64,000 nt of DNA. Source: Peredibacter starrii. GTDB lineage: Bacteria; Bdellovibrionota; Bacteriovoracia; Bacteriovoracales; Bacteriovoracaceae. Below, in pieces: positions 1 through 64,000 of this stretch. Within the stretch, counting starts at the first letter, position 1, and each line of letters opens with the position of its first letter. The notes under the pieces are model-generated. The model did no database searches, was not told where the DNA came from, and worked only from the letters and a program-made list of their open reading frames with translations. Where the stretch lies: positions 4,030,001 to 4,094,000 of the forward strand of contig NZ_CP139487.1 of the NCBI RefSeq assembly GCF_034259205.1, in the 5' to 3' direction. The translations under genes were made by a program, and so were the position numbers.

Positions 1-806
1 CGCAAGAAAGCTGTATGGTCGAAATGCGTGATAACTACAATCGTTTGATCGCGAAGTTTCCTGCGGTTGATTATAACGATGGTTGCAGAGAAGGAATGAA
101 GAGATGTCGTACGGAGATTCAACGTCGCCGTCTTGATGGACAGGCCGATTGTATCCGTATCGGTTCAACTCGTCCGACTCCAATTCCGCCAACTCCGATT
201 CCTCCTACTCGTCCAGTGCCTCCGACTAGACCATATCCGCCGACACCGGTTCCACCAACGAACCCGTATCCGCCAACTAATCCATATCCTCCAACGAACC
301 CATACCCACCTACATATGATGATGTAGTGGTTGTTGGTCTGCTTGAGGACACTCTGTTTGAACTACGTGGTCGTGATGCTGCTGATTTATACGTGGGCTG
401 CTTAACTGATATCAGACGAATCCGTACATCGAACGCTGATGATCTTTTCATCTCTGTAAACGGCGACCGCTTTAAGTCTTTCTACACAAGTGGTTGGTAC
501 TCAGATACTGACGTTTGTTCGATTGTAGAACAAGAGGCCCGTCGTGCTTATAGTCAGGTGACGATTTACTCTGCTCGCGTAGTAGGTAGCCTTGAGCAAG
601 TTCCTTTCCGCTTCGATGCTTACGACCGTGGTGGTCTACTCAGAAGTTGTATCGATTCAATTGGCTCCCTTCGCATGAGTCAGTCAGATGATATGCAGTA
701 CTCGTTGAATGGTTCGACTTTCCAGCGACTCACAACTTCTGGATGGTGGAAATCGCCGGCACAAGTTTGTAAGGCGATGATCATCGATATGGATCCAAGA
801 CTTTAA
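1..806 (+). CDS. Proline-rich repeat protein with duplicated C-terminal domain (5'-truncated by window edge)
   Basis: The reading frame is open to the left edge (Q-E-S-C before the first Met at 15) and has no ribosome site, so the real start lies outside the window. The visible part has three pieces. A short charged region ends in a Pro-rich linker of PPTNPYPPT-type units (bases ~171-317). Two copies of a ~65-residue domain follow. The copies align at LYVGCLTDIRRIRTS...SGWYSDTDVC and LLRSCIDSIGSLRMS...SGWWKSPAQVC, each with two Cys, so an internal duplication is clear. The extended linker and paired Cys suit a secreted or surface protein, but the signal region is not visible. I do not recognise the family. 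A strong hairpin terminator follows directly. Confidence 0.75.
   Translation, partial: QESCMVEMRDNYNRLIAKFPAVDYNDGCREGMKRCRTEIQRRRLDGQADCIRIGSTRPTPIPPTPIPPTRPVPPTRPYPPTPVPPTNPYPPTNPYPPTNPYPPTYDDVVVVGLLEDTLFELRGRDAADLYVGCLTDIRRIRTSNADDLFISVNGDRFKSFYTSGWYSDTDVCSIVEQEARRAYSQVTIYSARVVGSLEQVPFRFDAYDRGGLLRSCIDSIGSLRMSQSDDMQYSLNGSTFQRLTTSGWWKSPAQVCKAMIIDMDPRL
171..317 (+). repeat. Pro/Thr-rich tandem repeat coding region
   Basis: Tandem codons encode degenerate PPTPI / PPTRP / PPTNPY units; the last three PPTNPY units are nearly identical. This probably forms a stiff extended linker between domains. The opposite strand reads as a Gly/Val/Tyr-rich frame only because of this repeat. Confidence 0.8.
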
Positions 807-822
807 TTCAATCCGAAAAGCG

Positions 823-847
823 AAGGCCCCGAAAGGGGCCTTTTTTT
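823..847 (+). terminator. Rho-independent terminator
   Basis: AAGGCCCC-GAAA-GGGGCCTT stem (823-842) followed by a T-run to 847, just after the stop of the first gene. The stop codon of the opposite-strand gene lies in the T-run, so the two convergent units share this region. Confidence 0.9.
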
Positions 848-1160
848 ACATCCATCTTTCAATTGGAAGAGCGGCAATGATTGTGAAAATAATAAAAATG
901 ATCCCGTAGGCATAAGGGACTTTTCGATAAAGCCCATGAGAAGGATTTCTAAACTGAAGTGAAACAAAGACCACCTCTAAGAGAGCGGCCAGCAAGAAAA
1001 ACAACCAATAAAATTTCATTAAAAAAATTTGAAAGACACTCATCGCAGAAAAATAAAGTCCTGTTCTAAACTTGATTATCACTAGTATGACAAAGCAGCT
1101 CACTATCAAGAACAGTAAATCGATGATCAGGTTTTTAATTTTCCAATGTTCTTTTTTCAA
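846..1160 (-). CDS. Small integral membrane protein of unknown function
   Basis: 104 residues with three strongly hydrophobic segments (about residues 12-30, 45-68 and 82-100) separated by short basic loops, so a three-helix inner-membrane protein is likely. The start is a TTG preceded by GGGGA about 7 nt upstream. The first in-frame ATG would lose the first helix. It lies between the terminators of its neighbours and appears to be a single transcription unit. I do not recognise a family. Confidence 0.55.
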   Translation of the reverse strand: MKKEHWKIKNLIIDLLFLIVSCFVILVIIKFRTGLYFSAMSVFQIFLMKFYWLFFLLAALLEVVFVSLQFRNPSHGLYRKVPYAYGIIFIIFTIIAALPIERWM

Positions 1161-1173
1161 ACCATTCCCCAGA

Positions 1174-1203
1174 AATAAAAAAGGCCCCGTTAGGGGCCTT
1201 TGG
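1174..1203 (-). terminator. Terminator of the parA-parB operon
   Basis: AAGGCCCC-GTTA-GGGGCCTT hairpin at 1181-1200. On the minus strand it follows the parB stop by a few bases and is trailed by a T-run (A-run at 1177-1182 on the plus strand). The stem is almost identical to the terminator at 823. Confidence 0.88.
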
Positions 1204-1204
1204 A

Positions 1205-2035
1205 TTAACTCATTAGTTCTTCCATCATCAATTTGGCCTTCGCCTGCATGCTTGGATCTTTCATCTGAGATTTGAGGACCTTCATCAGCTTCTCAACAGA
1301 ATCGTCTTTCTTCTTTCTAGGCTTCTCAATCTGGAATTGAGCGATAATGCGCTTAAGTTGAAGACGCTTCGTGATCTCACCAGAAAGGATGCGCTCTTTG
1401 ATTTCAGTCTTAAATTCGTTCTTTGGAAGCTCGTCCCACTCAAGAAGAACATACTTCTCAATGTTATGAGCTTTCGCTGCTTCTTTGATGTCTTTAGGAA
1501 GTTTCGCGATCATAAGACAACGGTGAACTTCTGACTTAGAGATACCAAGAGCTGCAGTGATTTTTCTCTCTGAAGTACCAGTTAGTTTCTGGTAACCATA
1601 GATTGAATCAGCTTGATCGATGTAGTGAAGATCTTCACGGGCCTGGTTCTCAGAGAACTGGATCGCCATGAGCTCTTCTTTCGTCTTGTTCTCAAGAATG
1701 AAACAAGGAGCTTCTTTCATATCAATTAGAGTCATCGCGCGGAAACGACGCTCACCACAGATAAGAACAAACTTGTTCACTTCACGGTGAATAACAAGCG
1801 GTTGAATCAATCCATTGACCTTGATGTTTTCACCAAGCTCACGAAGAGACTCGTCATTAAATTTTGTACGAACTTGCTCACGAACTACGATTTGATTAAG
1901 AGCAATCGTAGAAAGCTGAGCTCCACGAAGAAGTTTTTGATCATTTGCGCGAAGAATTTTTTCATCAATTCCTGCTGTGATGTCTGTAACCTTACGTTCA
2001 CGTTTCGATACACGTGCGGAAAATTCCTTGGCCAT
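1205..2035 (-). CDS. parB: ParB/RepB/Spo0J family chromosome-partition protein
   Basis: ParB proteins bind parS sites, act as CTP-dependent clamps and work with ParA to segregate the origin region. Seen here: a ParB N-terminal domain with the nucleotide-binding motif GERRFRA (~residue 94), the second motif ENQARED (~129), then the HTH region ITAALGISKSEVHRCL, all in normal order. The length of 276 aa is typical. SD AAGGAGAGGCC precedes the ATG. It is the second gene of an operon with ParA, 38 bp downstream of it. I found no consensus parS palindrome in this window, so the binding sites probably lie elsewhere. Whether this is the main chromosomal system or a second ParAB cannot be told from here. 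Confidence 0.92.
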   Translation of the reverse strand: MAKEFSARVSKRERKVTDITAGIDEKILRANDQKLLRGAQLSTIALNQIVVREQVRTKFNDESLRELGENIKVNGLIQPLVIHREVNKFVLICGERRFRAMTLIDMKEAPCFILENKTKEELMAIQFSENQAREDLHYIDQADSIYGYQKLTGTSERKITAALGISKSEVHRCLMIAKLPKDIKEAAKAHNIEKYVLLEWDELPKNEFKTEIKERILSGEITKRLQLKRIIAQFQIEKPRKKKDDSVEKLMKVLKSQMKDPSMQAKAKLMMEELMS

Positions 2036-2073
2036 GGCCTCTCCTTAAACGTCTATATATAAAAGTCAGTTAA

Positions 2074-2850
2074 TTAGTTTAAACCTAGTGAGTCCCAAAG
2101 GGCCTTGTAGTCCTGCTTACCTTTTGAATTATTGGTAAACATGAATACTGGCTTCTTCAGAGCAACTGATTCCTGCATGTCCACAAGGTTACGAATGGTC
2201 GGAGTCACGTTGAATGACTGGCCAAGTTCCTCAAGACGAATTCTTTCAATTTTTCTTCTTGGGTTAACCATTGAAGGAATGATTGAGAACTCTAGAGCTG
2301 GGTTTTCAGTTTCTTTGATGATTTCAAACGTATCCATCAGCTCTTCTAGTCCGTCGATAGAATAGTCTTGAGCTTGAGTTGGAATAAGAATGAGATTTGA
2401 AGCAACTAGCGACATGATCAACTCATCACCAAGCATTGGAGGAGTGTCGATTACAACGTAATCAAACATGTCTTCCACTTCTTTAAGACGAAGTTTCATC
2501 AAACGCTCTTTGCGGCCGGCGTTCTTACGAACTTCAGATTCAGAAAGAATCAAAAGCTTTGCAAGATTTGCCATGTGACGAGAGCTAGCGATCAACTTGA
2601 TATTCTTATAGAAATCATAATCGCCTTGAGCATCAGAAAGAATTTCGTCAACTTTCACGTCTCCAATCAACCACTCTGGAATAAGAGTACGTTGAATGTT
2701 CACTCCGAGTGTTGAACTTAGATTCGCTTGAGAATCAAGATCGATTGCTAGAACGCGGTGTCCTTGGTTCGCTAAATGACAAACGAGCTGAAAACACTGC
2801 ATCGTTTTGCCTACGCCACCTTTGTTATTACCAATGGTGATAATTTTCAT
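2074..2850 (-). CDS. parA: ParA family partition ATPase
   Basis: 258-residue ParA/Soj-type ATPase with a deviant Walker A (KGGVGKT, residues 10-16), Walker A' region DLDSQANLSSTLG and Walker B VVIDTPP. It would form ATP-dependent dimers on DNA and move ParB-bound origins. The frame is open for 30 more residues upstream. I chose the ATG at 2850 because AAAGGAGATAAGGTT sits directly before it and the protein then begins MKIITIGNNKGG, as in the family. It lacks the N-terminal HTH of plasmid type Ia ParA proteins. A promoter and repeated TGGTCC/TGGTCA boxes lie upstream. The divergent neighbour is nadA. Confidence 0.94.
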   Translation of the reverse strand: MKIITIGNNKGGVGKTMQCFQLVCHLANQGHRVLAIDLDSQANLSSTLGVNIQRTLIPEWLIGDVKVDEILSDAQGDYDFYKNIKLIASSRHMANLAKLLILSESEVRKNAGRKERLMKLRLKEVEDMFDYVVIDTPPMLGDELIMSLVASNLILIPTQAQDYSIDGLEELMDTFEIIKETENPALEFSIIPSMVNPRRKIERIRLEELGQSFNVTPTIRNLVDMQESVALKKPVFMFTNNSKGKQDYKALWDSLGLN

Positions 2851-2876
2851 AACCTTATCTCCTTTAAGAGAGTCCG

Positions 2877-2940
2877 TGGTCAGTGGTCCTTTAAATGGTC
2901 CTATTAATAAAAGTCTAGGAAAGCAGTCACACTTCGTCAA
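2877..2940 (-). promoter_or_regulatory. parAB promoter and repeated TGGTC boxes
   Basis: On the minus strand, TTGACG (2935-2940), a 17-bp spacer and TAGACT (2912-2917) form a sigma70-like promoter that would start transcription near 2905. Between that point and the parA start, three TGGTC(C/A) boxes occur at 2877, 2884 and 2896. Their position suits an operator for ParA/ParB autoregulation, which is inference. Confidence 0.55.
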
Positions 2941-2968
2941 AGGGCCAAGTGAATAAAATTAAATAGTT

Positions 2969-2997
2969 TTGTGCTGCGCGGCCAAATAAAGTATAAT
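2969..2997 (+). promoter_or_regulatory. nadA promoter
   Basis: TTGTGC (2969-2974), 17-bp spacer, consensus TATAAT (2992-2997). Transcription would begin near 3004. This rules out the upstream TTG at 2997 as a start codon because it lies inside the -10 box. Confidence 0.65.
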
Positions 2998-3074
2998 TGG
3001 CCCGACGCACAACAGCTAAGCTTGCCCCTTTTTGCTCAAAGGAGTATGTTGGGGAAAAAAATTTGAGGCCTTTT

Positions 3075-4187
3075 ATGCTCGATATCTATGACGATTTAAA
3101 AACCAAAGATCACCTGCCGGAAATCCCTGAATCTGAACTTTCTGATGAGAAGGTTTTAGTGGAACTGGCGGCGATCAAAAAACGCCTGGGCGACCGTGTG
3201 GTGGTGCTGGGTCACCATTACCAACAAGATGATGTTATCGCCTTCGCCGATATTACCGGCGACTCGCTGGAACTTGCCCGTAAAGCAGCAGAAATCAAAA
3301 ATGCTGAGTACGTGATGTTCTGTGGAGTTCACTTCATGGCCGAAACTGCGGACATGCTGACGGGCCCTGAACAAAAAGTGATTCTTCCGGATCTACGTGC
3401 CGGATGTTCAATGGCCGATATGGCAAATCGTCGAGAGATCGATGTTGCCTGGGAGTACATGAAAAAATGTACGTCTGAGAAGATCGTTCCGATTACCTAC
3501 ATCAACTGTTCAGCAGCTTTGAAGAGTTTTGTGGGTGAGAATGATGGTTCAATTTGTACTTCTTCTAACGCCGAAAAAATTATCACTTGGGGTCTTAACC
3601 AAGGTGAGAAACTTTTATTCTTCCCGGATCAACACTTAGGACGAAACACTTGTCACAAGCTTGGTATCAAACTGGAAGACATGGTGGTGTATGATCCACG
3701 CCAACGTTTCGGCGGATTAACTCCTGAACAAATTCAAAAAGCAAAAGTGATTCTTTGGTACGGTTTCTGTTCGGTTCACCAAGGTTTCAATAAAGAACAC
3801 ATCGCTATGTGGAGACAGAAAGATCCGGAGCGTATCCTGATCGTTCACCCAGAGTGTAGCTTTGATGTGGTTCAGGGAGCTGACCTTGCTGGTTCAACTT
3901 CTTACATCATTAATCAAATTAAGGCCGCGAAACCGGGAACTAAGTTTGCTGTTGGGACTGAGATCAATCTCGTGAACCGTCTGGCCCAAGCTTATCCTCA
4001 TCTTGATATTACTTCACTTTCACCATACCAGTGTCTCTGTACAACGATGTATCGTGTGCGTCCTCGTTGGTTACTTGAAAGTTTCCGCGCCATTGAACGT
4101 AATCAACCAATCAACGTAATTAAAGTTGATGACGTGACAAAGAAGTACGCGCTGAAAGCTCTCGATCAAATGCTTGCTATCTCTTAA
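3075..4187 (+). CDS. nadA: Quinolinate synthase NadA
   Basis: Condenses iminoaspartate with dihydroxyacetone phosphate to quinolinate, using a [4Fe-4S] cluster, in de novo NAD synthesis. Family motifs are in order: GHHYQ (46-50), FCGVHFMAETA with Cys83, WYGFCSVH with Cys232, HPEC (258-261), and a C-terminal CLCTTM region (Cys320/322). Three Cys in these places are the usual cluster ligands. From the ATG at 3075 the length is 370 aa, normal for the family. GAGG lies 6 nt upstream, and the frame's longer TTG start overlaps the promoter. A cysteine desulfurase gene starts 8 nt after the stop. It may supply sulfur for this cluster, as NifS-like partners of NadA do elsewhere. Confidence 0.95.
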   Translation: MLDIYDDLKTKDHLPEIPESELSDEKVLVELAAIKKRLGDRVVVLGHHYQQDDVIAFADITGDSLELARKAAEIKNAEYVMFCGVHFMAETADMLTGPEQKVILPDLRAGCSMADMANRREIDVAWEYMKKCTSEKIVPITYINCSAALKSFVGENDGSICTSSNAEKIITWGLNQGEKLLFFPDQHLGRNTCHKLGIKLEDMVVYDPRQRFGGLTPEQIQKAKVILWYGFCSVHQGFNKEHIAMWRQKDPERILIVHPECSFDVVQGADLAGSTSYIINQIKAAKPGTKFAVGTEINLVNRLAQAYPHLDITSLSPYQCLCTTMYRVRPRWLLESFRAIERNQPINVIKVDDVTKKYALKALDQMLAIS

Positions 4188-4194
4188 GGAAAAT

Positions 4195-5352
4195 ATGATT
4201 TACGCTGACTATAATGGCTCTTCTCCCCTGCTAACTCCAGTTCGTGAATACTTAAAGAAACGACTGAATACTGATCTTTACGCCAATCCAAATGCGATTC
4301 ATTCGATTAGCCAGAAGCTATCGAGAGGAATTGAGAAGTGTCGTGAAGTTATTGCAGAAGCAGTTGGCTGTTACCCTGATCAGATTTTCTTCAACTCTGG
4401 TTCGTCAGAAGGTATCTCGCATATTTTCCATTCAATTCTTGATCAAGCTGATGCTGGTAAGAAAATCATTATTACGAGTCCAATCGAGCACTCGGTGATT
4501 CCGAATGCTCTTGCTTACTACGAAGCGAAGAAAGGCTTCACACTTAAGCAAGTTGAGATCGATAAAGACGGTTTCGTACAGATTGCTAGTCTTGAAAAAC
4601 TTCTTAATGAAAATAAAGGCAAAGTGGCCATGGTTACAATCATGGCGGCCAATAATGAAACTGGTGTGATTCAACCATACGTTGAGATGGCAAATCTTTG
4701 TCGTACTCATGGAGTGGAATTTTTCTCTGATACCACACAACTTATCGGCAAAGGTGAATTCAATTTCGAGAAATCGGGTCTTGATTACGCCGTATGCTCT
4801 GGTCACAAACTGGGCGCACTTTCTGGCTCTGGTTTTGTGGTTGTAAAAGAGCCACCAAAACTAAGTCCGCTAGTTTTCGGTAGTACTCAGGAACGTGGTC
4901 TTCGTGGTGGCACTCAACACTATCTCGGAATTGAGACGCTTGCGATCGCGATGAAAGATTTCTCCGACAATGCTCAAAAACTAAAAGCTCTTGAAGTTGA
5001 AAAACTGAAATTTGAAGCTGATATTAAAAAGGCCTTTCCTGAAGCAGTTATCGTAGGTGAAGGTGCTAAACGTCTCGCTGGAACAACTTTAATCGGGTAT
5101 CCCGGCATTCACGGACAGGCAGTTCAGATTGAGCTCGAATCTCACGATATTTTTGTGACGACTTCTGCGGCTTGTACTGACAACCAGCCTGAGACTTCGA
5201 AGGTCCTCAAAGCAATGGGTGTGAACGATCAGATTGGCCGTGGAGTGATCCGCATAAGCCTGAGTTATTCACACGGTGAGAAAGAATATTCCGCGATGGC
5301 TTCTGCTCTGAAAGCGGCCTATACTAAGCTTAGAAAAATTCAATCTTTCTAA
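4195..5352 (+). CDS. Cysteine desulfurase, NifS/IscS-like (class V aminotransferase)
   Basis: 385-residue PLP enzyme that takes sulfur from cysteine. The N-terminus MIYADYNGSSPL matches the 'YLDNNATTP' start of the family. The PLP lysine lies in CSGHKLGA (~residue 205). The loop with the persulfide cysteine reads TSAACTDNQPETS. The ATG at 4195 follows the nadA stop by 7 nt with GGA as a weak SD; the longer TTG start would overlap nadA. Coupling to nadA suggests a dedicated sulfur donor for the NadA iron-sulfur cluster. A role in general Fe-S assembly is equally possible because no IscU/SufU gene is nearby. Confidence 0.9.
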   Translation: MIYADYNGSSPLLTPVREYLKKRLNTDLYANPNAIHSISQKLSRGIEKCREVIAEAVGCYPDQIFFNSGSSEGISHIFHSILDQADAGKKIIITSPIEHSVIPNALAYYEAKKGFTLKQVEIDKDGFVQIASLEKLLNENKGKVAMVTIMAANNETGVIQPYVEMANLCRTHGVEFFSDTTQLIGKGEFNFEKSGLDYAVCSGHKLGALSGSGFVVVKEPPKLSPLVFGSTQERGLRGGTQHYLGIETLAIAMKDFSDNAQKLKALEVEKLKFEADIKKAFPEAVIVGEGAKRLAGTTLIGYPGIHGQAVQIELESHDIFVTTSAACTDNQPETSKVLKAMGVNDQIGRGVIRISLSYSHGEKEYSAMASALKAAYTKLRKIQSF

Positions 5353-5362
5353 GTGAAGGTCC

Positions 5363-6970
5363 ATGAAAATTCTTTTATGTGCGCTACTCGTAGTAGCTTC
5401 TTGCTCGTTTAAAAAAAGCCAACTTGAAAACCAAAAGATGAAAGGGCACGAAGAGCTCTACTCTTCACCGGATGAACCAAAGATTCAAAAGCTTGGTGAG
5501 TTCGAAAAAAGAATTGTCATTGCTGCTACCAATGATGTTCATGGCAACTATCAGGCACAGACTTTAGAATTTACAGATGATCACAATAAAACTCCTCAGA
5601 CCACTAAAGTTGGTGGAGTTGATGCCATTCAAAGCTATTACAAAATTCTTCGTGATACTTATGAGAATGTTGTTCTGGTTGATTCGGGAGACATCTTTTC
5701 ACGCGCTTCTAGCTCTAATACCGTTCGCGATTTCTACTCGACTCTAAAATACGATGCTCTTACTGTGGGTCTTCGTGACTTCAATTTGAAGCTTCCTTCG
5801 ACGATGAACAGTAGCTCGGATCTTTTCAAAAAGTTCGCCAAAGACTCTCCGACTCCACTTATCTTGAGTAATCTTTATGAATTAAAGACTGCTCGAGTGG
5901 TTGAATGGGAAGGGACGAAACCATATCTGCTTAAAGATGTTAATGGCGTGAAAGTCGGAATTATTGGTCTTATTCCGGATGATATCGTGGCCAACACTCC
6001 TGTGCACAATCGCGTGGGTCTTTTTGTAGAGAACATGATCCAGTCGACTCTTCGCCAAGCTCGTCTTCTTCGCTCACTTGGTGCTGATATGATTGTGGTA
6101 CTTACTCATCAGGGCATCGATTGTAATAGCGAACTAGCTGCAGAAGCCAAGCTTCCTATTACGAAAGTGAACTTTGAGCCGCAAAAAGATAACGTCTGTA
6201 ATCTGAAAGGTGTTTTAGGTGAATACCTTGAGCGACTTCCTCCTCAACTCGTTGATGTTGTCGTAGGTGGAAGAAACCATCAGAAGATGGCGAACTTCGT
6301 GAATGGAACGCTTGTGATTGCTGGCTTCGAAGATGGTAAGAGCTTTAGCTTTGCTGAGTTTACCATCAATACAAAGACCAAAAAAATCATTCCTGAACAA
6401 ACTGTCGTTCACCAACCGGTGACCTTCTGTCATGAATTCTTCAAGGAAACGAATGACTGTTTCACTGAAGACAGTTCTGTGAACCACGTGAAAAGAATTC
6501 CAGCGACTTTTTTAGGTAAGCCGTTAGAGTTTTCTACATCTTCACCGGCAGAGGAACCTAAGACTTCATCGGTTTTTTCGAAAGAAGATGCGGCGAAAGG
6601 ACTTATTTCTTTTACCGCAGATATTGCCTTCTTTCCTAAGACTTCGGGTCAATCGCAATTATTTATTTTAGCAGTTAAAGGGTCTGAGCTTTTGAACATC
6701 CTGGAAGAGGATTTTAATCGCAACCGTGGTGGGAACTGGACGCCTTCTCCTTACATTGAAAAAGGGAATGAGTTGGTGCTTTCAGTGGCCGGAATGGAAA
6801 TTGAAAGAGACAAAGTTTATAAAATACTAACTGATCTAGAGTCTTTGCAAACTCACAAAAAGCTCGCAAAGAACATGTCGAACTCAGAATCAATGGCGCT
6901 TGCCACTCATTCTTGGGATTCATTTCATGAAGATGCTGTGAATACTCAGCTTGCAGCGCAAACTCGTTAA
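5363..6970 (+). CDS. 5'-nucleotidase/UshA-like lipoprotein with degenerate active-site motifs
   Basis: 535 aa. The signal peptide ends in a lipobox (VVAS|C14). The N-terminal half follows the calcineurin-like phosphoesterase order: DVHGN (D58, H60), VDSGDIF, LTHQGID and GGRNHQ. The C-terminal half resembles the 5'-nucleotidase C domain. In the usual GNHE motif the sequence instead reads GLRDF, and the usual GH(S/T)H/Q reads GGRNHQ. The metal-binding Asn, the catalytic His and one metal His therefore seem to be replaced. This may be a reduced-activity or binding-only member. It starts 10 bp after the desulfurase gene with SD GAAGG and is probably co-transcribed. Its end overlaps the convergent gene by 4 bp. 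Confidence 0.8.
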   Translation: MKILLCALLVVASCSFKKSQLENQKMKGHEELYSSPDEPKIQKLGEFEKRIVIAATNDVHGNYQAQTLEFTDDHNKTPQTTKVGGVDAIQSYYKILRDTYENVVLVDSGDIFSRASSSNTVRDFYSTLKYDALTVGLRDFNLKLPSTMNSSSDLFKKFAKDSPTPLILSNLYELKTARVVEWEGTKPYLLKDVNGVKVGIIGLIPDDIVANTPVHNRVGLFVENMIQSTLRQARLLRSLGADMIVVLTHQGIDCNSELAAEAKLPITKVNFEPQKDNVCNLKGVLGEYLERLPPQLVDVVVGGRNHQKMANFVNGTLVIAGFEDGKSFSFAEFTINTKTKKIIPEQTVVHQPVTFCHEFFKETNDCFTEDSSVNHVKRIPATFLGKPLEFSTSSPAEEPKTSSVFSKEDAAKGLISFTADIAFFPKTSGQSQLFILAVKGSELLNILEEDFNRNRGGNWTPSPYIEKGNELVLSVAGMEIERDKVYKILTDLESLQTHKKLAKNMSNSESMALATHSWDSFHEDAVNTQLAAQTR

Positions 6971-7782
6971 CGACAATAGGCGAGTTTCCCCTCGCAATGC
7001 ACTTGAAGCCCTTTCGCACAATAAGCGAAGCTAGAATCCACTCGACATTCAAATGGCCCTTCACTTCTCTGCCATTCCATACCGCGACGACAAGCTGGTT
7101 GATTCTTTAAACCACAAACCTGACGCCCACAATACTTAGGACCTTTTGAACATCCGTTCGGAATTTCATACCATCCTTCAGGACATTGAGAACAAATAGA
7201 GGGCTTCACCTCTTCGCAATCTTCATTGATGTCGTGGCAAAGAGTTCCTGCTTTTAGAACCGTGGCCTCGAATTTGAAAGGAAGATCTTTTTTCGGAGCG
7301 AGATAAATCATACGTGGCGCCTTCGCATCCACGGAACTTGAGTGCATTTTAGGAGTGGGCTTCACGAACTTATTTTGAATCTCCAGGGCCCATTTCTCTG
7401 AACGGTACTCAGGTAGACTCATTGAAAGTTGTAATGAATCTGCGGAAGTTGAAAACTGTAGGGACTTAATTCCACTCCAATCTTTTTCTCCTGGCTCAAG
7501 AATGTGCTTATCACAAGACTCTAAAGCTGAAACTGTTTTAATCTTCAGCATACCCGCTTCTACTCCAGGTACTCGGTAGTATACGCAGTCTTTCATCTGA
7601 TGAAGTTCTCTGTCGGTATAGGCCACTGAAAAAAGCGTCTGCCAGCTGTCCTTCGGCTTCACAATGTTCTCATTGTTGGCATAGAACTCGTGACGATCTT
7701 TGATTTCAGTTAACTGATTCCAGTAATGAGGAGCATCTGCCTGAACCATACCCGTTAAGAATAGAACCAAAAATAAAATCAT
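6967..7782 (-). CDS. Secreted Cys-rich protein of unknown function
   Basis: 271 residues with a short signal peptide (cleavage after GMVQA). The first ~180 residues have no motif I recognise. The last ~85 carry about 15 Cys, with spacings such as CSQCPEGWYEIPNGC, resembling small disulfide-rich or EGF-like modules. Its ATG overlaps the stop of the upstream FGE-like gene by 4 bp, so the two are translationally coupled and probably work together at the cell surface. Function unknown. Confidence 0.75.
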   Translation of the reverse strand: MILFLVLFLTGMVQADAPHYWNQLTEIKDRHEFYANNENIVKPKDSWQTLFSVAYTDRELHQMKDCVYYRVPGVEAGMLKIKTVSALESCDKHILEPGEKDWSGIKSLQFSTSADSLQLSMSLPEYRSEKWALEIQNKFVKPTPKMHSSSVDAKAPRMIYLAPKKDLPFKFEATVLKAGTLCHDINEDCEEVKPSICSQCPEGWYEIPNGCSKGPKYCGRQVCGLKNQPACRRGMEWQRSEGPFECRVDSSFAYCAKGLQVHCEGKLAYCR

Positions 7783-9014
7783 GGCACTACCTCTTCGTAA
7801 CAGCGGAAGGCCACTGGTTGATTTTCAGTTTGCTCACCTTTCCAATGAGAACGCATTCCTAGTTGATGCCATTCAGATGAGGGCGCCAGAAATCGCGAAG
7901 ACATTTTTAAATTTTTATCAGGATCAATGTCATTAGCGAGTGATTCAGGATAAAACCCCAAAGCGAAATTAAATCCCATCCAGGTCGAAGAATCCGTTGT
8001 GAAAAATCTTTCAGCACATCCCTGCACTTGTGCCAGTTGGCAATCGAGCGGAGTTAGTTGGTAGTCAGGATTAATTTTTGCCATTCCTAAGAACGAGCGA
8101 CTGTAATCACGCTGCCACGGAGTATCCGGACGCAAAACTTTTTCCGGTTTTGGATTTTTAGTATCTGATGGTGCCATGGTGGCAGCATCAAAAAGTTTTG
8201 CCTCTAGAAGACGCTTTCCAAAAAAGGCACAGTAGTTTTTTTGATCACTCAAAGAAAGAAGGGCCGGTTTAGGCCATAGCTTTCGATCTTGAATGATCTT
8301 AGAAGCCTCACCTTTTAAAACGCGCCATTCATTCACTTGTTGATTGGAAACATAAAATTTATCGAGATAGATTTCGCGGCCAAAGTTGTCCCAAATAAAA
8401 CCTTCCTCACGGCGATCTTCCACTTTACCGTATCCATAAATTCTTTCCGGGAGGTAAGTGTCGCGACAGGAGTCCGCTAAAATTAGGGGCTGAGTGAAAC
8501 CTGGAATTTCTAAAACTGCCAGCTCAACGATGTAACCGTAATGAAGGTTGAGTCCGGGAGTCTCTCGTTTAAATATTTTGTAGTAACGGGCGGAAGTTGA
8601 GTAGGCCTCAATTGGTTCGAAACTTGCTTTCGCCATAACGTGAAACGTCTGACCAAATAGCTCGATTGCAAGAGCGGGAGTTTTTGTCACCCCATGCTGC
8701 CAGTAGCACTGCCAAAAATGAGGCTGACACTGGTAATAGCTGCGGCCAATCGACTTATCGTGCAGGATTTCGTCCTTACACTGAACTCCGTCTTTAGGGA
8801 AATAGCGATCGCCCTCCTCCCAGAGTCGTTGAAGTTCAGGTTTGGCCGCAAGAATCACTTGAGTAAAAAGCTTCTCTGGCGAATCTGGTCGCTTCTGTAA
8901 CGCTCGTGCGAGTGGTCGTGGTCGCATGAAGAGCAAAATTATGCCTACAATGCTAAGAGTACCCAAGATGACGATGATCTTTGGTATAATGGACTTATCA
9001 GAATCTCTCTTCAC
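7779..9014 (-). CDS. Membrane-anchored FGE/SUMF1-like domain protein
   Basis: 411 aa with one N-terminal membrane helix (residues ~10-30) and the rest outside. The second half resembles the formylglycine-generating-enzyme (SUMF1) fold: GREIYLDKFYVSNQQVNEWR matches the usual 'v.ld.FyI.k.EVTn.qY..F' entry, and the chain ends near PVAFRC, like the family's 'GFRC'. The catalytic Cys pair of true FGE is not evident, so a structural or ligand-binding role is more likely. The start is a GTG only 13 bp from the divergent prkA-like start. A TATAAC box 8 nt before the GTG suggests a leaderless transcript. It is coupled to the downstream Cys-rich protein gene. Confidence 0.65.
   Translation of the reverse strand: MKRDSDKSIIPKIIVILGTLSIVGIILLFMRPRPLARALQKRPDSPEKLFTQVILAAKPELQRLWEEGDRYFPKDGVQCKDEILHDKSIGRSYYQCQPHFWQCYWQHGVTKTPALAIELFGQTFHVMAKASFEPIEAYSTSARYYKIFKRETPGLNLHYGYIVELAVLEIPGFTQPLILADSCRDTYLPERIYGYGKVEDRREEGFIWDNFGREIYLDKFYVSNQQVNEWRVLKGEASKIIQDRKLWPKPALLSLSDQKNYCAFFGKRLLEAKLFDAATMAPSDTKNPKPEKVLRPDTPWQRDYSRSFLGMAKINPDYQLTPLDCQLAQVQGCAERFFTTDSSTWMGFNFALGFYPESLANDIDPDKNLKMSSRFLAPSSEWHQLGMRSHWKGEQTENQPVAFRCYEEVVP
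8982..8990 (+). promoter_or_regulatory. Extended -10 promoter for the PrkA-like gene
   Basis: TGGTATAAT is an exact extended -10 element (TGnTATAAT). It lies 37 bp before the chosen ATG at 9028, inside the 5' coding end of the divergent gene. No clear -35 is visible, as is common with extended -10 promoters. Confidence 0.6.
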
Positions 9015-9027
9015 AGGATCAGGTTAT

Positions 9028-11223
9028 ATGAAATGGATGGAAGAAGTAAATAAAGAAGAAGGTCGCTACCAAAACGTTCTGGCCTTCGAAGAATACATGA
9101 AACTCTTCGAGAAAAATCCGGAGAAAGAACTGCGTCCGACATGTATCTATTTGCGAGACATGTTTGATTATTACGGCACCAATCCGAACGGTAGCTTTAA
9201 GTTGTTCTCTCGCGAGCACGCTGATGCGCCTCCAGTTCATGGACAAATCAAAACTCAAAAACGCATTCATCAATATCTTCAGAACTTCATGGAAGAAGGT
9301 TTCAACAATAAGTTCATTCTTTTGGTTGGCCCGAACGGTTCATCGAAGTCGAGCCTAATTAAGAAGATCATGCTTTCTGCAGAAGACTATTCGCATACTG
9401 ATGAAGGTTCCCTCTTTAGCTTTAGTTGGATTTTTCCAATTGATCAATTCGTTAAAGGTTCACTTGGTCTTTCAGGCGGAACTGCAGATAAGAACGTTAA
9501 CTCATACGCTTTTTTAGAAGATAAGGACATCAGTGCCATTCTATCTTCTGAACTTAAAGATCATCCTCTGCTTCTTCTTCCGATTAAAACTCGTCAGAAG
9601 CTCATTGAGGACGCTTTTAAAAATGATGGAACACGACTCGAAACCATTCGTAAGTCGTATCTTTATAACGGTGACCTTTCTCAAAGAAACCGTTTGATCT
9701 TCGATGCACTTCTTAAAAACTACAAAGGTAGTTATACAGAAGTGTTTAAGCATATCCGTGTTGAGCGTCTGTTTATTAACCGTCGCTACTCAATTGGTGC
9801 AACAACGATTGAGCCACAACTTCATGTGGATGCAAACCTTCAGCAGATCACGATGGACCGTCGTCTAGCTTCACTTCCACCAAGCCTTCAGTCTTTGAAT
9901 TTATTCTCGCTGAACGGTGAAGTGGTTCTTGCTAACCGCGGGATCCTGGAATTCTCAGATCTACTAAAGCGTCCTCTTGATACTTTCAAATACCTTTTGA
10001 TGACGATGGAATCTAAGACCATTAACCTTCATGGTATTTTGACTGAACTTGATATTTTCTTTATTGGCTCTTCGAATGAAATCCACTTCGCGGCCTTCAA
10101 GCAGCACCCGGATTTCAATTCATTCAAAGGTCGTTTTAACTTCCTTCGCGTGCCATATCTCATGAGCTACAAAGAAGAAGAAAAAATCTATCAAGAGCAA
10201 ATTTCAAAACTTAAAGAAGAAGCGACATTTGAACCGCACTCACTCACTGCCCTTTGTCTTTGGTCAGTGATGACTCGTATGCGCGCTCCTGTGGCCAAAA
10301 ACTTTCATGATGAGAAGATTGGAAGAATCGCTGAGGCCCTTTCTCCACTTGAGAAGTGTCTCCTTTACGCTGACAGAGAAACTCCAGATGCCTTTGACTC
10401 TGAATCTCGCCAGATCCTGAAAATGGGTGTGGAAGATGTGATGAATGAGTATGAGAACGACTCGATGTATGAAGGGAAATTTGGTATTTCTCCAAGAGAA
10501 GTAAAACAAATCATTTATGATCTTGCCTACAACTCTAAATCAGTGACTTTCGTCGAGGTCTTGGACTACTTAGGTGGCCTGATTGAGAAGAAAGCTGAGT
10601 ACGACTTCTTGAACATCTCTCATCAGGGCGAATATCATAATCCGCAAAAGTTCATAGATCTTATCGAAGCTTGGTGCGTGGATATCCTGGATAATGAAGT
10701 GAGAGAGTCATTAGGTCTCGTGGATGACCGTTCTTATGAAGACTATATCTCGAAGTATATTCTTTCGATCAACGCTGTTATCAAAGGCGAGAAAGTTAAG
10801 AACAATGTAACTGGTAAGTTCGAGGCCCCGGATTCATTTTTCATTAAAGAGTTTGAGTCAAACGTCCATATGAATGAAGTTCCGGAGAAGTTCCGTTCTA
10901 ACCTTATCGCCCGTCTGGGTGCCTATGCCCTGGATAATCGCGGCAAGCCGATTGTCTATGCGGAAGTGTTCGAAGACCTGGTTCACCTCCTCCAAGAGTC
11001 TTACCGTAAGGAGCAGAAGAAGGTTATTGATAAAATCGGTCGAAATCTGGTGCTTTTCCTTGCTGAGAAGAAAGATGGTGGAAACCATAATGTTGAGAAA
11101 GATGTTCGTGAAATGATTACGAATATTCTCAATACCCTTCAGAATAAATACCACTATAGTGAAAATGGAGCGATCTCTTCGCTTCAATATTTGCTCAAAA
11201 TGCGCTATGACACTCAGAGATGA
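9028..11223 (+). CDS. prkA: PrkA-family serine protein kinase (AAA+ domain)
   Basis: 731 residues against ~640 in enteric YeaG/PrkA. Walker A GPNGSSKSS lies at 101-109. Downstream, ILTELDIFFIGSSNE and FKGRFNFLRVPYLMSYKEEEKIY match the PrkA AAA core (Walker B/sensor-like), and a C-terminal kinase-like region follows. The family phosphorylates proteins under stress or in sporulation and is also reported as an AAA+ protease in Bacillus; substrates here are unknown. I chose 9028 because an extended -10 box lies 37 bp upstream and CAGG sits 5 nt before it; the longer frame would start inside the divergent gene. The stop overlaps the next ATG (ATGA). Confidence 0.85.
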   Translation: MKWMEEVNKEEGRYQNVLAFEEYMKLFEKNPEKELRPTCIYLRDMFDYYGTNPNGSFKLFSREHADAPPVHGQIKTQKRIHQYLQNFMEEGFNNKFILLVGPNGSSKSSLIKKIMLSAEDYSHTDEGSLFSFSWIFPIDQFVKGSLGLSGGTADKNVNSYAFLEDKDISAILSSELKDHPLLLLPIKTRQKLIEDAFKNDGTRLETIRKSYLYNGDLSQRNRLIFDALLKNYKGSYTEVFKHIRVERLFINRRYSIGATTIEPQLHVDANLQQITMDRRLASLPPSLQSLNLFSLNGEVVLANRGILEFSDLLKRPLDTFKYLLMTMESKTINLHGILTELDIFFIGSSNEIHFAAFKQHPDFNSFKGRFNFLRVPYLMSYKEEEKIYQEQISKLKEEATFEPHSLTALCLWSVMTRMRAPVAKNFHDEKIGRIAEALSPLEKCLLYADRETPDAFDSESRQILKMGVEDVMNEYENDSMYEGKFGISPREVKQIIYDLAYNSKSVTFVEVLDYLGGLIEKKAEYDFLNISHQGEYHNPQKFIDLIEAWCVDILDNEVRESLGLVDDRSYEDYISKYILSINAVIKGEKVKNNVTGKFEAPDSFFIKEFESNVHMNEVPEKFRSNLIARLGAYALDNRGKPIVYAEVFEDLVHLLQESYRKEQKKVIDKIGRNLVLFLAEKKDGGNHNVEKDVREMITNILNTLQNKYHYSENGAISSLQYLLKMRYDTQR

Positions 11224-12290
11224 GTGAAATAGAAAAATCTTTTAGTACCGAAAAATACGTCGTCACCCATCCTGTTGCAATCGAACAGGATGGCTGGCGT
11301 CTTGATCAGTTTGTGATGAAGTGCATGCCCACTCTGTCACGTCAGTACTTAAAAAAGAAAATTGATAAAGGTGAAGTTGAGATTTCAGGACGGAAGTCCC
11401 CGCACAAGCCTTCGGTAAAAGTTCACTACGGTGAGCGAGTCACTATCACGACCCATAATGATGGGATGATTGAAGATGAATACTGGCATGGTAAACCGGT
11501 TCCGCGCGATCAAAAGCCAGGAATTGTTTTCGAAGACGAAGAACTACTCGTCATCAACAAGCCTCCCTTCATGATCACCCACCCTGCCGGGAAAAACCTT
11601 TTCTACTGTGCCACTGTATTTTTCGAAACCATCTATAAGAAAACCATTCACTCTATTCATCGAATCGATCGTGAGACATCAGGGCTTCTTTTGCTTGGTA
11701 AGAACCCCAAAGTTTCTCAGCGTGTGGCGCTACTATTTGAAGAAGATAAAGTGAGAAAGTGTTACTTCTTCATCGCTCACCGACGTCCAGGTGCGAAGAC
11801 TTTTCCATTCACCGCTAGAGAGCGCATGGATCGTGAAGAGAATAAAATCCCTCGCGGAATGATGTCTGTGTGGCCAGAAGATTCCGAGTTCGGAAAAGAA
11901 TCCGAAACCCATTTTGAGCTTATTCTCGATAAAGGTGATTACGTTCTGGCGATGGCCTTTCCATTAACGGGACGCCAGCACCAGATTCGTGTACATGCTG
12001 CCTACAATGGTTATCCCCTTCTTGGTGAAAAACTTTATAACGGTGACCCAGGTGTCTTCATGCGTTTCAAAGATCATTTGGCGACTCCGGAAGATCACGA
12101 TCTTTTACAGATCCCTCGTCACGCACTCCACGCGACGGCCCTGAAGCTAACCTACCCGAAAGATAAGATGAATTACTTCATTGCCCCTCTCCCTGAGGAT
12201 TTGGCGATCTGGTTGGAAGAAAAACTGGACCTCAAACGCTCGCAAGTAGAGGAAATCATTAAGGCGAAAGTCCAAGAATTCCTAGCTTAA
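11220..12290 (+). CDS. RluA-family pseudouridine synthase, copy 1
   Basis: 356 aa. An S4-like RNA-binding domain (LDQF...LKKKIDKGEVEISGR, ~28-58) is followed by the RluA catalytic domain with HRIDRETSG (catalytic Asp150) and a GRQHQIRVHA motif. It isomerises uridine to pseudouridine in rRNA or tRNA; the target cannot be told. It overlaps the prkA-like stop by 4 bp, suggesting translational coupling. It is a close paralogue of the gene at 17083: by hand alignment 110 of the first 150 residues are identical, with no gaps. Confidence 0.9.
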   Translation: MSEIEKSFSTEKYVVTHPVAIEQDGWRLDQFVMKCMPTLSRQYLKKKIDKGEVEISGRKSPHKPSVKVHYGERVTITTHNDGMIEDEYWHGKPVPRDQKPGIVFEDEELLVINKPPFMITHPAGKNLFYCATVFFETIYKKTIHSIHRIDRETSGLLLLGKNPKVSQRVALLFEEDKVRKCYFFIAHRRPGAKTFPFTARERMDREENKIPRGMMSVWPEDSEFGKESETHFELILDKGDYVLAMAFPLTGRQHQIRVHAAYNGYPLLGEKLYNGDPGVFMRFKDHLATPEDHDLLQIPRHALHATALKLTYPKDKMNYFIAPLPEDLAIWLEEKLDLKRSQVEEIIKAKVQEFLA

Positions 12291-12292
12291 AG

Positions 12293-12321
12293 TTGACCGA
12301 AAATGCGCTCAATGTTAGATA
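12293..12321 (+). promoter_or_regulatory. Promoter predicting a leaderless transcript
   Basis: TTGACC (12293-12298), 17-bp spacer, TAGATA (12316-12321). Transcription would begin at or next to the A of the ATG at 12328. No SD is present. Confidence 0.55.
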
Positions 12322-12327
12322 CGGGTC

Positions 12328-13875
12328 ATGAATGAAAACAATGATCTGATCGCCCTTGAGTGTAGTCCCGATGAACTTGAGATTTGTCTCAAAGTTATGC
12401 GCAGTTTTGCCGCTAAAAGTGAGCAACTAACTCTCCTCAGCCATGAGCAAAGAGTTGCCATGTTTAAAGCAGCAGGAACAATTTCTCGTCCAGATCGGGA
12501 AGAAACTAAAAAGCGTCAGAAGGACGTGAAGAAACTTCGTAAGCAAGTTGAAAAAGAGGCCAACCGAAACGCACGTCGTTTAACTGGTATTCGTTCAGCT
12601 CGTGAAATTCCTGTGTTCTCGGCCCCTGCTCAAATCACATTCTCTGAACGTCTTGAGCAAGAAGAGACGAATGAATACGCAACTCCACATGACTGCTACG
12701 TTTGTCGTCAGAAGTTCACGAAAGTGCATCACTTCTACGATACGATGTGCCCGACATGTGCTGATCTAAACTACGCTAAACGTTTCCAGACTGCTGATCT
12801 AACTGGGCAAGTTGCTCTGATCACAGGTTCTCGTTTGAAGATTGGTTATCATGCAACTTTGATGATGCTTCGTGCGGGTGCAACAGTTATCGCGACCACT
12901 CGTTTCCCAGTAGATTCGGCCCTTCGTTATAGCAAAGAAAAAGATTACGACGTTTGGAAGGATCGCCTTCGCATTTACGGCCTTGATCTTCGTCACACTC
13001 CAAGTGTGGAGATCTTCTGTCGTTATATTGAACAAAAATATGAGCGTCTTGATATTCTTATCAATAATGCTGCTCAAACTGTTCGTCGTCCATCGGGCTT
13101 CTATGCTCACTTGATGGAAAATGAAAATAAATCCCTCGCTGAACTTCCGAAAGAAGCAGTTCATCTACTGGAAGAGTTCCAGACTTGTGTGAACAAACTT
13201 CAATCGATTGAATTTGGTGCTGATAAAAACGTACCAGTTGCTTGGAACGATCGTGCTCCGGGTGTTGGTATCCGTGCTTCAGCAAAACTTTCTCAGATTC
13301 CGTACAGTATCGATAACTCGCTGGTGGCAGAAGAAGTTTTCCCTGAAGGAAAACTCGATGCCGATCTTCAGCAAGTGGACCTTCGTAAGACCAACAGCTG
13401 GAGACAGAGACTTGGTGAAGTTCATACGGTTGAGATGCTGGAAGTGCAACTTGTGAACGCGGTTGCTCCATTCGTTCTTTGTAATCACCTTGTGGCCCTT
13501 ATGAGAAAGGACTACACAGGTAAGAAACACATCGTGAACGTTTCAGCGATGGAAGGAAAGTTCCACCGTTTTTATAAAGAAGATCGTCACCCTCATACGA
13601 ATATGGCGAAGGCCGCTCTGAATATGATGACTCATACTGCGGCGACTGACTTTGCTAAAGACGGGATTTTCATTAATGCCGTTGATACTGGTTGGGTAAC
13701 TGACGAGGATCCAGCAGAACTTTCAGAGAAGAAAACAAAGCTTCATGACTTCCAGCCACCACTAGATATTGTGGATGGTGCTGCCCGTGTAATTGATCCG
13801 ATTTTCGACGGAATCAATACTGGTAAGCACTGGAGTGGTAAGTTTCTGAAGGACTACTTCCCTATTGATTGGTAG
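12328..13875 (+). CDS. SDR-fold oxidoreductase with N-terminal Cys4 zinc-finger-like domain
   Basis: 515 aa. An N-terminal charged helical region (to ~100) is followed by a Cys4 knuckle (CYVCRQKF...CPTC, ~122-146), then a Rossmann SDR domain with [13 protein letters not shown] (~168-180), [10 protein letters not shown] and VNVSAMEG. Where SDRs normally have YxxxK, the sequence reads TNMAK, so Thr stands at the catalytic Tyr position while Lys is kept. An insertion of about 100 residues sits between the NNAA and Ser motifs. The substrate is unknown, and this may be a special or non-catalytic SDR subfamily. It follows the pseudouridine synthase gene but has its own promoter. Its end overlaps the convergent protease gene by 14 bp. 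Confidence 0.75.
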
Positions 13876-14956
13876 GCCTTGTCGCTATCAATTCATCATA
13901 CTTTTTGAAGACGTCCTCTAAGTCACGTCTGTCAGTCGTGTAGACAACGTCGATCAATGTATCCACGTCTTCAAAAAGTGAGTACCAAACCAAAATCGCC
14001 TCTTCTGGATTGATCGCAAAATACTGTTTCATACTTTCAACGTCTGTTTCTAGAAAAGAGTCTATTGAAGCAGATATCTCATTATTCAATAGATACTTCC
14101 GAGTTTTATGAATTGTTTCCAATAAAGCTGCGTGCTCTAAGGCGGCATCTGATAATTTTTTGCCTGATAAAGAAAGAATAAACTCCGACTGAATAGCATC
14201 CAGCCATTCTTTGGCACTATAAATGGCAACTGGATTTTGAGAAGAATCATAATCTAAGAGGATTTCTCGATGAATGACTGATTGAGGGTTCATTATTAAC
14301 CCGCGACGAATAACAACTGGCGCCCGCAAATACTTTTGTTCGTCTGAAACTTTATGGTAATCCATAAAATCTTCCATATAGTTTGGATCTTTTAGTCCAT
14401 TGTCATAACTTCTTGAACAAACCTTACATGCCATGGCCTTGGCCTTTTCATTGTTTGAAAAACAACATTCATCACAAGCGTAGGCGTATTCTTCTGTTCG
14501 TCCATGGGCATAACCAATAATATGAAAACTTTCATGAAAAGCCGTGGTCTTAATAAATTGTTCATCATACCAAGATTCATTGGCCAGGAGGGAATTGAAA
14601 GCAAAATAAGGATGAAATAATCCAGTTTCAGGATCGTCCTCTCTACTGCCTAACGAAGCATGGGCCGCAGAAGTCTTACTTTTTTTAAAATAGGAATCTT
14701 GGTGACATCCGATAAGTAGTTTTCCCGAAGAGATCAAATCCGAAATTTTGCTGGCATGGTTTTTTGTTTGTGGGGTATTGAGTCTCTTTAAGCAGGAAAG
14801 GCCAATTTTAAAACCTTCGTGAATGTTCTTTGAAAAATCTTTTCCAAAATTTTTCTCACAAGAAGAATGAAATTTTATGCCACCATTCTCCACCCAATCC
14901 TGAGCAAAAGTCAGCGAACTCATACAAAGTAGAAGGATAAAAAAAGTCTTGATCAT
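13862..14956 (-). CDS. Secreted zinc metalloprotease-like protein (HExxHxxGxxH)
   Basis: 364 aa with a signal peptide (cleavage after SLTFA). [12 protein letters not shown] is a met-zincin-type zinc site with three His ligands and the Glu base, followed by a Cys cluster (CDECC...CKVC). This predicts an exported protease, plausibly for prey or environmental protein (inference). There is no SD. TGATATTCT, an extended -10 form, lies 7 nt before the ATG, suggesting leaderless expression. The family is not otherwise recognised. Confidence 0.7.
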
Positions 14957-15058
14957 GGAGACTAGAATATCATTCCGCGAGCGAAGACTGAGATCGCCTG
15001 AAGTTATTTCATCCTAGGTGTCTAAACCTAAGACATATCTAACTAATTGAATTTAAGG

Positions 15059-15694
15059 CTATTTTTGCCACATAAATTCAAGGCCATACTTCGTCGGAGA
15101 CCAAAAGGGCCTTTTTAAGCCGACTGCCCCCAGTTGCTCCGCGGTCCAGACATTACAAGTTCTGAGAAGTGAGAACGAGCCATAGCTTTCATAAAAGTTA
15201 TCAGTTGCTGTATAACCCTTATTCGGAATAAGAATCGGTTTGCTATCTCTTAACTGGAACTCCTTACGAATTGCTTCCACTAACTTCTTATAAGTCGCTT
15301 TAGAAATGCGAATCCGTCTATGACTTGAATAAGTGGTCGGATGAGCATCCAGATAATTCACATGAAGGATCGCGGGATCAGGAATGAAAAGAGCATCGAA
15401 ACCGAGCTTCAGCGTGAACTTGTCCCAAGTTGGCATCTCAAAATAGAATTGTCGATCACCCCAACCGATCTCGATCCACTCAGTGGGACGAGACTTAAAG
15501 TCCGTGGGATTTAAGAAACTCTCCCAATCAAAAACTTCGTTTCTCACTGGGATGGCAATATCGGTATGGATTTCATTGGAAAGAAGATAGATCTCCATCT
15601 CCGGATTTGGATCATCTCCGCCAAGAGGAAAAAAGGTCAGAATAAGAATGAAAGTGAGGGCCGCTAAAAGGAAGTATCCAAACTTCCTTAACAC
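15059..15694 (-). CDS. DUF2459 family protein (TIGR02117-like)
   Basis: 211 aa with an N-terminal membrane or signal segment (residues 5-22). Matches the DUF2459 pattern: NEIHTDIAIPV, then EIGWGDRQFYFEMPTW, then RTCNVWTAEQL near the end. Conserved His/Asp/Cys suggest a papain-like or other hydrolase, but no activity is established to my knowledge. The start overlaps the stop of the HAD gene by 7 bp, so it is the last gene of a three-gene operon. Confidence 0.75.
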   Translation of the reverse strand: MLRKFGYFLLAALTFILILTFFPLGGDDPNPEMEIYLLSNEIHTDIAIPVRNEVFDWESFLNPTDFKSRPTEWIEIGWGDRQFYFEMPTWDKFTLKLGFDALFIPDPAILHVNYLDAHPTTYSSHRRIRISKATYKKLVEAIRKEFQLRDSKPILIPNKGYTATDNFYESYGSFSLLRTCNVWTAEQLGAVGLKRPFWSPTKYGLEFMWQK

Positions 15695-16404
15695 AACTTC
15701 TTCACGTAATTTAAAACACCTTTCGGTCCCGCGTTCTCCTCACCTTCCAGAATGATTCTTGGTTTGTGATTTAAACGGTGAAGGCATTTTTCAATGTTAC
15801 TCACGCCAACAGAGTTATGGAAAAGCTCGAACATACTTTCGTCATTCGGAGCATCTCCAAAGAACCAAGCATCGTTCTGAGTTACTTTAGGGCGGTACTT
15901 ATGTAAAAAGTGAACCACTCCTAAATACTTCGAAATTTTTCCACACCAGAAATTAATGTGAACATTTGATTTAGAGAAGTGGATGTTCTCCTGCTTCATA
16001 AATGCCATCACATCTTCCACCCACTGCTCATCCATCAAATGAAATTCGATGGCACGATCAGAAAGTCGGCCAAAACTATCGGCAGAAAGTGGAACATGCG
16101 GGTAATGATGCTTTAACTTCGTAGTGAAGTGACGAAGACGATCGAGTTCCTCGACTGAAACCAGCGGCTCTTCAACGATCTCGTCACGCTCATCCTTATA
16201 ACAAATCACTCCGCCGCCTTCCATGATACAGGCCTTAAGCGGAAAGTGAGTCAGGAAGAAGTGTCCCCAAGAAAGAGAACGACCAGACACAATCACCAGC
16301 TCGTGACCGTGCTTATGAATATGATCGATGATTTCAAAGAAGTCGCGAGTAAGCCCGCTGCCTTCCTGAGTTAGAGTACCGTCAAAGTCTGAGAAAAAAA
16401 TCAT
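15688..16404 (-). CDS. HAD-superfamily (class IIB) phosphatase
   Basis: 238 aa with all four HAD motifs: DFDGTLT (nucleophile Asp7, acid Asp9), VSGRS, KISKYLGV (Lys) and FGDAPNDESMF. The cap between motifs II and III is of C2 type, as in Cof, sucrose-phosphatase and phosphomannomutase-like enzymes. The substrate is probably a sugar phosphate, not assignable further. GGAAG precedes the ATG within the stop region of the upstream gene. It is the middle gene of the operon. Confidence 0.85.
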   Translation of the reverse strand: MIFFSDFDGTLTQEGSGLTRDFFEIIDHIHKHGHELVIVSGRSLSWGHFFLTHFPLKACIMEGGGVICYKDERDEIVEEPLVSVEELDRLRHFTTKLKHHYPHVPLSADSFGRLSDRAIEFHLMDEQWVEDVMAFMKQENIHFSKSNVHINFWCGKISKYLGVVHFLHKYRPKVTQNDAWFFGDAPNDESMFELFHNSVGVSNIEKCLHRLNHKPRIILEGEENAGPKGVLNYVKKLC

Positions 16405-16405
16405 A

Positions 16406-17008
16406 TTACTTCCACATCCATGAAACTAAACATCCAACGTAGTCAGATGTTGAGCCCATGTTCTTATTGCCTTCTACTGAAAGAAGAACGCGTTCATTGT
16501 TTGCACCAGGGAAAGGCATACTTGCCCCAAGAGTTACAGACGCATAATAAACGAATTCATCTGTTTCTGAATCAAGTTTCATACCAGTGGGAACAGCGAG
16601 GTAAGGAAAAACTTCCTGACCGTTAATGCTAAATCCTTTACGGATAGTTGGTGCTGCACCCATGTAAGTCGAGGTTGTCTCATCGAACTTTTGGTACTGC
16701 ATGTAAGGCTTGAATGAAACTCGCGGCTGATTCACATCTTCCGAGAGCATTTCAAAATCCATCCCACCACCCAGAGTTAAACCGCGTGATTCCTGGCCAC
16801 CCGAGGCCGATAGATCCAACAAGCGGTCCTGCTCTACTTCCTGAGTATAACGAATCCCCGCTCCCATTTCATGGCGCTGACTCATGTAACCCGTCATCTC
16901 GGCACTAAAGACTCGTGCATCATCGTTTAGCGGGTGAGTAGAAACCCCAACCACTGAGGCCCAAAGGGAAGATGTCGAAAAGAGAAGCAAAAGGAGTGCG
17001 TATTTCAT
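16406..17008 (-). CDS. Exported outer-membrane beta-barrel-like protein
   Basis: 200 residues from the ATG at 17008; the longer frame adds 18 residues without a signal and is rejected. The signal peptide is cleaved near SLWA. The mature part is rich in alternating polar/aromatic strands (RHEMGAGIRYTQEV, YYASVTLGASM) and ends in an aromatic residue pattern (VSWMWK), suiting a small barrel. TTGCAC, 17 bp, GATAAT, then exactly 6 nt before the ATG predicts a leaderless message. First gene of the operon with the HAD and DUF2459 genes. Confidence 0.65.
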   Translation of the reverse strand: MKYALLLLLFSTSSLWASVVGVSTHPLNDDARVFSAEMTGYMSQRHEMGAGIRYTQEVEQDRLLDLSASGGQESRGLTLGGGMDFEMLSEDVNQPRVSFKPYMQYQKFDETTSTYMGAAPTIRKGFSINGQEVFPYLAVPTGMKLDSETDEFVYYASVTLGASMPFPGANNERVLLSVEGNKNMGSTSDYVGCLVSWMWK

Positions 17009-17014
17009 TCTTAT

Positions 17015-17043
17015 ATTATCGAGGGCATCCAAAAAAAGTGCAA
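17015..17043 (-). promoter_or_regulatory. Leaderless promoter of the OM protein operon
   Basis: On the minus strand, TTGCAC (17038-17043), 17-bp spacer, GATAAT (17015-17020), then 6 nt before the ATG at 17008. A TTTACA (17046-17051), 17 bp, TAAGAA arrangement pointing the other way lies directly beside it and would serve the pseudouridine synthase at 17083. Confidence 0.55.
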
Positions 17044-17082
17044 CATTTACAGCAGTGCGCAAGCATGGTAAGAATCGCCCCG

Positions 17083-18159
17083 ATGAGCGAAATCGAGAAA
17101 TCCTTCACCAATGAGAAGTACACCGCGACTTATCCGGTCCATACGGCCGACGATAACTTGCGCCTCGATCAGTTTGTACAGAAGTGTCTGCCTGGGCTCT
17201 CCCGGGAATATCTAAAAAAGAAAATTGAGAAAGGCGAAGTGGTGATCTCGGGTCGCACTCCTCCTCATAAATCCAGCGTGAAGGTTCATTTCGGTGAACG
17301 CGTGACAGTCACCACCCATAACGATGGCGTGATTGATGAAGAACTCTGGCACGGAAAACCAGTACCGCGAGATGAAGTTCCGACGATTATTTTTGAAGAT
17401 AAAGATCTGGTGGTAATTAACAAACCACCTTTTATGCTGACTCATCCGGCGGGCAAGAATCTCTTCTACTGTGCCACGGTTTATTTTGAATCGATTTATA
17501 AACACACCATGCATTCCATGCATCGCTTGGATAAAGAAACCTCTGGCGTTTTACTCTTAGCTAAGAATGGAAAAACCTCTCAAAAGATAAGAGAGCTCTT
17601 CGAAGCCGATCTCGTAAGGAAGTGTTACTTCTTTATCGCTCATAAAACTCCCGGTGCCCGCACTTTTCCATTCACAGCTAAACAGCGCATGGATCGAAAT
17701 GAAAATGCTATTCCAGAAGGGATGATTTATTCTTTTCCTGAAGACTCTGAGGAAGGCAAAGAAGCTGAAACGCATTTTGAACTTTTGTTGGAGAAAGACG
17801 ATTACGTGATCGCGCTAGCGTTTCCAGTGACGGGACGTCAGCATCAGATCCGTGTGCACGCTGCTTGTAACGGCTATCCTCTTCTGGGCGATAAGCTCTA
17901 TAACGGTAATTCGCAAATCTTCATTCGCTTCAAGGATTCTATTGCGACTGAGGAAGATCACGCCAAAATGCAGATCCCTCGTCAGGCCCTCCATGCCGTG
18001 GCCCTCCGGATAACTTATCCCACAGATAAAGAAACTAAGTTTATAGCGCCCCTTCCGCTGGATCTGGCCAATTGGCTGGAAAATGTCCTAAAAGTGGAGT
18101 CTCAGAGTATAATCAAGCAGATAGAGACGCGTCTGGGAACGGCTTTATCCTACTTTTAA
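17083..18159 (+). CDS. RluA-family pseudouridine synthase, copy 2
   Basis: 358 aa; same order as copy 1: S4-like domain (LDQF...LKKKIEKGEVVISGR), HRLDKETSG with Asp150, and GRQHQIRVHA. I chose the ATG at 17083 because the first residues (MSEIEKSF) align exactly with copy 1. Upstream in-frame starts would run through the divergent promoter. No SD is present; a weak TAAGAA box lies 8 nt before the ATG. The paralogue pair sits about 6 kb apart with different neighbours, so divergence to separate RNA targets is likely (inference). Confidence 0.88.
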   Translation: MSEIEKSFTNEKYTATYPVHTADDNLRLDQFVQKCLPGLSREYLKKKIEKGEVVISGRTPPHKSSVKVHFGERVTVTTHNDGVIDEELWHGKPVPRDEVPTIIFEDKDLVVINKPPFMLTHPAGKNLFYCATVYFESIYKHTMHSMHRLDKETSGVLLLAKNGKTSQKIRELFEADLVRKCYFFIAHKTPGARTFPFTAKQRMDRNENAIPEGMIYSFPEDSEEGKEAETHFELLLEKDDYVIALAFPVTGRQHQIRVHAACNGYPLLGDKLYNGNSQIFIRFKDSIATEEDHAKMQIPRQALHAVALRITYPTDKETKFIAPLPLDLANWLENVLKVESQSIIKQIETRLGTALSYF

Positions 18160-18170
18160 GCAGGAATTCG

Positions 18171-18198
18171 TTGACGAAATGATGACCTGTCCTATAAA
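18171..18198 (+). promoter_or_regulatory. tRNA-His promoter
   Basis: TTGACG (18171-18176), 16-bp spacer, TATAAA (18193-18198); transcription would begin about 14 nt before the tRNA. Confidence 0.6.
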
Positions 18199-18218
18199 TT
18201 CACTGCCTGAGTATCAAT

Positions 18219-18295
18219 GGTGACCGTAGTTCAGTTGGTAGAGCGCTAGATTGTGATTCTGGTTGTCGTGGGTTCGAGCCCCATCGGTCACCCCA
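18219..18295 (+). tRNA. tRNA-His (anticodon GTG)
   Basis: Acceptor GTGACCG (18220-18226) pairs with CGGTCAC (18285-18291). The G at 18219 is the extra G-1 specific to tRNA-His, facing C73 at 18292. CCA is encoded at 18293-18295. The anticodon stem CTAGA/TCTGG encloses a loop with GTG at 18253-18255. D- and T-arms (AGTTGGTAGAGC, GGTTCGAGCC) are normal. The 3' end is part of a direct repeat that recurs near 19217. Confidence 0.97.
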
Positions 18296-18382
18296 TCTTT
18301 TACTCAGCATATATTCAGTGATGATCTCAGCAATGAGTGAACCATACTAAAGCCCAGTTTAACCCACTGGGCTTTTTTATTT
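18289..18382 (+). repeat. Direct repeat, copy 1 (tRNA-His 3' end plus terminator)
   Basis: Begins inside the tRNA 3' end (CACCCCA) and runs through the downstream terminator. It matches 19217-19309 with only about four small differences. It could mark an integration site at a tRNA or an ancient tandem duplication. Confidence 0.9.
18351..18378 (+). terminator. tRNA-His terminator
   Basis: AGCCCAGT (18351-18358) pairs with ACTGGGCT (18366-18373), followed by six T. Confidence 0.9.
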
Positions 18383-18447
18383 TAAGTGCATTTTTTCTAA
18401 CGATCTGACGGCAACCAGAAACACAAAACAATTTAGCTATTCATTAT

Positions 18448-18477
18448 CAAAAAATCCCCAGACTTTGCTGGGGATTT
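18448..18477 (-). terminator. Terminator of the small secreted-protein gene
   Basis: AAATCCCCAG (18452-18461) pairs with CTGGGGATTT (18468-18477). On the minus strand the hairpin ends in a T-run, about 70 bp after the stop of the gene at 18546. Confidence 0.85.
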
Positions 18478-18545
18478 GAATCGAAAGTTTTTGTTATGAA
18501 ATTTAGTTCTAGGATTTCAAACTAGAGATCTAGACTCTTAGAGAC

Positions 18546-18947
18546 TCATTGAAAGCAGAACATCGAAGGTTGTTCTTGATTGTTACAGTTAACTCTAACG
18601 AATCCATTTTCATCAATGTATACACTGCCTTTAATCTTTTGCTTAGAACATGCGAAGCGATAACTATAACCGAGACTATTTTCTATTTCACTGTAAGAAC
18701 AATCAGTTTTAAAATCAATCTCCGTCTCGCAAGCAAATGATAATGAAAGAATCGTTTTTTGCTTAACTGTCTTAATTGAACCGTCTGAATTATAATGAAT
18801 TGTTTTATATTCAAAAAATGGTATCTTTGAGTTGAAATAACTTAGAATTTTAATATCTGAGTCGACGTCATCTTCACAGGTATAAGTTTTTGCATGAGTA
18901 CTTATCGAGAATACAGTCAGTATCATTGCAAACAGGCTTATTTTCAT
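18546..18947 (-). CDS. Small secreted protein inside the tRNA-flanking repeats
   Basis: 133 aa; signal peptide cleaved near SISTHA. The mature part has about eight Cys (TYTCEDD, SFACETEIDF, DCSYSE, RFACSKQ, VNCNNQ, MFCFQ), so it is probably disulfide-bonded. I recognise no family. The ATG at 18947 has SD GAGGAGA 6 nt before it. Base composition is visibly richer in A/T than the neighbours. It is the only gene between two ~94-bp direct repeats, which makes it a candidate acquired gene. Confidence 0.75.
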   Translation of the reverse strand: MKISLFAMILTVFSISTHAKTYTCEDDVDSDIKILSYFNSKIPFFEYKTIHYNSDGSIKTVKQKTILSLSFACETEIDFKTDCSYSEIENSLGYSYRFACSKQKIKGSVYIDENGFVRVNCNNQEQPSMFCFQ

Positions 18948-19216
18948 TTTGTCTCCTCTCAAGGTTTATACAGATCATAAATTGTAAAGGTCGTATTTGT
19001 AAATTAAACTAATGCTTTCAACCCAAGTCCTTGAGGCGTTATCTTTGTCGTTATGTACATCCATTAGAAAAATTGCCGTAAAGGGACTTGAGACAAGACT
19101 TCTATCCTAACGTTATTACGCCTAACTATTGTTAAAACGAATATGACATACAACTGATATTCTTTGAATGTGGCAAAACAATAATCATGCATATGTTTGT
19201 CTCCAGCTTCGAATGC

Positions 19217-19309
19217 CACCCCATCTTTTACTCAGCATAAATTCAGTGATGATCTCAGCAATGAGTGAAACATACTAAGCCCAGTTTAACCCACTGGGCT
19301 TTTTTATTT
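19217..19309 (+). repeat. Direct repeat, copy 2
   Basis: Near-identical second copy of 18289-18382, including the terminator. The bases just before it (CTTCGAATGCC) look like a damaged T-arm, but no intact tRNA precedes it. Confidence 0.88.
19278..19305 (+). terminator. Terminator-like hairpin in repeat copy 2
   Basis: AGCCCAGT / ACTGGGCT stem with six T, identical to the tRNA-His terminator. No plus-strand gene lies just upstream, so it is probably a relic of the duplication. Confidence 0.8.
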
Positions 19310-19329
19310 CTACTCAATCAACAACATTT

Positions 19330-20217
19330 TTAACTAGATGATACAGAAGTATATTTTTGAAATTCTTCAATCAGAAAATTGTACACTAAGCGCACTCTTG
19401 AATTGGTTCTTAAATCTTCGTGCATGACTGCCCATACAGGCATTTGATATTGAAATTCCTTCTCTAAGATAGCAACGAGAGCTGAGCTTCTTTTTGCCAG
19501 TGGCTTTTGCATAACCCCTATACCCAGCCCCTTTCTTAAAAGCTCTATTTGTCCAACTTGATTATCAAGCCTGAAGTCACAATCCTCTCGATTGATATTA
19601 ATTCCAAACTTTTCAAGAGCAGATAAAAATACTTGCTCTCTATCTGGTCCAATGATGACATGGTCCTTTAATTCATTAAGTTTCTTTGGCGTACCATAGG
19701 TCTTTAAGTAATCTTTGTGAGCGTAAAAGTGTACCGAAACATTCCCCACGAATTTTGCCAGAAGAGCTTCTTGAGCAGGTTTATTAAGTCTTATCGCAAG
19801 GTCAGCATCGCGTTTTAAAAGATTTTCATTTTTATTGGACAGGCTAAGCTCAATCTTGATTTTAGGATGGGCCCTATGAAACTTCTTAAGCATATCTGGT
19901 AGAACTTCGATGCCCATGACTTCACTGGTAGCAATGCGAACAGTTCCGCTCTCCTCATCTTTTTCACCTTCTAATCGACGGACAAAGGAATCAAATCTGG
20001 TCAGCATTGCCTCAACATCAGGATATAAATCTAATGCCTCTTCCGTCGGCTCCAGACCATCTCTCGACCTGGTAAAAAGAGAAAAACCAAATTGTTCTTC
20101 AAGAATCGCAATATGCCGTCCAATTGTAGGCTGAGTTGAATTTAGCGCTCTTGAGGCCGCAGAAAGAGAACCCTCTTTCACAACATAGGCAAATGACTTC
20201 AATAAATTCCAATCCAT
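19330..20217 (-). CDS. LysR-family transcriptional regulator
   Basis: About 295 aa. N-terminal winged HTH (LLKSFAYVVKEGSLSAASRAL...STQPTIGRHIAILEEQ) and a C-terminal periplasmic-binding-type effector domain (GTVRIATSEVMGIEVLP onwards), the normal LysR layout. The start is taken at MDWNLLKSF (20217); Met codons 6 and 15 nt further up are possible. It is divergent from an exported SRPBCC protein gene, and the shared intergenic region holds three TATAC/GTATA sites. It probably controls that gene and itself. The ligand is unknown. Confidence 0.9.
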   Translation of the reverse strand: MDWNLLKSFAYVVKEGSLSAASRALNSTQPTIGRHIAILEEQFGFSLFTRSRDGLEPTEEALDLYPDVEAMLTRFDSFVRRLEGEKDEESGTVRIATSEVMGIEVLPDMLKKFHRAHPKIKIELSLSNKNENLLKRDADLAIRLNKPAQEALLAKFVGNVSVHFYAHKDYLKTYGTPKKLNELKDHVIIGPDREQVFLSALEKFGININREDCDFRLDNQVGQIELLRKGLGIGVMQKPLAKRSSALVAILEKEFQYQMPVWAVMHEDLRTNSRVRLVYNFLIEEFQKYTSVSSS

Positions 20218-20224
20218 ATCTCGC

Positions 20225-20285
20225 ATATACAAAAATGTATATCACCTATACAAATTCAGTCAATTTATATTCTTCTTTGTATACA
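20225..20285. promoter_or_regulatory. Operator cluster between LysR and SRPBCC genes
   Basis: ATATAC-N6-GTATAT (20225-20242) is a perfect inverted repeat, CTATACAAA lies at 20246, and TGTATACA (20278-20285) is a perfect palindrome. All share a TATAC core and sit in the divergent promoter region, as LysR sites do. Confidence 0.6.
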
Positions 20286-20312
20286 CGATACTCTTCCTAC
20301 AAAGGAGAACTT

Positions 20313-20825
20313 ATGAAGCCCATCATTTTAAGTCTTATGGTTTTGTTAACTACGACCCTATTTGGAAGAGCCTATGGAGAAACTCCACGTAAAAACCAAA
20401 TAGAAACTTCAGTCATCATCGATAGAAATATCACTCAAGTATGGGAAGTGTTTTCAGACATTGAAAATTACCTTGAATGGAGCACATTTATCGAATCAAT
20501 AGAGGGAGTGCTAAGTGAGGGAGAAAAAATTACAGTTTTCATTCAACCGCCCAATGAGGATGGAATGGAATTTAGGCCAACAATTTTGAAATATGATGAA
20601 AAGTCTGAGTTGCGCTGGAAAGGTAAACTGTTTTTCACTGGGCTTTTCGACGGAGAACATTATTTTAAATTCGAGAGCATCAGTGAAGATCGTACTCGTC
20701 TCATTCATGGAGAAAAATTTACTGGAATCTTAGTTCCTTTGGTCCTGCCTCAAATCAAAGAGAACACTCTAAAAGGATTTAATGAATTTAATGCTGCTTT
20801 AAAGAATAAAGTCGAAAACAATTAA
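20313..20825 (+). CDS. Exported SRPBCC (START/Bet v1-like) protein
   Basis: 170 aa; signal peptide to about residue 22 (FGRAYG). The rest reads as a polyketide-cyclase/SRPBCC domain: VIIDRNITQVWEVFSDIENYLEWSTFIESI is the typical entry, and GLFDGEHYFKFESI...TRLIHGEKFTG the typical end. Such domains bind hydrophobic ligands; the export signal is unusual for them. SD AAAGGAGAACTT decides the start at 20313. Probably regulated by the divergent LysR gene. Confidence 0.8.
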   Translation: MKPIILSLMVLLTTTLFGRAYGETPRKNQIETSVIIDRNITQVWEVFSDIENYLEWSTFIESIEGVLSEGEKITVFIQPPNEDGMEFRPTILKYDEKSELRWKGKLFFTGLFDGEHYFKFESISEDRTRLIHGEKFTGILVPLVLPQIKENTLKGFNEFNAALKNKVENN

Positions 20826-20833
20826 GACAGGAC

Positions 20834-20860
20834 GCCCAGTTTAATCAACTGGGCTTTTTT
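20834..20860 (+). terminator. Rho-independent terminator
   Basis: GCCCAGTT (20834-20841) pairs with AACTGGGC (20847-20854), followed by a T-run. The stem resembles the two terminators at 18351 and 19278. Confidence 0.88.
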
Positions 20861-20876
20861 ATTTTACCACTCCGAA

Positions 20877-22025
20877 CTACAAGCTCTTCTCCAGGATATC
20901 GAGTCCTGCCTTGGCCGTTTCAAAGTCGATATCTAATGCTGGAAACATAGTGATACCTTCAAAAACGATAAGACCATTCTTGAGAGCGCGTTTGGTTACT
21001 TTCTCTCCATAGTCAGATTTTCCAAAATCCAAATTCATCGCCATGCCCACAATGCTCATCTTCACTGGTTTCTTGAATTCCATTTGAGAAAGTCTCTGCC
21101 GAAAGTATTCATTCATGAATTGAATATTTTCCTGTAACTCTCCCCAATGCTTTTGAAAGAAACGCACATTAGCGATAGATGCGGCCACGCTCAAAGGATG
21201 CCAGCCATAGGTCGAATAAGGATAATTATCCTTCTTTAGCGACTCACCCACTTCCTCCTTCATGATCGTGGCACCAATCGGAGCAGCTCCACCCGAGAGG
21301 GCCTTGGCAATACACATGATGTCCGGATCGATATCAAAATATTCAGTCGCAAAAAGCTTACCAGTCCGACCAAAGCCTGTGGCAACTTCATCCATAATGA
21401 TTAGTGTCCCGTACTTGCGACATAGATCTTGCATTCCCTGCATGAATGAGAACTCTGGAACCATCACCCCAAGATTCATGCTTATCGGTTCCATGATGAG
21501 AGCGGCGACCTTCTTGGTCTTCAGCATCTTTTCCAGTTCATTGAGCTTTTCTTCGTTTAAAGGAGGCTTCAATTTTTTCCAGTTAAAGTACGGTGAATCA
21601 CTTACTAAACCTTCTGCCGCTATGGAGTTGCCGTGAAAAGCACCATCGAGTGCAATGAATTCTTCTCTACCGGTGTAAGACTTCGCAGCCTGAAGTGCAA
21701 TCTCAACTGCTTCCGTTCCACCTGTAGCGCGGAAACACTTGGTGAGTTTCCCTGGAACTATCTTTGACAGAAGACCTGCGAGTTCAATCCATGGTTCATA
21801 TTCCAAATTTGGACTGATATAGGTTGGCCCATTGAAGTTCTTGATTGCCTTTTCGAGCTCTGGATTCTTCCAGCCTAAATTTCCCACACACCAACCGGAG
21901 CCAAAATCGATGTATTTCTTCCCCTCAACGCTAATCAGAAAACTTCGTTCAGCGTCTTTTATCCTGAGAGGTTTCACTTCCTCGCTTTCTGCATAATATT
22001 TATTCTGTCCATTACTGACTTGCAT
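20877..22025 (-). CDS. Class III (PLP) aminotransferase
   Basis: 382 aa. Motifs in order: GSGWCVGNLGW, ATGGTEAVEIALQAAK (PLP phosphate site), FHGNS, IMEPISMNLGV, IIMDEVATGFGRTGK (PLP Asp) and IAKALSGGAAPIGA (Schiff-base Lys). This places it with acetylornithine, 4-aminobutyrate and similar omega-amino acid transaminases. The exact substrate is not assignable, and no partner pathway gene is adjacent. SD AAGGAG supports the start. Confidence 0.9.
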   Translation of the reverse strand: MQVSNGQNKYYAESEEVKPLRIKDAERSFLISVEGKKYIDFGSGWCVGNLGWKNPELEKAIKNFNGPTYISPNLEYEPWIELAGLLSKIVPGKLTKCFRATGGTEAVEIALQAAKSYTGREEFIALDGAFHGNSIAAEGLVSDSPYFNWKKLKPPLNEEKLNELEKMLKTKKVAALIMEPISMNLGVMVPEFSFMQGMQDLCRKYGTLIIMDEVATGFGRTGKLFATEYFDIDPDIMCIAKALSGGAAPIGATIMKEEVGESLKKDNYPYSTYGWHPLSVAASIANVRFFQKHWGELQENIQFMNEYFRQRLSQMEFKKPVKMSIVGMAMNLDFGKSDYGEKVTKRALKNGLIVFEGITMFPALDIDFETAKAGLDILEKSL

Positions 22026-22172
22026 ATAGACTCCTTCTGCTTTTCACTATTTTTGTAGTGTTAAAAGGGTTGGGCAAGCCACGTAGAATTTAGACATATT
22101 CACTCTTGATTTGCTATAAGAAGGAAGAGGTTTTAAAAGCCGAGATAAATGGATCGTTTACTTATACTATGG

Positions 22173-22178
22173 TAAAAT
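22173..22178 (+). promoter_or_regulatory. Extended -10 box 6 nt before the ATG
   Basis: TGGTAAAAT (22170-22178) has extended -10 form and ends 6 nt before the ATG at 22185. No SD is present, predicting a leaderless mRNA. Confidence 0.5.
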
Positions 22179-22184
22179 ACTTTC

Positions 22185-22859
22185 ATGCTTAAATTTATCA
22201 TCTTTACTACACTTTTATCTTCACTGACCTTTGCTCAAATCCAAACGAAGCCCGGATCTCAGGATCACTATAAAAACTTCTCTGAATTGGCCGCTAAAAA
22301 CGTGGAAGGCGAAGATTATGTGATTGAATTAAAAAATCGAAACTCCAAGATTCTCGTCATGGCCTTTCATGGTGGCTATATCGAATCTGGAAGCACCGAA
22401 CTTGCCAGTGCCATTACATCTGAGAGTTTTAACTTTTACACCTTTAAAGGTCTTCGAGTGGGAGAAATGGATGAAAGTTCTTTCACTTCATCTACTCTGC
22501 ATTTAACCAGTACTAATTTTGATGAGCCTCAATTAATGGAACTCACTTCAAAAGCAGACTTCTGTTTAGGTCTCCACGGCTTCGGGGGACAAGAAGCAGA
22601 TTTTTGCGTTGGAGGCGGGAACGCTGATGAGAGAAAAGAATTAGTGAAGGCTCTCACTAAGGCATATCCCGATTATAAGAGCTGTGAACTTTGTTGTAAT
22701 CCTTTCAACGGGACGGCGAAGAAGAATCCTGTGAACCGTTGTAAACTTCAAGGAATTCAGGTGGAAATGAGTCCGCGTGTTCGTAAATCAATTTTGAGAG
22801 ATCAGACTTTCTTAAAATCTCTCTCGAATGTTTTCAAAGAGTATCTGGATACTCTTTAA
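22185..22859 (+). CDS. Exported poly-gamma-glutamate hydrolase-like protein (PghP/DUF867 type)
   Basis: 224 aa with a signal peptide cleaved after LTFA. Motifs match the zinc-dependent poly-gamma-glutamate hydrolase family known from phages and bacilli: AFHGGYIESGSTELA (metal His/Glu), LHLTSTNFDEP, CLGLHGFGG (second His) and a late GIQVEMSPRVR. Exported to the periplasm or outside, it could cut poly-glutamate capsules or peptide-like polymers (inference). Extra Cys (CELCCN) suggest disulfides. Leaderless start predicted. The 3' end overlaps the convergent gene. Confidence 0.75.
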   Translation: MLKFIIFTTLLSSLTFAQIQTKPGSQDHYKNFSELAAKNVEGEDYVIELKNRNSKILVMAFHGGYIESGSTELASAITSESFNFYTFKGLRVGEMDESSFTSSTLHLTSTNFDEPQLMELTSKADFCLGLHGFGGQEADFCVGGGNADERKELVKALTKAYPDYKSCELCCNPFNGTAKKNPVNRCKLQGIQVEMSPRVRKSILRDQTFLKSLSNVFKEYLDTL

Positions 22860-23223
22860 TTCGCTGAGATAGAGAGTTTTCAAGGTAAACTTCTGTTGCC
22901 GAAGATAATAGAAGTAAAACCAGTATTGAGATTGATCCAATCTGTGTAAATTCTGAATGGCCTTTAAGCATGAAGATGGAATGTATGGTGACTGTGAACA
23001 GTCCCATGATCGGGATTAAGTATCTCCAAAGAAAATTTGCTCTCGGAACTGAGGCGAGCTTGATAAGACTCATCAGTAGTACAAAAACAGCAACGAAGTT
23101 AAAAACTAGAAAAAAATCTATTCCTCCTGGTACTCCAAAAAGCTCCCATTCTTTCTGATAAGCAGCATCTACTTGGTGGGTGGCGAGGAGAGCAATTGTT
23201 GATACAGCAAAATATAATCTCAT
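22834..23223 (-). CDS. Small membrane protein downstream of the metal efflux operon
   Basis: About 129 residues from the ATG at 23223. Four hydrophobic segments (first one signal-like, ending VDA), so a polytopic inner-membrane protein. A longer frame to 23286 would overlap the czcA-like stop and a GC-rich hairpin, so I prefer the shorter start, though no good SD is visible for either. It may be a distal member of the efflux operon. Function unknown. Confidence 0.6.
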   Translation of the reverse strand: MRLYFAVSTIALLATHQVDAAYQKEWELFGVPGGIDFFLVFNFVAVFVLLMSLIKLASVPRANFLWRYLIPIMGLFTVTIHSIFMLKGHSEFTQIGSISILVLLLLSSATEVYLENSLSQRIKEYPDTL

Positions 23224-23247
23224 ATTATTAAAGATAACCTTGAAGAA

Positions 23248-23266
23248 GGGGCCCGTGAAGGGCCCC
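23248..23266 (-). terminator. GC-rich hairpin after the efflux pump gene
   Basis: GGGGCCC-GTGAA-GGGCCCC perfect stem just after the czcA-like stop, with only a weak T-rich tract following on the minus strand. It could be a partial terminator or an mRNA-stabilising element. Confidence 0.55.
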
Positions 23267-23272
23267 AGTCGT

Positions 23273-26200
23273 TTAATGATCCACAATTTTTGCTAAACCA
23301 ATTTTCTTCTCAAATTTCTTATATAAAACCGGAATGAAAATAAGTGTTAATAGAGTAGCTGTGATAACTCCACCTATCACCACTAGGGCGAGAGGTTTTT
23401 GCACTTCCGCCCCTAATCCAGTGGCAAAGGCCATCGGCAAGAATCCGAAAATATCCGTCATCGCCGTCATGAGCACTGGTCTTAAACGAAGCGACACCCC
23501 ACTTTGAATAAGCTCCTCTCCCGTCATGCCCTGTGACTTCAACGTATTGAAATACGCCACGAGAATCATTCCATTGATCACCGCAATCCCTGCCAGGGCA
23601 ATGAACCCTACTCCCGCCGAAATACTAAACGGCAGACCGCTGGCAATCAGCATGAGAATTCCTCCCACCCAGGCAAATGGAATACAGGCGAAAATCAGTA
23701 AAGAGATACTCCAGTTGAAGAAAGCGTAGTAGATTAACAGGAACACTACTAACAAAGTGATTGGTAGAATGACCGAAAGTCTTTCCTTGGCATTTTGGAG
23801 GTTCTTGAAGTTTCCTCCCCACTCCAAAGTCACGCCCTCCGGAAGTTTCACATTCTTCTCAACTCGTACTGCCGCCTCTTTTACAAAACTTTCCATATCA
23901 CGATCTTTTACGTTAATTTGGATGGCAATTCGACGGGCAGAGTTCTCTCGCGTGATCACACTATGAGTATCAACTTCCTTAACATGGGCAATCTCAGATA
24001 ATCTGATGCTTAATCCATCCCGAACAGGAATAGGTAGAGATCTAATCGCTTCGATATTTTCCCGATCTTCATGGGGAAGACGCATCACCAGGGCAAAACT
24101 TCGCATGTCTTCATAGATTCGACCGACCTGCTCTCCACCCAACGCCAGTTCAACTGTTTCAAGTAAGTTTCTTCGACCAAAACCTAACTGTTCGCGAATG
24201 TCTTCATCCGGCGTGATTTTTAGAAGTTTATTTTTGCCTTGTACATCAAGTTCCACTTCAAAGGCGCCATGAACTTGTTTCACTTCTTTCTGAATTTCTT
24301 CGGCCAAGGCGATGGCCTGGTCTAAATTGTTTCCGAAAACTTTAAGTGAAATATCAGAGCGAGTTCCCTCTAACAGCTCATTTGATCTCATCTCAATCGG
24401 TTGACCCATCATAAAGACAGCACCACCATCGTCTGCTTTAAGCTTTGTCAGAATCTCATCTCGAATTTTTTGTCGAGTCATACCAGGGCGCCAATCACTC
24501 TCCGGTTTGAATTCCACAATCCAGTCAGAAGAGTTCATGCCATTGGGATCGTCCGGAACTTCCGCTGTACCACTTCGTGAGAAGGCTCGATCCACTTCAG
24601 GAATTTGGAGCATGATTTTTTCCAGGCGAATCTGCTCCGAAAGCACGTGTGATGGAGCCACGTCGGCCTTTCGAACAACACGGATTGCGGCACTTCCTTC
24701 ATCCATGCGAGGAATAAACTCACCCCCGATGTTCGAGAAGAGATACATTGAGATGCCTAAAAGGCTTACTGCCAGAACAGTCAGTAATCCAAATTTTCCA
24801 AGTGACCAGTTCAGAGCTGGGTAGTAGATCTTTTCAAACCAACGAAGGACAAAGGGCTTCTTCTCTTCTGTTGTCGATTTCAAAAGTAACGACGCCAGGG
24901 CCGGAACCGATGTAAAAGACAGTATGAAAACCGCGGCCAATGCGTAAACGAAAGTCTTTGCCATTGGAGAGAACATCTTCCCTTCGACACCAGTTAGCAT
25001 CAAGAGAGGAATGAAAACCAGAATGATAATGAATCGACCAAGCATCGCCGCCGACATAATTTCATTAGTCGCAGTAATAACGGTATCGTGGATTTCTTCA
25101 CGATCAAGGGAACTCCCCTTGGCCTTGGTTCTTACTTGGATTTGTCTAATACAGTTATCGATAACAATTACGACACCATCGATAATGACCCCGAAATCCA
25201 GGGCACCTAAACTCATTAAGTTCCCAGAGAGATTAGAAAGCTTCATCACAATGAAAGTGATTAGAAGCGAAATAGGAATCATGATGGAAGTGATAATGGC
25301 CGCGCGAAGATTTCCGATTAAGAAAATCAAAACGAGGACAACCAAGGCACAACCAAACAGAAGATTTTTATTAACAGTCGTGAGTGTTTTGTTCACTAAT
25401 TCAGAACGATCGTAAAGAACCTTAATCTCATGGTCTTTAAGAACATTTTTATTGAGATGTTCGATGGCATCTCGAATCTTTACAGCAACCTCTCGTGAGT
25501 TCTCTCCTGCCATCATAAGCGGACTACCAATGACTGCCTCTGCACCATTGTAAGTTGCCGAACCATTCACCAGGGGCTTATCTAGCTTAACCTTGGCAAT
25601 GTCCTTTACAAAAATCGGCATGAGGTTTTTAGACATTCGAATTGGCACGTTCTCGATTTCTTTAATGCTCTTTAGAAGTCCAGATCCTTGAATAAGAACC
25701 TGGGAGTCACCCTTTTCAACATAGTTTCCTCCCACGTTGAAGTTATTGAGCTTAAGTGCGCGACTAACGTCCGCAAATGAAATGCCATTTTCATTCATTT
25801 TCTTAAGATCCGGGAGTACATAGTACTGAGTCGGGTAGCCTCCGGTGGTATTAACTTCCGCCACACCCTTTACGCGTCTAAGCTCCGGACGAATCACCCA
25901 GTCTTGAACATCTCTTAGCTCCATCATTTCTTTGGTACTAAGCTCTTCCAGCTTTTTATTTTTTGGAAGAATTGTGTAGTGAAAAATATCACCTAGACCA
26001 GTCACAATTGGACCCATAAAGATTTCATAATCCGGAAGTTCATCCTTAATCAGGATGAGTCGTTCCGAAATTAACTGACGGGCCTCAAGAATATCGGTTC
26101 CCTCAGCGAAAATAACCGTGATGTGCGAGAGACCAGAACGAGAAACTGATCGCATATCGATCACTCCCCTAATTCCGTTCAAACTCGTCTCAACCGGGAA

Positions 26201-26398
26201 AGTGACTTGTCTTTCAACTTCTTCCGGAACTAAACCTGTAGCGAGAGTTATCACTTGCACCTGAGTGTTTGTGATATCGGGAATGGCGTCGATCGATAAT
26301 TTCTTAAAACACCAGAAACCATAGATAGAAATAATGGCGGTCATGAAGATCACGACCATGCTGTTTTTTACACTAAAGCGAATAATTGATTTGATCAT
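23273..26398 (-). CDS. Heavy-metal efflux RND transporter (CzcA/HME type)
   Basis: 1041 aa, normal for HME-RND pumps; proton-driven inner-membrane export of metal cations. Twelve-helix RND layout with two large periplasmic loops. The N-terminus has FRFSVKNS-type entry and NTQVQVIT. In TM4 the motif LGALDFGVIIDGVVIVIDN carries the proton-relay Asp residues in the form typical of divalent-metal pumps (Czc/Cnr) rather than CusA (Cu/Ag). The ATG overlaps the stop of the TolC-like gene by 4 bp. No membrane fusion protein gene (CzcB) lies in the operon. Confidence 0.92.
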   Translation of the reverse strand: MIKSIIRFSVKNSMVVIFMTAIISIYGFWCFKKLSIDAIPDITNTQVQVITLATGLVPEEVERQVTFPVETSLNGIRGVIDMRSVSRSGLSHITVIFAEGTDILEARQLISERLILIKDELPDYEIFMGPIVTGLGDIFHYTILPKNKKLEELSTKEMMELRDVQDWVIRPELRRVKGVAEVNTTGGYPTQYYVLPDLKKMNENGISFADVSRALKLNNFNVGGNYVEKGDSQVLIQGSGLLKSIKEIENVPIRMSKNLMPIFVKDIAKVKLDKPLVNGSATYNGAEAVIGSPLMMAGENSREVAVKIRDAIEHLNKNVLKDHEIKVLYDRSELVNKTLTTVNKNLLFGCALVVLVLIFLIGNLRAAIITSIMIPISLLITFIVMKLSNLSGNLMSLGALDFGVIIDGVVIVIDNCIRQIQVRTKAKGSSLDREEIHDTVITATNEIMSAAMLGRFIIILVFIPLLMLTGVEGKMFSPMAKTFVYALAAVFILSFTSVPALASLLLKSTTEEKKPFVLRWFEKIYYPALNWSLGKFGLLTVLAVSLLGISMYLFSNIGGEFIPRMDEGSAAIRVVRKADVAPSHVLSEQIRLEKIMLQIPEVDRAFSRSGTAEVPDDPNGMNSSDWIVEFKPESDWRPGMTRQKIRDEILTKLKADDGGAVFMMGQPIEMRSNELLEGTRSDISLKVFGNNLDQAIALAEEIQKEVKQVHGAFEVELDVQGKNKLLKITPDEDIREQLGFGRRNLLETVELALGGEQVGRIYEDMRSFALVMRLPHEDRENIEAIRSLPIPVRDGLSIRLSEIAHVKEVDTHSVITRENSARRIAIQINVKDRDMESFVKEAAVRVEKNVKLPEGVTLEWGGNFKNLQNAKERLSVILPITLLVVFLLIYYAFFNWSISLLIFACIPFAWVGGILMLIASGLPFSISAGVGFIALAGIAVINGMILVAYFNTLKSQGMTGEELIQSGVSLRLRPVLMTAMTDIFGFLPMAFATGLGAEVQKPLALVVIGGVITATLLTLIFIPVLYKKFEKKIGLAKIVDH

Positions 26399-27639
26399 AA
26401 TTTTAATACCTTCTGTAAGAATCCATCAGTGGTCTGATTGTTCAGACGGTAAAGTTCAAGGAGATGGGACGCCAGAGCGTTCTCAATCTGATGGACTTCA
26501 AAAGTAAGGTTTAAAAGTTCCCGCTTATAGCTTAGGAAACTTGAGGCCGTAATTAATCCACGAAGGAAGAGTCTCTTATACTCATTGGTAAGTTTTTTAT
26601 ATTCTTCCAGTTCAGTCTTCCCATTGATCTTTTCACGAAGTCTCAGGTAACTATCGACTCTGAACTCAAATTCTTTTTGTCGTTGAACTTTTCGATACTC
26701 CTCATAACGACGGGCCCGCTTCATGTTAAATTCAGCCGCTGTTCTTAGACCTTGGTTACGATCGAAAAAAGGCATTGGAATGATGAGACCAACTCCAAAA
26801 ATGTTATATTCCTGATTTCCCAATTTATTGAGCTGCCAGACGGGTCCAACTTTCAAATCCGGGACTTTCTTTGATTCTTCTCGCTCAAATTCGAATTCCG
26901 ATTTCTTCAAGGCCAACTGATCCAGCTTAAATGATAGGGCCTGGTCGGGTTTGAATTGGAAGTCATTCAAATCGGGCCATTCGTTTTTGCCGTTTTCAGA
27001 AAGCTTAACTGTTACGTCACAACTCTCCCCAGTCATCTTCTGGAAAAGTCGCAAAATGAGATCCGTTTCGTTTTGTAAGCTTGCCTTTCGCATGTCCAGA
27101 TCACGACTTGAGAGCTCTAAAGAACCAACTTCAACTCTTTGTTCGGGAGTTAAAAAGCCAACTTTTTTGTATCGCTGAATAAAGTTTTCAACCACATCTG
27201 ACAGGTTTTCAACAGCTCCAATCTCGCTCTTAATTTGCTTAAAACGAAGAGTGGCGAGAAAAATTTCCTGCTTGAGCTGTAGGCGCAAAGCCTCCAGTTC
27301 GACCTGGCCGATTTCCCTGTCCATTTCCGCTACACGTGTCTTTTTCGCACGTTTATTGTTTAGCTGAAGATTGAACCATATTCTTGATTCACTCGTTATG
27401 TTTTGACGGCCAAGTTGATTTCCTGAAGTTGTGAAGTGTTCAAACTCGGGATTATAGATTTTATTTGCCTCGACGATCTGGCCTTCAAGGGCCTTGTTCT
27501 GAAGGTCTTTCAATTCTAAATGGATATTTCTCTTCATTGCCTCATCAAAAAGATGATGAGGAGTATAAATATGGGAACAGACCTCAGCCTGAACTGAATA
27601 GATCGTCCCCAATGCTAAAAGCAAAGGTAACAATTTCAT
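26395..27639 (-). CDS. TolC-family outer-membrane efflux protein (CzcC-like)
   Basis: 414 aa with a signal peptide (cleaved near YSVQA). Long coiled-coil helices with charged heptads occur in two repeats (~50-200 and ~260-400), and VGPVWQLNKLGNQEYNIFGVGLIIPMPFFDRNQG is the typical strand and 'PlpiFdRnqG' motif of CzcC proteins. It forms the outer-membrane duct of the metal pump. It lies upstream of and overlaps the RND gene by 4 bp. No SD is obvious at its own start. Confidence 0.88.
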   Translation of the reverse strand: MKLLPLLLALGTIYSVQAEVCSHIYTPHHLFDEAMKRNIHLELKDLQNKALEGQIVEANKIYNPEFEHFTTSGNQLGRQNITSESRIWFNLQLNNKRAKKTRVAEMDREIGQVELEALRLQLKQEIFLATLRFKQIKSEIGAVENLSDVVENFIQRYKKVGFLTPEQRVEVGSLELSSRDLDMRKASLQNETDLILRLFQKMTGESCDVTVKLSENGKNEWPDLNDFQFKPDQALSFKLDQLALKKSEFEFEREESKKVPDLKVGPVWQLNKLGNQEYNIFGVGLIIPMPFFDRNQGLRTAAEFNMKRARRYEEYRKVQRQKEFEFRVDSYLRLREKINGKTELEEYKKLTNEYKRLFLRGLITASSFLSYKRELLNLTFEVHQIENALASHLLELYRLNNQTTDGFLQKVLKL

Positions 27640-27692
27640 GACAACTCACTAAATGTAGTAATTAAAGAATGTAATTAGGACCAGAGTGAGGA

Positions 27693-28013
27693 CTAACTGT
27701 TGGTAGAGATTTCTCGGGCGAGTTTGGCCCCGGAAATAAAGAAATTATGAGTTGAATGTGAGGCTGGTAGATGTAAAGGATCAGGTTCTACCAGATGTTT
27801 TTTTGGTAAAGATATCGCGACAACGGTTAGTACAAGTTTTTCTGAAACCGGAATTTTTGTTAACTTATAGATTACCGGGCGGGCAATTTCAGTTTCAGTT
27901 TCAATGTCAGAATGAGTGAATCCATCGAGAAAATCAACAGGACCCAGAACTTCGATAGTGAAGAAAGATATTAAGAAAAAAATTAAATTTAGACGAAAAT
28001 ACTTCGCAGTCAT
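27693..28013 (-). CDS. Small exported or membrane-anchored protein at the head of the efflux operon
   Basis: 106 aa; one hydrophobic N-terminal segment (residues 9-24), then a short region ending in a His-containing stretch (HLPASHSTHNFF). It lies 53 bp before the TolC-like gene on the same strand. The position and His residues suggest a metal-binding or sensing helper, which is inference only; no family recognised. Confidence 0.5.
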   Translation of the reverse strand: MTAKYFRLNLIFFLISFFTIEVLGPVDFLDGFTHSDIETETEIARPVIYKLTKIPVSEKLVLTVVAISLPKKHLVEPDPLHLPASHSTHNFFISGAKLAREISTNS

Positions 28014-28089
28014 ACTAGAAAAAATATCTCACTTACATGTTCTTTATCAGCATTACGCATAAAATACAAGATATGAGAGTCACACCGCT

Positions 28090-28341
28090 TTAATTTTTCT
28101 CACACTTTGTGTTCTTAGTCTGACATGAAGAAATGATGGTTTTATCTCGGCATCTTGCTAAGGCCTCATTTCTTGCTTCGTCTTTGCTGTTTCCCGTGGC
28201 AAAGACCCTTTTACCGTTTGATGCTACAATACTGCAGGTAAAAGTCCCTGGCGGCCCTTTATATTTATCATTCGGGTGAATCACCTTCACACCAGCACAA
28301 CCTGTAAGTAACAACACAAAAAGAAGGTTTATTTTTTTCAT
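28090..28341 (-). CDS. Small lipoprotein
   Basis: 83 aa; lipobox LLTG|C at residue 15. The mature part has a TFTCSIVASNGKRVFATGNSKDEARNEALARC segment, which looks like a small alpha/beta unit (DUF4189-like) with four Cys. No SD; TAAAAT lies 7 nt before the ATG, suggesting leaderless expression. Function unknown. Confidence 0.65.
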   Translation of the reverse strand: MKKINLLFVLLLTGCAGVKVIHPNDKYKGPPGTFTCSIVASNGKRVFATGNSKDEARNEALARCRDKTIISSCQTKNTKCEKN

Positions 28342-28483
28342 AGAGAAGATTTTAGGCCAATTTTAAAATGATGGAAGAACTTTAGACCCTAGGCATTTTC
28401 CTACCAATGGGGTTATGACAGACAGACTAGAATGCAGCTGGAACCTGCAAAAGATTCCTTTTCCAAATCACCAGCCATTTTTT

Positions 28484-28508
28484 AGGATGCATCCTTTGGA
28501 GGCATCCT
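28484..28508 (+). promoter_or_regulatory. Hairpin that sequesters the ribosome-binding site
   Basis: AGGATGC (28484-28490) pairs with GCATCCT (28502-28508). After one A-G mismatch TCC pairs with GGA, closing a TTT loop. The SD GGAGG (28498-28502) lies within the stem and the ATG follows at once at 28509. Stem strength and position point to translational control, for example thermal or ligand-dependent. Confidence 0.7.
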
Positions 28509-29192
28509 ATGAACAAGTACTTTTTCGCCCTTCTGCTTTTAGTGACTACAGCTGTTTTTGCTCAACCAAGAACCGCAACTGGCATCGCATTGGATGCTTC
28601 TTGGAAAGTTAAACTGAACGATTTCGCACTTAAAAATGTGGCTCACCAATCTTGGGGATATCCACATGCTGAAAGAAACTTTCAAAATACACGTAAATTA
28701 GCAAGGCTTGAAGGCATCGAAGTAGATGAAGATGTACTATTCGCAGCTGCACTTCTACATGATTTAGGGGGGCTCACTGGATTTGAAAAAGAAGGCGTTG
28801 ATCACGCCGTAAGATCGGCAGAACTTGCTGGTCCCCTCCTTCAATCACTCGGTTTTCCAGAAAACAAAATTGATGATGTAAAAGAAATTATTCTTGGCCA
28901 CGTATACTACGGGCCAAAACCTCACGGAGCTGTTGTTCAGCTATTCAGAGACGCTGATATCCTAGATTTTATGGGGACAATGGGCGTGGCCAGACTTCTG
29001 GCCGCAAACGTTGAGCTTGGAAAGAAACCAGCGATTGAAAATTCAACTCTTACGATGAAGCAAATGATGACCAAGCTTCCAGAGGAACTTATGTCACCAA
29101 GTGCCCAGAAAGAAGGAAAGATCAGAATGACAGAAATGCAAAATTTCCTTCAGATGTTAGAAAAGTATTCATTTGGTGGGAAAGCTCTTTAG
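28509..29192 (+). CDS. Exported HD-domain phosphohydrolase-like protein
   Basis: 227 aa; signal peptide cleaved after AVFA, then an HD domain: His in HAERNFQ, the HD pair in ALLHDLGG, a following His in ILGHVYYG and Asp in FRDADILDF. The metal-site pattern is complete, so phosphohydrolase activity on nucleotides or phosphoesters is plausible. Most HD enzymes of this type are cytoplasmic, so the export signal is notable. Its translation start is embedded in a strong hairpin. Confidence 0.8.
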   Translation: MNKYFFALLLLVTTAVFAQPRTATGIALDASWKVKLNDFALKNVAHQSWGYPHAERNFQNTRKLARLEGIEVDEDVLFAAALLHDLGGLTGFEKEGVDHAVRSAELAGPLLQSLGFPENKIDDVKEIILGHVYYGPKPHGAVVQLFRDADILDFMGTMGVARLLAANVELGKKPAIENSTLTMKQMMTKLPEELMSPSAQKEGKIRMTEMQNFLQMLEKYSFGGKAL

Positions 29193-29209
29193 AGCTTTCC
29201 CCTGTTTTT
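29178..29209 (+). terminator. Bidirectional terminator over two stop codons
   Basis: GGGAAAGCTC (29178-29187) pairs with GAGCTTTCCC (29192-29201), loop TTTA, followed by a T-rich tract. It contains the stop codons of both convergent genes. Confidence 0.82.
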
Positions 29210-29620
29210 AATTTTAGTCACCAGCCTCGTCCACGCCAGACTATCTTGGGGCGAAGTCCAATCATGGCCAACTCTAGAAAGGTCAGGATCATCTGGAAGA
29301 ATCCCCAAAGCAGAGATGTAATTTGCATCGCAAATAAAGCACTCTTTACGATAAGGAATTAAATAAGAATCAGGCGTGAGATGTTTTAACGCTTCTTCCT
29401 TATTTGCAAACCAAGTCTTCCATTGAGCACTCCACTTCGGTGGATTCAACACATCGGCCGCTTCGTACTCATCCTTCATCTCTTTCCAAGATGGGTAACC
29501 TGCGGTTTTAGCGATGATGGCATAAGCATCCTTCAAGGCAATTTCTTTGCCCTGCTTCTTCTTCGCTTTCTGTAAAAGCTTCGCCTTAATTTTTAGGGAA
29601 TCAATACTGGAACCTGACAT
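29189..29620 (-). CDS. Small cytoplasmic protein, glyoxalase-superfamily-annotated type
   Basis: 143 aa. The N-terminal ~50 residues (SIDSLKIKAKLLQKAKKKQG...LKDAYAIIAKTAGYPSWKEMK) form the short helical domain common at the start of 'glyoxalase superfamily' hypothetical proteins (sequence-family habit, function unproven). The rest has CFICDANYISALGILPDDPD. SD AAAGGAG lies 9 nt before the ATG at 29620; the longer frame has no SD. Confidence 0.65.
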   Translation of the reverse strand: MSGSSIDSLKIKAKLLQKAKKKQGKEIALKDAYAIIAKTAGYPSWKEMKDEYEAADVLNPPKWSAQWKTWFANKEEALKHLTPDSYLIPYRKECFICDANYISALGILPDDPDLSRVGHDWTSPQDSLAWTRLVTKIKNRGKL

Positions 29621-29800
29621 AACATTTTTCTCCTTTGGTCTTGTTACCGTTCCGTCATTGGTAACCAAAAGATTAAATGTAATAAGAGGGAAACACGAAG
29701 TGAGATTCTCTTTTGACGGACAGGCCTCTTCGCAGACCTCCTCAAAATATAGCAGGTAATGGCTTACGAATCAACCATCGTTATGGATATACTCTAAAGC

Positions 29801-30208
29801 ATGAAATTTGTTAGCTATCTGGAAATCCTCGCGGGTGCCGCCATCGTTTACTTTATTCAAAACAAAGTCACCCACATGTTGGGTTACCTTCTGATTTTTA
29901 TCGGTCTCTCCTACGTCATTTGGAATGAAGAGATTAGTTTTGATTTAGATGAAAAGAACAGTCTCATTCATTGGAATAAGAAAAAATTTTTAAGACAGAG
30001 TAATAAGACAATTCCCTACTCTGATATCAAACGTATTTTTGTTCAACGTGTTGGTAAGGCCAGTAGCTTTACGGAATTCTTTTGTGTTTCTATGGAACTT
30101 CAATCAGGTGAAGTCATCTCTTCGCCAGAACGCTTCTCAACTGAGGCCGAAGCTTACGCCAATGCTAACCAATTAAAGAATCTTTTGTTACCCCATTCAG
30201 GAATTTAG
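29801..30208 (+). CDS. Small membrane protein with PH-like domain
   Basis: 135 aa; two close hydrophobic segments (residues ~5-20 and 26-42) followed by a soluble part with strand-rich PH/DUF-like pattern (SLIHWNKKKFLRQ...IPYSDIKRIFVQR). No SD; TATACT lies 7 nt before the ATG. Function unknown. Confidence 0.6.
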   Translation: MKFVSYLEILAGAAIVYFIQNKVTHMLGYLLIFIGLSYVIWNEEISFDLDEKNSLIHWNKKKFLRQSNKTIPYSDIKRIFVQRVGKASSFTEFFCVSMELQSGEVISSPERFSTEAEAYANANQLKNLLLPHSGI

Positions 30209-30251
30209 TATTTACTTATTCTAGGTAAGTGAACACTAACCTGGAGCAGTA

Positions 30252-31136
30252 ATGTTTAAGAAAATACTTAAAGTATTATGTCTCGTCTTTGGTCTCATCC
30301 TCTTAGGATCAGGTGCCATCTACCTTGCTGCTCATAATAATTTTAAGAAAACTGCAGAGAAGAAATTTCCAGAACCAGATCTGGCCCTTCAAGTTGAATT
30401 GAATCCTCATTGGAAAAATGAAGGAAAACGTCTTACTCAAATGAAGGGATGTCTTGATTGTCATGGCCCTCAACTTGAAGGACGAACTTTCATCGAAGAT
30501 CCTGCCATAGGTGTTTTTTCAGGATCTAATCTTACTCCGCATGCCACTGGCGTCAGTGAAACTTATTCTACCAAAGACTGGGTTCGGGCCATCCGTTTCG
30601 GGTTGAACCGTGGAAACCGATTGTTAAAGTTTATGCCATCTCAGGAATTTTCATCTCTAAGCGATGAAGATCTAGGTAAGATCATTGTCTATCTTCAAAG
30701 CCTTCCACCAGTTGCGAAAAACTCTCGACCTATTACAGTTGGGCCGATGGCAAAAGTTCTCGACTATTTTGGAAAGATGCCTCTCCTCTTCTCTGGAAAG
30801 TACGTGCCAAACGAGCGAATCAAAGTAAAAAGCCTTACAGCAGAAGATACTATCGAGTATGGAAAATATGTTTCATCCAGTTGCGTTGGTTGCCATAATC
30901 CTCAGTTTACCGGTGGACCAATTGATGGGGTTCCGCCAAGCTGGCCTCACGCTTCCAACATAACTTCTAAAGGTAAACTTCAAGCTTACGACTTCGATGA
31001 TTTCAAAAAAGTCCTGACCACTGGAGTGACAAAAGATGGCAGAAAAATCAATCCGCAGTTCATGCCTTGGACTGCAACGGCCGCCATGTCTGAGACGGAA
31101 TTGAAGGCGCTTTACCGATACTTAAAGAGTATTTAA
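30252..31136 (+). CDS. Membrane-anchored dihaem cytochrome c
   Basis: 294 aa; N-terminal membrane anchor (residues 5-27) and two c-type haem sites, CLDCH (67-71) and CVGCH (about 219-223), each in a cytochrome-c-like domain with a late Met (FMPS, FMPW) as likely sixth ligand. Electron carrier at the periplasmic face. GGAG precedes the ATG. No oxidase or dehydrogenase partner is adjacent. It converges on the N-acetyltransferase gene with a 15-bp overlap. Confidence 0.88.
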   Translation: MFKKILKVLCLVFGLILLGSGAIYLAAHNNFKKTAEKKFPEPDLALQVELNPHWKNEGKRLTQMKGCLDCHGPQLEGRTFIEDPAIGVFSGSNLTPHATGVSETYSTKDWVRAIRFGLNRGNRLLKFMPSQEFSSLSDEDLGKIIVYLQSLPPVAKNSRPITVGPMAKVLDYFGKMPLLFSGKYVPNERIKVKSLTAEDTIEYGKYVSSSCVGCHNPQFTGGPIDGVPPSWPHASNITSKGKLQAYDFDDFKKVLTTGVTKDGRKINPQFMPWTATAAMSETELKALYRYLKSI

Positions 31137-31931
31137 AAGAGCTAAAAGGCGTGAGTCTAAATCACTTACGCCATCTAAACGGATGCCAAACTTTTCTGTG
31201 AGGACATTTCGAATTTCATCCACTGACTTAAATAACACCTTCTCACTCTTTCCACCTTTCCAATGAATGGTGAACTGATTATTGCTCAAAGCCAGCCTAC
31301 CTTCTTCGAAAGGTTTGGCGGCAATGAGCATATTTCTAAAATGGGAAGTAGGATTCGTGTAAAGATAGTAGTTGGCCACTTCGTAATCAATTAAATGCTG
31401 TATAGTAAGATCAAAACGATAAATTGTTTTCCACTCTCCACCGACATTCGCTTGAAGAATTAAATCTTCTTGGAGGTTTTTGATTCTAAAATCCTCATGA
31501 GTAGTTTTTTGTACGATATCAGTTTTAAATTTTATCGGAGTCGTTAGAGTCATCCCACCAAACCCCACGTCTGCGAGATAGGTCTCATTTTCTAGATCAA
31601 CCAGGAACAACATATGTGAACGACGAGTAATAAGGTCTTCTGCTTGATTCCAAAGAACTCGAGCTCCAAGCCACTTAAACTTGAACCCTATTTCTCTTAA
31701 TGCAGACGAGAAAAGAATGTTCTGCTCAAAGCAGTAGCCACCCCGCATTCCCTGGACCATTTTCCTTTCAAGCGTTTCAAGATCCAGTGGAACTTCTTTA
31801 TAAGTAAAAGGATTGAGATTTTCGAAAGGGATAGAGGTCGTATGCAAACGATGAAGTTCATTCAAAGTATTAAAGTCAACCTTGGGCGTTTTTGTGTAAC
31901 CAATTCGTTCAAAGTAGGCTTTTAAGTCCAT
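31122..31931 (-). CDS. nat: Arylamine N-acetyltransferase
   Basis: 269 aa, the normal NAT length. The catalytic triad is at the expected positions: Cys67 in RGGYCFEQN, His106 in RRSHMLF, Asp121 in YLADVGFGG. The N-terminal IPFENLNPF motif is also typical. It moves acetyl from acetyl-CoA to arylamines or hydrazines. SD GGAGAG precedes the ATG. It is divergent from the MOSC protein gene with only about 24 bp between starts. Confidence 0.93.
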   Translation of the reverse strand: MDLKAYFERIGYTKTPKVDFNTLNELHRLHTTSIPFENLNPFTYKEVPLDLETLERKMVQGMRGGYCFEQNILFSSALREIGFKFKWLGARVLWNQAEDLITRRSHMLFLVDLENETYLADVGFGGMTLTTPIKFKTDIVQKTTHEDFRIKNLQEDLILQANVGGEWKTIYRFDLTIQHLIDYEVANYYLYTNPTSHFRNMLIAAKPFEEGRLALSNNQFTIHWKGGKSEKVLFKSVDEIRNVLTEKFGIRLDGVSDLDSRLLALLNTL

Positions 31932-31955
31932 GAGCTCTCCACTAGAATGACTCTT

Positions 31956-32597
31956 ATGAAATACAAAATTTTAGGTGTCTACACCGGTAAAATATCCAAG
32001 CTCCCAAATGATTTCGTAACTGCGATCACGAAGGAACCTCGAGATGTCATAAAAGTATCTAAGGACTGGATAGAAGGCAATGAGATTAACAATTTGGTCC
32101 ATCATGGCGGAGACATGCGTGTCATTCATCATTACTCCATGGCCAACTATAATTATCTGAAAGAACAGTTTCCTGATATTGCTGACCGCTTTCTTCCTGG
32201 TACGTATGGTGAAAATATTGTCACTGAAGAACTTACTGAAAGAGATTTAAACATCGGTGATATCTATCAACTCGGTACGGCCAAAGTTCAACTGACGGTT
32301 TCTCGTAGACCTTGTGTTACGATTAATCACGCCTATCAGGACGGCCGCGTTCAGAAAGAGATTGTCGTATCAGGTAGATCTGGCTGGTATTATCGTGTTT
32401 TAGAAGAAGGTGAAATTCGACCTGGTGACTATCTTGAGTTCCTGGAGAGGCCCTACCCCGATTTGCCTCTCTATAAATTGCACATTCAGGGTTATGGTGA
32501 AGAACGGTTTGCGGATAAAGAATATCTTAGACGTTGCTTGGAAACTGGTTTGATGGATAAAGGATGGAAGCCAAAGATAGAAGCGGCCTTGAACTAG
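31956..32597 (+). CDS. MOSC-domain protein, YiiM-like
   Basis: About 213 aa. Motifs: HHGGDMRVIHHYS, GTYGENIVTEEL, SRRPCVTI (conserved Cys) and GWYYRVLEEGEIRPGDYLE. This is the MOSC beta-barrel with the YiiM C-terminal extension; YiiM reduces N-hydroxylated compounds with a molybdenum cofactor. The adjacent NAT also acts on nitrogenous aromatics, so a shared detoxification role is possible (inference). TAGAAT lies 7 nt before the ATG at 31956; an in-frame ATG three codons earlier overlaps that box. Confidence 0.85.
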   Translation: MKYKILGVYTGKISKLPNDFVTAITKEPRDVIKVSKDWIEGNEINNLVHHGGDMRVIHHYSMANYNYLKEQFPDIADRFLPGTYGENIVTEELTERDLNIGDIYQLGTAKVQLTVSRRPCVTINHAYQDGRVQKEIVVSGRSGWYYRVLEEGEIRPGDYLEFLERPYPDLPLYKLHIQGYGEERFADKEYLRRCLETGLMDKGWKPKIEAALN

Positions 32598-34852
32598 TCT
32601 TTCTCTTCCAGTAACTCTATCAACATGTCACTCACAGTAACACCCGTAAATGCGCTACTCGCTTGGATCGTGACTATTGCACCTGTACCAGTGGCGATAG
32701 TATCAATACCCGCACGTCGGCCTAGTAAGCGTGCCTCGGCCTTAGAAGTTTTCTGACCTGCATGTAATACTTCATCTGCCGTTCCTGCAGCTCTTCTCGC
32801 TTTTGTCACGATGATATGAGGACGACCATTTACCATAATCCGCTTGGCCTCTTCGATGATGATATCTCCAAAAGGTCCCTTATACTGTCCGGCCGCTCGT
32901 TTCATGGCACTATAAAGACCGGTGACTTCATGTGGTTTAAACAGGGCGGCCGCCTCAGGTGTGAAGATGAATGTTCCTTCTTTATCACCATGGACACCGG
33001 TTTTGAGTTTATCCAAAGCGGTTTCTGCGGGCTTGGAGGCACCGTAAACACTTCCCTCGGTACTTCCCCAAATTCTCTTCGAATCTAGAATTTTATCCAC
33101 ATTATCCTGTCTTGTTACAAGAAGAAGCGGAGGATTTCGTGGTTGGATCAATTTAGAAAGTTTCAGCAGGTCTTCAGGTGACACGTGTTCTTGCTTATAA
33201 AGCTTTTCAAGGGCCTTTGTAGCAAACTCTTTATCTGCAACAGAGATACCTTTTACCATTAATTTCTCAAGAGGATTTTTGGCCTTGATCTTTTCCAAGA
33301 GTAGAAGTTCTTCCTCTTTAGAAAGACTTTTACCCGAACGAATTTTACCAACCAGAGACTTAAACTTCTCAGGAGCCATTTTTGGAAGGTGCCTAGCGAG
33401 TCTTAAACTGTTGGCTGCAACAGGTGTTAATAAGGCGGCCGAAATAAGCGCCTGATTAATACAGCGAGAGTTATTACTGTTTCTGACGAAAATCTTTTCA
33501 ACACTATCACAGCTCATTTTACCGGGAGCTGCTCCTAGTCCTTTAAAGTTCTTCACTTCCGCCTGACAGCGTTCAAACTCTTCCGCCGTATGGTAACCAC
33601 CATAACCAATGTTCGCCGCTAGCCCCGCTTTCCCTACAAGATTTTCTGCTCGCGCCACTTTCGAGGCAATACTAGCGGTTCTTGCTAAAGTGCCGGCAAG
33701 CTTCACACCATTTACCACTGCATATGGAGTCAGAGTAAGTGCGAGATTTACCGCAACATCATCTAAGACTACATCAGCTGTATTACGATTATCTTTGATA
33801 TTTTCCACGCACTGGTGAAAAGTTGCAGCGTAATTAAGTTCATTGGCCTTCGGAAACACAACATCTGGGTGTTGGTATCTTGTTTTCCCCATGATCTCCT
33901 CAAAATCATCACACTCGGTGCGTGCACCGACTAAACACCCATGAGCACGGTTAAATTGCTTGAGTTGTTTATTGATTTCTTTCTGAGAGAGCTTCAACTG
34001 TTCAGTCACTGCAGTCTGAAGTTCATTTGCCGAAGGTGTCGAACGTAAGTTGGTCACGAGATGTTTAAATTTCTCACCTTTCAACAATGGATTCAAATCT
34101 TTGATCCGCTCCATGTCTTCACGCATGAGTTTGATTTTCTCGCGGTCACGGGTCTTCAGAATCTCCTGATTCAAAGCTCGAAGAGAACCCAGGGCTTGGT
34201 CGACTTCATCAACTTTAACATTTAAATAGTGCTGTTTATTGCCGCTAGGACGACATTGAGAAAGTGACAAGCATTGCTTTTGGACCGCCATCATTCTCAA
34301 CGAATAACAATCGAAGGCGTCTTGCTGGAGAACCAGTCCGATCTGCGCTCTCGACTCCAGGAGGTTTGCCATCGCATTATGAAGAGCAAGACTCTTATAA
34401 TTAAAATCATACTGCATGTAGGATTGCGCGAGACTTCTATCAGACTTTGAATACTCGTCATCAATGAGATCATCCAAGTTTTCCGAGCATCTTTGAGTGT
34501 AGTCATACAATTGAGGAGTTTTTGGATAATGAGTTTCTAGTTGTTGATTGAGTTTCGTTTGATCTTGTTTAATGGAATAAGTAGAGGCCGAGTTACAAGC
34601 GGTTCTGGGATTCTTCATCGAACCATCAGAAACAATCGCATTGATTGTACCAACTGTTCCTTTGCGATACATGTCCTTTAAACTCTCTTTCAAAACTTCC
34701 GGACACTCTTGTTGAAGTTTTTCAGAACACTCATTAGCATTCGGCCCAACTGAATTAAAATTTTTGAGAGATTTTAAAATAACAGCATCCGAGCCAAAGG
34801 CAGCGGAAGAAATGAAACAAGCCACGATGAGTAAGTAAAATTTGTTAACCAT
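32594..34852 (-). CDS. Large secreted protein, possible toxin-like C-terminal domain
   Basis: 752 aa; signal peptide cleaved after SAAFG. Residues ~30-370 are mostly helical and Cys-containing (SEKLQQECPE, CLSLSQC, CLVGARTECDD). A hydrophobic stretch (~365-420, VNLALTLTPYAVVNGVKLAG) could pass or insert into a membrane. The last ~180 residues (VTRQDNVDKILDSKRIWGS, VYGASKP, GTFIFTP) resemble the entry of ADP-ribosyltransferase-like polymorphic toxin domains, a loose likeness. No immunity gene is evident beside it. Convergent with the MOSC gene by a 4-bp overlap. A prey- or surface-directed effector is possible. Confidence 0.6.
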   Translation of the reverse strand: MVNKFYLLIVACFISSAAFGSDAVILKSLKNFNSVGPNANECSEKLQQECPEVLKESLKDMYRKGTVGTINAIVSDGSMKNPRTACNSASTYSIKQDQTKLNQQLETHYPKTPQLYDYTQRCSENLDDLIDDEYSKSDRSLAQSYMQYDFNYKSLALHNAMANLLESRAQIGLVLQQDAFDCYSLRMMAVQKQCLSLSQCRPSGNKQHYLNVKVDEVDQALGSLRALNQEILKTRDREKIKLMREDMERIKDLNPLLKGEKFKHLVTNLRSTPSANELQTAVTEQLKLSQKEINKQLKQFNRAHGCLVGARTECDDFEEIMGKTRYQHPDVVFPKANELNYAATFHQCVENIKDNRNTADVVLDDVAVNLALTLTPYAVVNGVKLAGTLARTASIASKVARAENLVGKAGLAANIGYGGYHTAEEFERCQAEVKNFKGLGAAPGKMSCDSVEKIFVRNSNNSRCINQALISAALLTPVAANSLRLARHLPKMAPEKFKSLVGKIRSGKSLSKEEELLLLEKIKAKNPLEKLMVKGISVADKEFATKALEKLYKQEHVSPEDLLKLSKLIQPRNPPLLLVTRQDNVDKILDSKRIWGSTEGSVYGASKPAETALDKLKTGVHGDKEGTFIFTPEAAALFKPHEVTGLYSAMKRAAGQYKGPFGDIIIEEAKRIMVNGRPHIIVTKARRAAGTADEVLHAGQKTSKAEARLLGRRAGIDTIATGTGAIVTIQASSAFTGVTVSDMLIELLEEKD

Positions 34853-35010
34853 TGCCTATTACTTGTCGTCGTAACTCAGGCATGACTTTAATTTTAGTTA
34901 CTTAGAGTTTTGCAAAAGCATAATTTCAAGTGATTACACTTCTCGTCTAACGCCTGGCCCATCGAAGCTTGGAGCACCTTTATGATATCCATAAACTCCC
35001 GGAGGTACTC

Positions 35011-36051
35011 ATGAAGATGTTCACTCTGTCGCTATTTGCTTTCACACTTTCCCTACAGTCTTCCCTCGCTTGCACGCGCGCGGTTTATTTCGGAGCCAAT
35101 AAAGACATCATCACCGCAAGAACCATGGATTGGAAGGCCGACATCCAAACAAACTTGTGGATATTTCCACAAGGCATGAAACGAAATGGCGTTGCTGGAC
35201 CAAACTCCGTTGAATGGACTTCAAAATATGGGAGCGTGATCGCCTCTGGTTATGAGGTAGGTACCACCGATGGCATGAATGAAAAAGGATTGGTAGCTAA
35301 CATTCTATGGTTGGTGGAATCGGAATATCCAAAATTTGAAAAATCCAGACCTGCCATGGCCGTTTCTATTTGGGGGCAATATGTGCTGGATAACTTCTCG
35401 ACAGTCAAAGAAGCAGTTAAAGCTTTAAAGAGCGAGCCATTTATCGTTGTGACAGATAATGTTCCCGGAGAGAACAGACTTGCAACTGTTCATTTATCGC
35501 TTTCCGATGCCAGTGGTGACAGTGCCATCTTTGAATATGTCAAAGGCAAACTGGTCATTCATCACGACCGAAAATATCAAGTCATGACTAATTCACCTAT
35601 CTTTGAAAAGCAACTTGCACTCGAGGAATATTGGAAGGAAATCGGGGGAACCACTATGCTCCCTGGAACCAATCGCTCGGCCGATCGATTCGCACGTGCC
35701 TCGTTCTACATTAATTCCATTCCAAAATCGAAAGATCCGGTTGTGGCACTCGCGAGTGTCTTTAGTGTAATTCGAAATGTATCGGTTCCCTATGGAATTA
35801 CCACGCCTGATCAACCCAATATCTCCTCCACCCGCTGGAGATCAGTCGCAGATCATTCACGTCTGATGTATTTTTTTGAATCGGCGCTTACGCCAAATAC
35901 ATTTTGGGTCAATTTGAAAGAAGTGGATTTTTCCAGCAAAACAGGAAAAGTCATGAAGCTTGACCTGGGTAAAGATCAAAGGAATGTCTACTCAGGAAAC
36001 GCGGTTAAAGACTTTAAAATCTCTGAGCCTTTTAAGTTTTTAGGGCTCTAG
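35011..36051 (+). CDS. Choloylglycine hydrolase/penicillin V acylase-family Ntn hydrolase
   Basis: 346 aa from the ATG at 35011, which follows SD GGAGG by 5 nt (the longer frame lacks an SD). The signal peptide ends SSLA and the next residue is Cys21 in CTRAVYFG, the N-terminal nucleophile of this Ntn-hydrolase family. ARTMDWK and later DGMNEKGLVANILWL, NRSADRFARASF fit the family. It is exported, so amide hydrolysis of acylated compounds in the periplasm (for example quorum signals, bile-salt-like or beta-lactam amides) is possible; the substrate is unknown. Its end overlaps the convergent kinase gene by 12 bp. Confidence 0.88.
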   Translation: MKMFTLSLFAFTLSLQSSLACTRAVYFGANKDIITARTMDWKADIQTNLWIFPQGMKRNGVAGPNSVEWTSKYGSVIASGYEVGTTDGMNEKGLVANILWLVESEYPKFEKSRPAMAVSIWGQYVLDNFSTVKEAVKALKSEPFIVVTDNVPGENRLATVHLSLSDASGDSAIFEYVKGKLVIHHDRKYQVMTNSPIFEKQLALEEYWKEIGGTTMLPGTNRSADRFARASFYINSIPKSKDPVVALASVFSVIRNVSVPYGITTPDQPNISSTRWRSVADHSRLMYFFESALTPNTFWVNLKEVDFSSKTGKVMKLDLGKDQRNVYSGNAVKDFKISEPFKFLGL

Positions 36052-37671
36052 ATGATTTAGAGGAATTTTGACCTTAAAAAGTGTGCCCCACTCCTTAGAG
36101 CTTTCAGCATTTATCGTTCCACCATGCGCCTCAATGATCTGACGAGTAATATAAAGGCCAAGTCCAAGTCCCCCAACAGTGTCTTCAGCATGAAGTCTTT
36201 CAAAACGTTCGAACACTCTTTCAAGATCTTTTGGAGGAATCCCCAGGCCTCGATCATGGAATGTGAAATGAGCACATCCGTTTTCTTCATAAATCTCGAT
36301 ACGAACAGGTTTCCTCTCACCATACTTAAGCGCATTCGTAAGAAGATTCGTAAACACTTGCTCGATACGCAGACGATCAAAATTTCCCCAAATTGGATCC
36401 TTCACTGTTAGGGTCACATCTGTCTCGGAATTCCTGATTTCTAATCTATAGCGATCAAGTAGTTCGGAAGCCATTTCTTTCAAATCGAATTTTTCAATAT
36501 TGAGATTCAACTTCCCCATATTGATGCGCGAAACGTCTAAGAGATTATCGATTAAGCTTGATAGACGAGAAATAGAGGTATCACAGCCGCTGATAATTTT
36601 CTCTAAACTCTTTTCGCTCATGGAGTGAAGAGTTTTATGGTGAATGCTCTTTAACAGGCGTTGTACCTGCAGTTTCAATGGAGTCAGCGGAGTTCTTAAT
36701 TCATGGGAGGCGATGCTTAAAAATTCATCTCTCACCTGAATGGCCTCTTGAAGCTTAATGTTCGTACTCATTAATTGATTTGTACGTTCATCAATTCGCT
36801 TCTCGAGATTTGCATAAGACATTCTGAGGAGATCATCAGTGCGCTTTCTTTCCGTCATATCGCGGGTCACTTGTGAAAAGGCAATAATGCTTCCATCGTT
36901 GTCTCTAATAGCAGTGATGATAACACTGGCCCAAAATCTTGTTCCGTCTTTACGAACTTGCCAGCCATCATCTTCAAAACGACCAGTTTCAATCGCTTCG
37001 TTTAATCCGTATTCACATTTTCCCATCTGTATATCGGTCTCGGGATAGAACACAGAGAAATGCTTCCCAATGATTTCTTTGGTCTCATATCCTTTAATTC
37101 GACGTGCACCTTCATTCCAGGTAGCAATCGTGCCATCACAATTTAGAGTGATCATGGCATAGTCTTTTACGGACTCAAACATCTTGCGAGCACGCTCTTC
37201 ACTTAGCTTTAATTTTTCTTCCGCATTTTTTCTTTCAGTTAAGTCGCGTGTAACTTTGGCAAATCCTACTAAGGCACCGGTCTTATCTCTTAAAGCGGTA
37301 ATTACAATGTTCGACCAGAATCTCGTTCCGTCTTTTCTTACGCGCCAACCTTCTTCTTCATACTTTCCGATTTTTTCGGCGATCTCTAATTCAAATTGTG
37401 GATGACGACGGATCTTGTCTTCACTCGTATAGAAGATAGAGAAGTGTTTCCCGATAATCTCATCGGCCTGATAGCCCTTGATTCTTTCAGCACCGATGTT
37501 CCAGCTTTCAATAAAGCCTTTTTTATCGATGAGAAATATTCCGTAATCTCTTACTGATTCTACTAGCAGACGAAACTTTTCTTCTTCCGCAGTCGCCACT
37601 AAAGGAGAGATAGGAGTATGAACTGATTCACTTGATTCAAAAGGCGAGGTGTTCAGAATTTTGTTGCTCAT
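36040..37671 (-). CDS. Sensor histidine kinase with two PAS domains
   Basis: About 543 aa. Two PAS/PAC units in tandem (residues ~25-150 and ~160-280) are alike (GYQADEIIGKHFSIFY and GYETKEIIGKHFSVFY), then a coiled stretch, HisKA with SHELRTPLTPLK (phospho-His), and HATPase boxes NALKYGE, DRGLGIP and GLGLGLY. No transmembrane segment, so a cytoplasmic sensor. The PAS duplication is close. The start is uncertain: no SD. The ATG at 37671 sits next to a 14-bp palindrome. No response regulator gene is adjacent. Confidence 0.9.
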   Translation of the reverse strand: MSNKILNTSPFESSESVHTPISPLVATAEEEKFRLLVESVRDYGIFLIDKKGFIESWNIGAERIKGYQADEIIGKHFSIFYTSEDKIRRHPQFELEIAEKIGKYEEEGWRVRKDGTRFWSNIVITALRDKTGALVGFAKVTRDLTERKNAEEKLKLSEERARKMFESVKDYAMITLNCDGTIATWNEGARRIKGYETKEIIGKHFSVFYPETDIQMGKCEYGLNEAIETGRFEDDGWQVRKDGTRFWASVIITAIRDNDGSIIAFSQVTRDMTERKRTDDLLRMSYANLEKRIDERTNQLMSTNIKLQEAIQVRDEFLSIASHELRTPLTPLKLQVQRLLKSIHHKTLHSMSEKSLEKIISGCDTSISRLSSLIDNLLDVSRINMGKLNLNIEKFDLKEMASELLDRYRLEIRNSETDVTLTVKDPIWGNFDRLRIEQVFTNLLTNALKYGERKPVRIEIYEENGCAHFTFHDRGLGIPPKDLERVFERFERLHAEDTVGGLGLGLYITRQIIEAHGGTINAESSKEWGTLFKVKIPLNHLEP

Positions 37672-37673
37672 TA

Positions 37674-37687
37674 GTGTCATTTGACAC
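37674..37687. promoter_or_regulatory. 14-bp palindrome at the histidine kinase start
   Basis: GTGTCA-TT-TGACAC is a perfect inverted repeat directly before the kinase start codon, suggesting an operator or autoregulatory site. Confidence 0.45.
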
Positions 37688-37875
37688 ATTAAAAAGTGAC
37701 GGTCAATGTTACTAAAACTGACATTGCGAGAATTAGAATCTTCTTAATTTTTTCCTTAATTTAACCTTTATTTCCCTCTGAAAACTTGCATAACACATTT
37801 CTAAAAAAAATCTAAATCTAAAGAAAAACTAAAGGCAGACGCAAAGACTCATGGACTTTCAATTTCCTATTTCCA

Positions 37876-37881
37876 TATAAT
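37876..37881 (+). promoter_or_regulatory. Consensus -10 box 6 nt before the ATG
   Basis: TATAAT, then 6 nt (GCGGCC), then ATG at 37888. No SD is possible. Leaderless transcript predicted. Confidence 0.6.
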
Positions 37882-37887
37882 GCGGCC

Positions 37888-38337
37888 ATGAAAAATCTCA
37901 TCTTATTTTTGCTATTTTTTTTAAGCTTTTCCTCTTTTGCTCAAACCGTAAAATTCAAAAAACTTAGCTGCCGTTCTTTCGATCAGAAGGCACTGATTGA
38001 AGTCATTTTTCCAAAGCTCATTGATCCCATGAATCCATTCATTGGCTTCCCAGAAATATGGGTGCAAGTAACGATTCAAAAAGATGGAATGGATTGGATC
38101 TATAAGCGCGATAAAGTTCTTATCATCCCTGAGTTTTATCCACCTGGAGTAGAAATGAAGGGGCAGTCATCTGATTCTCTTTACATCAAACTTCACCCGG
38201 AAATTCATTTGAATAAATATACAGGCTCTTATTATGGGCAATTATTTGTAAATGATCATGAGAGTGATCGTCGTGCCTATTTTCGTTATATGGACACTGA
38301 TATGGGCCCGGGTTTAACTTGCACAGATAGTTTATAA
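37888..38337 (+). CDS. Secreted protein of unknown function
   Basis: 149 aa; signal peptide cleaved after SSFA, mature part mostly beta-strand with two Cys (KLSC, LTCTDS). I recognise no family. Its start lies 6 nt after a consensus -10 box, the clearest leaderless arrangement in the window. Confidence 0.75.
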   Translation: MKNLILFLLFFLSFSSFAQTVKFKKLSCRSFDQKALIEVIFPKLIDPMNPFIGFPEIWVQVTIQKDGMDWIYKRDKVLIIPEFYPPGVEMKGQSSDSLYIKLHPEIHLNKYTGSYYGQLFVNDHESDRRAYFRYMDTDMGPGLTCTDSL

Positions 38338-38621
38338 TTTTTTATTTTCATGTATAAAAAACTTTAAGAACGAAAGGGTCAGAATTGTATATTCGGTGAT
38401 GAATGTACGACTCTGAACTTTCGGAGTTTCTTTCTCCTTATCCATCCAGATTCTACACATTTGACTCTCCCTTATTCTCTCCACAAAAACGTTAAGAAAA
38501 TGTGGAATTCGATTTTGGGCACCACTTGCCTCTCTTAAGAAGCAAAATACTCTCCGGCAACATCCTTCCTATCCAAACATTAGCATCCAATGACGGACGC
38601 TTTTTACACCAAGGAAGGAAC
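38338..38621. other. Intergenic region without recognised gene
   Basis: About 284 bp between the secreted protein gene and the lipoprotein zincin gene. It contains no conserved ORF, tRNA or clear promoter that I can defend. Short inverted T/A-rich runs only. Confidence 0.5.
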
Positions 38622-39320
38622 ATGAATAAATTTTTGATTCTCATGTTGATGACGTCTCTACTAAGCGTCTCATGTAACAAATCGGGTGACGGCGGAAGCT
38701 CAAGCGACGAAACTCAAACTGCTCCTGTTACCGGCGATGACAGTACCGGAACAGACACAAGCGGTGGAGATGATACGACCTCTACTCCAGCACCAACACC
38801 TACTCCCAATGTCCCGGCACAGGCCCTGACATTTAGTACAAACGTCGAATTATTGAACTTCAACACTGATCAAGCGGCCAAATACAACGAGGCCATTGAA
38901 CTTGTGAAACTCGTTGTGGGGACAGAAGAGTTCAGGAACAAAGTTTTAAACCATACTTATAATGGGATAAAACAGTTTGCGGATAATGGAGGCAAAACAA
39001 ATGCTCAAATTTACCAATCAATTCTAGATGCCGCCGAAAAGCTCTACCCTGCCAAGAACAACCGTATGGATCTCGAAGTTGAGCTTTACTACGCTAACAA
39101 TACAGTGGTCGGTTATACCAACGGTTCAACAACTCAGATTTGGGTAAATACAAAGTTCTTCAACAATTACAAAGTAAACTCTGTGGCCGGTAACTTGTTC
39201 CATGAGTGGTTACACAAATTAGGCTACGGTCACGACTCAGCGGCGACAGCGAAAAGACCTTACTCAGTTCCATACGCAATTGGCTACATCATGGCCGATA
39301 TCGCTCAGGACTTCATGTAA
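38622..39320 (+). CDS. Lipoprotein zincin-like metalloprotease
   Basis: 232 aa; lipobox SVS|C followed by a Gly/Ser/Thr-rich linker with Pro repeats (PAPTPTPN). The C-terminal domain has HEWLHKLGYGHD, a met-zincin zinc site (HExxHxxGxxH). A membrane-tethered peptidase is likely. SD AAGGAAGGA decides the start at 38622; the upstream frame lacks one. The zinc motif is close to that of the secreted zincin at 13862. Confidence 0.78.
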   Translation: MNKFLILMLMTSLLSVSCNKSGDGGSSSDETQTAPVTGDDSTGTDTSGGDDTTSTPAPTPTPNVPAQALTFSTNVELLNFNTDQAAKYNEAIELVKLVVGTEEFRNKVLNHTYNGIKQFADNGGKTNAQIYQSILDAAEKLYPAKNNRMDLEVELYYANNTVVGYTNGSTTQIWVNTKFFNNYKVNSVAGNLFHEWLHKLGYGHDSAATAKRPYSVPYAIGYIMADIAQDFM

Positions 39321-39341
39321 TCAAACTTTAAGGAGAACAGT

Positions 39342-39599
39342 ATGAAACATATTTTAATGAGTTTAGCTTTAGTATTTTCTGTATCAGCTTTTGCAGACAT
39401 TGATGAAGGAAGTGCCGTTAATATTCAACCCAAAGCGGAGAGAGTTGAGGCATCACGAACCTGCTTCAATGAACTTCAGAAATTAGGTTGTGGTCACCCC
39501 AAAGATGATGCTGATCACTTCAGAACCTGCATGAGTGAAGTTTATACGAGTCTGGATTCTGGATGCCAAACAATCATGAAAAGACTCTACGGTAAATAA
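39342..39599 (+). CDS. Small secreted Cys-containing protein
   Basis: 85 aa; signal peptide cleaved after VSAFA; four Cys (TCFNEL, GCGHP, TCMSEV, GCQTI) in a helical pattern. SD AAGGAG lies 7-8 nt before the ATG. It follows the zincin gene by 21 bp and may be co-transcribed with it. An inhibitor or pro-region role is possible but not shown. Confidence 0.7.
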   Translation: MKHILMSLALVFSVSAFADIDEGSAVNIQPKAERVEASRTCFNELQKLGCGHPKDDADHFRTCMSEVYTSLDSGCQTIMKRLYGK

Positions 39600-39608
39600 A
39601 AGGAATAA

Positions 39609-39630
39609 AGTGGGGACGAATGTCCCCACT
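39609..39630 (+). terminator. Terminator-like hairpin
   Basis: AGTGGGGAC (39609-39617), loop GAAT, GTCCCCACT (39622-39630), followed by an A/T-rich tract, between two convergent genes. Confidence 0.7.
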
Positions 39631-39632
39631 AT

Positions 39633-40124
39633 TTAATGTGAAGTTTGACCGTCAAAGAGTGATAGATATTTTCCATAGCCCATCTTTTGCATGTCCTCGA
39701 GAGGAATGAATTTCAAGGCAGCAGAGTTAATACAAAATCTTTTTCCACCCTTATCTTTCGGGCCATCATCAAAGACGTGTCCTAAGTGACTGTCACTGGT
39801 TTTACTTCTCACCTCAGTTCGTTCACCTAAAAGACTGAGATCAAGTTTTGTCTCAACAATCTTGTCATTAATCGTTTTGGTAAAGCTCGGCCAGCCTGTG
39901 CCAGAATCATATTTGTCCAAAGAGCAAAACAGTGCCTCACCGGTCAATCGATCTACATAAATTCCAGGTCGCTTGTTGTCCCAATATTCATTTTTAAATG
40001 GTGGCTCAGTCGCAGAATCTTTCATGACGGCCCGCTGTTCTTTCGTCAGCGGTTGAGCTTTCCATTGTGCATGAACACCAGGGGCGCTTATCAGACTGAA
40101 AAGTAATAGTAAGGTTTTATTCAT
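39633..40124 (-). CDS. msrB: Exported methionine-R-sulfoxide reductase MsrB
   Basis: 163 aa; signal peptide cleaved after GVHA. Conserved MsrB core: [22 protein letters not shown] and the catalytic Cys131 in [10 protein letters not shown] second Cys67 (LFCSLD) can act as the resolving residue. The zinc-binding CxxC pairs of other MsrB proteins are absent. It repairs oxidised methionine in envelope proteins. SD GGGAGGTG. Divergent from an OsmC peroxidase gene, a sensible pairing against oxidative stress. Confidence 0.93.
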
Positions 40125-40196
40125 AATTCACCTCCCATTCATTATAACCGAGTGGCACCTTGTTTGCTCCTAATTTTGATACTCAAAGGAGGCCTT

Positions 40197-40646
40197 ATGA
40201 AAAGAACGGCAAGCGCTCAATGGCGCGGAAATCTTAAGCAAGGAAAAGGATCAATTAATACAGAAAGCGGGGCAATTTCTAATCTTGCTTATTCTTTCTC
40301 AAAACGTTTTGGAGAAGAGCGAGGGACTAATCCGGAAGAATTAATCGGGGCCGCCCACTCAAGTTGTTTTGCCATGGCCGTATCAGCGGAACTTGCTCAA
40401 CGTAATCTTCAAGCCGAATTAATCGACGTGCGGGCCACAGTTTCATTAGAAAACGTTTCTGGTGCCTGGTCTATACCTGCAGTCCATCTAGATGTTTCGA
40501 TTGAAGCAGCGAATGCTAGTCGTGCGCAAATTGAAGAAGCGGCCAATTCGGCAAAGGCCAACTGTCCCGTTTCAAAACTCTTGAAAGCGGCCGAGATCAC
40601 CATGAACCTGAATCTTGGTTCACAAGATGCGGCGACTTTTTCGTAG
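40197..40646 (+). CDS. osmC: OsmC-family peroxiredoxin
   Basis: 149 aa from the ATG at 40197, which follows SD AAAGGAGG (the longer frame does not). Catalytic Cys pair C57 (AHSSCFAM) and C123 (ANCPVSK), with the N-terminal AQWRGNL typical of OsmC. It reduces organic hydroperoxides in the cytoplasm using lipoyl or thiol donors. Confidence 0.92.
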   Translation: MKRTASAQWRGNLKQGKGSINTESGAISNLAYSFSKRFGEERGTNPEELIGAAHSSCFAMAVSAELAQRNLQAELIDVRATVSLENVSGAWSIPAVHLDVSIEAANASRAQIEEAANSAKANCPVSKLLKAAEITMNLNLGSQDAATFS

Positions 40647-40843
40647 GACACTACTGATGCAAAATTTCTACAAGGATTTCCGTGAAAGAAAAATAAGTGG
40701 CAATCCCAAGGATTACAGTAAAAAAACATCTGAGAGGGGTGACTTTAACTGGGCTGCGTTTGCGTTTCATGGGTGATCTTATCGTAGAAACACTTGGCAC
40801 TTTTTAATAAAATTTTGGATTTTTTTCAAATTCCAATTGGAAT

Positions 40844-40863
40844 GGTCCCGCTTTTGCGGGACC
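40844..40863 (-). terminator. Hairpin after the outer-membrane protein gene
   Basis: GGTCCCGC-TTTT-GCGGGACC perfect stem 14 bp after the stop of the minus-strand gene at 40877. The T-tract is weak. Confidence 0.55.
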
Positions 40864-40876
40864 AACAATGAATGAA

Positions 40877-41623
40877 TTAAAAGAATTTAGTCATCGAAAT
40901 AGTTAGAGATTCATCATTTGCCTTCGCATACTGTCCGTCCTCGGATGGAGTTCCAGTAGCATAGCTAATCGTTTTTCTGTTAGTGTTCGTGTAGAGAAAC
41001 TCATAAACAAATCCACCAGTTTCTTTGAACTGTAGGCCTACGTAATAGTCCCAATAACTCGTAAAGCCCACCCCACTCCAGGTGCCACTGGCATTTTGAG
41101 TTCTTTTGGTTTTACTTTGTTCGTTTCTGCCGAAACCTCCAATCAAACTGTATTTGCTATCGATGTCATAAAAGCCAGATAGGCGAAGATAATGTGAAAC
41201 AGAGTTATAGCCAAACCAGTTGGGCAGATAATTATATTCAAAGGCAAGGTTTTTATAACCAAAGCTTGTTGAGTATTCGAAAGCAGAAATTTGTGATCGA
41301 TCAATAAACTCGTAACGATTTATGTAAAAATTGGCGGCAATCTCACCCAACGCTTTTTTATAGCCAATAGTAAGATCCATCTCTCTAGTGCTATCGCCTT
41401 CATATAGTGTAGGTTCAGCGAATTTTAAGTTAGATCCAAAAATATTTCCCCAAACACCTGACGAATGTTCGTAATTCGCCGAGGCCTGGATTGCTGGATT
41501 GTTCTCAGTGAAAGAGATCCCTCGCCAAATGTAGTTTGAGGCAAATTTCGCATACCCTGTAATGCCTGCACTAAATGCAGATGTACTCATTAGTAAAAAC
41601 GAACCCGCTAACCAACGCATCAT
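40877..41623 (-). CDS. TIGR02001-like outer-membrane protein
   Basis: 248 aa; signal peptide cleaved near SAFSA. SNYIWRGISFTENNPAIQASANYEHSSGVWGN matches the TIGR02001/Gcw_chp exported protein family. Alternating strands end in a terminal Phe (MTKFF), so a beta-barrel porin-like role is likely. SD AAAGGATG. Confidence 0.82.
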   Translation of the reverse strand: MMRWLAGSFLLMSTSAFSAGITGYAKFASNYIWRGISFTENNPAIQASANYEHSSGVWGNIFGSNLKFAEPTLYEGDSTREMDLTIGYKKALGEIAANFYINRYEFIDRSQISAFEYSTSFGYKNLAFEYNYLPNWFGYNSVSHYLRLSGFYDIDSKYSLIGGFGRNEQSKTKRTQNASGTWSGVGFTSYWDYYVGLQFKETGGFVYEFLYTNTNRKTISYATGTPSEDGQYAKANDESLTISMTKFF

Positions 41624-41782
41624 TTAAAACCATCCTTTAAAGTTTTTTTAATGATGTTATGGCAAGCCTGGGTGAATTTACGTACGGAAAATTCTGCCTG
41701 CAATTGAAAATACCTAACACCCCTCTGAAGATTATTAATAAAAATTTTAAATGATATCACCGACTTTTTTACTGGAGAATAT

Positions 41783-43645
41783 GTGCAGAATTATTCGATT
41801 AAGATGAAGCTGGCAGTGCCAATTATCATTACGGCTTTTCTGGTATTGGCGATCATGACTTATTTCATTGGTTCACATACCTGGAATAACTCGAAGCTAT
41901 TCGCCATTGATAAAACTTCCGCGATGGCGGAGGCCTATGGAAATAACATGAAGGCCGAACTTCAAAAAAGCCTGGATATTGCTCGTGGTATGGCACAGGT
42001 TCTTGAGTCCCTTCGTGCACATGGTGGCAACAATCGCGAAATTATCGAGAAAATGATTTTGGATATTCTACAAAAAAATCCTCATCTCATTGGATCATGG
42101 ACAGGCTGGGAAGCAGATAAATGGGATGGAAAAGACTTTCAATACGTGAATGCTCCTTACCATGATAAAACAGGACGCTTCATTCCATATGCTAACTGGG
42201 AAAATGGGAAGCCTACTCTTTCCCCTTTGCTCGAATATGATGTTGCAGGAAATGGCGACTACTATCAAGTTCCGAAATCACGTCTCAAAGAAACCATGAT
42301 AGATCCATATCTTTATAAGATTGGCGATGAAATGGTACTTATGAGCTCTGCAGTTGTGCCAATCATTAGAAACGGTGAATTTCTTGGGGTGGCCGGTGTA
42401 GATATGGGGCTAAAAGAAGTTCAAAAAGCAGTTAATACCATCAAACCATTTTCAACTTCAGAGTCGTACCTTGTAAGCAGTTCGGGAAAATTCGTATCGC
42501 ATCCTAATATTGAAATGATCACCAAGGACGCAAAATTTCCTTTCGAACAAGAAAAATTTGCCAAGGCCATTTCGAGTGGTGAAAAACTTGTCTTGTTTGG
42601 AGAAATTGAGAACGATCAAGAATATCTATACGTCACGAATTCTTTTAAAATTGGGAACACTGACGAATATTGGACTCTCATTGTAAGAACTCCGACATCA
42701 ACTGTTCTGGCAGACGCTAAAACAATGCTATGGACCCAAATTCTTATTTCAATTGTTGGACTTTGTATTCTATTCGGAGCAGTGATCTTCCTTTCTCGCT
42801 ATATCTCAAACTCAGTAAGTAATCCTTCTAAAGAACTGAATGATTCAAGCAGCGAAGTTACAGCAGCAATCCAGCAATTAACTGTGGCAGGGCAAAATCT
42901 TTCACAATCTTCAACTGAAGCTGCTGCTTCATTAGAAGAAACCGTCGCATCTCTTGAAGAACTTACATCTATGGTGAAAGTTAACACTGACCACGCCAAA
43001 GAGGCCGCAAGACTTTCTGGCGAGACACATGAAATCGCAGGAAGAGGTAAAGAGAACATTAGTAAGCTTATTGCATCGATGGAATCAATCAGCCAGGATT
43101 CAAAGCGAATTCTCGAGATCATCACAGTGATTGATGATATCGCTTTCCAAACCAACCTCCTCGCACTCAATGCAGCAGTAGAGGCCGCTCGTGCCGGTGA
43201 GCAAGGAAAAGGGTTTTCTGTGGTAGCTGAAGCGGTAAGAAATCTTGCTCAACAAAGTGCCACTGCCGCTAAAAATATCAATGAGCTTATCAAGGGTAGC
43301 GTTGAGAGAATTGAACAATGTAGTCATCAGTCGATTGAGAGTGGTGAAATTCTCAGCGAGATTCTTATTGCCGCCAAGAAAGTTTCTGAGATTAATGCTG
43401 AAATTTCGAGCGCCTCACTAGAGCAAAGTAATGGGATCGCTCAGATCAGCACGGCCATGAATCAACTCGAGCAATCTGTTAACAGCAATGCTTCTTCTTC
43501 TGAAGAAATTGCTTCGACAGCTGCAGAAATTAGCTCACAAGCTGAAATCATGAATAATGTGGTAAATGTTCTGAATGAAGTTGTGTATGGTAAAGATGAG
43601 TCTTCTTCTTCCAAAGTATCTGAGACCCGCCAAGAATCTGCTTAA
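41783..43645 (+). CDS. Methyl-accepting chemotaxis protein
   Basis: 620 aa, GTG start with SD GGAG 6 nt before. TM1 (~10-28), a periplasmic dCache-type sensor (~35-310) with [13 protein letters not shown] and [19 protein letters not shown] motifs, TM2 (~316-340) and the cytoplasmic signalling tip ([29 protein letters not shown]). The HAMP region is short or missing. The ligand is possibly a small organic acid or amino acid, as for dCache domains (inference). No che genes nearby. Confidence 0.92.
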
Positions 43646-43654
43646 ATTAAATCC

Positions 43655-43690
43655 AGCTAGAGTCCGACAAACGGACTCTAGCTTTAAATT
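43655..43690 (+). terminator. Chemoreceptor terminator
   Basis: AGCTAGAGTCCG (43655-43666) pairs fully with CGGACTCTAGCT (43672-43683), loop ACAAA, then a T-rich tract. Confidence 0.88.
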
Positions 43691-43851
43691 TTTCACAATT
43701 TCTTAAGATGTCCTCTTCATTCTTAATCCCTAACTCACTGATAATCCATAAATAAAATGAGCCTAAAACTCAAGAAATGAACATCCTTGCCCACCCCTAA
43801 CTCATTGAAAAGAAAGTCATAAATGTGTCGATAGGTAAGTGAGGTCAACTT

Positions 43852-44754
43852 ATGGGTCAACACGCTTTTGTAAAATTCCTAATACTCTTTGGAGCATTCG
43901 TTACTCCAATCCTTAATACTTTTGCCTCAGATCTCTACATCATTCGCGAAAACATTTTTGAAGAAGAATCGGGATCTGCCAAAAAGAAATACATTCTTAA
44001 ATTAAAACCAACTACGATTCAAAAAATCAAAGAGCTTCCGCCAACGACTGTTATTTATCTTGGTGAAGGTGAAGAAAAACAAAAACTCGCTCAAAAGAAA
44101 AAAGATCCTTATCCAGCAAAAATCGATTTTAAATACTCTAACTCATACGTAAGAGTTGATGGTACCGACGCGAATGCCAAAGGCTATATCAAGTCTGACA
44201 ATGCTCCTGGATATCATGTGCTTTGGACCCCTTGGTATAATCAAACTTGGGAAGCGCAACTGGGACACAGCTTCGCTTTCTATGACATGGGAAATTCCAA
44301 ATCAAGAACCATCACAAATCCTAAGCAGGATCAGCAAAAATTCTATCTCGCCGCAAATTACCGACTGAATGATTATTGGAAACTTAATTCTGAATTAGGA
44401 ACCAATAAGCAGTTCTTCTTCAAAGCGGTTGATAATGAAACGATTAAAATTGAAAGCGTACGAGTTCCCTACATTCAGTTGGGAGCGAGCTACTCAATGT
44501 ACAAGAACGCTCTTACTCATATTGATCTGAAACTGGCGGGCCGTTATCACCTTCCCTTTGAAAGCGATGTGTATGAAGGAACCGGAATCGGGACAGTCGG
44601 ATCCGTTTATATGGAACATAAATTTAAAAAGGTGAACTTCTCAGGGGAAGTTTTCTACTCGCAAGATAAATTCGATACGGATGAAATTGAATTTACTCGT
44701 GCAGAAGTTGGTTTAGTACTAGGGCTTAAATTTTACTTTGGAGAAGAAGTCTAA
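43852..44754 (+). CDS. Outer-membrane beta-barrel protein upstream of the giant lipoprotein
   Basis: 300 aa; signal peptide cleaved near FASD. A charged N-terminal region (residues ~25-100) is followed by about 190 residues of alternating beta strands (KIDFKYSNSYVRVDG, WEAQLGHSFAFYD, VGLVLGLKFYFGEE), suiting an 8- to 10-strand barrel. SD GAGGT. The stop is 6 bp before the start of the 3148-aa lipoprotein gene, so they form one operon. It could be the outer-membrane partner that anchors or exports that protein (inference). Confidence 0.72.
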   Translation: MGQHAFVKFLILFGAFVTPILNTFASDLYIIRENIFEEESGSAKKKYILKLKPTTIQKIKELPPTTVIYLGEGEEKQKLAQKKKDPYPAKIDFKYSNSYVRVDGTDANAKGYIKSDNAPGYHVLWTPWYNQTWEAQLGHSFAFYDMGNSKSRTITNPKQDQQKFYLAANYRLNDYWKLNSELGTNKQFFFKAVDNETIKIESVRVPYIQLGASYSMYKNALTHIDLKLAGRYHLPFESDVYEGTGIGTVGSVYMEHKFKKVNFSGEVFYSQDKFDTDEIEFTRAEVGLVLGLKFYFGEEV

Positions 44755-44760
44755 AAAAAC

Positions 44761-47700
44761 ATGAAGATATTAATTCTTCTTACGTTTTTATTTTCGTTGG
44801 CCGGTTGTATGCCAAATCCGGTCGGGGGCTCAGGCTCCGAGGGGAACTTTGACTCTGAATTCCAGCCTTATAACTCTTCACCAAGAAATTTTAGTATTAC
44901 TGCCCTTACACCCGGAGACGCGAGCGCGACTGTTTCATGGTCAAGCAGTCAGAACGCCGACTCTTATGAGATCCATTACCGTTCAGCATCTGTTCTCACA
45001 TTTACAACCATTGATAATGTAACCTCTCCCTACACTATTACAGGCCTAACAAATAGTCAGACCTATCTGGTTATTGTGACTGCGAAGAATGAACGTGGTT
45101 CAACTAACTCACAAAGTTTAACTGTTACCCCGACAGATAATATCGTGGTTGTTCCGGGCTCACCTGTCGTGAGTTATGCAACTTCGGCCGGTAAGACGAT
45201 GGATTTTGGCAACACCATGACCGTGGTGCCTTCGCTTCTTAATAACAATGGTGCTTCAATTACAAATTGTACAAGCACTCCCGCCCTTCCGGCCTGGGCA
45301 ACTCTTAATCCGAACACTTGTGTGATTTCTGGTACGCCTACAGCTCCGATGGCGGCAACTTATAGCATTCGTGCGACAAACGCAGCAGGAACATCATCTC
45401 CTACATCGATCACACTGACAGTAAGTGCACTTGTTCCGGCCATCAGTTATCTTGGGGCTCTCAACACATCAGGTGCTATTGATGTGCCAATGGTTGTTAA
45501 TCCAACGCTTTTAAACTCTAATGGTTCAGCGATTACAAGTTGTACGAGTTTTCCGGCCTTGCCAACTTGGGCAAGTCTTCATCCTTCAACTTGTGTGATT
45601 TCTGGAACTCCTGATGCACCTCTTACTCTTACTTCATATTTAATCACGGCCACCAACTCGATTGGTCCTTCAATTGGTGCCACGGTATCACTGGAAGTTT
45701 CGGCCGGAATTCCTGTGTTAAGTTACGCAGCTGCATTAGGAACAATGAACTTTGTAGATTCACCGATGACGGTGACTCCAACTCTCCTAAAACTAAACGG
45801 CTCAGCGATTACAAATTGTGTGAGTTCACCAACACTTCCGACTTGGGCGACACTTGATCCTAATACATGCGTGATTACAGGAACGCCTGATTCGACACTG
45901 TCTCCAACCACTTATTCAATCGTTGCTACAAACTCTATAGGTGACTCGGTTGGAGCAAATGTAACGTTAACTGCGATTGCTTTTAATTGTCCGGTTGGAT
46001 ACGCCGAAGTACCTGCGGATGCAGCTCTTGGCGTGAATCGTTTTTGTGTCATGATGTTTGAAGCGAGAAATAATTCCGGTGCAGTTTCAGAGGCGGCCGG
46101 AACTCCATGGACAAATATTTCGTTAGCTAATGCTAAGACGGCCTGTACGGCGTTAGGTTCAGATGATGATCTCATCTCAAATCCTGAATGGATGGCCATT
46201 GCTAGAAACGCTGAAACAGTGGCAGGTAACTGGTCAACAGGTTCTGTTGGAACCGGTCTTATGCCAAGAGGTCACTCGGACAACAATCCTTCAAGCGTTT
46301 TAACTTTAAGTAATACTGGTGATGATTATTCAGATACTTTGGATACATCTGGATCAGCTTGGGAGCAAAAAAGAAAAATCACGCTTTCAAATGGCGCAGT
46401 CATTTGGGACTTGAGTGGTAACGTTTCAGAATGGGTCGACTGGAGAACTACTTCTGGTCTACAAACAGGACCAACAAATTGTTCAGCTTCTACTCAGGAA
46501 CTCGCTTCAGTATCCTGTGCAGGACTTGCATCAAATGATTATCTTCCAAGCAATGGTTCCCTGAACTCTTCAAATGGAATTGGTAGATTTATTGGTGGGA
46601 CAAGTGGTGCCCCTGTTCGCGGTGGTTCATGGAATGACTCGGATATCTCAGGTCTTTATTCAATCAATTTAGGTCTGGCTTCAATTGCACATTCAAATGT
46701 GGGCTTTCGTTGTGTGAATCGTCCAAAGGCCGCAGATGCTCCAGGGCTTAGCTTTGCTGGTGCAACGGGAACTACAGTCTTAGTGGGCGAAATGATGTCT
46801 ATTCTCCCAACCACACTTGATGCAAATGGTGCCGCCATTACAAATTGTACAACGACGCCGACACTGCCTTCGTGGGCATCGATTAATCCATCGAATTGTG
46901 AAATCACAGGTACACCGACGGGAGTAATGGCACCTACAAGTTTTGATGTCGTTGCCACTAACTCAGTTGGTGATTCAAATATTGCTACAATTACATTAAC
47001 GGTAAACGGAGCAGTTCCTGTTTTAAGTTACGTTGGTTCTCTTGGTGGAAACGGGGCGGTCGGAATTCCAATGACAGTTTCGCCAACTGTTCTAAGCGGA
47101 AATACTCTCGCCATTACAAACTGTACAAGTTCTCCAGCGCTCCCAGCTTGGGCAACATTGAATCCTACAACTTGTACAATTTCAGGTACTCCTGATTCAT
47201 TCTTACTTTCAACTGTCTATGATATTTCCGCTCATAACTCAGCTGGAGCTTCAGTTCCGGCCAGCATCACTCTTAGTGTTGCGGCAGCGGCCCCAGTATT
47301 AAGTTACAGTGGTGCAACCGGTGTCATTGGAAGTGTTGGTGTGGCGATGAGCATTTCACCTACGACGTTAGTAGATAATGGAGCCGCCATTACTAATTGT
47401 ACGGCGTCGCCAGCATTGCCTGTTTGGGCGAGCATTAATACTTCAACTTGTGTGATCTCGGGAACGCCAACGGGAATTTTGCCGGCCACGACGTATACGA
47501 TCACTGCCACAAACTCGGTTGGCTCAAGTAGTAGTAACGTGACATTTAGATCTAACCCATCAGCTCCAGCACTTAGTTTTGTGGGATCAACTGGAACAAC
47601 AATCAATTATGGAAGTCCACTAAGCGTATCACCTTCACTATTAAATGCGAACGGAGCCGCCATCACAAGTTGTAGCATTTCTCCGGCACTTCCAGCGTGG

Positions 47701-50700
47701 GCAACGATCAACTCTTCAACTTGTATTATTTCAGGAACGCCAACTCAAGCACTCGCGGCCACAACATATACGGTAAGGGCCACAAACTCTGCGGGACAAT
47801 CAGCTCCAGCGTCTGTCATTCTAACTGTGAATGCACTTGTTCCAACCATCAGTTACGCCGGAGCAACTGGAACAACAAGATCAATTAACTCTCCAATGAG
47901 TGTGGCACCAACAACCTTACAATCAAATGGTGCGACCATTACTAACTGTTCGGCCTCACCTGCGCTTCCAGCTTGGGCGACTTTGAACCCAATTACTTGT
48001 GTTATCTCGGGTACACCGAATGTCATGATGGCAACTACAACTTTCACAATTACGGCCGGTAACTCCGCGGGGACATCCGATGCAACAGTAGACCTAACTG
48101 TAATCGCAGCAGTGCCAACTATCAGTTACGCGGGAGCAACAGGAACAATTGGATCAATTGGAACTGCAATGTCTGTTTCTCCAACGACATTGAATAATAA
48201 CGGCGCCGCAATTACCAATTGTTCGATCACGCCAGCACTTCCAGGTTGGGCAACTATTGATCCAACGACTTGTGTGATAGCAGGTACCCCAAATGCTTCT
48301 CTGACATCAACCACATATTCAATTATTGCGACGAACTCAACTGGTAACTCAACTGGGGCAACTGTCACTCTTCGTGCCAATGCGGCCGTACCAACTTTAA
48401 GTTATGTGGGCTCGACAGGAACCACCATTAACTACAATACTTTGGCAAATATTGCGCCAACGACACTGAACACTAATGGTGCGGCGATTAGTAGCTGTAC
48501 AAGTACTCCTTCACTTCCCGCTTGGGCAATTTTAAATCCTACAACATGTGCCATTACCGGTATTGCCACTTCAGTTCTTCCGGCAACAACTTATACAATC
48601 GTGGCCAGAAACTCTGTTGGTTATTCGGCAGGTGCAACTCTTACTCTTCAAGTAAATGCCACTCCACCAACTTTAAGTTTCGTAGGATCTCTTGGAACAA
48701 GTGGTGCAGTTGGTGTTGCGATGAGTGTATTCCCAACATCACTCATTACAAATGGTGCGGCGGTCACAAATTGTACCAGCACTCCTACGCTACCAACTTG
48801 GGCAACTCTTAACCCGATCACTTGTCGAATCACGGGTACTCCGGATGCCGTACTACCGGCAACTATTTTTAATATTGTTGCGACTAATTCTGCAGGTGAT
48901 TCTGCAAGTGCAGCAGTTACATTGACGGTTGATGCTTCAGCACCTTCATTAAGTTATTCAGGAGCAACAGGAACGAATGGAATTTTTGGGGCGCTAATGA
49001 CCGTGGCCCCAACTCTTATTTCCGATAATGGTTCGACCATTACAGCTTGTACCAGCACTCCGGCGCTTCCGGCCTGGGCAACACTTGATCCAGTGACTTG
49101 TGTTATTACAGGTACGCCAAATGCTTTTCAAGCTGCGACGTCATATTCAATCCAAGCAACAAACTCAGTTGGCAATTCAGCTACGGCTACAGTAACTCTT
49201 TCTGTAAATGCGGCACCTCCGACGGTTAGTTACGCGGGTGCGACTGGGACAACTGTTAATTTCGGTACTGCTATGAGTGTTTCACCTACCACACTTATTA
49301 CCAATGGTGCAGGGATAACAAATTGTTCAACCACTCCTGCTCTTCCTACATGGGCAAGTATCAATCCAACAACATGTGTGATTTCAGGAACACCAAACGC
49401 AACTCTGACAGGAGTTACATATGCGGTGACGGCGACCAACTCCGCAGGCAGTTCAACCGCTGCCAACGTAACATTAACGGTGAACGCCATCGCTCCTAAT
49501 TTAAGTTTTGCAGGTGCCACTGGAACTATTGGTTATGTCACACTACCGATGACAGTAAACCCGACGACTTTAAATCCTAATGGTTCTCCAATTACAAATT
49601 GTTCCGTCTCCCCTGCTCTTCCGGCCTGGGCAACACTTAACACAACAAATTGTGTGATCTCAGGTACGCCGGACGCAACCATGTCAGCAGTAACATATAC
49701 TCTGACAGCGACCAATGCTATCGGTTCATCGGCCGGAGCGAATGTCACTCTATCAGTTGAAACAGTTTCAGTTCCTGAATTAAGTTTTGCAGGATCAACA
49801 GGCACAACCGGGATGGTTGGATCTCCAATGACAGTTGCCCCAACAAATCTCGATGACAACGGTTCTCCAGTTACAAGTTGTAGTATCTCGCCAGCACTAA
49901 GCGGCGGGCTTGTTATCAACAATTCAACTTGTATTATCTCGGGGACACCAACTGCTCTCCTGGCCGCCACAACTTATACTGTAACTGTAACAACAGCTAT
50001 AGGGAATGCCTCAGATACCGTCACTTTAACAGTGAATGCAGGTATACCAACTCTGAGCTATTCAGGTGCAACTGGTACCACTGTTAATATCAATACTGCG
50101 ATGACAGTAGCTCCAACTCTGTTGAGCAATAACCAATCGGCCATTACAGCTTGTGCGGCGACTCCTGCTTTACCTGCATGGGCAACTCTTAACCCTACTA
50201 CTTGTGTAATTTCAGGAACGGCCAATACTGTTCTTCCGGCAACGACATATTCAATTATTGCAACTAATGCTATTGGCAATTCAATTGCTGCCTCAGTTTC
50301 TTTAACTGTAAATGCTTTGGTACCAACCATTAGTTATGCGGGGGCGACTGGAACTTCGGGATCTGTAGGTACGGCAATGAATGTTGTTCCTACGACGTTA
50401 CTTTCGAACGGTTCGGCAATTTCAAACTGCACGACTTCCCCAGCGCTTCCAGCATGGGCAACACTTAACACATCTACCTGTGTGATCTCTGGAACACCAA
50501 CGGCCCCTATAGGTTCGACTACATATAATATCACCGCAACCAATGCGATTGGGAACTCAACAGCCGCTTCAGTAAGTTTAAGTGCAACTTCTGCCCCACC
50601 ACTTATCAGTTATTCAGGAGCGACAGGGACGACTGTTAACTTTGGCTCTGCTATGACAGTTACGCCAACAACTTTACAGAACAATGGTTCAACCATCACT

Positions 50701-53700
50701 AGCTGTAATAGTGCACCGGCACTTCCAGCTGGACTCATAATTGATCCTTCAACATGTGTTATTTCTGGAACCGCCACTGTTGCCGTTTCTGGAGCGAATT
50801 ATTCTATTACGGCCGCTAACTCTGCTGGTAGTTCAGTCGGAGCCACAGTCACTTTAACAGTGAACCCATTAGCACCAACTTTAAGTTATGCAACTTCTGC
50901 AGGGAAGATAACAAATATTCACTCCGTGATGACAGTGACGCCTTCAACTCTAAGTACTAATGGTGCTTCAATTACTGGATGCACAGTTACTCCGGCACTT
51001 CCGTCTTGGGCAACACTCAACACTACAACCTGTGTTATCTCAGGAACACCTGATGCTATTTTAAGTGCAACAACTTATTCAGTGACCGCAGTTAACAGCG
51101 TAGGACCTTCTGCATCTGCTTCCGTTACTCTACAAGTAAACGCAACTGCTCCAAGTATTAGCTACCTTGCTTCAGTTGTAAAATTTGGTGATGTCGTGAG
51201 TATTGTTCCAACTTTGGATAACAATGGCTCGGCCATCACTAACTGTACAGGAGCTGGCCTTCCAGCGTGGGCAACTATCAATACATCGACCTGTGAAATT
51301 ACTGGCACCCCGAATGCTGTTGCTCCTCTAACCGTTTACGGAATAACTGTGACTAATGGTATTGGTAGCACTTCTACTAATCTTTCTTTAACTGTTACAG
51401 AGAATGTTCCAACTCTTGCTTATGCAGCAGGAATTAAAACGGGAGTTTATGGACAGGCCATTACGGATATCATTCCGTCTACTCTATTGGCCAATGGTGC
51501 CACGGTTACAAGTTGTACAAGTGATACTGCTCTACCAACTGGCTTAACGATTAATCCAACGACTTGTGTAATTTCAGGAACACCTACTGAAGTTGCTGAC
51601 AACAAAATTTACAAAATTGTCGCCCATAACTCTGGTGGTGACTCTCCAGAAGTCAGTATCACGATTGATATTAATCCGGGTTTGCCAACTTTAGTTTACC
51701 CTTCAACAATGGGAAAACTAAACGAAGCAATTACTATAACTCCGACTACTTTCTTATCAAACGGTGATACCATCAGCTGTTTGGCACCAGGGCTTCCTGC
51801 TTGGGCAACGATTGATAGCAATACGTGTGTCATTACCGGCACACCAACTGCCATCATGCCTTTGAGCGATTTCACGGTAACAGCCTCGAATGCAGCAGGT
51901 TCAAATAACATTACTCTTCAATTTGGAGTCGGTGCAGGTAAACCAGTTATTGGTTATGTTGATTTAAGTGGTGCTGTTGGCGTTCCTTATTTACTGACGC
52001 CCACAACATTGAATGATAACGGTGGTCCAATAACAGCTTGCCTTGTAAGCCCTTCACTTCCAGCATGGGCAACTATCAATCAAAACACCTGTGAAATTAG
52101 CGGTATTCCTAACGCTGTGATTGGGCTTCCAGGAGCAACCTACAGTGTTGTTGCTCGTAACAGTGGTGGTGACTCGGAACCAGTTAACATCACTCTATTC
52201 ATTGATGCTTCAGCACCACAGTTAGCTTATGCATCTAACGTGAATGGATTGTTCGGAGATACAATAACTATTTCACCTACTATTCTCGAAGAAAATGGTG
52301 CTGCCACAACCTGTTCAGTTGCGCCTCTACCTGCGACTCAGCTTCCTTTATGGGCGACCTTGGACGTCAATACTTGTGTGATTACTGGAACACCAGACGC
52401 CACGTTTACAGCTCAGATATCAATTATCGCGACCAACACAAAAGGATCAGTGACCGCCAACTTTGATCTTAATATTTCGCCCAAAGTTCCGGTCATTAGC
52501 TATAGCCCAACCACATACTCAATTAACTTTGGAGAAAGTTTAAATATTACTCCAAACAGTATAATAACTAATGGATCGAACGTTACTGCGTGTAATGTTT
52601 CGCCAGCTCTTCCTGATGGATTAATTATTGATGCCAATACTTGTATCATCTCAGGGACGCCAATAGTTAGCCAACCTGCCACCAATCATTCAATTATAGC
52701 AACAAATGCCGGTGGAGATTCTCTTGCTGTCACAATTTCCATTCGAATTATTCCTCAGCCTCCAAGTTTGAGTTATGTCTCACCGAGTAATGGTAAAATT
52801 GGAACGAGCATGACAATCAATCCTGCAAGTCTAGTTACTAACGGAGCTGCAATTACTGCTTGTACTAGTAACCCTGTATTACCTGCTGGTCTATCTATTG
52901 ATCCTACCACTTGCGTAATCTCTGGTATCCCTCAAGTAGAAGTTAATGGTTATTATGATATAACGGCCGCCAATTCGGGTGGAATTTCTTCTGCCGCTAG
53001 TCTAAATCTTATTATTGATCCAGATGCTCCTCAAATTAGTTATCTAAATTCTCCAGGACTTCCTGCTTATCTGGACTCTCCAGCGAAAATATCTCCAACG
53101 ATTTTTGAAGATAACGGTGATCTCGCGACGTGTTCTATTTCTCCAGCGCTTCCGATCTGGGCAACGCTCGACCCTAATTCTTGTATCATTACAGGTTCTC
53201 CAACTGCGGTAGATATTACGGGAACATCTTATACAGTGACCGCTACGAATAATTTTGGTTCGACTTCAACAACATTCGAACTCTTTATTCAAGTTTGTCC
53301 GACAAACTATGCAGAAGTTCCGGCCGATTTAACACTAGGTACAGAACGTTTTTGCGTGATGAAATATGAGGCAAGAAACGATGGTGGAAAACCATCCGCA
53401 CAACCGAATCTAAGTCCTTGGGTCAATATCACGGTTGGAGATGCGAAGGCCGCATGTCGCTCTCTAGGGTATGATAAGCACTATGACTTAATCTCGAACG
53501 CAGAATGGATGGCCATAGCAAGAAATATCGAGGCGCGAGCAGCAAACTGGTTTACCGGCATTGTAGGTGGGGCCAATAATATGCTTCCAGTAGGACACAC
53601 TAGCGTAGTTGAGCCTGAGGATGAAAATGATCCGTACGATCCGATGATCCTTAATGTCTTAAGCACTGACCCGTACGACCAAACTACAGCGGCAATCGTT

Positions 53701-54207
53701 AGTAACATGCAAAGAGGTTGGGAGCAAAAGCGAACGCTAACGATCAATACACCAGGGGGCACAGATGAAATCTGGGACCTCAGTGGTAATGTGTGGGAAT
53801 GGGTTGACTGGGATCGTAAAACGGGACTACAGAAATCACCTATGTGTAAATTTGAAGAAGAATTCACTGATGTAGATCCTAATCTCTGCGAAAGTGGGCC
53901 AGGCATTGCAACTCTTAACAATGAGGACTTCATGCCCCTTGACCCTGGTCTTACATCTGATCACGGAGTGGGTTTATTTATGGGTAACACCGAACCAGGA
54001 GTTGTATCTGACGATGCCTTTGTTGTGCGGGGTGGAGACTCTGCCATGGGCTTCGTTTACATTGGTAACAACCCAAGTGCTGGGGCCATTGATGAGCCAC
54101 CTACTGCCGGTGTTTACACAATTGGTATGGAGGAGGACGCTTTGATGACCGAAGACATAATCGGGTTCCGCTGCGTCTTCCGTCCGGTTGAATTTGTTGA
54201 TCCTTAA
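44761..54207 (+). CDS. Giant repeat lipoprotein: FN3, 27 Cys-paired Ig-like repeats and two FGE-fold domains
   Basis: 3148 aa. Lipobox LAG|C (residue 16), then an FN3-like domain (~41-130). Three Ig-like repeats follow (aa ~134-409), then a first FGE/SUMF1-like domain (aa ~410-659), 24 more repeats (~660-2845) of about 91 residues each, and a second FGE-like domain (2846-3148). Each repeat follows the pattern SYxGATGT...AMxVxPTTL...AITNC...LPAWATLNPTTCVISGTP, with two Cys about 18 residues apart. This is the He_PIG pattern, where Gly of 'tGvIsGTP' has become Cys. Both FGE-like domains have CPxxYAEVPAD...RFCVM...EARN, then GNVsEWVDW and RGG...GFRC, but no FGE catalytic Cys pair. Repeats are Ser/Thr/Ala-rich and nearly uncharged. 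A long surface adhesin is likely. Operon with the upstream barrel. Confidence 0.9.
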   Translation: MKILILLTFLFSLAGCMPNPVGGSGSEGNFDSEFQPYNSSPRNFSITALTPGDASATVSWSSSQNADSYEIHYRSASVLTFTTIDNVTSPYTITGLTNSQTYLVIVTAKNERGSTNSQSLTVTPTDNIVVVPGSPVVSYATSAGKTMDFGNTMTVVPSLLNNNGASITNCTSTPALPAWATLNPNTCVISGTPTAPMAATYSIRATNAAGTSSPTSITLTVSALVPAISYLGALNTSGAIDVPMVVNPTLLNSNGSAITSCTSFPALPTWASLHPSTCVISGTPDAPLTLTSYLITATNSIGPSIGATVSLEVSAGIPVLSYAAALGTMNFVDSPMTVTPTLLKLNGSAITNCVSSPTLPTWATLDPNTCVITGTPDSTLSPTTYSIVATNSIGDSVGANVTLTAIAFNCPVGYAEVPADAALGVNRFCVMMFEARNNSGAVSEAAGTPWTNISLANAKTACTALGSDDDLISNPEWMAIARNAETVAGNWSTGSVGTGLMPRGHSDNNPSSVLTLSNTGDDYSDTLDTSGSAWEQKRKITLSNGAVIWDLSGNVSEWVDWRTTSGLQTGPTNCSASTQELASVSCAGLASNDYLPSNGSLNSSNGIGRFIGGTSGAPVRGGSWNDSDISGLYSINLGLASIAHSNVGFRCVNRPKAADAPGLSFAGATGTTVLVGEMMSILPTTLDANGAAITNCTTTPTLPSWASINPSNCEITGTPTGVMAPTSFDVVATNSVGDSNIATITLTVNGAVPVLSYVGSLGGNGAVGIPMTVSPTVLSGNTLAITNCTSSPALPAWATLNPTTCTISGTPDSFLLSTVYDISAHNSAGASVPASITLSVAAAAPVLSYSGATGVIGSVGVAMSISPTTLVDNGAAITNCTASPALPVWASINTSTCVISGTPTGILPATTYTITATNSVGSSSSNVTFRSNPSAPALSFVGSTGTTINYGSPLSVSPSLLNANGAAITSCSISPALPAWATINSSTCIISGTPTQALAATTYTVRATNSAGQSAPASVILTVNALVPTISYAGATGTTRSINSPMSVAPTTLQSNGATITNCSASPALPAWATLNPITCVISGTPNVMMATTTFTITAGNSAGTSDATVDLTVIAAVPTISYAGATGTIGSIGTAMSVSPTTLNNNGAAITNCSITPALPGWATIDPTTCVIAGTPNASLTSTTYSIIATNSTGNSTGATVTLRANAAVPTLSYVGSTGTTINYNTLANIAPTTLNTNGAAISSCTSTPSLPAWAILNPTTCAITGIATSVLPATTYTIVARNSVGYSAGATLTLQVNATPPTLSFVGSLGTSGAVGVAMSVFPTSLITNGAAVTNCTSTPTLPTWATLNPITCRITGTPDAVLPATIFNIVATNSAGDSASAAVTLTVDASAPSLSYSGATGTNGIFGALMTVAPTLISDNGSTITACTSTPALPAWATLDPVTCVITGTPNAFQAATSYSIQATNSVGNSATATVTLSVNAAPPTVSYAGATGTTVNFGTAMSVSPTTLITNGAGITNCSTTPALPTWASINPTTCVISGTPNATLTGVTYAVTATNSAGSSTAANVTLTVNAIAPNLSFAGATGTIGYVTLPMTVNPTTLNPNGSPITNCSVSPALPAWATLNTTNCVISGTPDATMSAVTYTLTATNAIGSSAGANVTLSVETVSVPELSFAGSTGTTGMVGSPMTVAPTNLDDNGSPVTSCSISPALSGGLVINNSTCIISGTPTALLAATTYTVTVTTAIGNASDTVTLTVNAGIPTLSYSGATGTTVNINTAMTVAPTLLSNNQSAITACAATPALPAWATLNPTTCVISGTANTVLPATTYSIIATNAIGNSIAASVSLTVNALVPTISYAGATGTSGSVGTAMNVVPTTLLSNGSAISNCTTSPALPAWATLNTSTCVISGTPTAPIGSTTYNITATNAIGNSTAASVSLSATSAPPLISYSGATGTTVNFGSAMTVTPTTLQNNGSTITSCNSAPALPAGLIIDPSTCVISGTATVAVSGANYSITAANSAGSSVGATVTLTVNPLAPTLSYATSAGKITNIHSVMTVTPSTLSTNGASITGCTVTPALPSWATLNTTTCVISGTPDAILSATTYSVTAVNSVGPSASASVTLQVNATAPSISYLASVVKFGDVVSIVPTLDNNGSAITNCTGAGLPAWATINTSTCEITGTPNAVAPLTVYGITVTNGIGSTSTNLSLTVTENVPTLAYAAGIKTGVYGQAITDIIPSTLLANGATVTSCTSDTALPTGLTINPTTCVISGTPTEVADNKIYKIVAHNSGGDSPEVSITIDINPGLPTLVYPSTMGKLNEAITITPTTFLSNGDTISCLAPGLPAWATIDSNTCVITGTPTAIMPLSDFTVTASNAAGSNNITLQFGVGAGKPVIGYVDLSGAVGVPYLLTPTTLNDNGGPITACLVSPSLPAWATINQNTCEISGIPNAVIGLPGATYSVVARNSGGDSEPVNITLFIDASAPQLAYASNVNGLFGDTITISPTILEENGAATTCSVAPLPATQLPLWATLDVNTCVITGTPDATFTAQISIIATNTKGSVTANFDLNISPKVPVISYSPTTYSINFGESLNITPNSIITNGSNVTACNVSPALPDGLIIDANTCIISGTPIVSQPATNHSIIATNAGGDSLAVTISIRIIPQPPSLSYVSPSNGKIGTSMTINPASLVTNGAAITACTSNPVLPAGLSIDPTTCVISGIPQVEVNGYYDITAANSGGISSAASLNLIIDPDAPQISYLNSPGLPAYLDSPAKISPTIFEDNGDLATCSISPALPIWATLDPNSCIITGSPTAVDITGTSYTVTATNNFGSTSTTFELFIQVCPTNYAEVPADLTLGTERFCVMKYEARNDGGKPSAQPNLSPWVNITVGDAKAACRSLGYDKHYDLISNAEWMAIARNIEARAANWFTGIVGGANNMLPVGHTSVVEPEDENDPYDPMILNVLSTDPYDQTTAAIVSNMQRGWEQKRTLTINTPGGTDEIWDLSGNVWEWVDWDRKTGLQKSPMCKFEEEFTDVDPNLCESGPGIATLNNEDFMPLDPGLTSDHGVGLFMGNTEPGVVSDDAFVVRGGDSAMGFVYIGNNPSAGAIDEPPTAGVYTIGMEEDALMTEDIIGFRCVFRPVEFVDP
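45160..45987 (+). repeat. Ig-like repeats 1-3 (coding)
   Basis: Three tandem units of about 275 bp encoding Cys-paired He_PIG-type domains, before the first FGE-like domain. Confidence 0.85.
46738..53295 (+). repeat. Ig-like repeats 4-27 (coding)
   Basis: Twenty-four tandem units of about 273 bp. Repeats 6-18 are most alike at the protein level and the later ones (20-27) diverge. Antisense and out-of-phase reading frames through here are a by-product of the repeated sequence. Confidence 0.85.
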
Positions 54208-54791
54208 GCATTAAGTTGTTCACGTCCCATATGCTGAACACCTTTATGAATGCGATGGAGATGAATTCCAAGATAAATATAAAATAGACCCATCATAAAA
54301 AATCCCATCGCCGTCCACAGAACAATGGTCGCGGCCCCGAATATCAGATTCGTGAGAATCATAAACGAAAAGATCACTCCTAAAATTCCTGAGAACAAAG
54401 GCCAGCCCCATCCTTTAAAACCTGAATCTCGCAGTTCACTTCCTCTAAAAATAGCAGCGATACTTCCAAACAAGATAAAGAACCCTACATACATAGATAG
54501 AGCAATCGCCGCAATATCCATCCGCATGAGAAGTAATCCTCCAATGAGAATATCCAGCACTCCACCACCTGCGTACCAACCCCAATTTTTAAGAACATCT
54601 CTATTTCCCATAGAGGACACAATTCTGAGCACACCAGAAACAATAAACATCAATGCAAAATAAAGCACTAGGCCAGCATAGCTAGTAATAGGATGCCCCA
54701 TAACAAAAAGACTCATTAGAATAAAAAGCACTCCTAAGACTTCAAAGGCCCACCATTTTCGAAAAGAGTCATTAAAGCTAATTGAGTTCAT
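54204..54791 (-). CDS. HdeD-family membrane protein (DUF308)
   Basis: 195 aa with six hydrophobic segments arranged as three repeated pairs, typical of HdeD (LGVLFILMSLFV, GGVLDILIGGLLL, GILGVIFSFMIL). Family linked to acid resistance in enterics; role here unknown. SD AAGGAGG. Ends 4 bp inside the giant gene's stop region. Confidence 0.85.
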   Translation of the reverse strand: MNSISFNDSFRKWWAFEVLGVLFILMSLFVMGHPITSYAGLVLYFALMFIVSGVLRIVSSMGNRDVLKNWGWYAGGGVLDILIGGLLLMRMDIAAIALSMYVGFFILFGSIAAIFRGSELRDSGFKGWGWPLFSGILGVIFSFMILTNLIFGAATIVLWTAMGFFMMGLFYIYLGIHLHRIHKGVQHMGREQLNA

Positions 54792-54881
54792 AAAGCCTCC
54801 TTAGATAAGCCCATTTAATCCCTGTTTTTTATGAATGAGGATTCAATAAATCTTAAAGAGCTGAGTAAACGAGAAAACGAG

Positions 54882-54910
54882 TTTACTCTCAAATTTTGAG
54901 CCTCTAAGAT
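54882..54910 (+). promoter_or_regulatory. Promoter with -10 box 5 nt before the ATG
   Basis: TTTACT (54882-54887), 17-bp spacer, TAAGAT (54905-54910), then 5 nt to the ATG at 54916. Leaderless or near-leaderless. Confidence 0.5.
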
Positions 54911-54915
54911 GAAGT

Positions 54916-55614
54916 ATGAGAAAAACAACTCTTCTAATTGGTAATACAGATGGGATCGGTGCCGAAATGACTTGTGAGTTGTTGGGCCAGGGTCATCAGG
55001 TCATTGGGATTTCCCGGAGTCCATCCAAGATTTCTCATCCTAATTACTCTCATATTCAACTGGATGTTGCGGCATTAAATTTCCGAACTAACTTAAGTGA
55101 ATGCCTTCAATCAATTTCGAAGTTGGATCTTTGCATCTATCTCGCTGGAATTGGTCAGGAGCTTAATCTTTCTGATTTAAGATCTGAGACCAAAGTATTC
55201 GAAGTAAATCTCATGGGTGCAGTCATTGCAACCGAACTCGTTTTAGAAAAAATGCAGACTCAAAACTCCGGACATTTTATCGGGATCAGTTCATTAGGTG
55301 ACATGCTCATTTCTCCAGAATCTCCCAGCTATACCGCTTCTAAGATCGGACTCTCCCGGTATTGGGAAGGGCTTGGTCTAGCACTTAAAAAGAAAAAATC
55401 GCCCCTTAAAATAACCAATGTCCGATTTGGTTTCGTAGATACGAAGATGGCAAAAGCTCCGGTAAGGCCTCTGCAAATCTCACGCAAAGAGGCAGTGATG
55501 TTTCTTCAGGATGTGATTGAGCGTCCGAGGATTCGTGCCTCAAAACCCAAACTCATGATTCCACTGGTTGGCATGGTAGGATTGGCAGCAAAATTAAAGG
55601 TAATGTTTGAATGA
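54916..55614 (+). CDS. Short-chain dehydrogenase/reductase
   Basis: 232 aa SDR: LIGNTDGIGAE glycine-rich motif, YLAGIG (NNAG variant), ISSLGD Ser and YTASK catalytic Tyr/Lys. Length normal. The stop overlaps the next gene's ATG (ATGATG), so they are coupled. Substrate unknown. Confidence 0.88.
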   Translation: MRKTTLLIGNTDGIGAEMTCELLGQGHQVIGISRSPSKISHPNYSHIQLDVAALNFRTNLSECLQSISKLDLCIYLAGIGQELNLSDLRSETKVFEVNLMGAVIATELVLEKMQTQNSGHFIGISSLGDMLISPESPSYTASKIGLSRYWEGLGLALKKKKSPLKITNVRFGFVDTKMAKAPVRPLQISRKEAVMFLQDVIERPRIRASKPKLMIPLVGMVGLAAKLKVMFE

Positions 55615-56447
55615 TGAAGACCACTCAAAAGCTAGTTAAAGCAGCAGATCGTTATATTGAAGCCAATGGAACCAAAACCTTTTATCTAAAAGCAGTGGAA
55701 CTCCTTCAAAAAGCAGATCTTGTAAAAGAATTTCAATTTGAGGAATTAGTCACAGCTAGCTTGAAGAAATCGTTTAATACCGTCCAGAATTTTTCAAACT
55801 TTGAATTTAGTGATCTCCCCATCACAATCGCCCGTGGGAACCACTGTTTCATTGATATTTACTTCTGGAGAAGACGCCCGACGGTAATTCATAATCACCA
55901 TTTCACCGGGGCCTTCCAATGCCTTCAAGGCAAAAACCTTGATTTAGAATTCAAATTCAAAGAAAAAAAGAAACTTGGGAAGTATCACGCCACGGGAGAA
56001 GTTGAGATTATTAAGTCTCATATGATTGGACCGGGACACATTCAAGCAATTGCACCTCTTGATAAATTTATCCATCAAAACCATCATCATGCGGATCTGA
56101 CAGTCAATCTATGTTTCAGGACCTCAGATGTGCAAAAGCAGCATTTGTCCAATTACCTATTCTCTGGACTTCGTTATGAGAAGAATCCTAAACTTCTGGC
56201 CCGGGTAGAGCGTCTGTTTCGATTTACTAGTTTGGGTGAATTCAATCCAAAAAAACTGGAACTTGATATCGATGATGCCTTAAGTTTTCTCATAAGCACC
56301 GAAGGCCTGGAGACTCAAAATAAAAACTTCCTGAGACTTAGGGAGCTTTTAGCAAAAAGAGTCAAAAAGGAAACCGGACTAAATATCACTAAACTCTTCG
56401 ATCTGCACGAAACGCAGTTGGACAAAATCCAGGAAGAGTACGAGTAA
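55611..56447 (+). CDS. Cupin-like metal-binding protein
   Basis: 278 aa. The central region has two His-rich motifs in cupin spacing: VIHNHHFTGAFQCLQG (~91-107) and KFIHQNHHHADLTVNLCF (~152-170), resembling cysteine-dioxygenase-like cupins. The N- and C-terminal parts are helical and charged. Coupled to the SDR gene, so the two may act in one pathway (inference). The exact reaction is not assignable. Confidence 0.65.
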   Translation: MMKTTQKLVKAADRYIEANGTKTFYLKAVELLQKADLVKEFQFEELVTASLKKSFNTVQNFSNFEFSDLPITIARGNHCFIDIYFWRRRPTVIHNHHFTGAFQCLQGKNLDLEFKFKEKKKLGKYHATGEVEIIKSHMIGPGHIQAIAPLDKFIHQNHHHADLTVNLCFRTSDVQKQHLSNYLFSGLRYEKNPKLLARVERLFRFTSLGEFNPKKLELDIDDALSFLISTEGLETQNKNFLRLRELLAKRVKKETGLNITKLFDLHETQLDKIQEEYE

Positions 56448-56517
56448 AATTTAGGACTCATTAAATTTACAATGATGCGTTAGTGATGGAATCTCCCTCC
56501 ACTTCAAAGGAGATCTC

Positions 56518-56883
56518 ATGAAGTTTCTATTCGCCCTACTGTCATTGATTTTAACTTCTGGTGTATTTGCTCAGGACAATCAACAAAGAGACGCTGAGGC
56601 CATTGCCCAACTAATGAAAGTGACTAAATACCTGGCCGATTCTGATCTTCGTTGTGCCAAGGCCACTGACTGTAAGCTTATTCCGGTAGGAGCGAGGGCC
56701 TGCGGAGGACCAAGTGGTTACATGATTACTTCTCAGTTAAATGCAAACATGACAGAACTTGAATATCTGGCCGCTCAAACAGAAGCTAAGCAAGCGGCCT
56801 TCAATCGCAACTACAATATTATGTCAATTTGCTCTCTGATCATGCCACCAGAACTAAAATGTATTGCGAGTTATTGCCGTTAA
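56518..56883 (+). CDS. Secreted Cys-rich small protein
   Basis: 121 aa; signal peptide cleaved after GVFA. Six Cys in the pattern LRCAKATDCKLIPVGARACGGPSGY...CSLI...KCIASYC, a small disulfide fold seen in several hypothetical exported proteins. SD AAAGGAGATCTC. Function unknown. Confidence 0.75.
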   Translation: MKFLFALLSLILTSGVFAQDNQQRDAEAIAQLMKVTKYLADSDLRCAKATDCKLIPVGARACGGPSGYMITSQLNANMTELEYLAAQTEAKQAAFNRNYNIMSICSLIMPPELKCIASYCR

Positions 56884-57926
56884 TCAGTTAAACATTCACT
56901 ACCAACAATATATTTACCCTGGAGCCATTCTTTAATTTCAAGAGCTCCGGGGTCTTTCATCGCTGATAATTTTTTAACGTAATCTTGCTTAATCTCTTCC
57001 GAAAGGACATCGATCCCCTTCTCTAAGAATTCCAGTCGATGTTCTAAAACAAAATTTGAAAATTCATTTGAACAAAGCTTTCGCACTGATCTCTCAAAGG
57101 CCGCATCAGCTTCTTGTCCTTCTAGAACAAACTTTGAAGCAAGATAGGTAATTTTAGATAGCTCAGGCTGATTCATCATATTGAAGCCAAAGGCCTCCGT
57201 CTCCGCAAAGGCCTCTGCACTTCTTCCCGAGAAAGGTTTAAGCTTCAGAAATTTGCAGTTCTTAGGTCCATCATTGGCAAAAAGATTTTCCCAGATAAAT
57301 GGTTTGCGCTTAAGGAGCGAAGTCACTTCAATTAAATGTTCGCGATCAATCACTGGTGAGATCACTTTAGGACCAGTCCATGCCACAGAAACATCGAGTG
57401 GAATTCCATCGGCGATCTTTTCTAAATATCGCTCCGGCATCTTTCCAAACACTTTTTCGAGAATTGGATCAGGTGTGTAGTAACTTGGACAAAAAACAAT
57501 TCTTTGATGAAATGATTTTTGAATAATTTTTAAGGCCTCAATTTGAGTTTCTGCCAGATGATCATTCGTTGGCATATCATCAAAAAATAAACCAAGGAGA
57601 TCAATTCCTAATTTATTGAGAATTGAAAGCTTCGATTCTAGATGCTTCTTGTCTTCTTCAGAAAGTGTTGTGCCCAATCCAAAAGGGCTAAAACCAACCC
57701 CAAATTGAATACCAAACTTTTTGAAATGGTCTTTCATATTTTGAAGTTTTTGGAGGTAGGACTCGTCCCAAACTTCTCGCCAGGCCTTACGTAAATGAGG
57801 ATCCTGCTTAGGTGCATAGATATAAAAACTGCCCCCATAGCGCCCCATAAACTCAGCATATGAAAGTCTTTTGTCTTCCGGCCACGCTGGTCCAAAAAAG
57901 CCTTCAACTACCCCAATATTCCTCAT
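56880..57926 (-). CDS. GH84-family beta-N-acetylglucosaminidase
   Basis: 348 aa. GVVEGFFGPAW...R at the N-terminus, YIYAPKQDPHLRKAWRE and the catalytic Asp pair D116-D117 in LFFDDMP are the O-GlcNAcase (GH84) signature. No signal peptide, so it probably works in the cytoplasm on imported GlcNAc-containing fragments such as prey peptidoglycan or glycoprotein sugars (inference). Length matches the catalytic domain alone. SD AGGAAG. Convergent with the secreted small protein by 4 bp. Confidence 0.85.
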   Translation of the reverse strand: MRNIGVVEGFFGPAWPEDKRLSYAEFMGRYGGSFYIYAPKQDPHLRKAWREVWDESYLQKLQNMKDHFKKFGIQFGVGFSPFGLGTTLSEEDKKHLESKLSILNKLGIDLLGLFFDDMPTNDHLAETQIEALKIIQKSFHQRIVFCPSYYTPDPILEKVFGKMPERYLEKIADGIPLDVSVAWTGPKVISPVIDREHLIEVTSLLKRKPFIWENLFANDGPKNCKFLKLKPFSGRSAEAFAETEAFGFNMMNQPELSKITYLASKFVLEGQEADAAFERSVRKLCSNEFSNFVLEHRLEFLEKGIDVLSEEIKQDYVKKLSAMKDPGALEIKEWLQGKYIVGSECLTD

Positions 57927-58070
57927 AAAAACTTCCTAACCAACTAAAATTAAACAATTTTATTCTGGTAAAAATTGCCTCTTAAAAAAAGTATTCCTAC
58001 AACCGATCCGGATTTTATACTTATCGCACATATTAACATCGTACGTATTTATACTTATCACCGGGACAAC

Positions 58071-59408
58071 ATGAGTGCTATTAAACCTGCCTATCTGACC
58101 TACGCCCCAGATTACGAAACTGTGTTCTATAACAGTGAGCTATTGAGGCTGAACCTTTCAGATGAACTCGACTCAGGTGATCTCGATCGTGCCTTTAATA
58201 TTATCACGGAATCGGTAGCACACACCTTGAATTCAGATCGTGCCAGCATCTGGCTTTACGATTCTGATGGTAAATTCATTATTTGTAAAAATCAGTATAA
58301 CCGCGATGAGAATCAGCATAGCAGCGGTCAAAAACTTGAGACCGCCCTTTACCCGGGCTATTTTCGACTTCTTCGAAGTGAAAGAGTTGTGGCGACATTT
58401 GATGCTCTAAATGATCCCGCCACCAAAGAATTTAAGCAAGACTACACTATCCCTAACAAAGTTAAGTCCCTCCTGGATGTCCCCATCAGATTAAACGGAA
58501 AAAGTATTGGTGTCGTGTGCGTAGAGTTCACAAAAGCAATGCGTGAGTCTACTGAGGCCGAAAAAAGTTTTGCGGTATCTATTTCAAACATTACGGCAAA
58601 AAGCATTATGGCAAGTGAACGCATTCAAGCCCTCGAAGACCTGGCCTCAATTAACTATCTTCTAGAACGATCAGTTGAAAGTAAGACCAAGGAACTGGAA
58701 GAGCAAAAACAAATCACCTTTCATGCTTCTAAAATGGCGGCCCTTGGTGAGCTGGCAGGTTGTATCGCTCACGAAATTAATAATCCTCTGACTGTTATTC
58801 TAGGAAAGGCCTTTATCATCAACTCCATAGCCAGAGATAATAAGATTCAAGATGATATGTTTCAGACTTCGGTGGACTCCATCATACAAACATCTGAACG
58901 CATCAGTAAAATCATGCGTGGACTGAAATTTTTTTCCCGCGAATCAAATCAGGACGAGATGGCCCCCGCGAAAGTCTCGGACATTATCGAAGAGACTCTA
59001 TTAATGTGTCGGGCACGTTTTAAGATGCACGACTTTGAAATTAAAGTCATCAATCCAAATCCGCAGATCGAAGTTAAGTGCCAGAGCGTGAGTATTTCTC
59101 AGGCCATACTCAATCTTCTCAATAACTCTTTTGATGCCATCCATGACAAGTATACTCGTTGGATCAGGCTCGAGGTCGAAACCACATCTGATTTTGTCGA
59201 CATTAAAATCATCGATTCAGGTAAGGGCATCCCTTGCGATCTAAAAGAGAAGATCTTTAATCGCTTCTTTACTACTAAACCTGTCGGTAAAGGAACTGGT
59301 CTGGGTCTCCCCATCGTCTCCAGCATAATGGAGAGACATAACGGACGGATTTTGATCGATGCTGATTGCTCGAATACCTGCTTTGTCTTGAGACTTCCAC
59401 GCGAATGA
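58071..59408 (+). CDS. GAF-domain sensor histidine kinase
   Basis: 445 aa. GAF domain (~45-195: ASIWLYDSDGKFIICKN, LLDVPIRLNGKSIGVVCVE), coiled linker, HisKA with CIAHEINNPLTVILG (phospho-His) and HATPase boxes (NLLNNSFDAI, DSGKGIP, GKGTGLGLPI). Soluble. The start at 58071 is preferred over an upstream TTG, though the SD (GGGA) is weak. No adjacent regulator. Confidence 0.85.
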   Translation: MSAIKPAYLTYAPDYETVFYNSELLRLNLSDELDSGDLDRAFNIITESVAHTLNSDRASIWLYDSDGKFIICKNQYNRDENQHSSGQKLETALYPGYFRLLRSERVVATFDALNDPATKEFKQDYTIPNKVKSLLDVPIRLNGKSIGVVCVEFTKAMRESTEAEKSFAVSISNITAKSIMASERIQALEDLASINYLLERSVESKTKELEEQKQITFHASKMAALGELAGCIAHEINNPLTVILGKAFIINSIARDNKIQDDMFQTSVDSIIQTSERISKIMRGLKFFSRESNQDEMAPAKVSDIIEETLLMCRARFKMHDFEIKVINPNPQIEVKCQSVSISQAILNLLNNSFDAIHDKYTRWIRLEVETTSDFVDIKIIDSGKGIPCDLKEKIFNRFFTTKPVGKGTGLGLPIVSSIMERHNGRILIDADCSNTCFVLRLPRE

Positions 59409-59523
59409 CCCATTCTTGATTGGGTAAATCATTCTCCTGCGTAAAAAGTTTCATAGCTTACGCACTTCTATGACTGGTTTGAAACTTGCAGTTTCCACTA
59501 CATCGGTCTAACAAGGAGTGATT

Positions 59524-59784
59524 ATGATTTGGACTTTATTGGTAGGACTTGTTGTAGGCGCCCTCGCAAAATTTCTTATGCCAGGTAAAGACCCGGGCGG
59601 CATTATCATTACAATGCTCCTAGGTGTTGCTGGCGCGCTTCTCGCAGGTTTTGTAGGTAGCCAACTTGGCTGGTATAGAGAAGGCGACGCGGCGGGATTT
59701 GTAGCGTCTGTGGTAGGGGCCGTTATCCTCCTGGCCATCTATCGCGCTTTCATTGGAAGAAGACGACAAATTCCTTCACATTAA
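59524..59784 (+). CDS. GlsB/YeaQ/YmgE-family small membrane protein
   Basis: 86 aa; three hydrophobic segments with Gly-rich motifs (GLVVGALAKFLMPGKDPGGIIITMLLGVAGALL, FVASVVGAVILLAIYR) typical of this 'transglycosylase-associated' family. Role unknown, often stress-linked. ATG at 59524 lies 5 nt after AAGGAG; the GTG at 59518 is too near the SD. Confidence 0.88.
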   Translation: MIWTLLVGLVVGALAKFLMPGKDPGGIIITMLLGVAGALLAGFVGSQLGWYREGDAAGFVASVVGAVILLAIYRAFIGRRRQIPSH

Positions 59785-59786
59785 AA

Positions 59787-59816
59787 AAAAGCCCAGCATG
59801 CGCTGGGCTTTTTTTA
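59787..59816. terminator. Bidirectional terminator
   Basis: AGCCCAGC (59790-59797), loop ATGC, GCTGGGCT (59802-59809), with A-run before and T-run after. It serves both the GlsB-like gene and the convergent Rrf2 gene. Confidence 0.92.
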
Positions 59817-60302
59817 TATCCTCTCTAAAAACCACTCTATAGATTGCTTCAAAACTTCCTTGGATACTTTGGACTCAACATCGCGATTAATATCCGAAAG
59901 CTTTTTACTAACAAGGACCTCTCTCCAGGCATCATCCGCTTCATACATTACAGCGGCAATGGAACAAATCGGAAGCCGACTTTTTTTCTCCTTCACACCG
60001 CAAGGATTATTCAGACGAATTTCCTGACAGTTGAAAGTGCTTTTACGTCCTTCAATTGCTTCAACGATTTGAAGTAGATTAATCATCTTCGGGGAACGGC
60101 CCAATTTGTATCCACCCTTGGCCCCCCTACTCGTAATTAAAATTCCTTCGTTCGCTAATTGCTGAAGTGCCTTGGATAGATATTCCTTAGGCACTCCATG
60201 AAACTCGGCCAATAGAGCAGCTGGAACAATGACATCGTCAGGCATGCGCGACAAGACAGACATGCAATGAAGGGCCCATTCGACTTGATTTCCTAAAATC
60301 AT
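59814..60302 (-). CDS. Rrf2-family transcriptional regulator
   Basis: 162 aa. Winged HTH (VPAALLAEFHGVPKEYLSKALQQLANEGILITSRGAKGGYKLGR) and a C-terminal region with three Cys (NCQEIRLNNPCG, PICSIA), as in Fe-S or redox-sensing Rrf2 proteins. It overlaps the AhpD-like gene stop by 4 bp, forming an operon whose promoter carries a perfect palindrome. Probably an autoregulator responding to oxidative or nitrosative stress (inference). Confidence 0.9.
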   Translation of the reverse strand: MILGNQVEWALHCMSVLSRMPDDVIVPAALLAEFHGVPKEYLSKALQQLANEGILITSRGAKGGYKLGRSPKMINLLQIVEAIEGRKSTFNCQEIRLNNPCGVKEKKSRLPICSIAAVMYEADDAWREVLVSKKLSDINRDVESKVSKEVLKQSIEWFLERI

Positions 60303-60775
60303 AGACCCGCTTTCTCTAAACCGTACATTTTATCAAGCGAGCCTGGTACCGATCTGAAAGCAATGGCAAAGCGATTCCAGGTATTAATCGTGGTCACTGC
60401 CATTGTTAATTCAACCAATTCTTTATCTGAAAAATGCTCTTTTACTTTTGCATAGATTTCATCCGGTACATGATTCTGACTAACAAGGGTCAGAGTCTCT
60501 GCCCAAAGAAAGGCCGCTTTTTCTTTATCCGTAAAAAGTGGTGATTCTTGCCAGCCAGCCAGATGATGCAAACGGAGTTCTTTTTCACCATCGATCTTCG
60601 CCTCTTTGACATGCATATCAATACAGAAAGTGCAGCCATTAATTTGAGAAACTCTGAGATCAATGAGATGAACGAGTTGCTTTCCAAGAGAACTTTCTTT
60701 AACCAACTTACCTAGGTCGGCAAGTTTTGCGAAAGCATCTCCAAACTGAGGATAGTAATTCATACGATTTTTCAT
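60299..60775 (-). CDS. Carboxymuconolactone decarboxylase/AhpD-like peroxidase
   Basis: 158 aa. CTFC at C48/C51 with His55 (CTFCIDMH) is the AhpD-type redox site; GCTFC in NGCTFCID is the family hallmark. Reduces peroxides. First gene of the operon with the Rrf2 regulator. Confidence 0.9.
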   Translation of the reverse strand: MKNRMNYYPQFGDAFAKLADLGKLVKESSLGKQLVHLIDLRVSQINGCTFCIDMHVKEAKIDGEKELRLHHLAGWQESPLFTDKEKAAFLWAETLTLVSQNHVPDEIYAKVKEHFSDKELVELTMAVTTINTWNRFAIAFRSVPGSLDKMYGLEKAGL

Positions 60776-60793
60776 AATGTTACCTCTCTATTC

Positions 60794-60831
60794 AATTCGG
60801 ATATTATATATCCGAATTAAATTTTTGTCCA
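60794..60831 (-). promoter_or_regulatory. Promoter with perfect Rrf2-type operator
   Basis: Arms AATTCGGATAT and ATATCCGAATT (60794-60804, 60808-60818) with a 3-nt spacer form a perfect inverted repeat. The -35 TGGACA (60826-60831), 17-bp spacer and -10 TATAAT (60803-60808) overlap it on the minus strand, so a repressor bound here would block the AhpD/Rrf2 operon. Confidence 0.8.
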
Positions 60832-60871
60832 TTCGTTCAGTTTTGAGCAATTTCCATGATATAGTTCAAAC

Positions 60872-61627
60872 ATGACGATCAAAACTCAATTAGAACTAGA
60901 AATGTTAAAGAAGGCCGGCAGTGTTGTTTCAAACACATTGCAGTTAATGCTTCGATCAATCGAAGAAGGCATGACCACTCTCGAATTGGATTTAATCGCT
61001 CAGAAAAATTTTGCAAAGTATGGCGCGCAGTCTGCACCAAAGCTGACATACAATTTTCCTGGTCACACTTGCATTTCCTTGAATGAAGAAGTGGCCCATG
61101 GCATTCCAGGAGAAAAAATTATTCGCAAAGGCGATCTCATTAATATTGATGTATCTTGTGAGTTGAACGGTTACTTTGCTGACACTGGGGCCTCTCTTCA
61201 ATTTGGGGAAGAAGATCCGAAACTCGCTGAGCTGATGCTCACAACCAAGAAAGCACTTAAAGAATCCATCAAAAAATGTCGTCCCGGGAAAAGACTAAAT
61301 CTTATCGGACAAACTATTGAGACCACCGCTCGTCGCGGCGGATTCACCGTCATAGAAAATATTGGATCCCATGGAGTAGGTAGCTCTCTTCATGAGGCAC
61401 CTGAATTTATTGCTGGTTACTACGATCCGCAAGACCGCCGGTTAATGCATGAAGGACAGGTCTTTACCATAGAGCCCTTCATATCAACTGGCGCTCATAT
61501 GGTTGAAGAACAAGCGGATAAGTGGACGCTCTCTACTTCACCTAAATACCGAACTGTTCAGTATGAGCATACGATTGTCGTAACTAAAAATAGTCCCATC
61601 ATTGTTACAGGTAATCCCTTTATCTAA
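60872..61627 (+). CDS. map: Type I methionine aminopeptidase
   Basis: 251 aa. Metal ligands in order: NIDVSC (Asp), FADTGA (Asp), NIGSHGVG (His), IEPF (Glu) and QYEHT (Glu). Removes the initial Met from new proteins. No SD; TGATATAGT (extended -10) ends 6 nt before the ATG, predicting a leaderless mRNA. The genome may have another MetAP, so essentiality is unclear. Confidence 0.93.
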   Translation: MTIKTQLELEMLKKAGSVVSNTLQLMLRSIEEGMTTLELDLIAQKNFAKYGAQSAPKLTYNFPGHTCISLNEEVAHGIPGEKIIRKGDLINIDVSCELNGYFADTGASLQFGEEDPKLAELMLTTKKALKESIKKCRPGKRLNLIGQTIETTARRGGFTVIENIGSHGVGSSLHEAPEFIAGYYDPQDRRLMHEGQVFTIEPFISTGAHMVEEQADKWTLSTSPKYRTVQYEHTIVVTKNSPIIVTGNPFI

Positions 61628-61707
61628 CCTTAAACCGAAGCCTGTAGAGCTTTTTTTTAATGCCACTATTTGGCATTCTTGTTAGAAGACAATTAAAAGG
61701 AGTTCCT

Positions 61708-62223
61708 ATGAAACTTTTAATGGTCTTATTGTTTTCCTTATTAACAAACGCTGCTTTTGCTAAATCGCTCCCTACTGTTGATTACGTTGATGTTCCTCGC
61801 TACATCGGCAAATGGTACGCCATCTCCGCCCTCCCACAATTCTTCACAAGAAACTGTAAGTCACAAACTGCTGAGTATGATGTTATTAATTCACAAACCA
61901 TTAGCGTGTTGAACACATGCTTAAAGGAAAAAGGAAAAGAGACGATTAAGGGCCAGGCAGTTGTTAGCAATGCTGCAACCAATGCGGAGTTGATTGTTAC
62001 TTTCGATTCTTTCTTCACTCGTCTTTTTAGAGTTAAAGGTGATTACAACATCATCAAACTCGACAAAGACTATCAATATGTCATGGTAGGTTCAGCAAAT
62101 CGTAAGTCTCTTTGGATCATGTCGAGACAACCAACTATGCCTGAGGCCACTTACCAGGAATACGTTGAATATGCGAAGACACTTAATTTCCCAGTTGATC
62201 ACCTCGTAATTTCTCGTTTCTAA
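61708..62223 (+). CDS. blc: Exported bacterial lipocalin
   Basis: 171 aa from the ATG at 61708 (SD AAAAGGAG; the longer frame lacks one). Signal peptide cleaved after NAAFA; no lipobox Cys, so it is soluble periplasmic rather than a lipoprotein like E. coli Blc. GKWYAISALPQFFTRNC, YNIIKLDKDYQYVMVG and LWIMSRQP are the lipocalin motifs in order. Binds lipids or hydrophobic ligands in the envelope. Confidence 0.88.
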   Translation: MKLLMVLLFSLLTNAAFAKSLPTVDYVDVPRYIGKWYAISALPQFFTRNCKSQTAEYDVINSQTISVLNTCLKEKGKETIKGQAVVSNAATNAELIVTFDSFFTRLFRVKGDYNIIKLDKDYQYVMVGSANRKSLWIMSRQPTMPEATYQEYVEYAKTLNFPVDHLVISRF

Positions 62224-62267
62224 CTCAGTTTGAATTTCATCCGGGGCTGTGCTAATATGGCGCATTC

Positions 62268-62308
62268 CCGGACGAGACGCGCCGTACCCGGTTAAGACAA
62301 GACGACGC
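62268..62308 (+). promoter_or_regulatory. Guanidine-III (ykkC-III) riboswitch
   Basis: CCGGACGAGACGCGCCGTACC, CGGTTAAGACAAGACGACGC matches the guanidine-III consensus almost base for base. CCGG arms form P1 and GCGcCGT with ACGaCGC forms P2 of the pseudoknot. A T-run follows P2, and the SD GAGGAG lies about 20 nt further on, before the SMR exporter gene. Confidence 0.9.
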
Positions 62309-62343
62309 TTTTTTTAATTACCTAAAAAAAGAGGAGTCTACAC

Positions 62344-62664
62344 ATGGCATGGGTATTACTAATTATCGCTGGTCTACTGGAAGTGGGTTGGGCAATCGGC
62401 CTTAAATACACTGAAGGTTTCACAAAGCTCGTTCCTACCGTTCTCACCATCTTCGCCATTATTGCTAGCATGGGTCTGCTTGGAAAAGCGGCGCAAACAC
62501 TTCCGATTGGAACAGCCTATGGCGTTTGGGTGGGAATTGGTGCGGTCGGAGCTGCCATCTTGGGTATCGTTCTTTTTAAAGAACCAGTCACTCCTCTTAG
62601 ATTGGTTTTCATGGTTATGATGATTGTTTCTATCATCGGCATGAAGGCAACTTCAGGCCACTAA
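62344..62664 (+). CDS. gdx: Guanidinium exporter, SMR family (SugE/Gdx)
   Basis: 106 aa, four helices. The N-terminal LEVGWAIGLKYTEGFTKLVPT carries the Glu13 proton-coupling residue and the GLKYTEGF motif typical of Gdx/SugE rather than EmrE. Preceded by a guanidine-III riboswitch, which supports guanidinium as substrate. SD GAGGAG. Confidence 0.94.
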   Translation: MAWVLLIIAGLLEVGWAIGLKYTEGFTKLVPTVLTIFAIIASMGLLGKAAQTLPIGTAYGVWVGIGAVGAAILGIVLFKEPVTPLRLVFMVMMIVSIIGMKATSGH

Positions 62665-62690
62665 GTTTCAGAATTATCTTTCTCGATTTT

Positions 62691-62724
62691 CTCATGAGTG
62701 AACAAACTCTTGCTCACTCATGAG
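62691..62724. repeat. Perfect inverted repeat after the guanidinium exporter gene
   Basis: CTCATGAGTGA (62691-62701) pairs fully with TCACTCATGAG (62714-62724), 12-nt loop. No T-tract follows, so it may be an operator or an mRNA-end hairpin rather than a terminator. Confidence 0.65.
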
Positions 62725-62898
62725 TGTCACATAGTAAAAACTGAATCAGACAGAGATCACCATTGAGCCTATAGAAATAAATCCTAACTTCGCATGAATA
62801 AAGCGAAAACCTATTAGGCTTCTCAGGATGTAATCAGGAAAAAATTTCTGTAAAAAATTTATTAATGAAATCTTATCAGTGTAGTAGCATTAACTTAA

Positions 62899-63261
62899 AT
62901 GAAAAAAATTCTTCTCCTCGATGATAATAAAGAGCTTTGTACTCTCATGACTGCCATGTTCAGAGAACTTGGTGATCACGACATTAGCTGTTTTAATTCA
63001 TACGCAGAGATGGTTGCTCTTAAGTCTCATCAAATCAATTTCGACGTGGCCTTTTTGGACGTGAACCTTGGCGTGAATGTACCTTCTGGCATTGATGCCT
63101 TTGACTGGCTTATTAACAGTGGTTACAAAGGTCGAATCATTTTCTTCACAGGTCATGCTCGATCTTATCCCCTGCTGAAAAAATCGATGGAGTATCCAAA
63201 CGTACGTTTGCTTGAAAAGCCCGCTGACATTGAAAAGATCCAGGCCCAACTAGACGATTAG
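62899..63261 (+). CDS. Single-domain response regulator (CheY-like)
   Basis: 120 aa receiver domain: acidic pair D8/D9, phospho-acceptor D54, T84 and K107. No output domain. Its kinase partner is not adjacent; both histidine kinases in this window are candidates by distance only. Ends 4 bp inside the convergent trehalase gene. Confidence 0.92.
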   Translation: MKKILLLDDNKELCTLMTAMFRELGDHDISCFNSYAEMVALKSHQINFDVAFLDVNLGVNVPSGIDAFDWLINSGYKGRIIFFTGHARSYPLLKKSMEYPNVRLLEKPADIEKIQAQLDD

Positions 63262-64000
63262 TTTTTCGGTGGGACCAGCTCTCTTAGTTCTTTTCTCTTC
63301 TCCTTAGAAAGTAATTCCAGACCCAATTGATAGGAAGCATTCATCCAACCAAAACCTTCTCGGCTGATATAGCTGAACTTCGTACCGACGTTTCCGTATT
63401 CGGCGAACACTTTATGAGAGCGTTTCACCACATCATATTTTTCGGGAATGGTACCATTATAGTCCATGGCATTTTTAGTAATCATATAGAGCCATTTATA
63501 AATCAGACGATCAGCGACCTCATGAAGACCATTCTGTTTGAGTCCTTGCCAGATAATGATCTGGTGTGGGGCCCAGCCATAGGGATAGTCCCATTGTCTC
63601 TCCTGGAGCTTACCTCCCACGTTTTTAATTGATTCAAGTGAGGTGGCAGCGACGCCTCCGGCAACTTCCAGTTGAGGGAGAACATGCCTAAGCATGAAAT
63701 CTATTTCTTCTTTATTAACCAGACCGGCCCATAAGGGATATAAGTTGGTCGCACTTTGATAATGGGATCGTTCTTTCTTTTTCCAGTTATAATCAGAAAA
63801 GCCTATTCCCTCTTCCCAAAGGTACTTTTTAATCAATACTTTTCGAGAGGCAGCTTGTTTTAAGAAATAATCGCTTTTGAAGTTTTCCAGACGACCATTG
63901 AATTCCGAATCAAGCAGACGGGAAAGATCCAACTCGGTTTTATAGAGGAGTGAATTCAAATCAACTGTCACATAGTTTGAACACTCATCTTTCCCCTCTC
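63258..64000 (-). CDS. GH37 trehalase-family protein (5' part outside the window)
   Basis: The frame is open to the window end, so only the C-terminal ~247 residues are seen. TVDLNSLLYKTELDL, QWDYPYGWAPHQ and EGFGWMNASY are trehalase (GH37) landmarks. In the stretch that is normally GGGGEYxxQxGFGW, the residue aligned with the catalytic base Glu appears to be Ser (SYISREGFGW). Activity is therefore uncertain, or the substrate differs. The catalytic acid Asp lies upstream of the visible part or is not assignable here. Confidence 0.82.
   Translation of the reverse strand, partial: EGKDECSNYVTVDLNSLLYKTELDLSRLLDSEFNGRLENFKSDYFLKQAASRKVLIKKYLWEEGIGFSDYNWKKKERSHYQSATNLYPLWAGLVNKEEIDFMLRHVLPQLEVAGGVAATSLESIKNVGGKLQERQWDYPYGWAPHQIIIWQGLKQNGLHEVADRLIYKWLYMITKNAMDYNGTIPEKYDVVKRSHKVFAEYGNVGTKFSYISREGFGWMNASYQLGLELLSKEKRKELRELVPPKN

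Follow-up and report, generated by a model that had tools for sequence, protein, structure and literature searches.

The question raised by this locus is whether a strong hairpin, placed directly before the gene of an exported HD-domain protein in Peredibacter starrii, controls translation of this gene or only obstructs it, provided that the hairpin is present in the mRNA at all. The window referred to below is the whole stretch of 64,000 nucleotides that was analysed, and the coordinates of the features are collected in Table 1. The structure had been described in a sequence-only reading as a hairpin with a TTT loop that holds the whole GGAGG Shine-Dalgarno (SD) sequence and ends at the ATG, and this description was confirmed from the sequence and the fold: the arms form 10 Watson-Crick pairs with one A.G mismatch (28491/28501), and the ATG of the HD gene, at 28509, follows directly on the 3' side. 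An outer pair, T28483-A28509, recruits the A of the ATG and gives 12-nt arms that were 92% complementary in the repeat search. The minimum free energy (MFE) of the 41-nt region was -15.6 kcal/mol (z -4.17), and equally stable dinucleotide shuffles were found in 0 of 200 cases; the 121-nt context was weaker, with a z of only -1.40 and 18 of 200 shuffles reaching the same stability.

Folding also predicts that the stem shuts the SD, with pairing probabilities of 0.98 to 1.00 at 28498, 28499 and 28502 and 0.89 at 28500, position 28501 being the mismatch. The predicted cost of opening the SD of the HD gene, 8.28 kcal/mol, was constant over twelve tested 5' ends from 28440 to 28484, and was 5.0, 3.5, 3.1 and 0.7 kcal/mol for 5' ends at 28488, 28492, 28496 and 28500, respectively. 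No intrinsic terminator (a GC-rich stem followed by a T run) was called at 28484-28508 on either strand.

Table 1 Features of the hairpin locus before the HD gene, in window coordinates
Feature	Position	Strand	Basis and details
TAAAAT, alternative -10-like hexamer	28364..28369	+	with TAGAGA (28341-28346); score 8.97, within shuffle range
Tandem direct repeat, two 13-nt units TTAGGATGCATCC / TTTGGAGGCATCC	28482..28507	+	repeat search; 11/13 identical (85%)
TAGGAT, weak -10-like hexamer within 5' arm	28483..28488	+	TTTCCA (28460-28465) 17 bp upstream; score 7.89, median best of shuffles 8.01
5' arm AGGATGCATCC	28484..28494	+	sequence, folding, repeat search
TTT loop	28495..28497	+	sequence, folding
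3' arm GGAGGCATCCT, abutting the ATG	28498..28508	+	sequence, folding
Shine-Dalgarno GGAGG, in 3' arm	28498..28502	+	SD length 5, spacing 6 nt to ATG
HD gene, putative exported HD-domain protein of 227 aa; signal-peptide-like start MNKYFFALLLLVTTAVFA followed by HD domain (residues 53-155)	28509..29192	+	ORF; PF01966 E 1.9e-9
Coding segment GGATGCTTCTTGGAAA, could pair with 5' arm	28592..28607	+	repeat search; duplex energy

A simple origin for the hairpin is offered by the tandem repeat, since a near-palindromic 13-nt unit that is repeated in tandem forms an inverted repeat automatically. The perfect 10-bp palindrome GGATGCATCC occupies 28485-28494, inside the 5' arm and the first 13-nt unit, and its second copy, with one mismatch, lies 13 bp on. 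A dispersed repeat element was rejected as the source, the 23-mer being found once in the 4.15-Mb genome with up to three mismatches allowed. When a 219-bp DNA query was compared with 97 genomes of the phylum, no related intergenic DNA was found besides the locus itself, and the sole weak match (G160, E 0.009) falls inside an open frame.

The gene behind the hairpin probably encodes an exported HD-domain protein, as had been proposed: the PF01966 match scores 38.2 bits against a cut-off of 22, and the signal-peptide-like N-terminus was recognised by eye and with a hydrophobicity criterion. The HD phosphohydrolase superfamily is characterised by the pattern H...HD...H...H...D, and the HD domain and the pattern residues present here place the protein, by its sequence, in this superfamily. 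Residues H53, H84, D85, H99, H131 and D150, which we take to be the metal ligands, were invariant in five aligned sequences. The best solved relative, PDB 2pq7 (a predicted HD superfamily hydrolase, E 4.5e-10), has the HD domain and these residues in common with the window protein, and HD phosphohydrolases of the PRK10119/YedJ type are alike in the same respects, whereas the window protein differs from both by its signal-peptide-like start, and its PRK10119 score of 32.9 is far below the cut-off of 286. The codon use of the gene is gene-like (+0.24 log-odds per codon); together with the signal-peptide-like start and the full set of HD residues, this argues that the HD gene is expressed at some time.

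Relatives of this protein are scattered. A signal-peptide-like start was seen by eye in 7 of 7 orthologs, one of which (L031) has a lipobox-like stretch. Within the phylum, 6 of 368 genomes, P. starrii included, match the HD protein at E 1e-18 or better; outside this set one ortholog occurs in a MAG labelled Cyanobacteria (54% identical), another is carried by a Novosphingobium plasmid (32% identical), and no relative was found among viral contigs. No match at E 1e-20 or better was obtained in the 25 other genomes of the genus, 12 of the 26 genomes searched being at least 90% complete. The weaker matches in genus relatives were re-examined at 29 loci, 19 with and 10 without a tblastn match, and 0 of the 19 had an N-terminus as hydrophobic as the query's (best 12-residue mean 1.4 versus 2.6). 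Judged by these comparisons, the exported HD proteins form a family of sporadic occurrence, distinct from the relatives' HD proteins that have no signal-peptide-like start, so that the earlier wording "unusual exported HD" is fair. A literature search by title gave, among the matches listed, nothing on periplasmic or signal-peptide-bearing HD-domain phosphohydrolases. In ortholog L033 (match 1501-2163), the frame of the HD protein continues that of a long stretch upstream which resembles a membrane protein by eye (open frame of 843 aa); either a gene fusion or overlapping genes may account for this.

Two observations concern the neighbourhood. A terminator-like hairpin with 10 pairs and a T-rich tail lies at 29178-29201 (+); the stop codon of the HD gene (29190-29192) covers the loop and the first base of the 3' stem of this hairpin, where the convergent ORF 29189-29668 has its end as well. 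Farther on, a gene for a two-domain cytochrome c (30252-31136, +) was without a match at E 1e-40 in the other 25 genomes of the genus, which indicates that the neighbourhood is variable.

The hairpin did not accompany the gene among its orthologs. An SD-burying hairpin was found in 0 of 7 distant orthologs (32-54% identical), whose leaders had 41-nt MFE values of -2.7 to -6.6 kcal/mol and SD opening costs of 0.09 to 4.77 kcal/mol; the start codons were chosen by hand except in L038, and the SD measure says little for L033 and L037 because just a weak 4-nt SD match was found in each. At such identities the sequences are too distant for a base-by-base comparison of the stem, and the absence of the hairpin from them does not disprove a function in its own lineage. 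Rfam gave no match at the hairpin; in the window it recognised only tRNA and a guanidine-III riboswitch, elsewhere (62244-62311, +; 60.2 bits against a cut-off of 36). On the comparisons made, the hairpin appears to be confined to its lineage and not to belong to a conserved regulatory RNA.

How rare such a structure is was judged against a sample made up of the window and 60 20-kb stretches from the same genome (1.264 Mb, 1068 genes called), with gene starts taken from simple callers, so some of the "starts" are wrong or are terminators. Inverted repeats of the quality of the hairpin (11-nt arms, no more than one mismatch, a loop of 3-8 and at least four G/C) numbered 159, against 34 in Markov sequence; 74 of these were situated just after gene ends, 56 in coding DNA, 23 in other intergenic DNA and 6 at starts. 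The six starts include that of the HD gene, and two of the other five repeats (L064, L081) are terminator-like by eye. Calculated from the density in Markov sequence, with each start counted as a target of about 46 nt, approximately 1.3 starts would be overlapped by chance in 1.264 Mb; one such hairpin is thus within chance in that much genome, though unusual locally.

By opening cost, the HD gene start ranked 5th of 163 (SDs of at least 5 nt; window and 20 stretches). A cost of at least 8 kcal/mol was reached at 43 of 796 starts with an SD, against 15.2 expected from shuffled upstream parts, and at 32 of 426 real SDs of at least 5 nt (11.0 expected); in a second genome, G003, the figures were 13 of 278 starts and 5.5. 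At the same time, SD-like motifs elsewhere in upstream intergenic DNA gave 8 of 168 against 2.8 expected, and those antisense to leaders 27 of 300 against 9.0, the latter partly recounting sense-strand hairpins. The coding sense strands showed almost no excess (28 of 700 versus 25.2), and on the strands antisense to coding DNA the excess was smaller than upstream (30 of 700 versus 18.0). SD-burying structure is therefore in excess relative to coding DNA, but, as the excess is equal in size at upstream sites that are not SDs, it gives no pointer to selection on SDs. A lineage-wide class of SD-burying hairpins on exported genes was also considered and dropped, because the ratio for signal-peptide genes (18 of 237, 5.6 expected) was only slightly higher than that for the rest (25 of 559, 9.7 expected) and the upstream and antisense-leader controls had the same excess. 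Two other strong SD-burying hairpins were seen in this survey, L042:572 (-) before a lipoprotein-like protein of 131 aa and L049:613 (+) before an exported-looking protein of 484 aa, neither protein having a Pfam match.

The explanation that we prefer, tentatively and with a probability of about 0.45, is that the hairpin is specific to the lineage, is not regulated and reduces translation provided that its 5' arm is transcribed. An mRNA starting upstream of 28484 would fold into the stable hairpin and hide the GGAGG, translation of the exported HD protein would stay low under all conditions, and the hairpin would not be a sensor but either a passive brake or a chance product of local duplication. 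The stable local fold with its high opening cost and the tandem 13-nt repeat favour this explanation, as do the lack of the hairpin in all seven orthologs, the missing Rfam family, the failure to find an SD-free structure near in energy (see below) and the genome-wide excess that is of the same size at non-SD upstream sites. Against it stands the lack of such an excess in coding sense strands. Moreover, a hairpin as strong as predicted, if formed before ribosome binding, would nearly silence the HD gene, given the 10-fold loss of translation per 1.4 kcal/mol cited in PMC3669281. Expression of the gene at some time, as argued above, would be equally compatible with a switch or with an untranscribed arm.

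Whether the mRNA contains the hairpin depends on the transcription start, and the weak TAGGAT hexamer may leave the 5' arm untranscribed. If this hexamer served as the -10 element, the mRNA would start near 28495 with a leader of about 14 nt that has the GGAGG free at its 5' end and no RNA hairpin, the 5' arm being promoter DNA. We regard this alternative as rather unlikely. The TTTCCA-17-TAGGAT combination has the second-best score in the leader, and the hexamer ends 20 nt before the ATG, like TATAAT in several TldD leaders of the genus (by eye). Scoring used weights of the Escherichia coli sigma-70 consensus. However, both promoter-like sites in Table 1 are within the range of shuffled sequence, and a score of at least 7.89 at such a place was obtained for 4.0% of the real leaders (43 of 1068) and 3.5% of the shuffled leaders (189 of 5340), so the TAGGAT match carries almost no weight. 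TATAAT-like hexamers and TGNTANNNT were denser at -45 to -21 than further up (894 ATG starts from the own-genome sample and G003), but a control hexamer class also rose between -35 and -21, and part of the rise is therefore base composition. A de novo motif search in 279 leaders returned A-rich, T-rich and GGCC-type motifs and no -10. Finally, the best-scoring site, TAAAAT at 28364, would if used give a leader of about 133 nt that contains the entire hairpin.

The sequence-only reading had favoured an RNA thermometer or a protein/ligand switch, and neither proposal held up well. Hairpins that sequester the SD for translational control are known from the MS2 coat gene and from intercistronic coupling, and thermometers of the ROSE and fourU types likewise keep the SD in a hairpin beside the start codon. 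The whole SD lies inside the present stem, which ends at the ATG, and opening by heat or by a trans factor (protein, sRNA or ligand) would also suit the arguments for expression of the HD gene. A local stem over the SD is a general property of such control hairpins, and initiation is held to be depressed once the stability of the stem exceeds about 6 kcal/mol (cited in PMC3669281). However, the SD is predicted to be paired at low temperature and not to melt over the physiological range: the open fraction was 3e-7 at 30 C, 4.3e-6 at 42 C, 2e-5 at 50 C, 1.6e-4 at 60 C and about 1e-3 at 70 C. The known hairpins of the ROSE/fourU type are weak and imperfect, those over the SD of Pseudomonas ibpA having -4.1 to -7.6 kcal/mol according to PMC3669281, against -15.6 kcal/mol and a single mismatch here. 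The same paper reports working thermometers with whole-structure energies of -15 to -21.5 kcal/mol, which makes the comparison of total energies less clear-cut. An RNA thermometer is thus unlikely on the computed stability.

For a ligand- or protein-driven switch, the missing Rfam match, the seven orthologs and the energies are likewise unfavourable. When the SD to AUG region was forced open, the best fold paired the 5' arm with 28592-28607 and was 12.4 kcal/mol worse (-49.2 versus -61.6). Coupling to an upstream gene would need a co-directional neighbour, and none was seen, ORF 28090-28341 being divergent. Coupling to a leader peptide was rejected, because the codon use of the overlapping 65-codon ORF 28415-28612 is poor, at -0.12 log-odds per codon compared with +0.24 in the HD gene; the test is rough, since the value of -0.72 obtained when other genes were read off-frame is a mean that includes stop codons. 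Literature searches found nothing linking an RNA thermometer and the Shine-Dalgarno sequence to an HD-domain phosphohydrolase, and for SD-sequestering hairpins in Bdellovibrio they gave titles on mRNA stability and coupled transcription-translation. Taken together, a true regulated switch of any kind is considered unlikely.

One argument in favour of a switch comes from the genus itself, in which an SD-burying hairpin with compensatory changes is conserved before a rhodanese-like gene (Pfam match; start at G000:C1:3900714 in the own genome; L129:1436-1503; L130-L152); such elements therefore exist in the lineage. This intercistronic hairpin, CCTCTGnTAnAAT...CAGAGG, buries the SD as an inverted repeat in 24 of 24 aligned genus orthologs; a 25th (L153, at a contig end) has the hairpin by its fold but was not among the aligned sequences, and in one of the 26 genomes no match was obtained. 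In the alignment 90.3% of the stem cells were paired, against 42.6-48.1% when the stem was slid, and 15 cells changed on both sides, a number reached by 0 of 500 shuffles, although the number of pairs with two-sided changes, 2, was not above that of shuffles (306 of 500). The stem is situated 9 or 10 nt (10 in 23) behind the stop codon of a same-strand open frame in 24 of 24 cases, and the ATG follows 38-43 nt behind this stop codon (24/24), and translational coupling is thus a natural reading. In all 24 aligned rows its 5' arm matches TGNTANNNT as well, which reads as an extended -10, so a promoter role may be considered for it. No Rfam match was obtained in the three rhodanese loci scanned. 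The rhodanese hairpin differs from that of the HD gene in sequence and in lying behind a same-strand gene. As far as the alignments go, it is an example of what a conserved SD hairpin looks like in this genus, and 28484-28508 offers no such evidence. In the leaders of TldD/PmbA-family proteases (L154-L173; start at G000:C1:1713548 in the own genome), several members carry a perfect TATAAT 20 nt before the ATG that pairs with the SD-to-ATG stretch, and other members of the genus are without this pairing.

The repeat may also be regarded as a DNA operator, where a repressor would bind two tandem palindromic sites, or one 25-bp dyad, at the gene start. Repeats with dyad symmetry are the typical targets of dimeric regulators, and the recurrence of the palindrome 13 bp on would suit such a site. 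This explanation is nevertheless improbable: the motif is not reused in the genome under the three-mismatch search described above, GGATGCATCC itself occurs at two places genome-wide, the other copy being within an unrelated open frame, tandem near-palindromes of such kind number 3 in 1.264 Mb against 1.8 expected, and the Pfam and NCBIfam scan recognised no regulator among six nearby proteins. A three-strand switch, in which the palindromic 5' arm would be paired with the SD arm in the OFF state and with the third motif copy at 28592-28607, after the signal peptide, in the ON state (SD free) according to ribosome position or export state, is hardly credible, even though this segment and the overlapping 28588-28600, which could pair with the SD arm (28498-28508), have predicted duplex energies with the hairpin arms of -16.7 and -18.3 kcal/mol.

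The locus thus supports a general caution: an SD hairpin says little in favour of a switch unless compensatory changes are seen in orthologs, as they are for the rhodanese-like gene, because opening costs of this size were found at 43 of 796 sampled starts and are no more over-represented there than at other intergenic sites. If the hairpin before the HD gene is functional, it would be one more SD-hiding hairpin, placed on an exported HD enzyme that would act on a substrate outside the cytoplasm.
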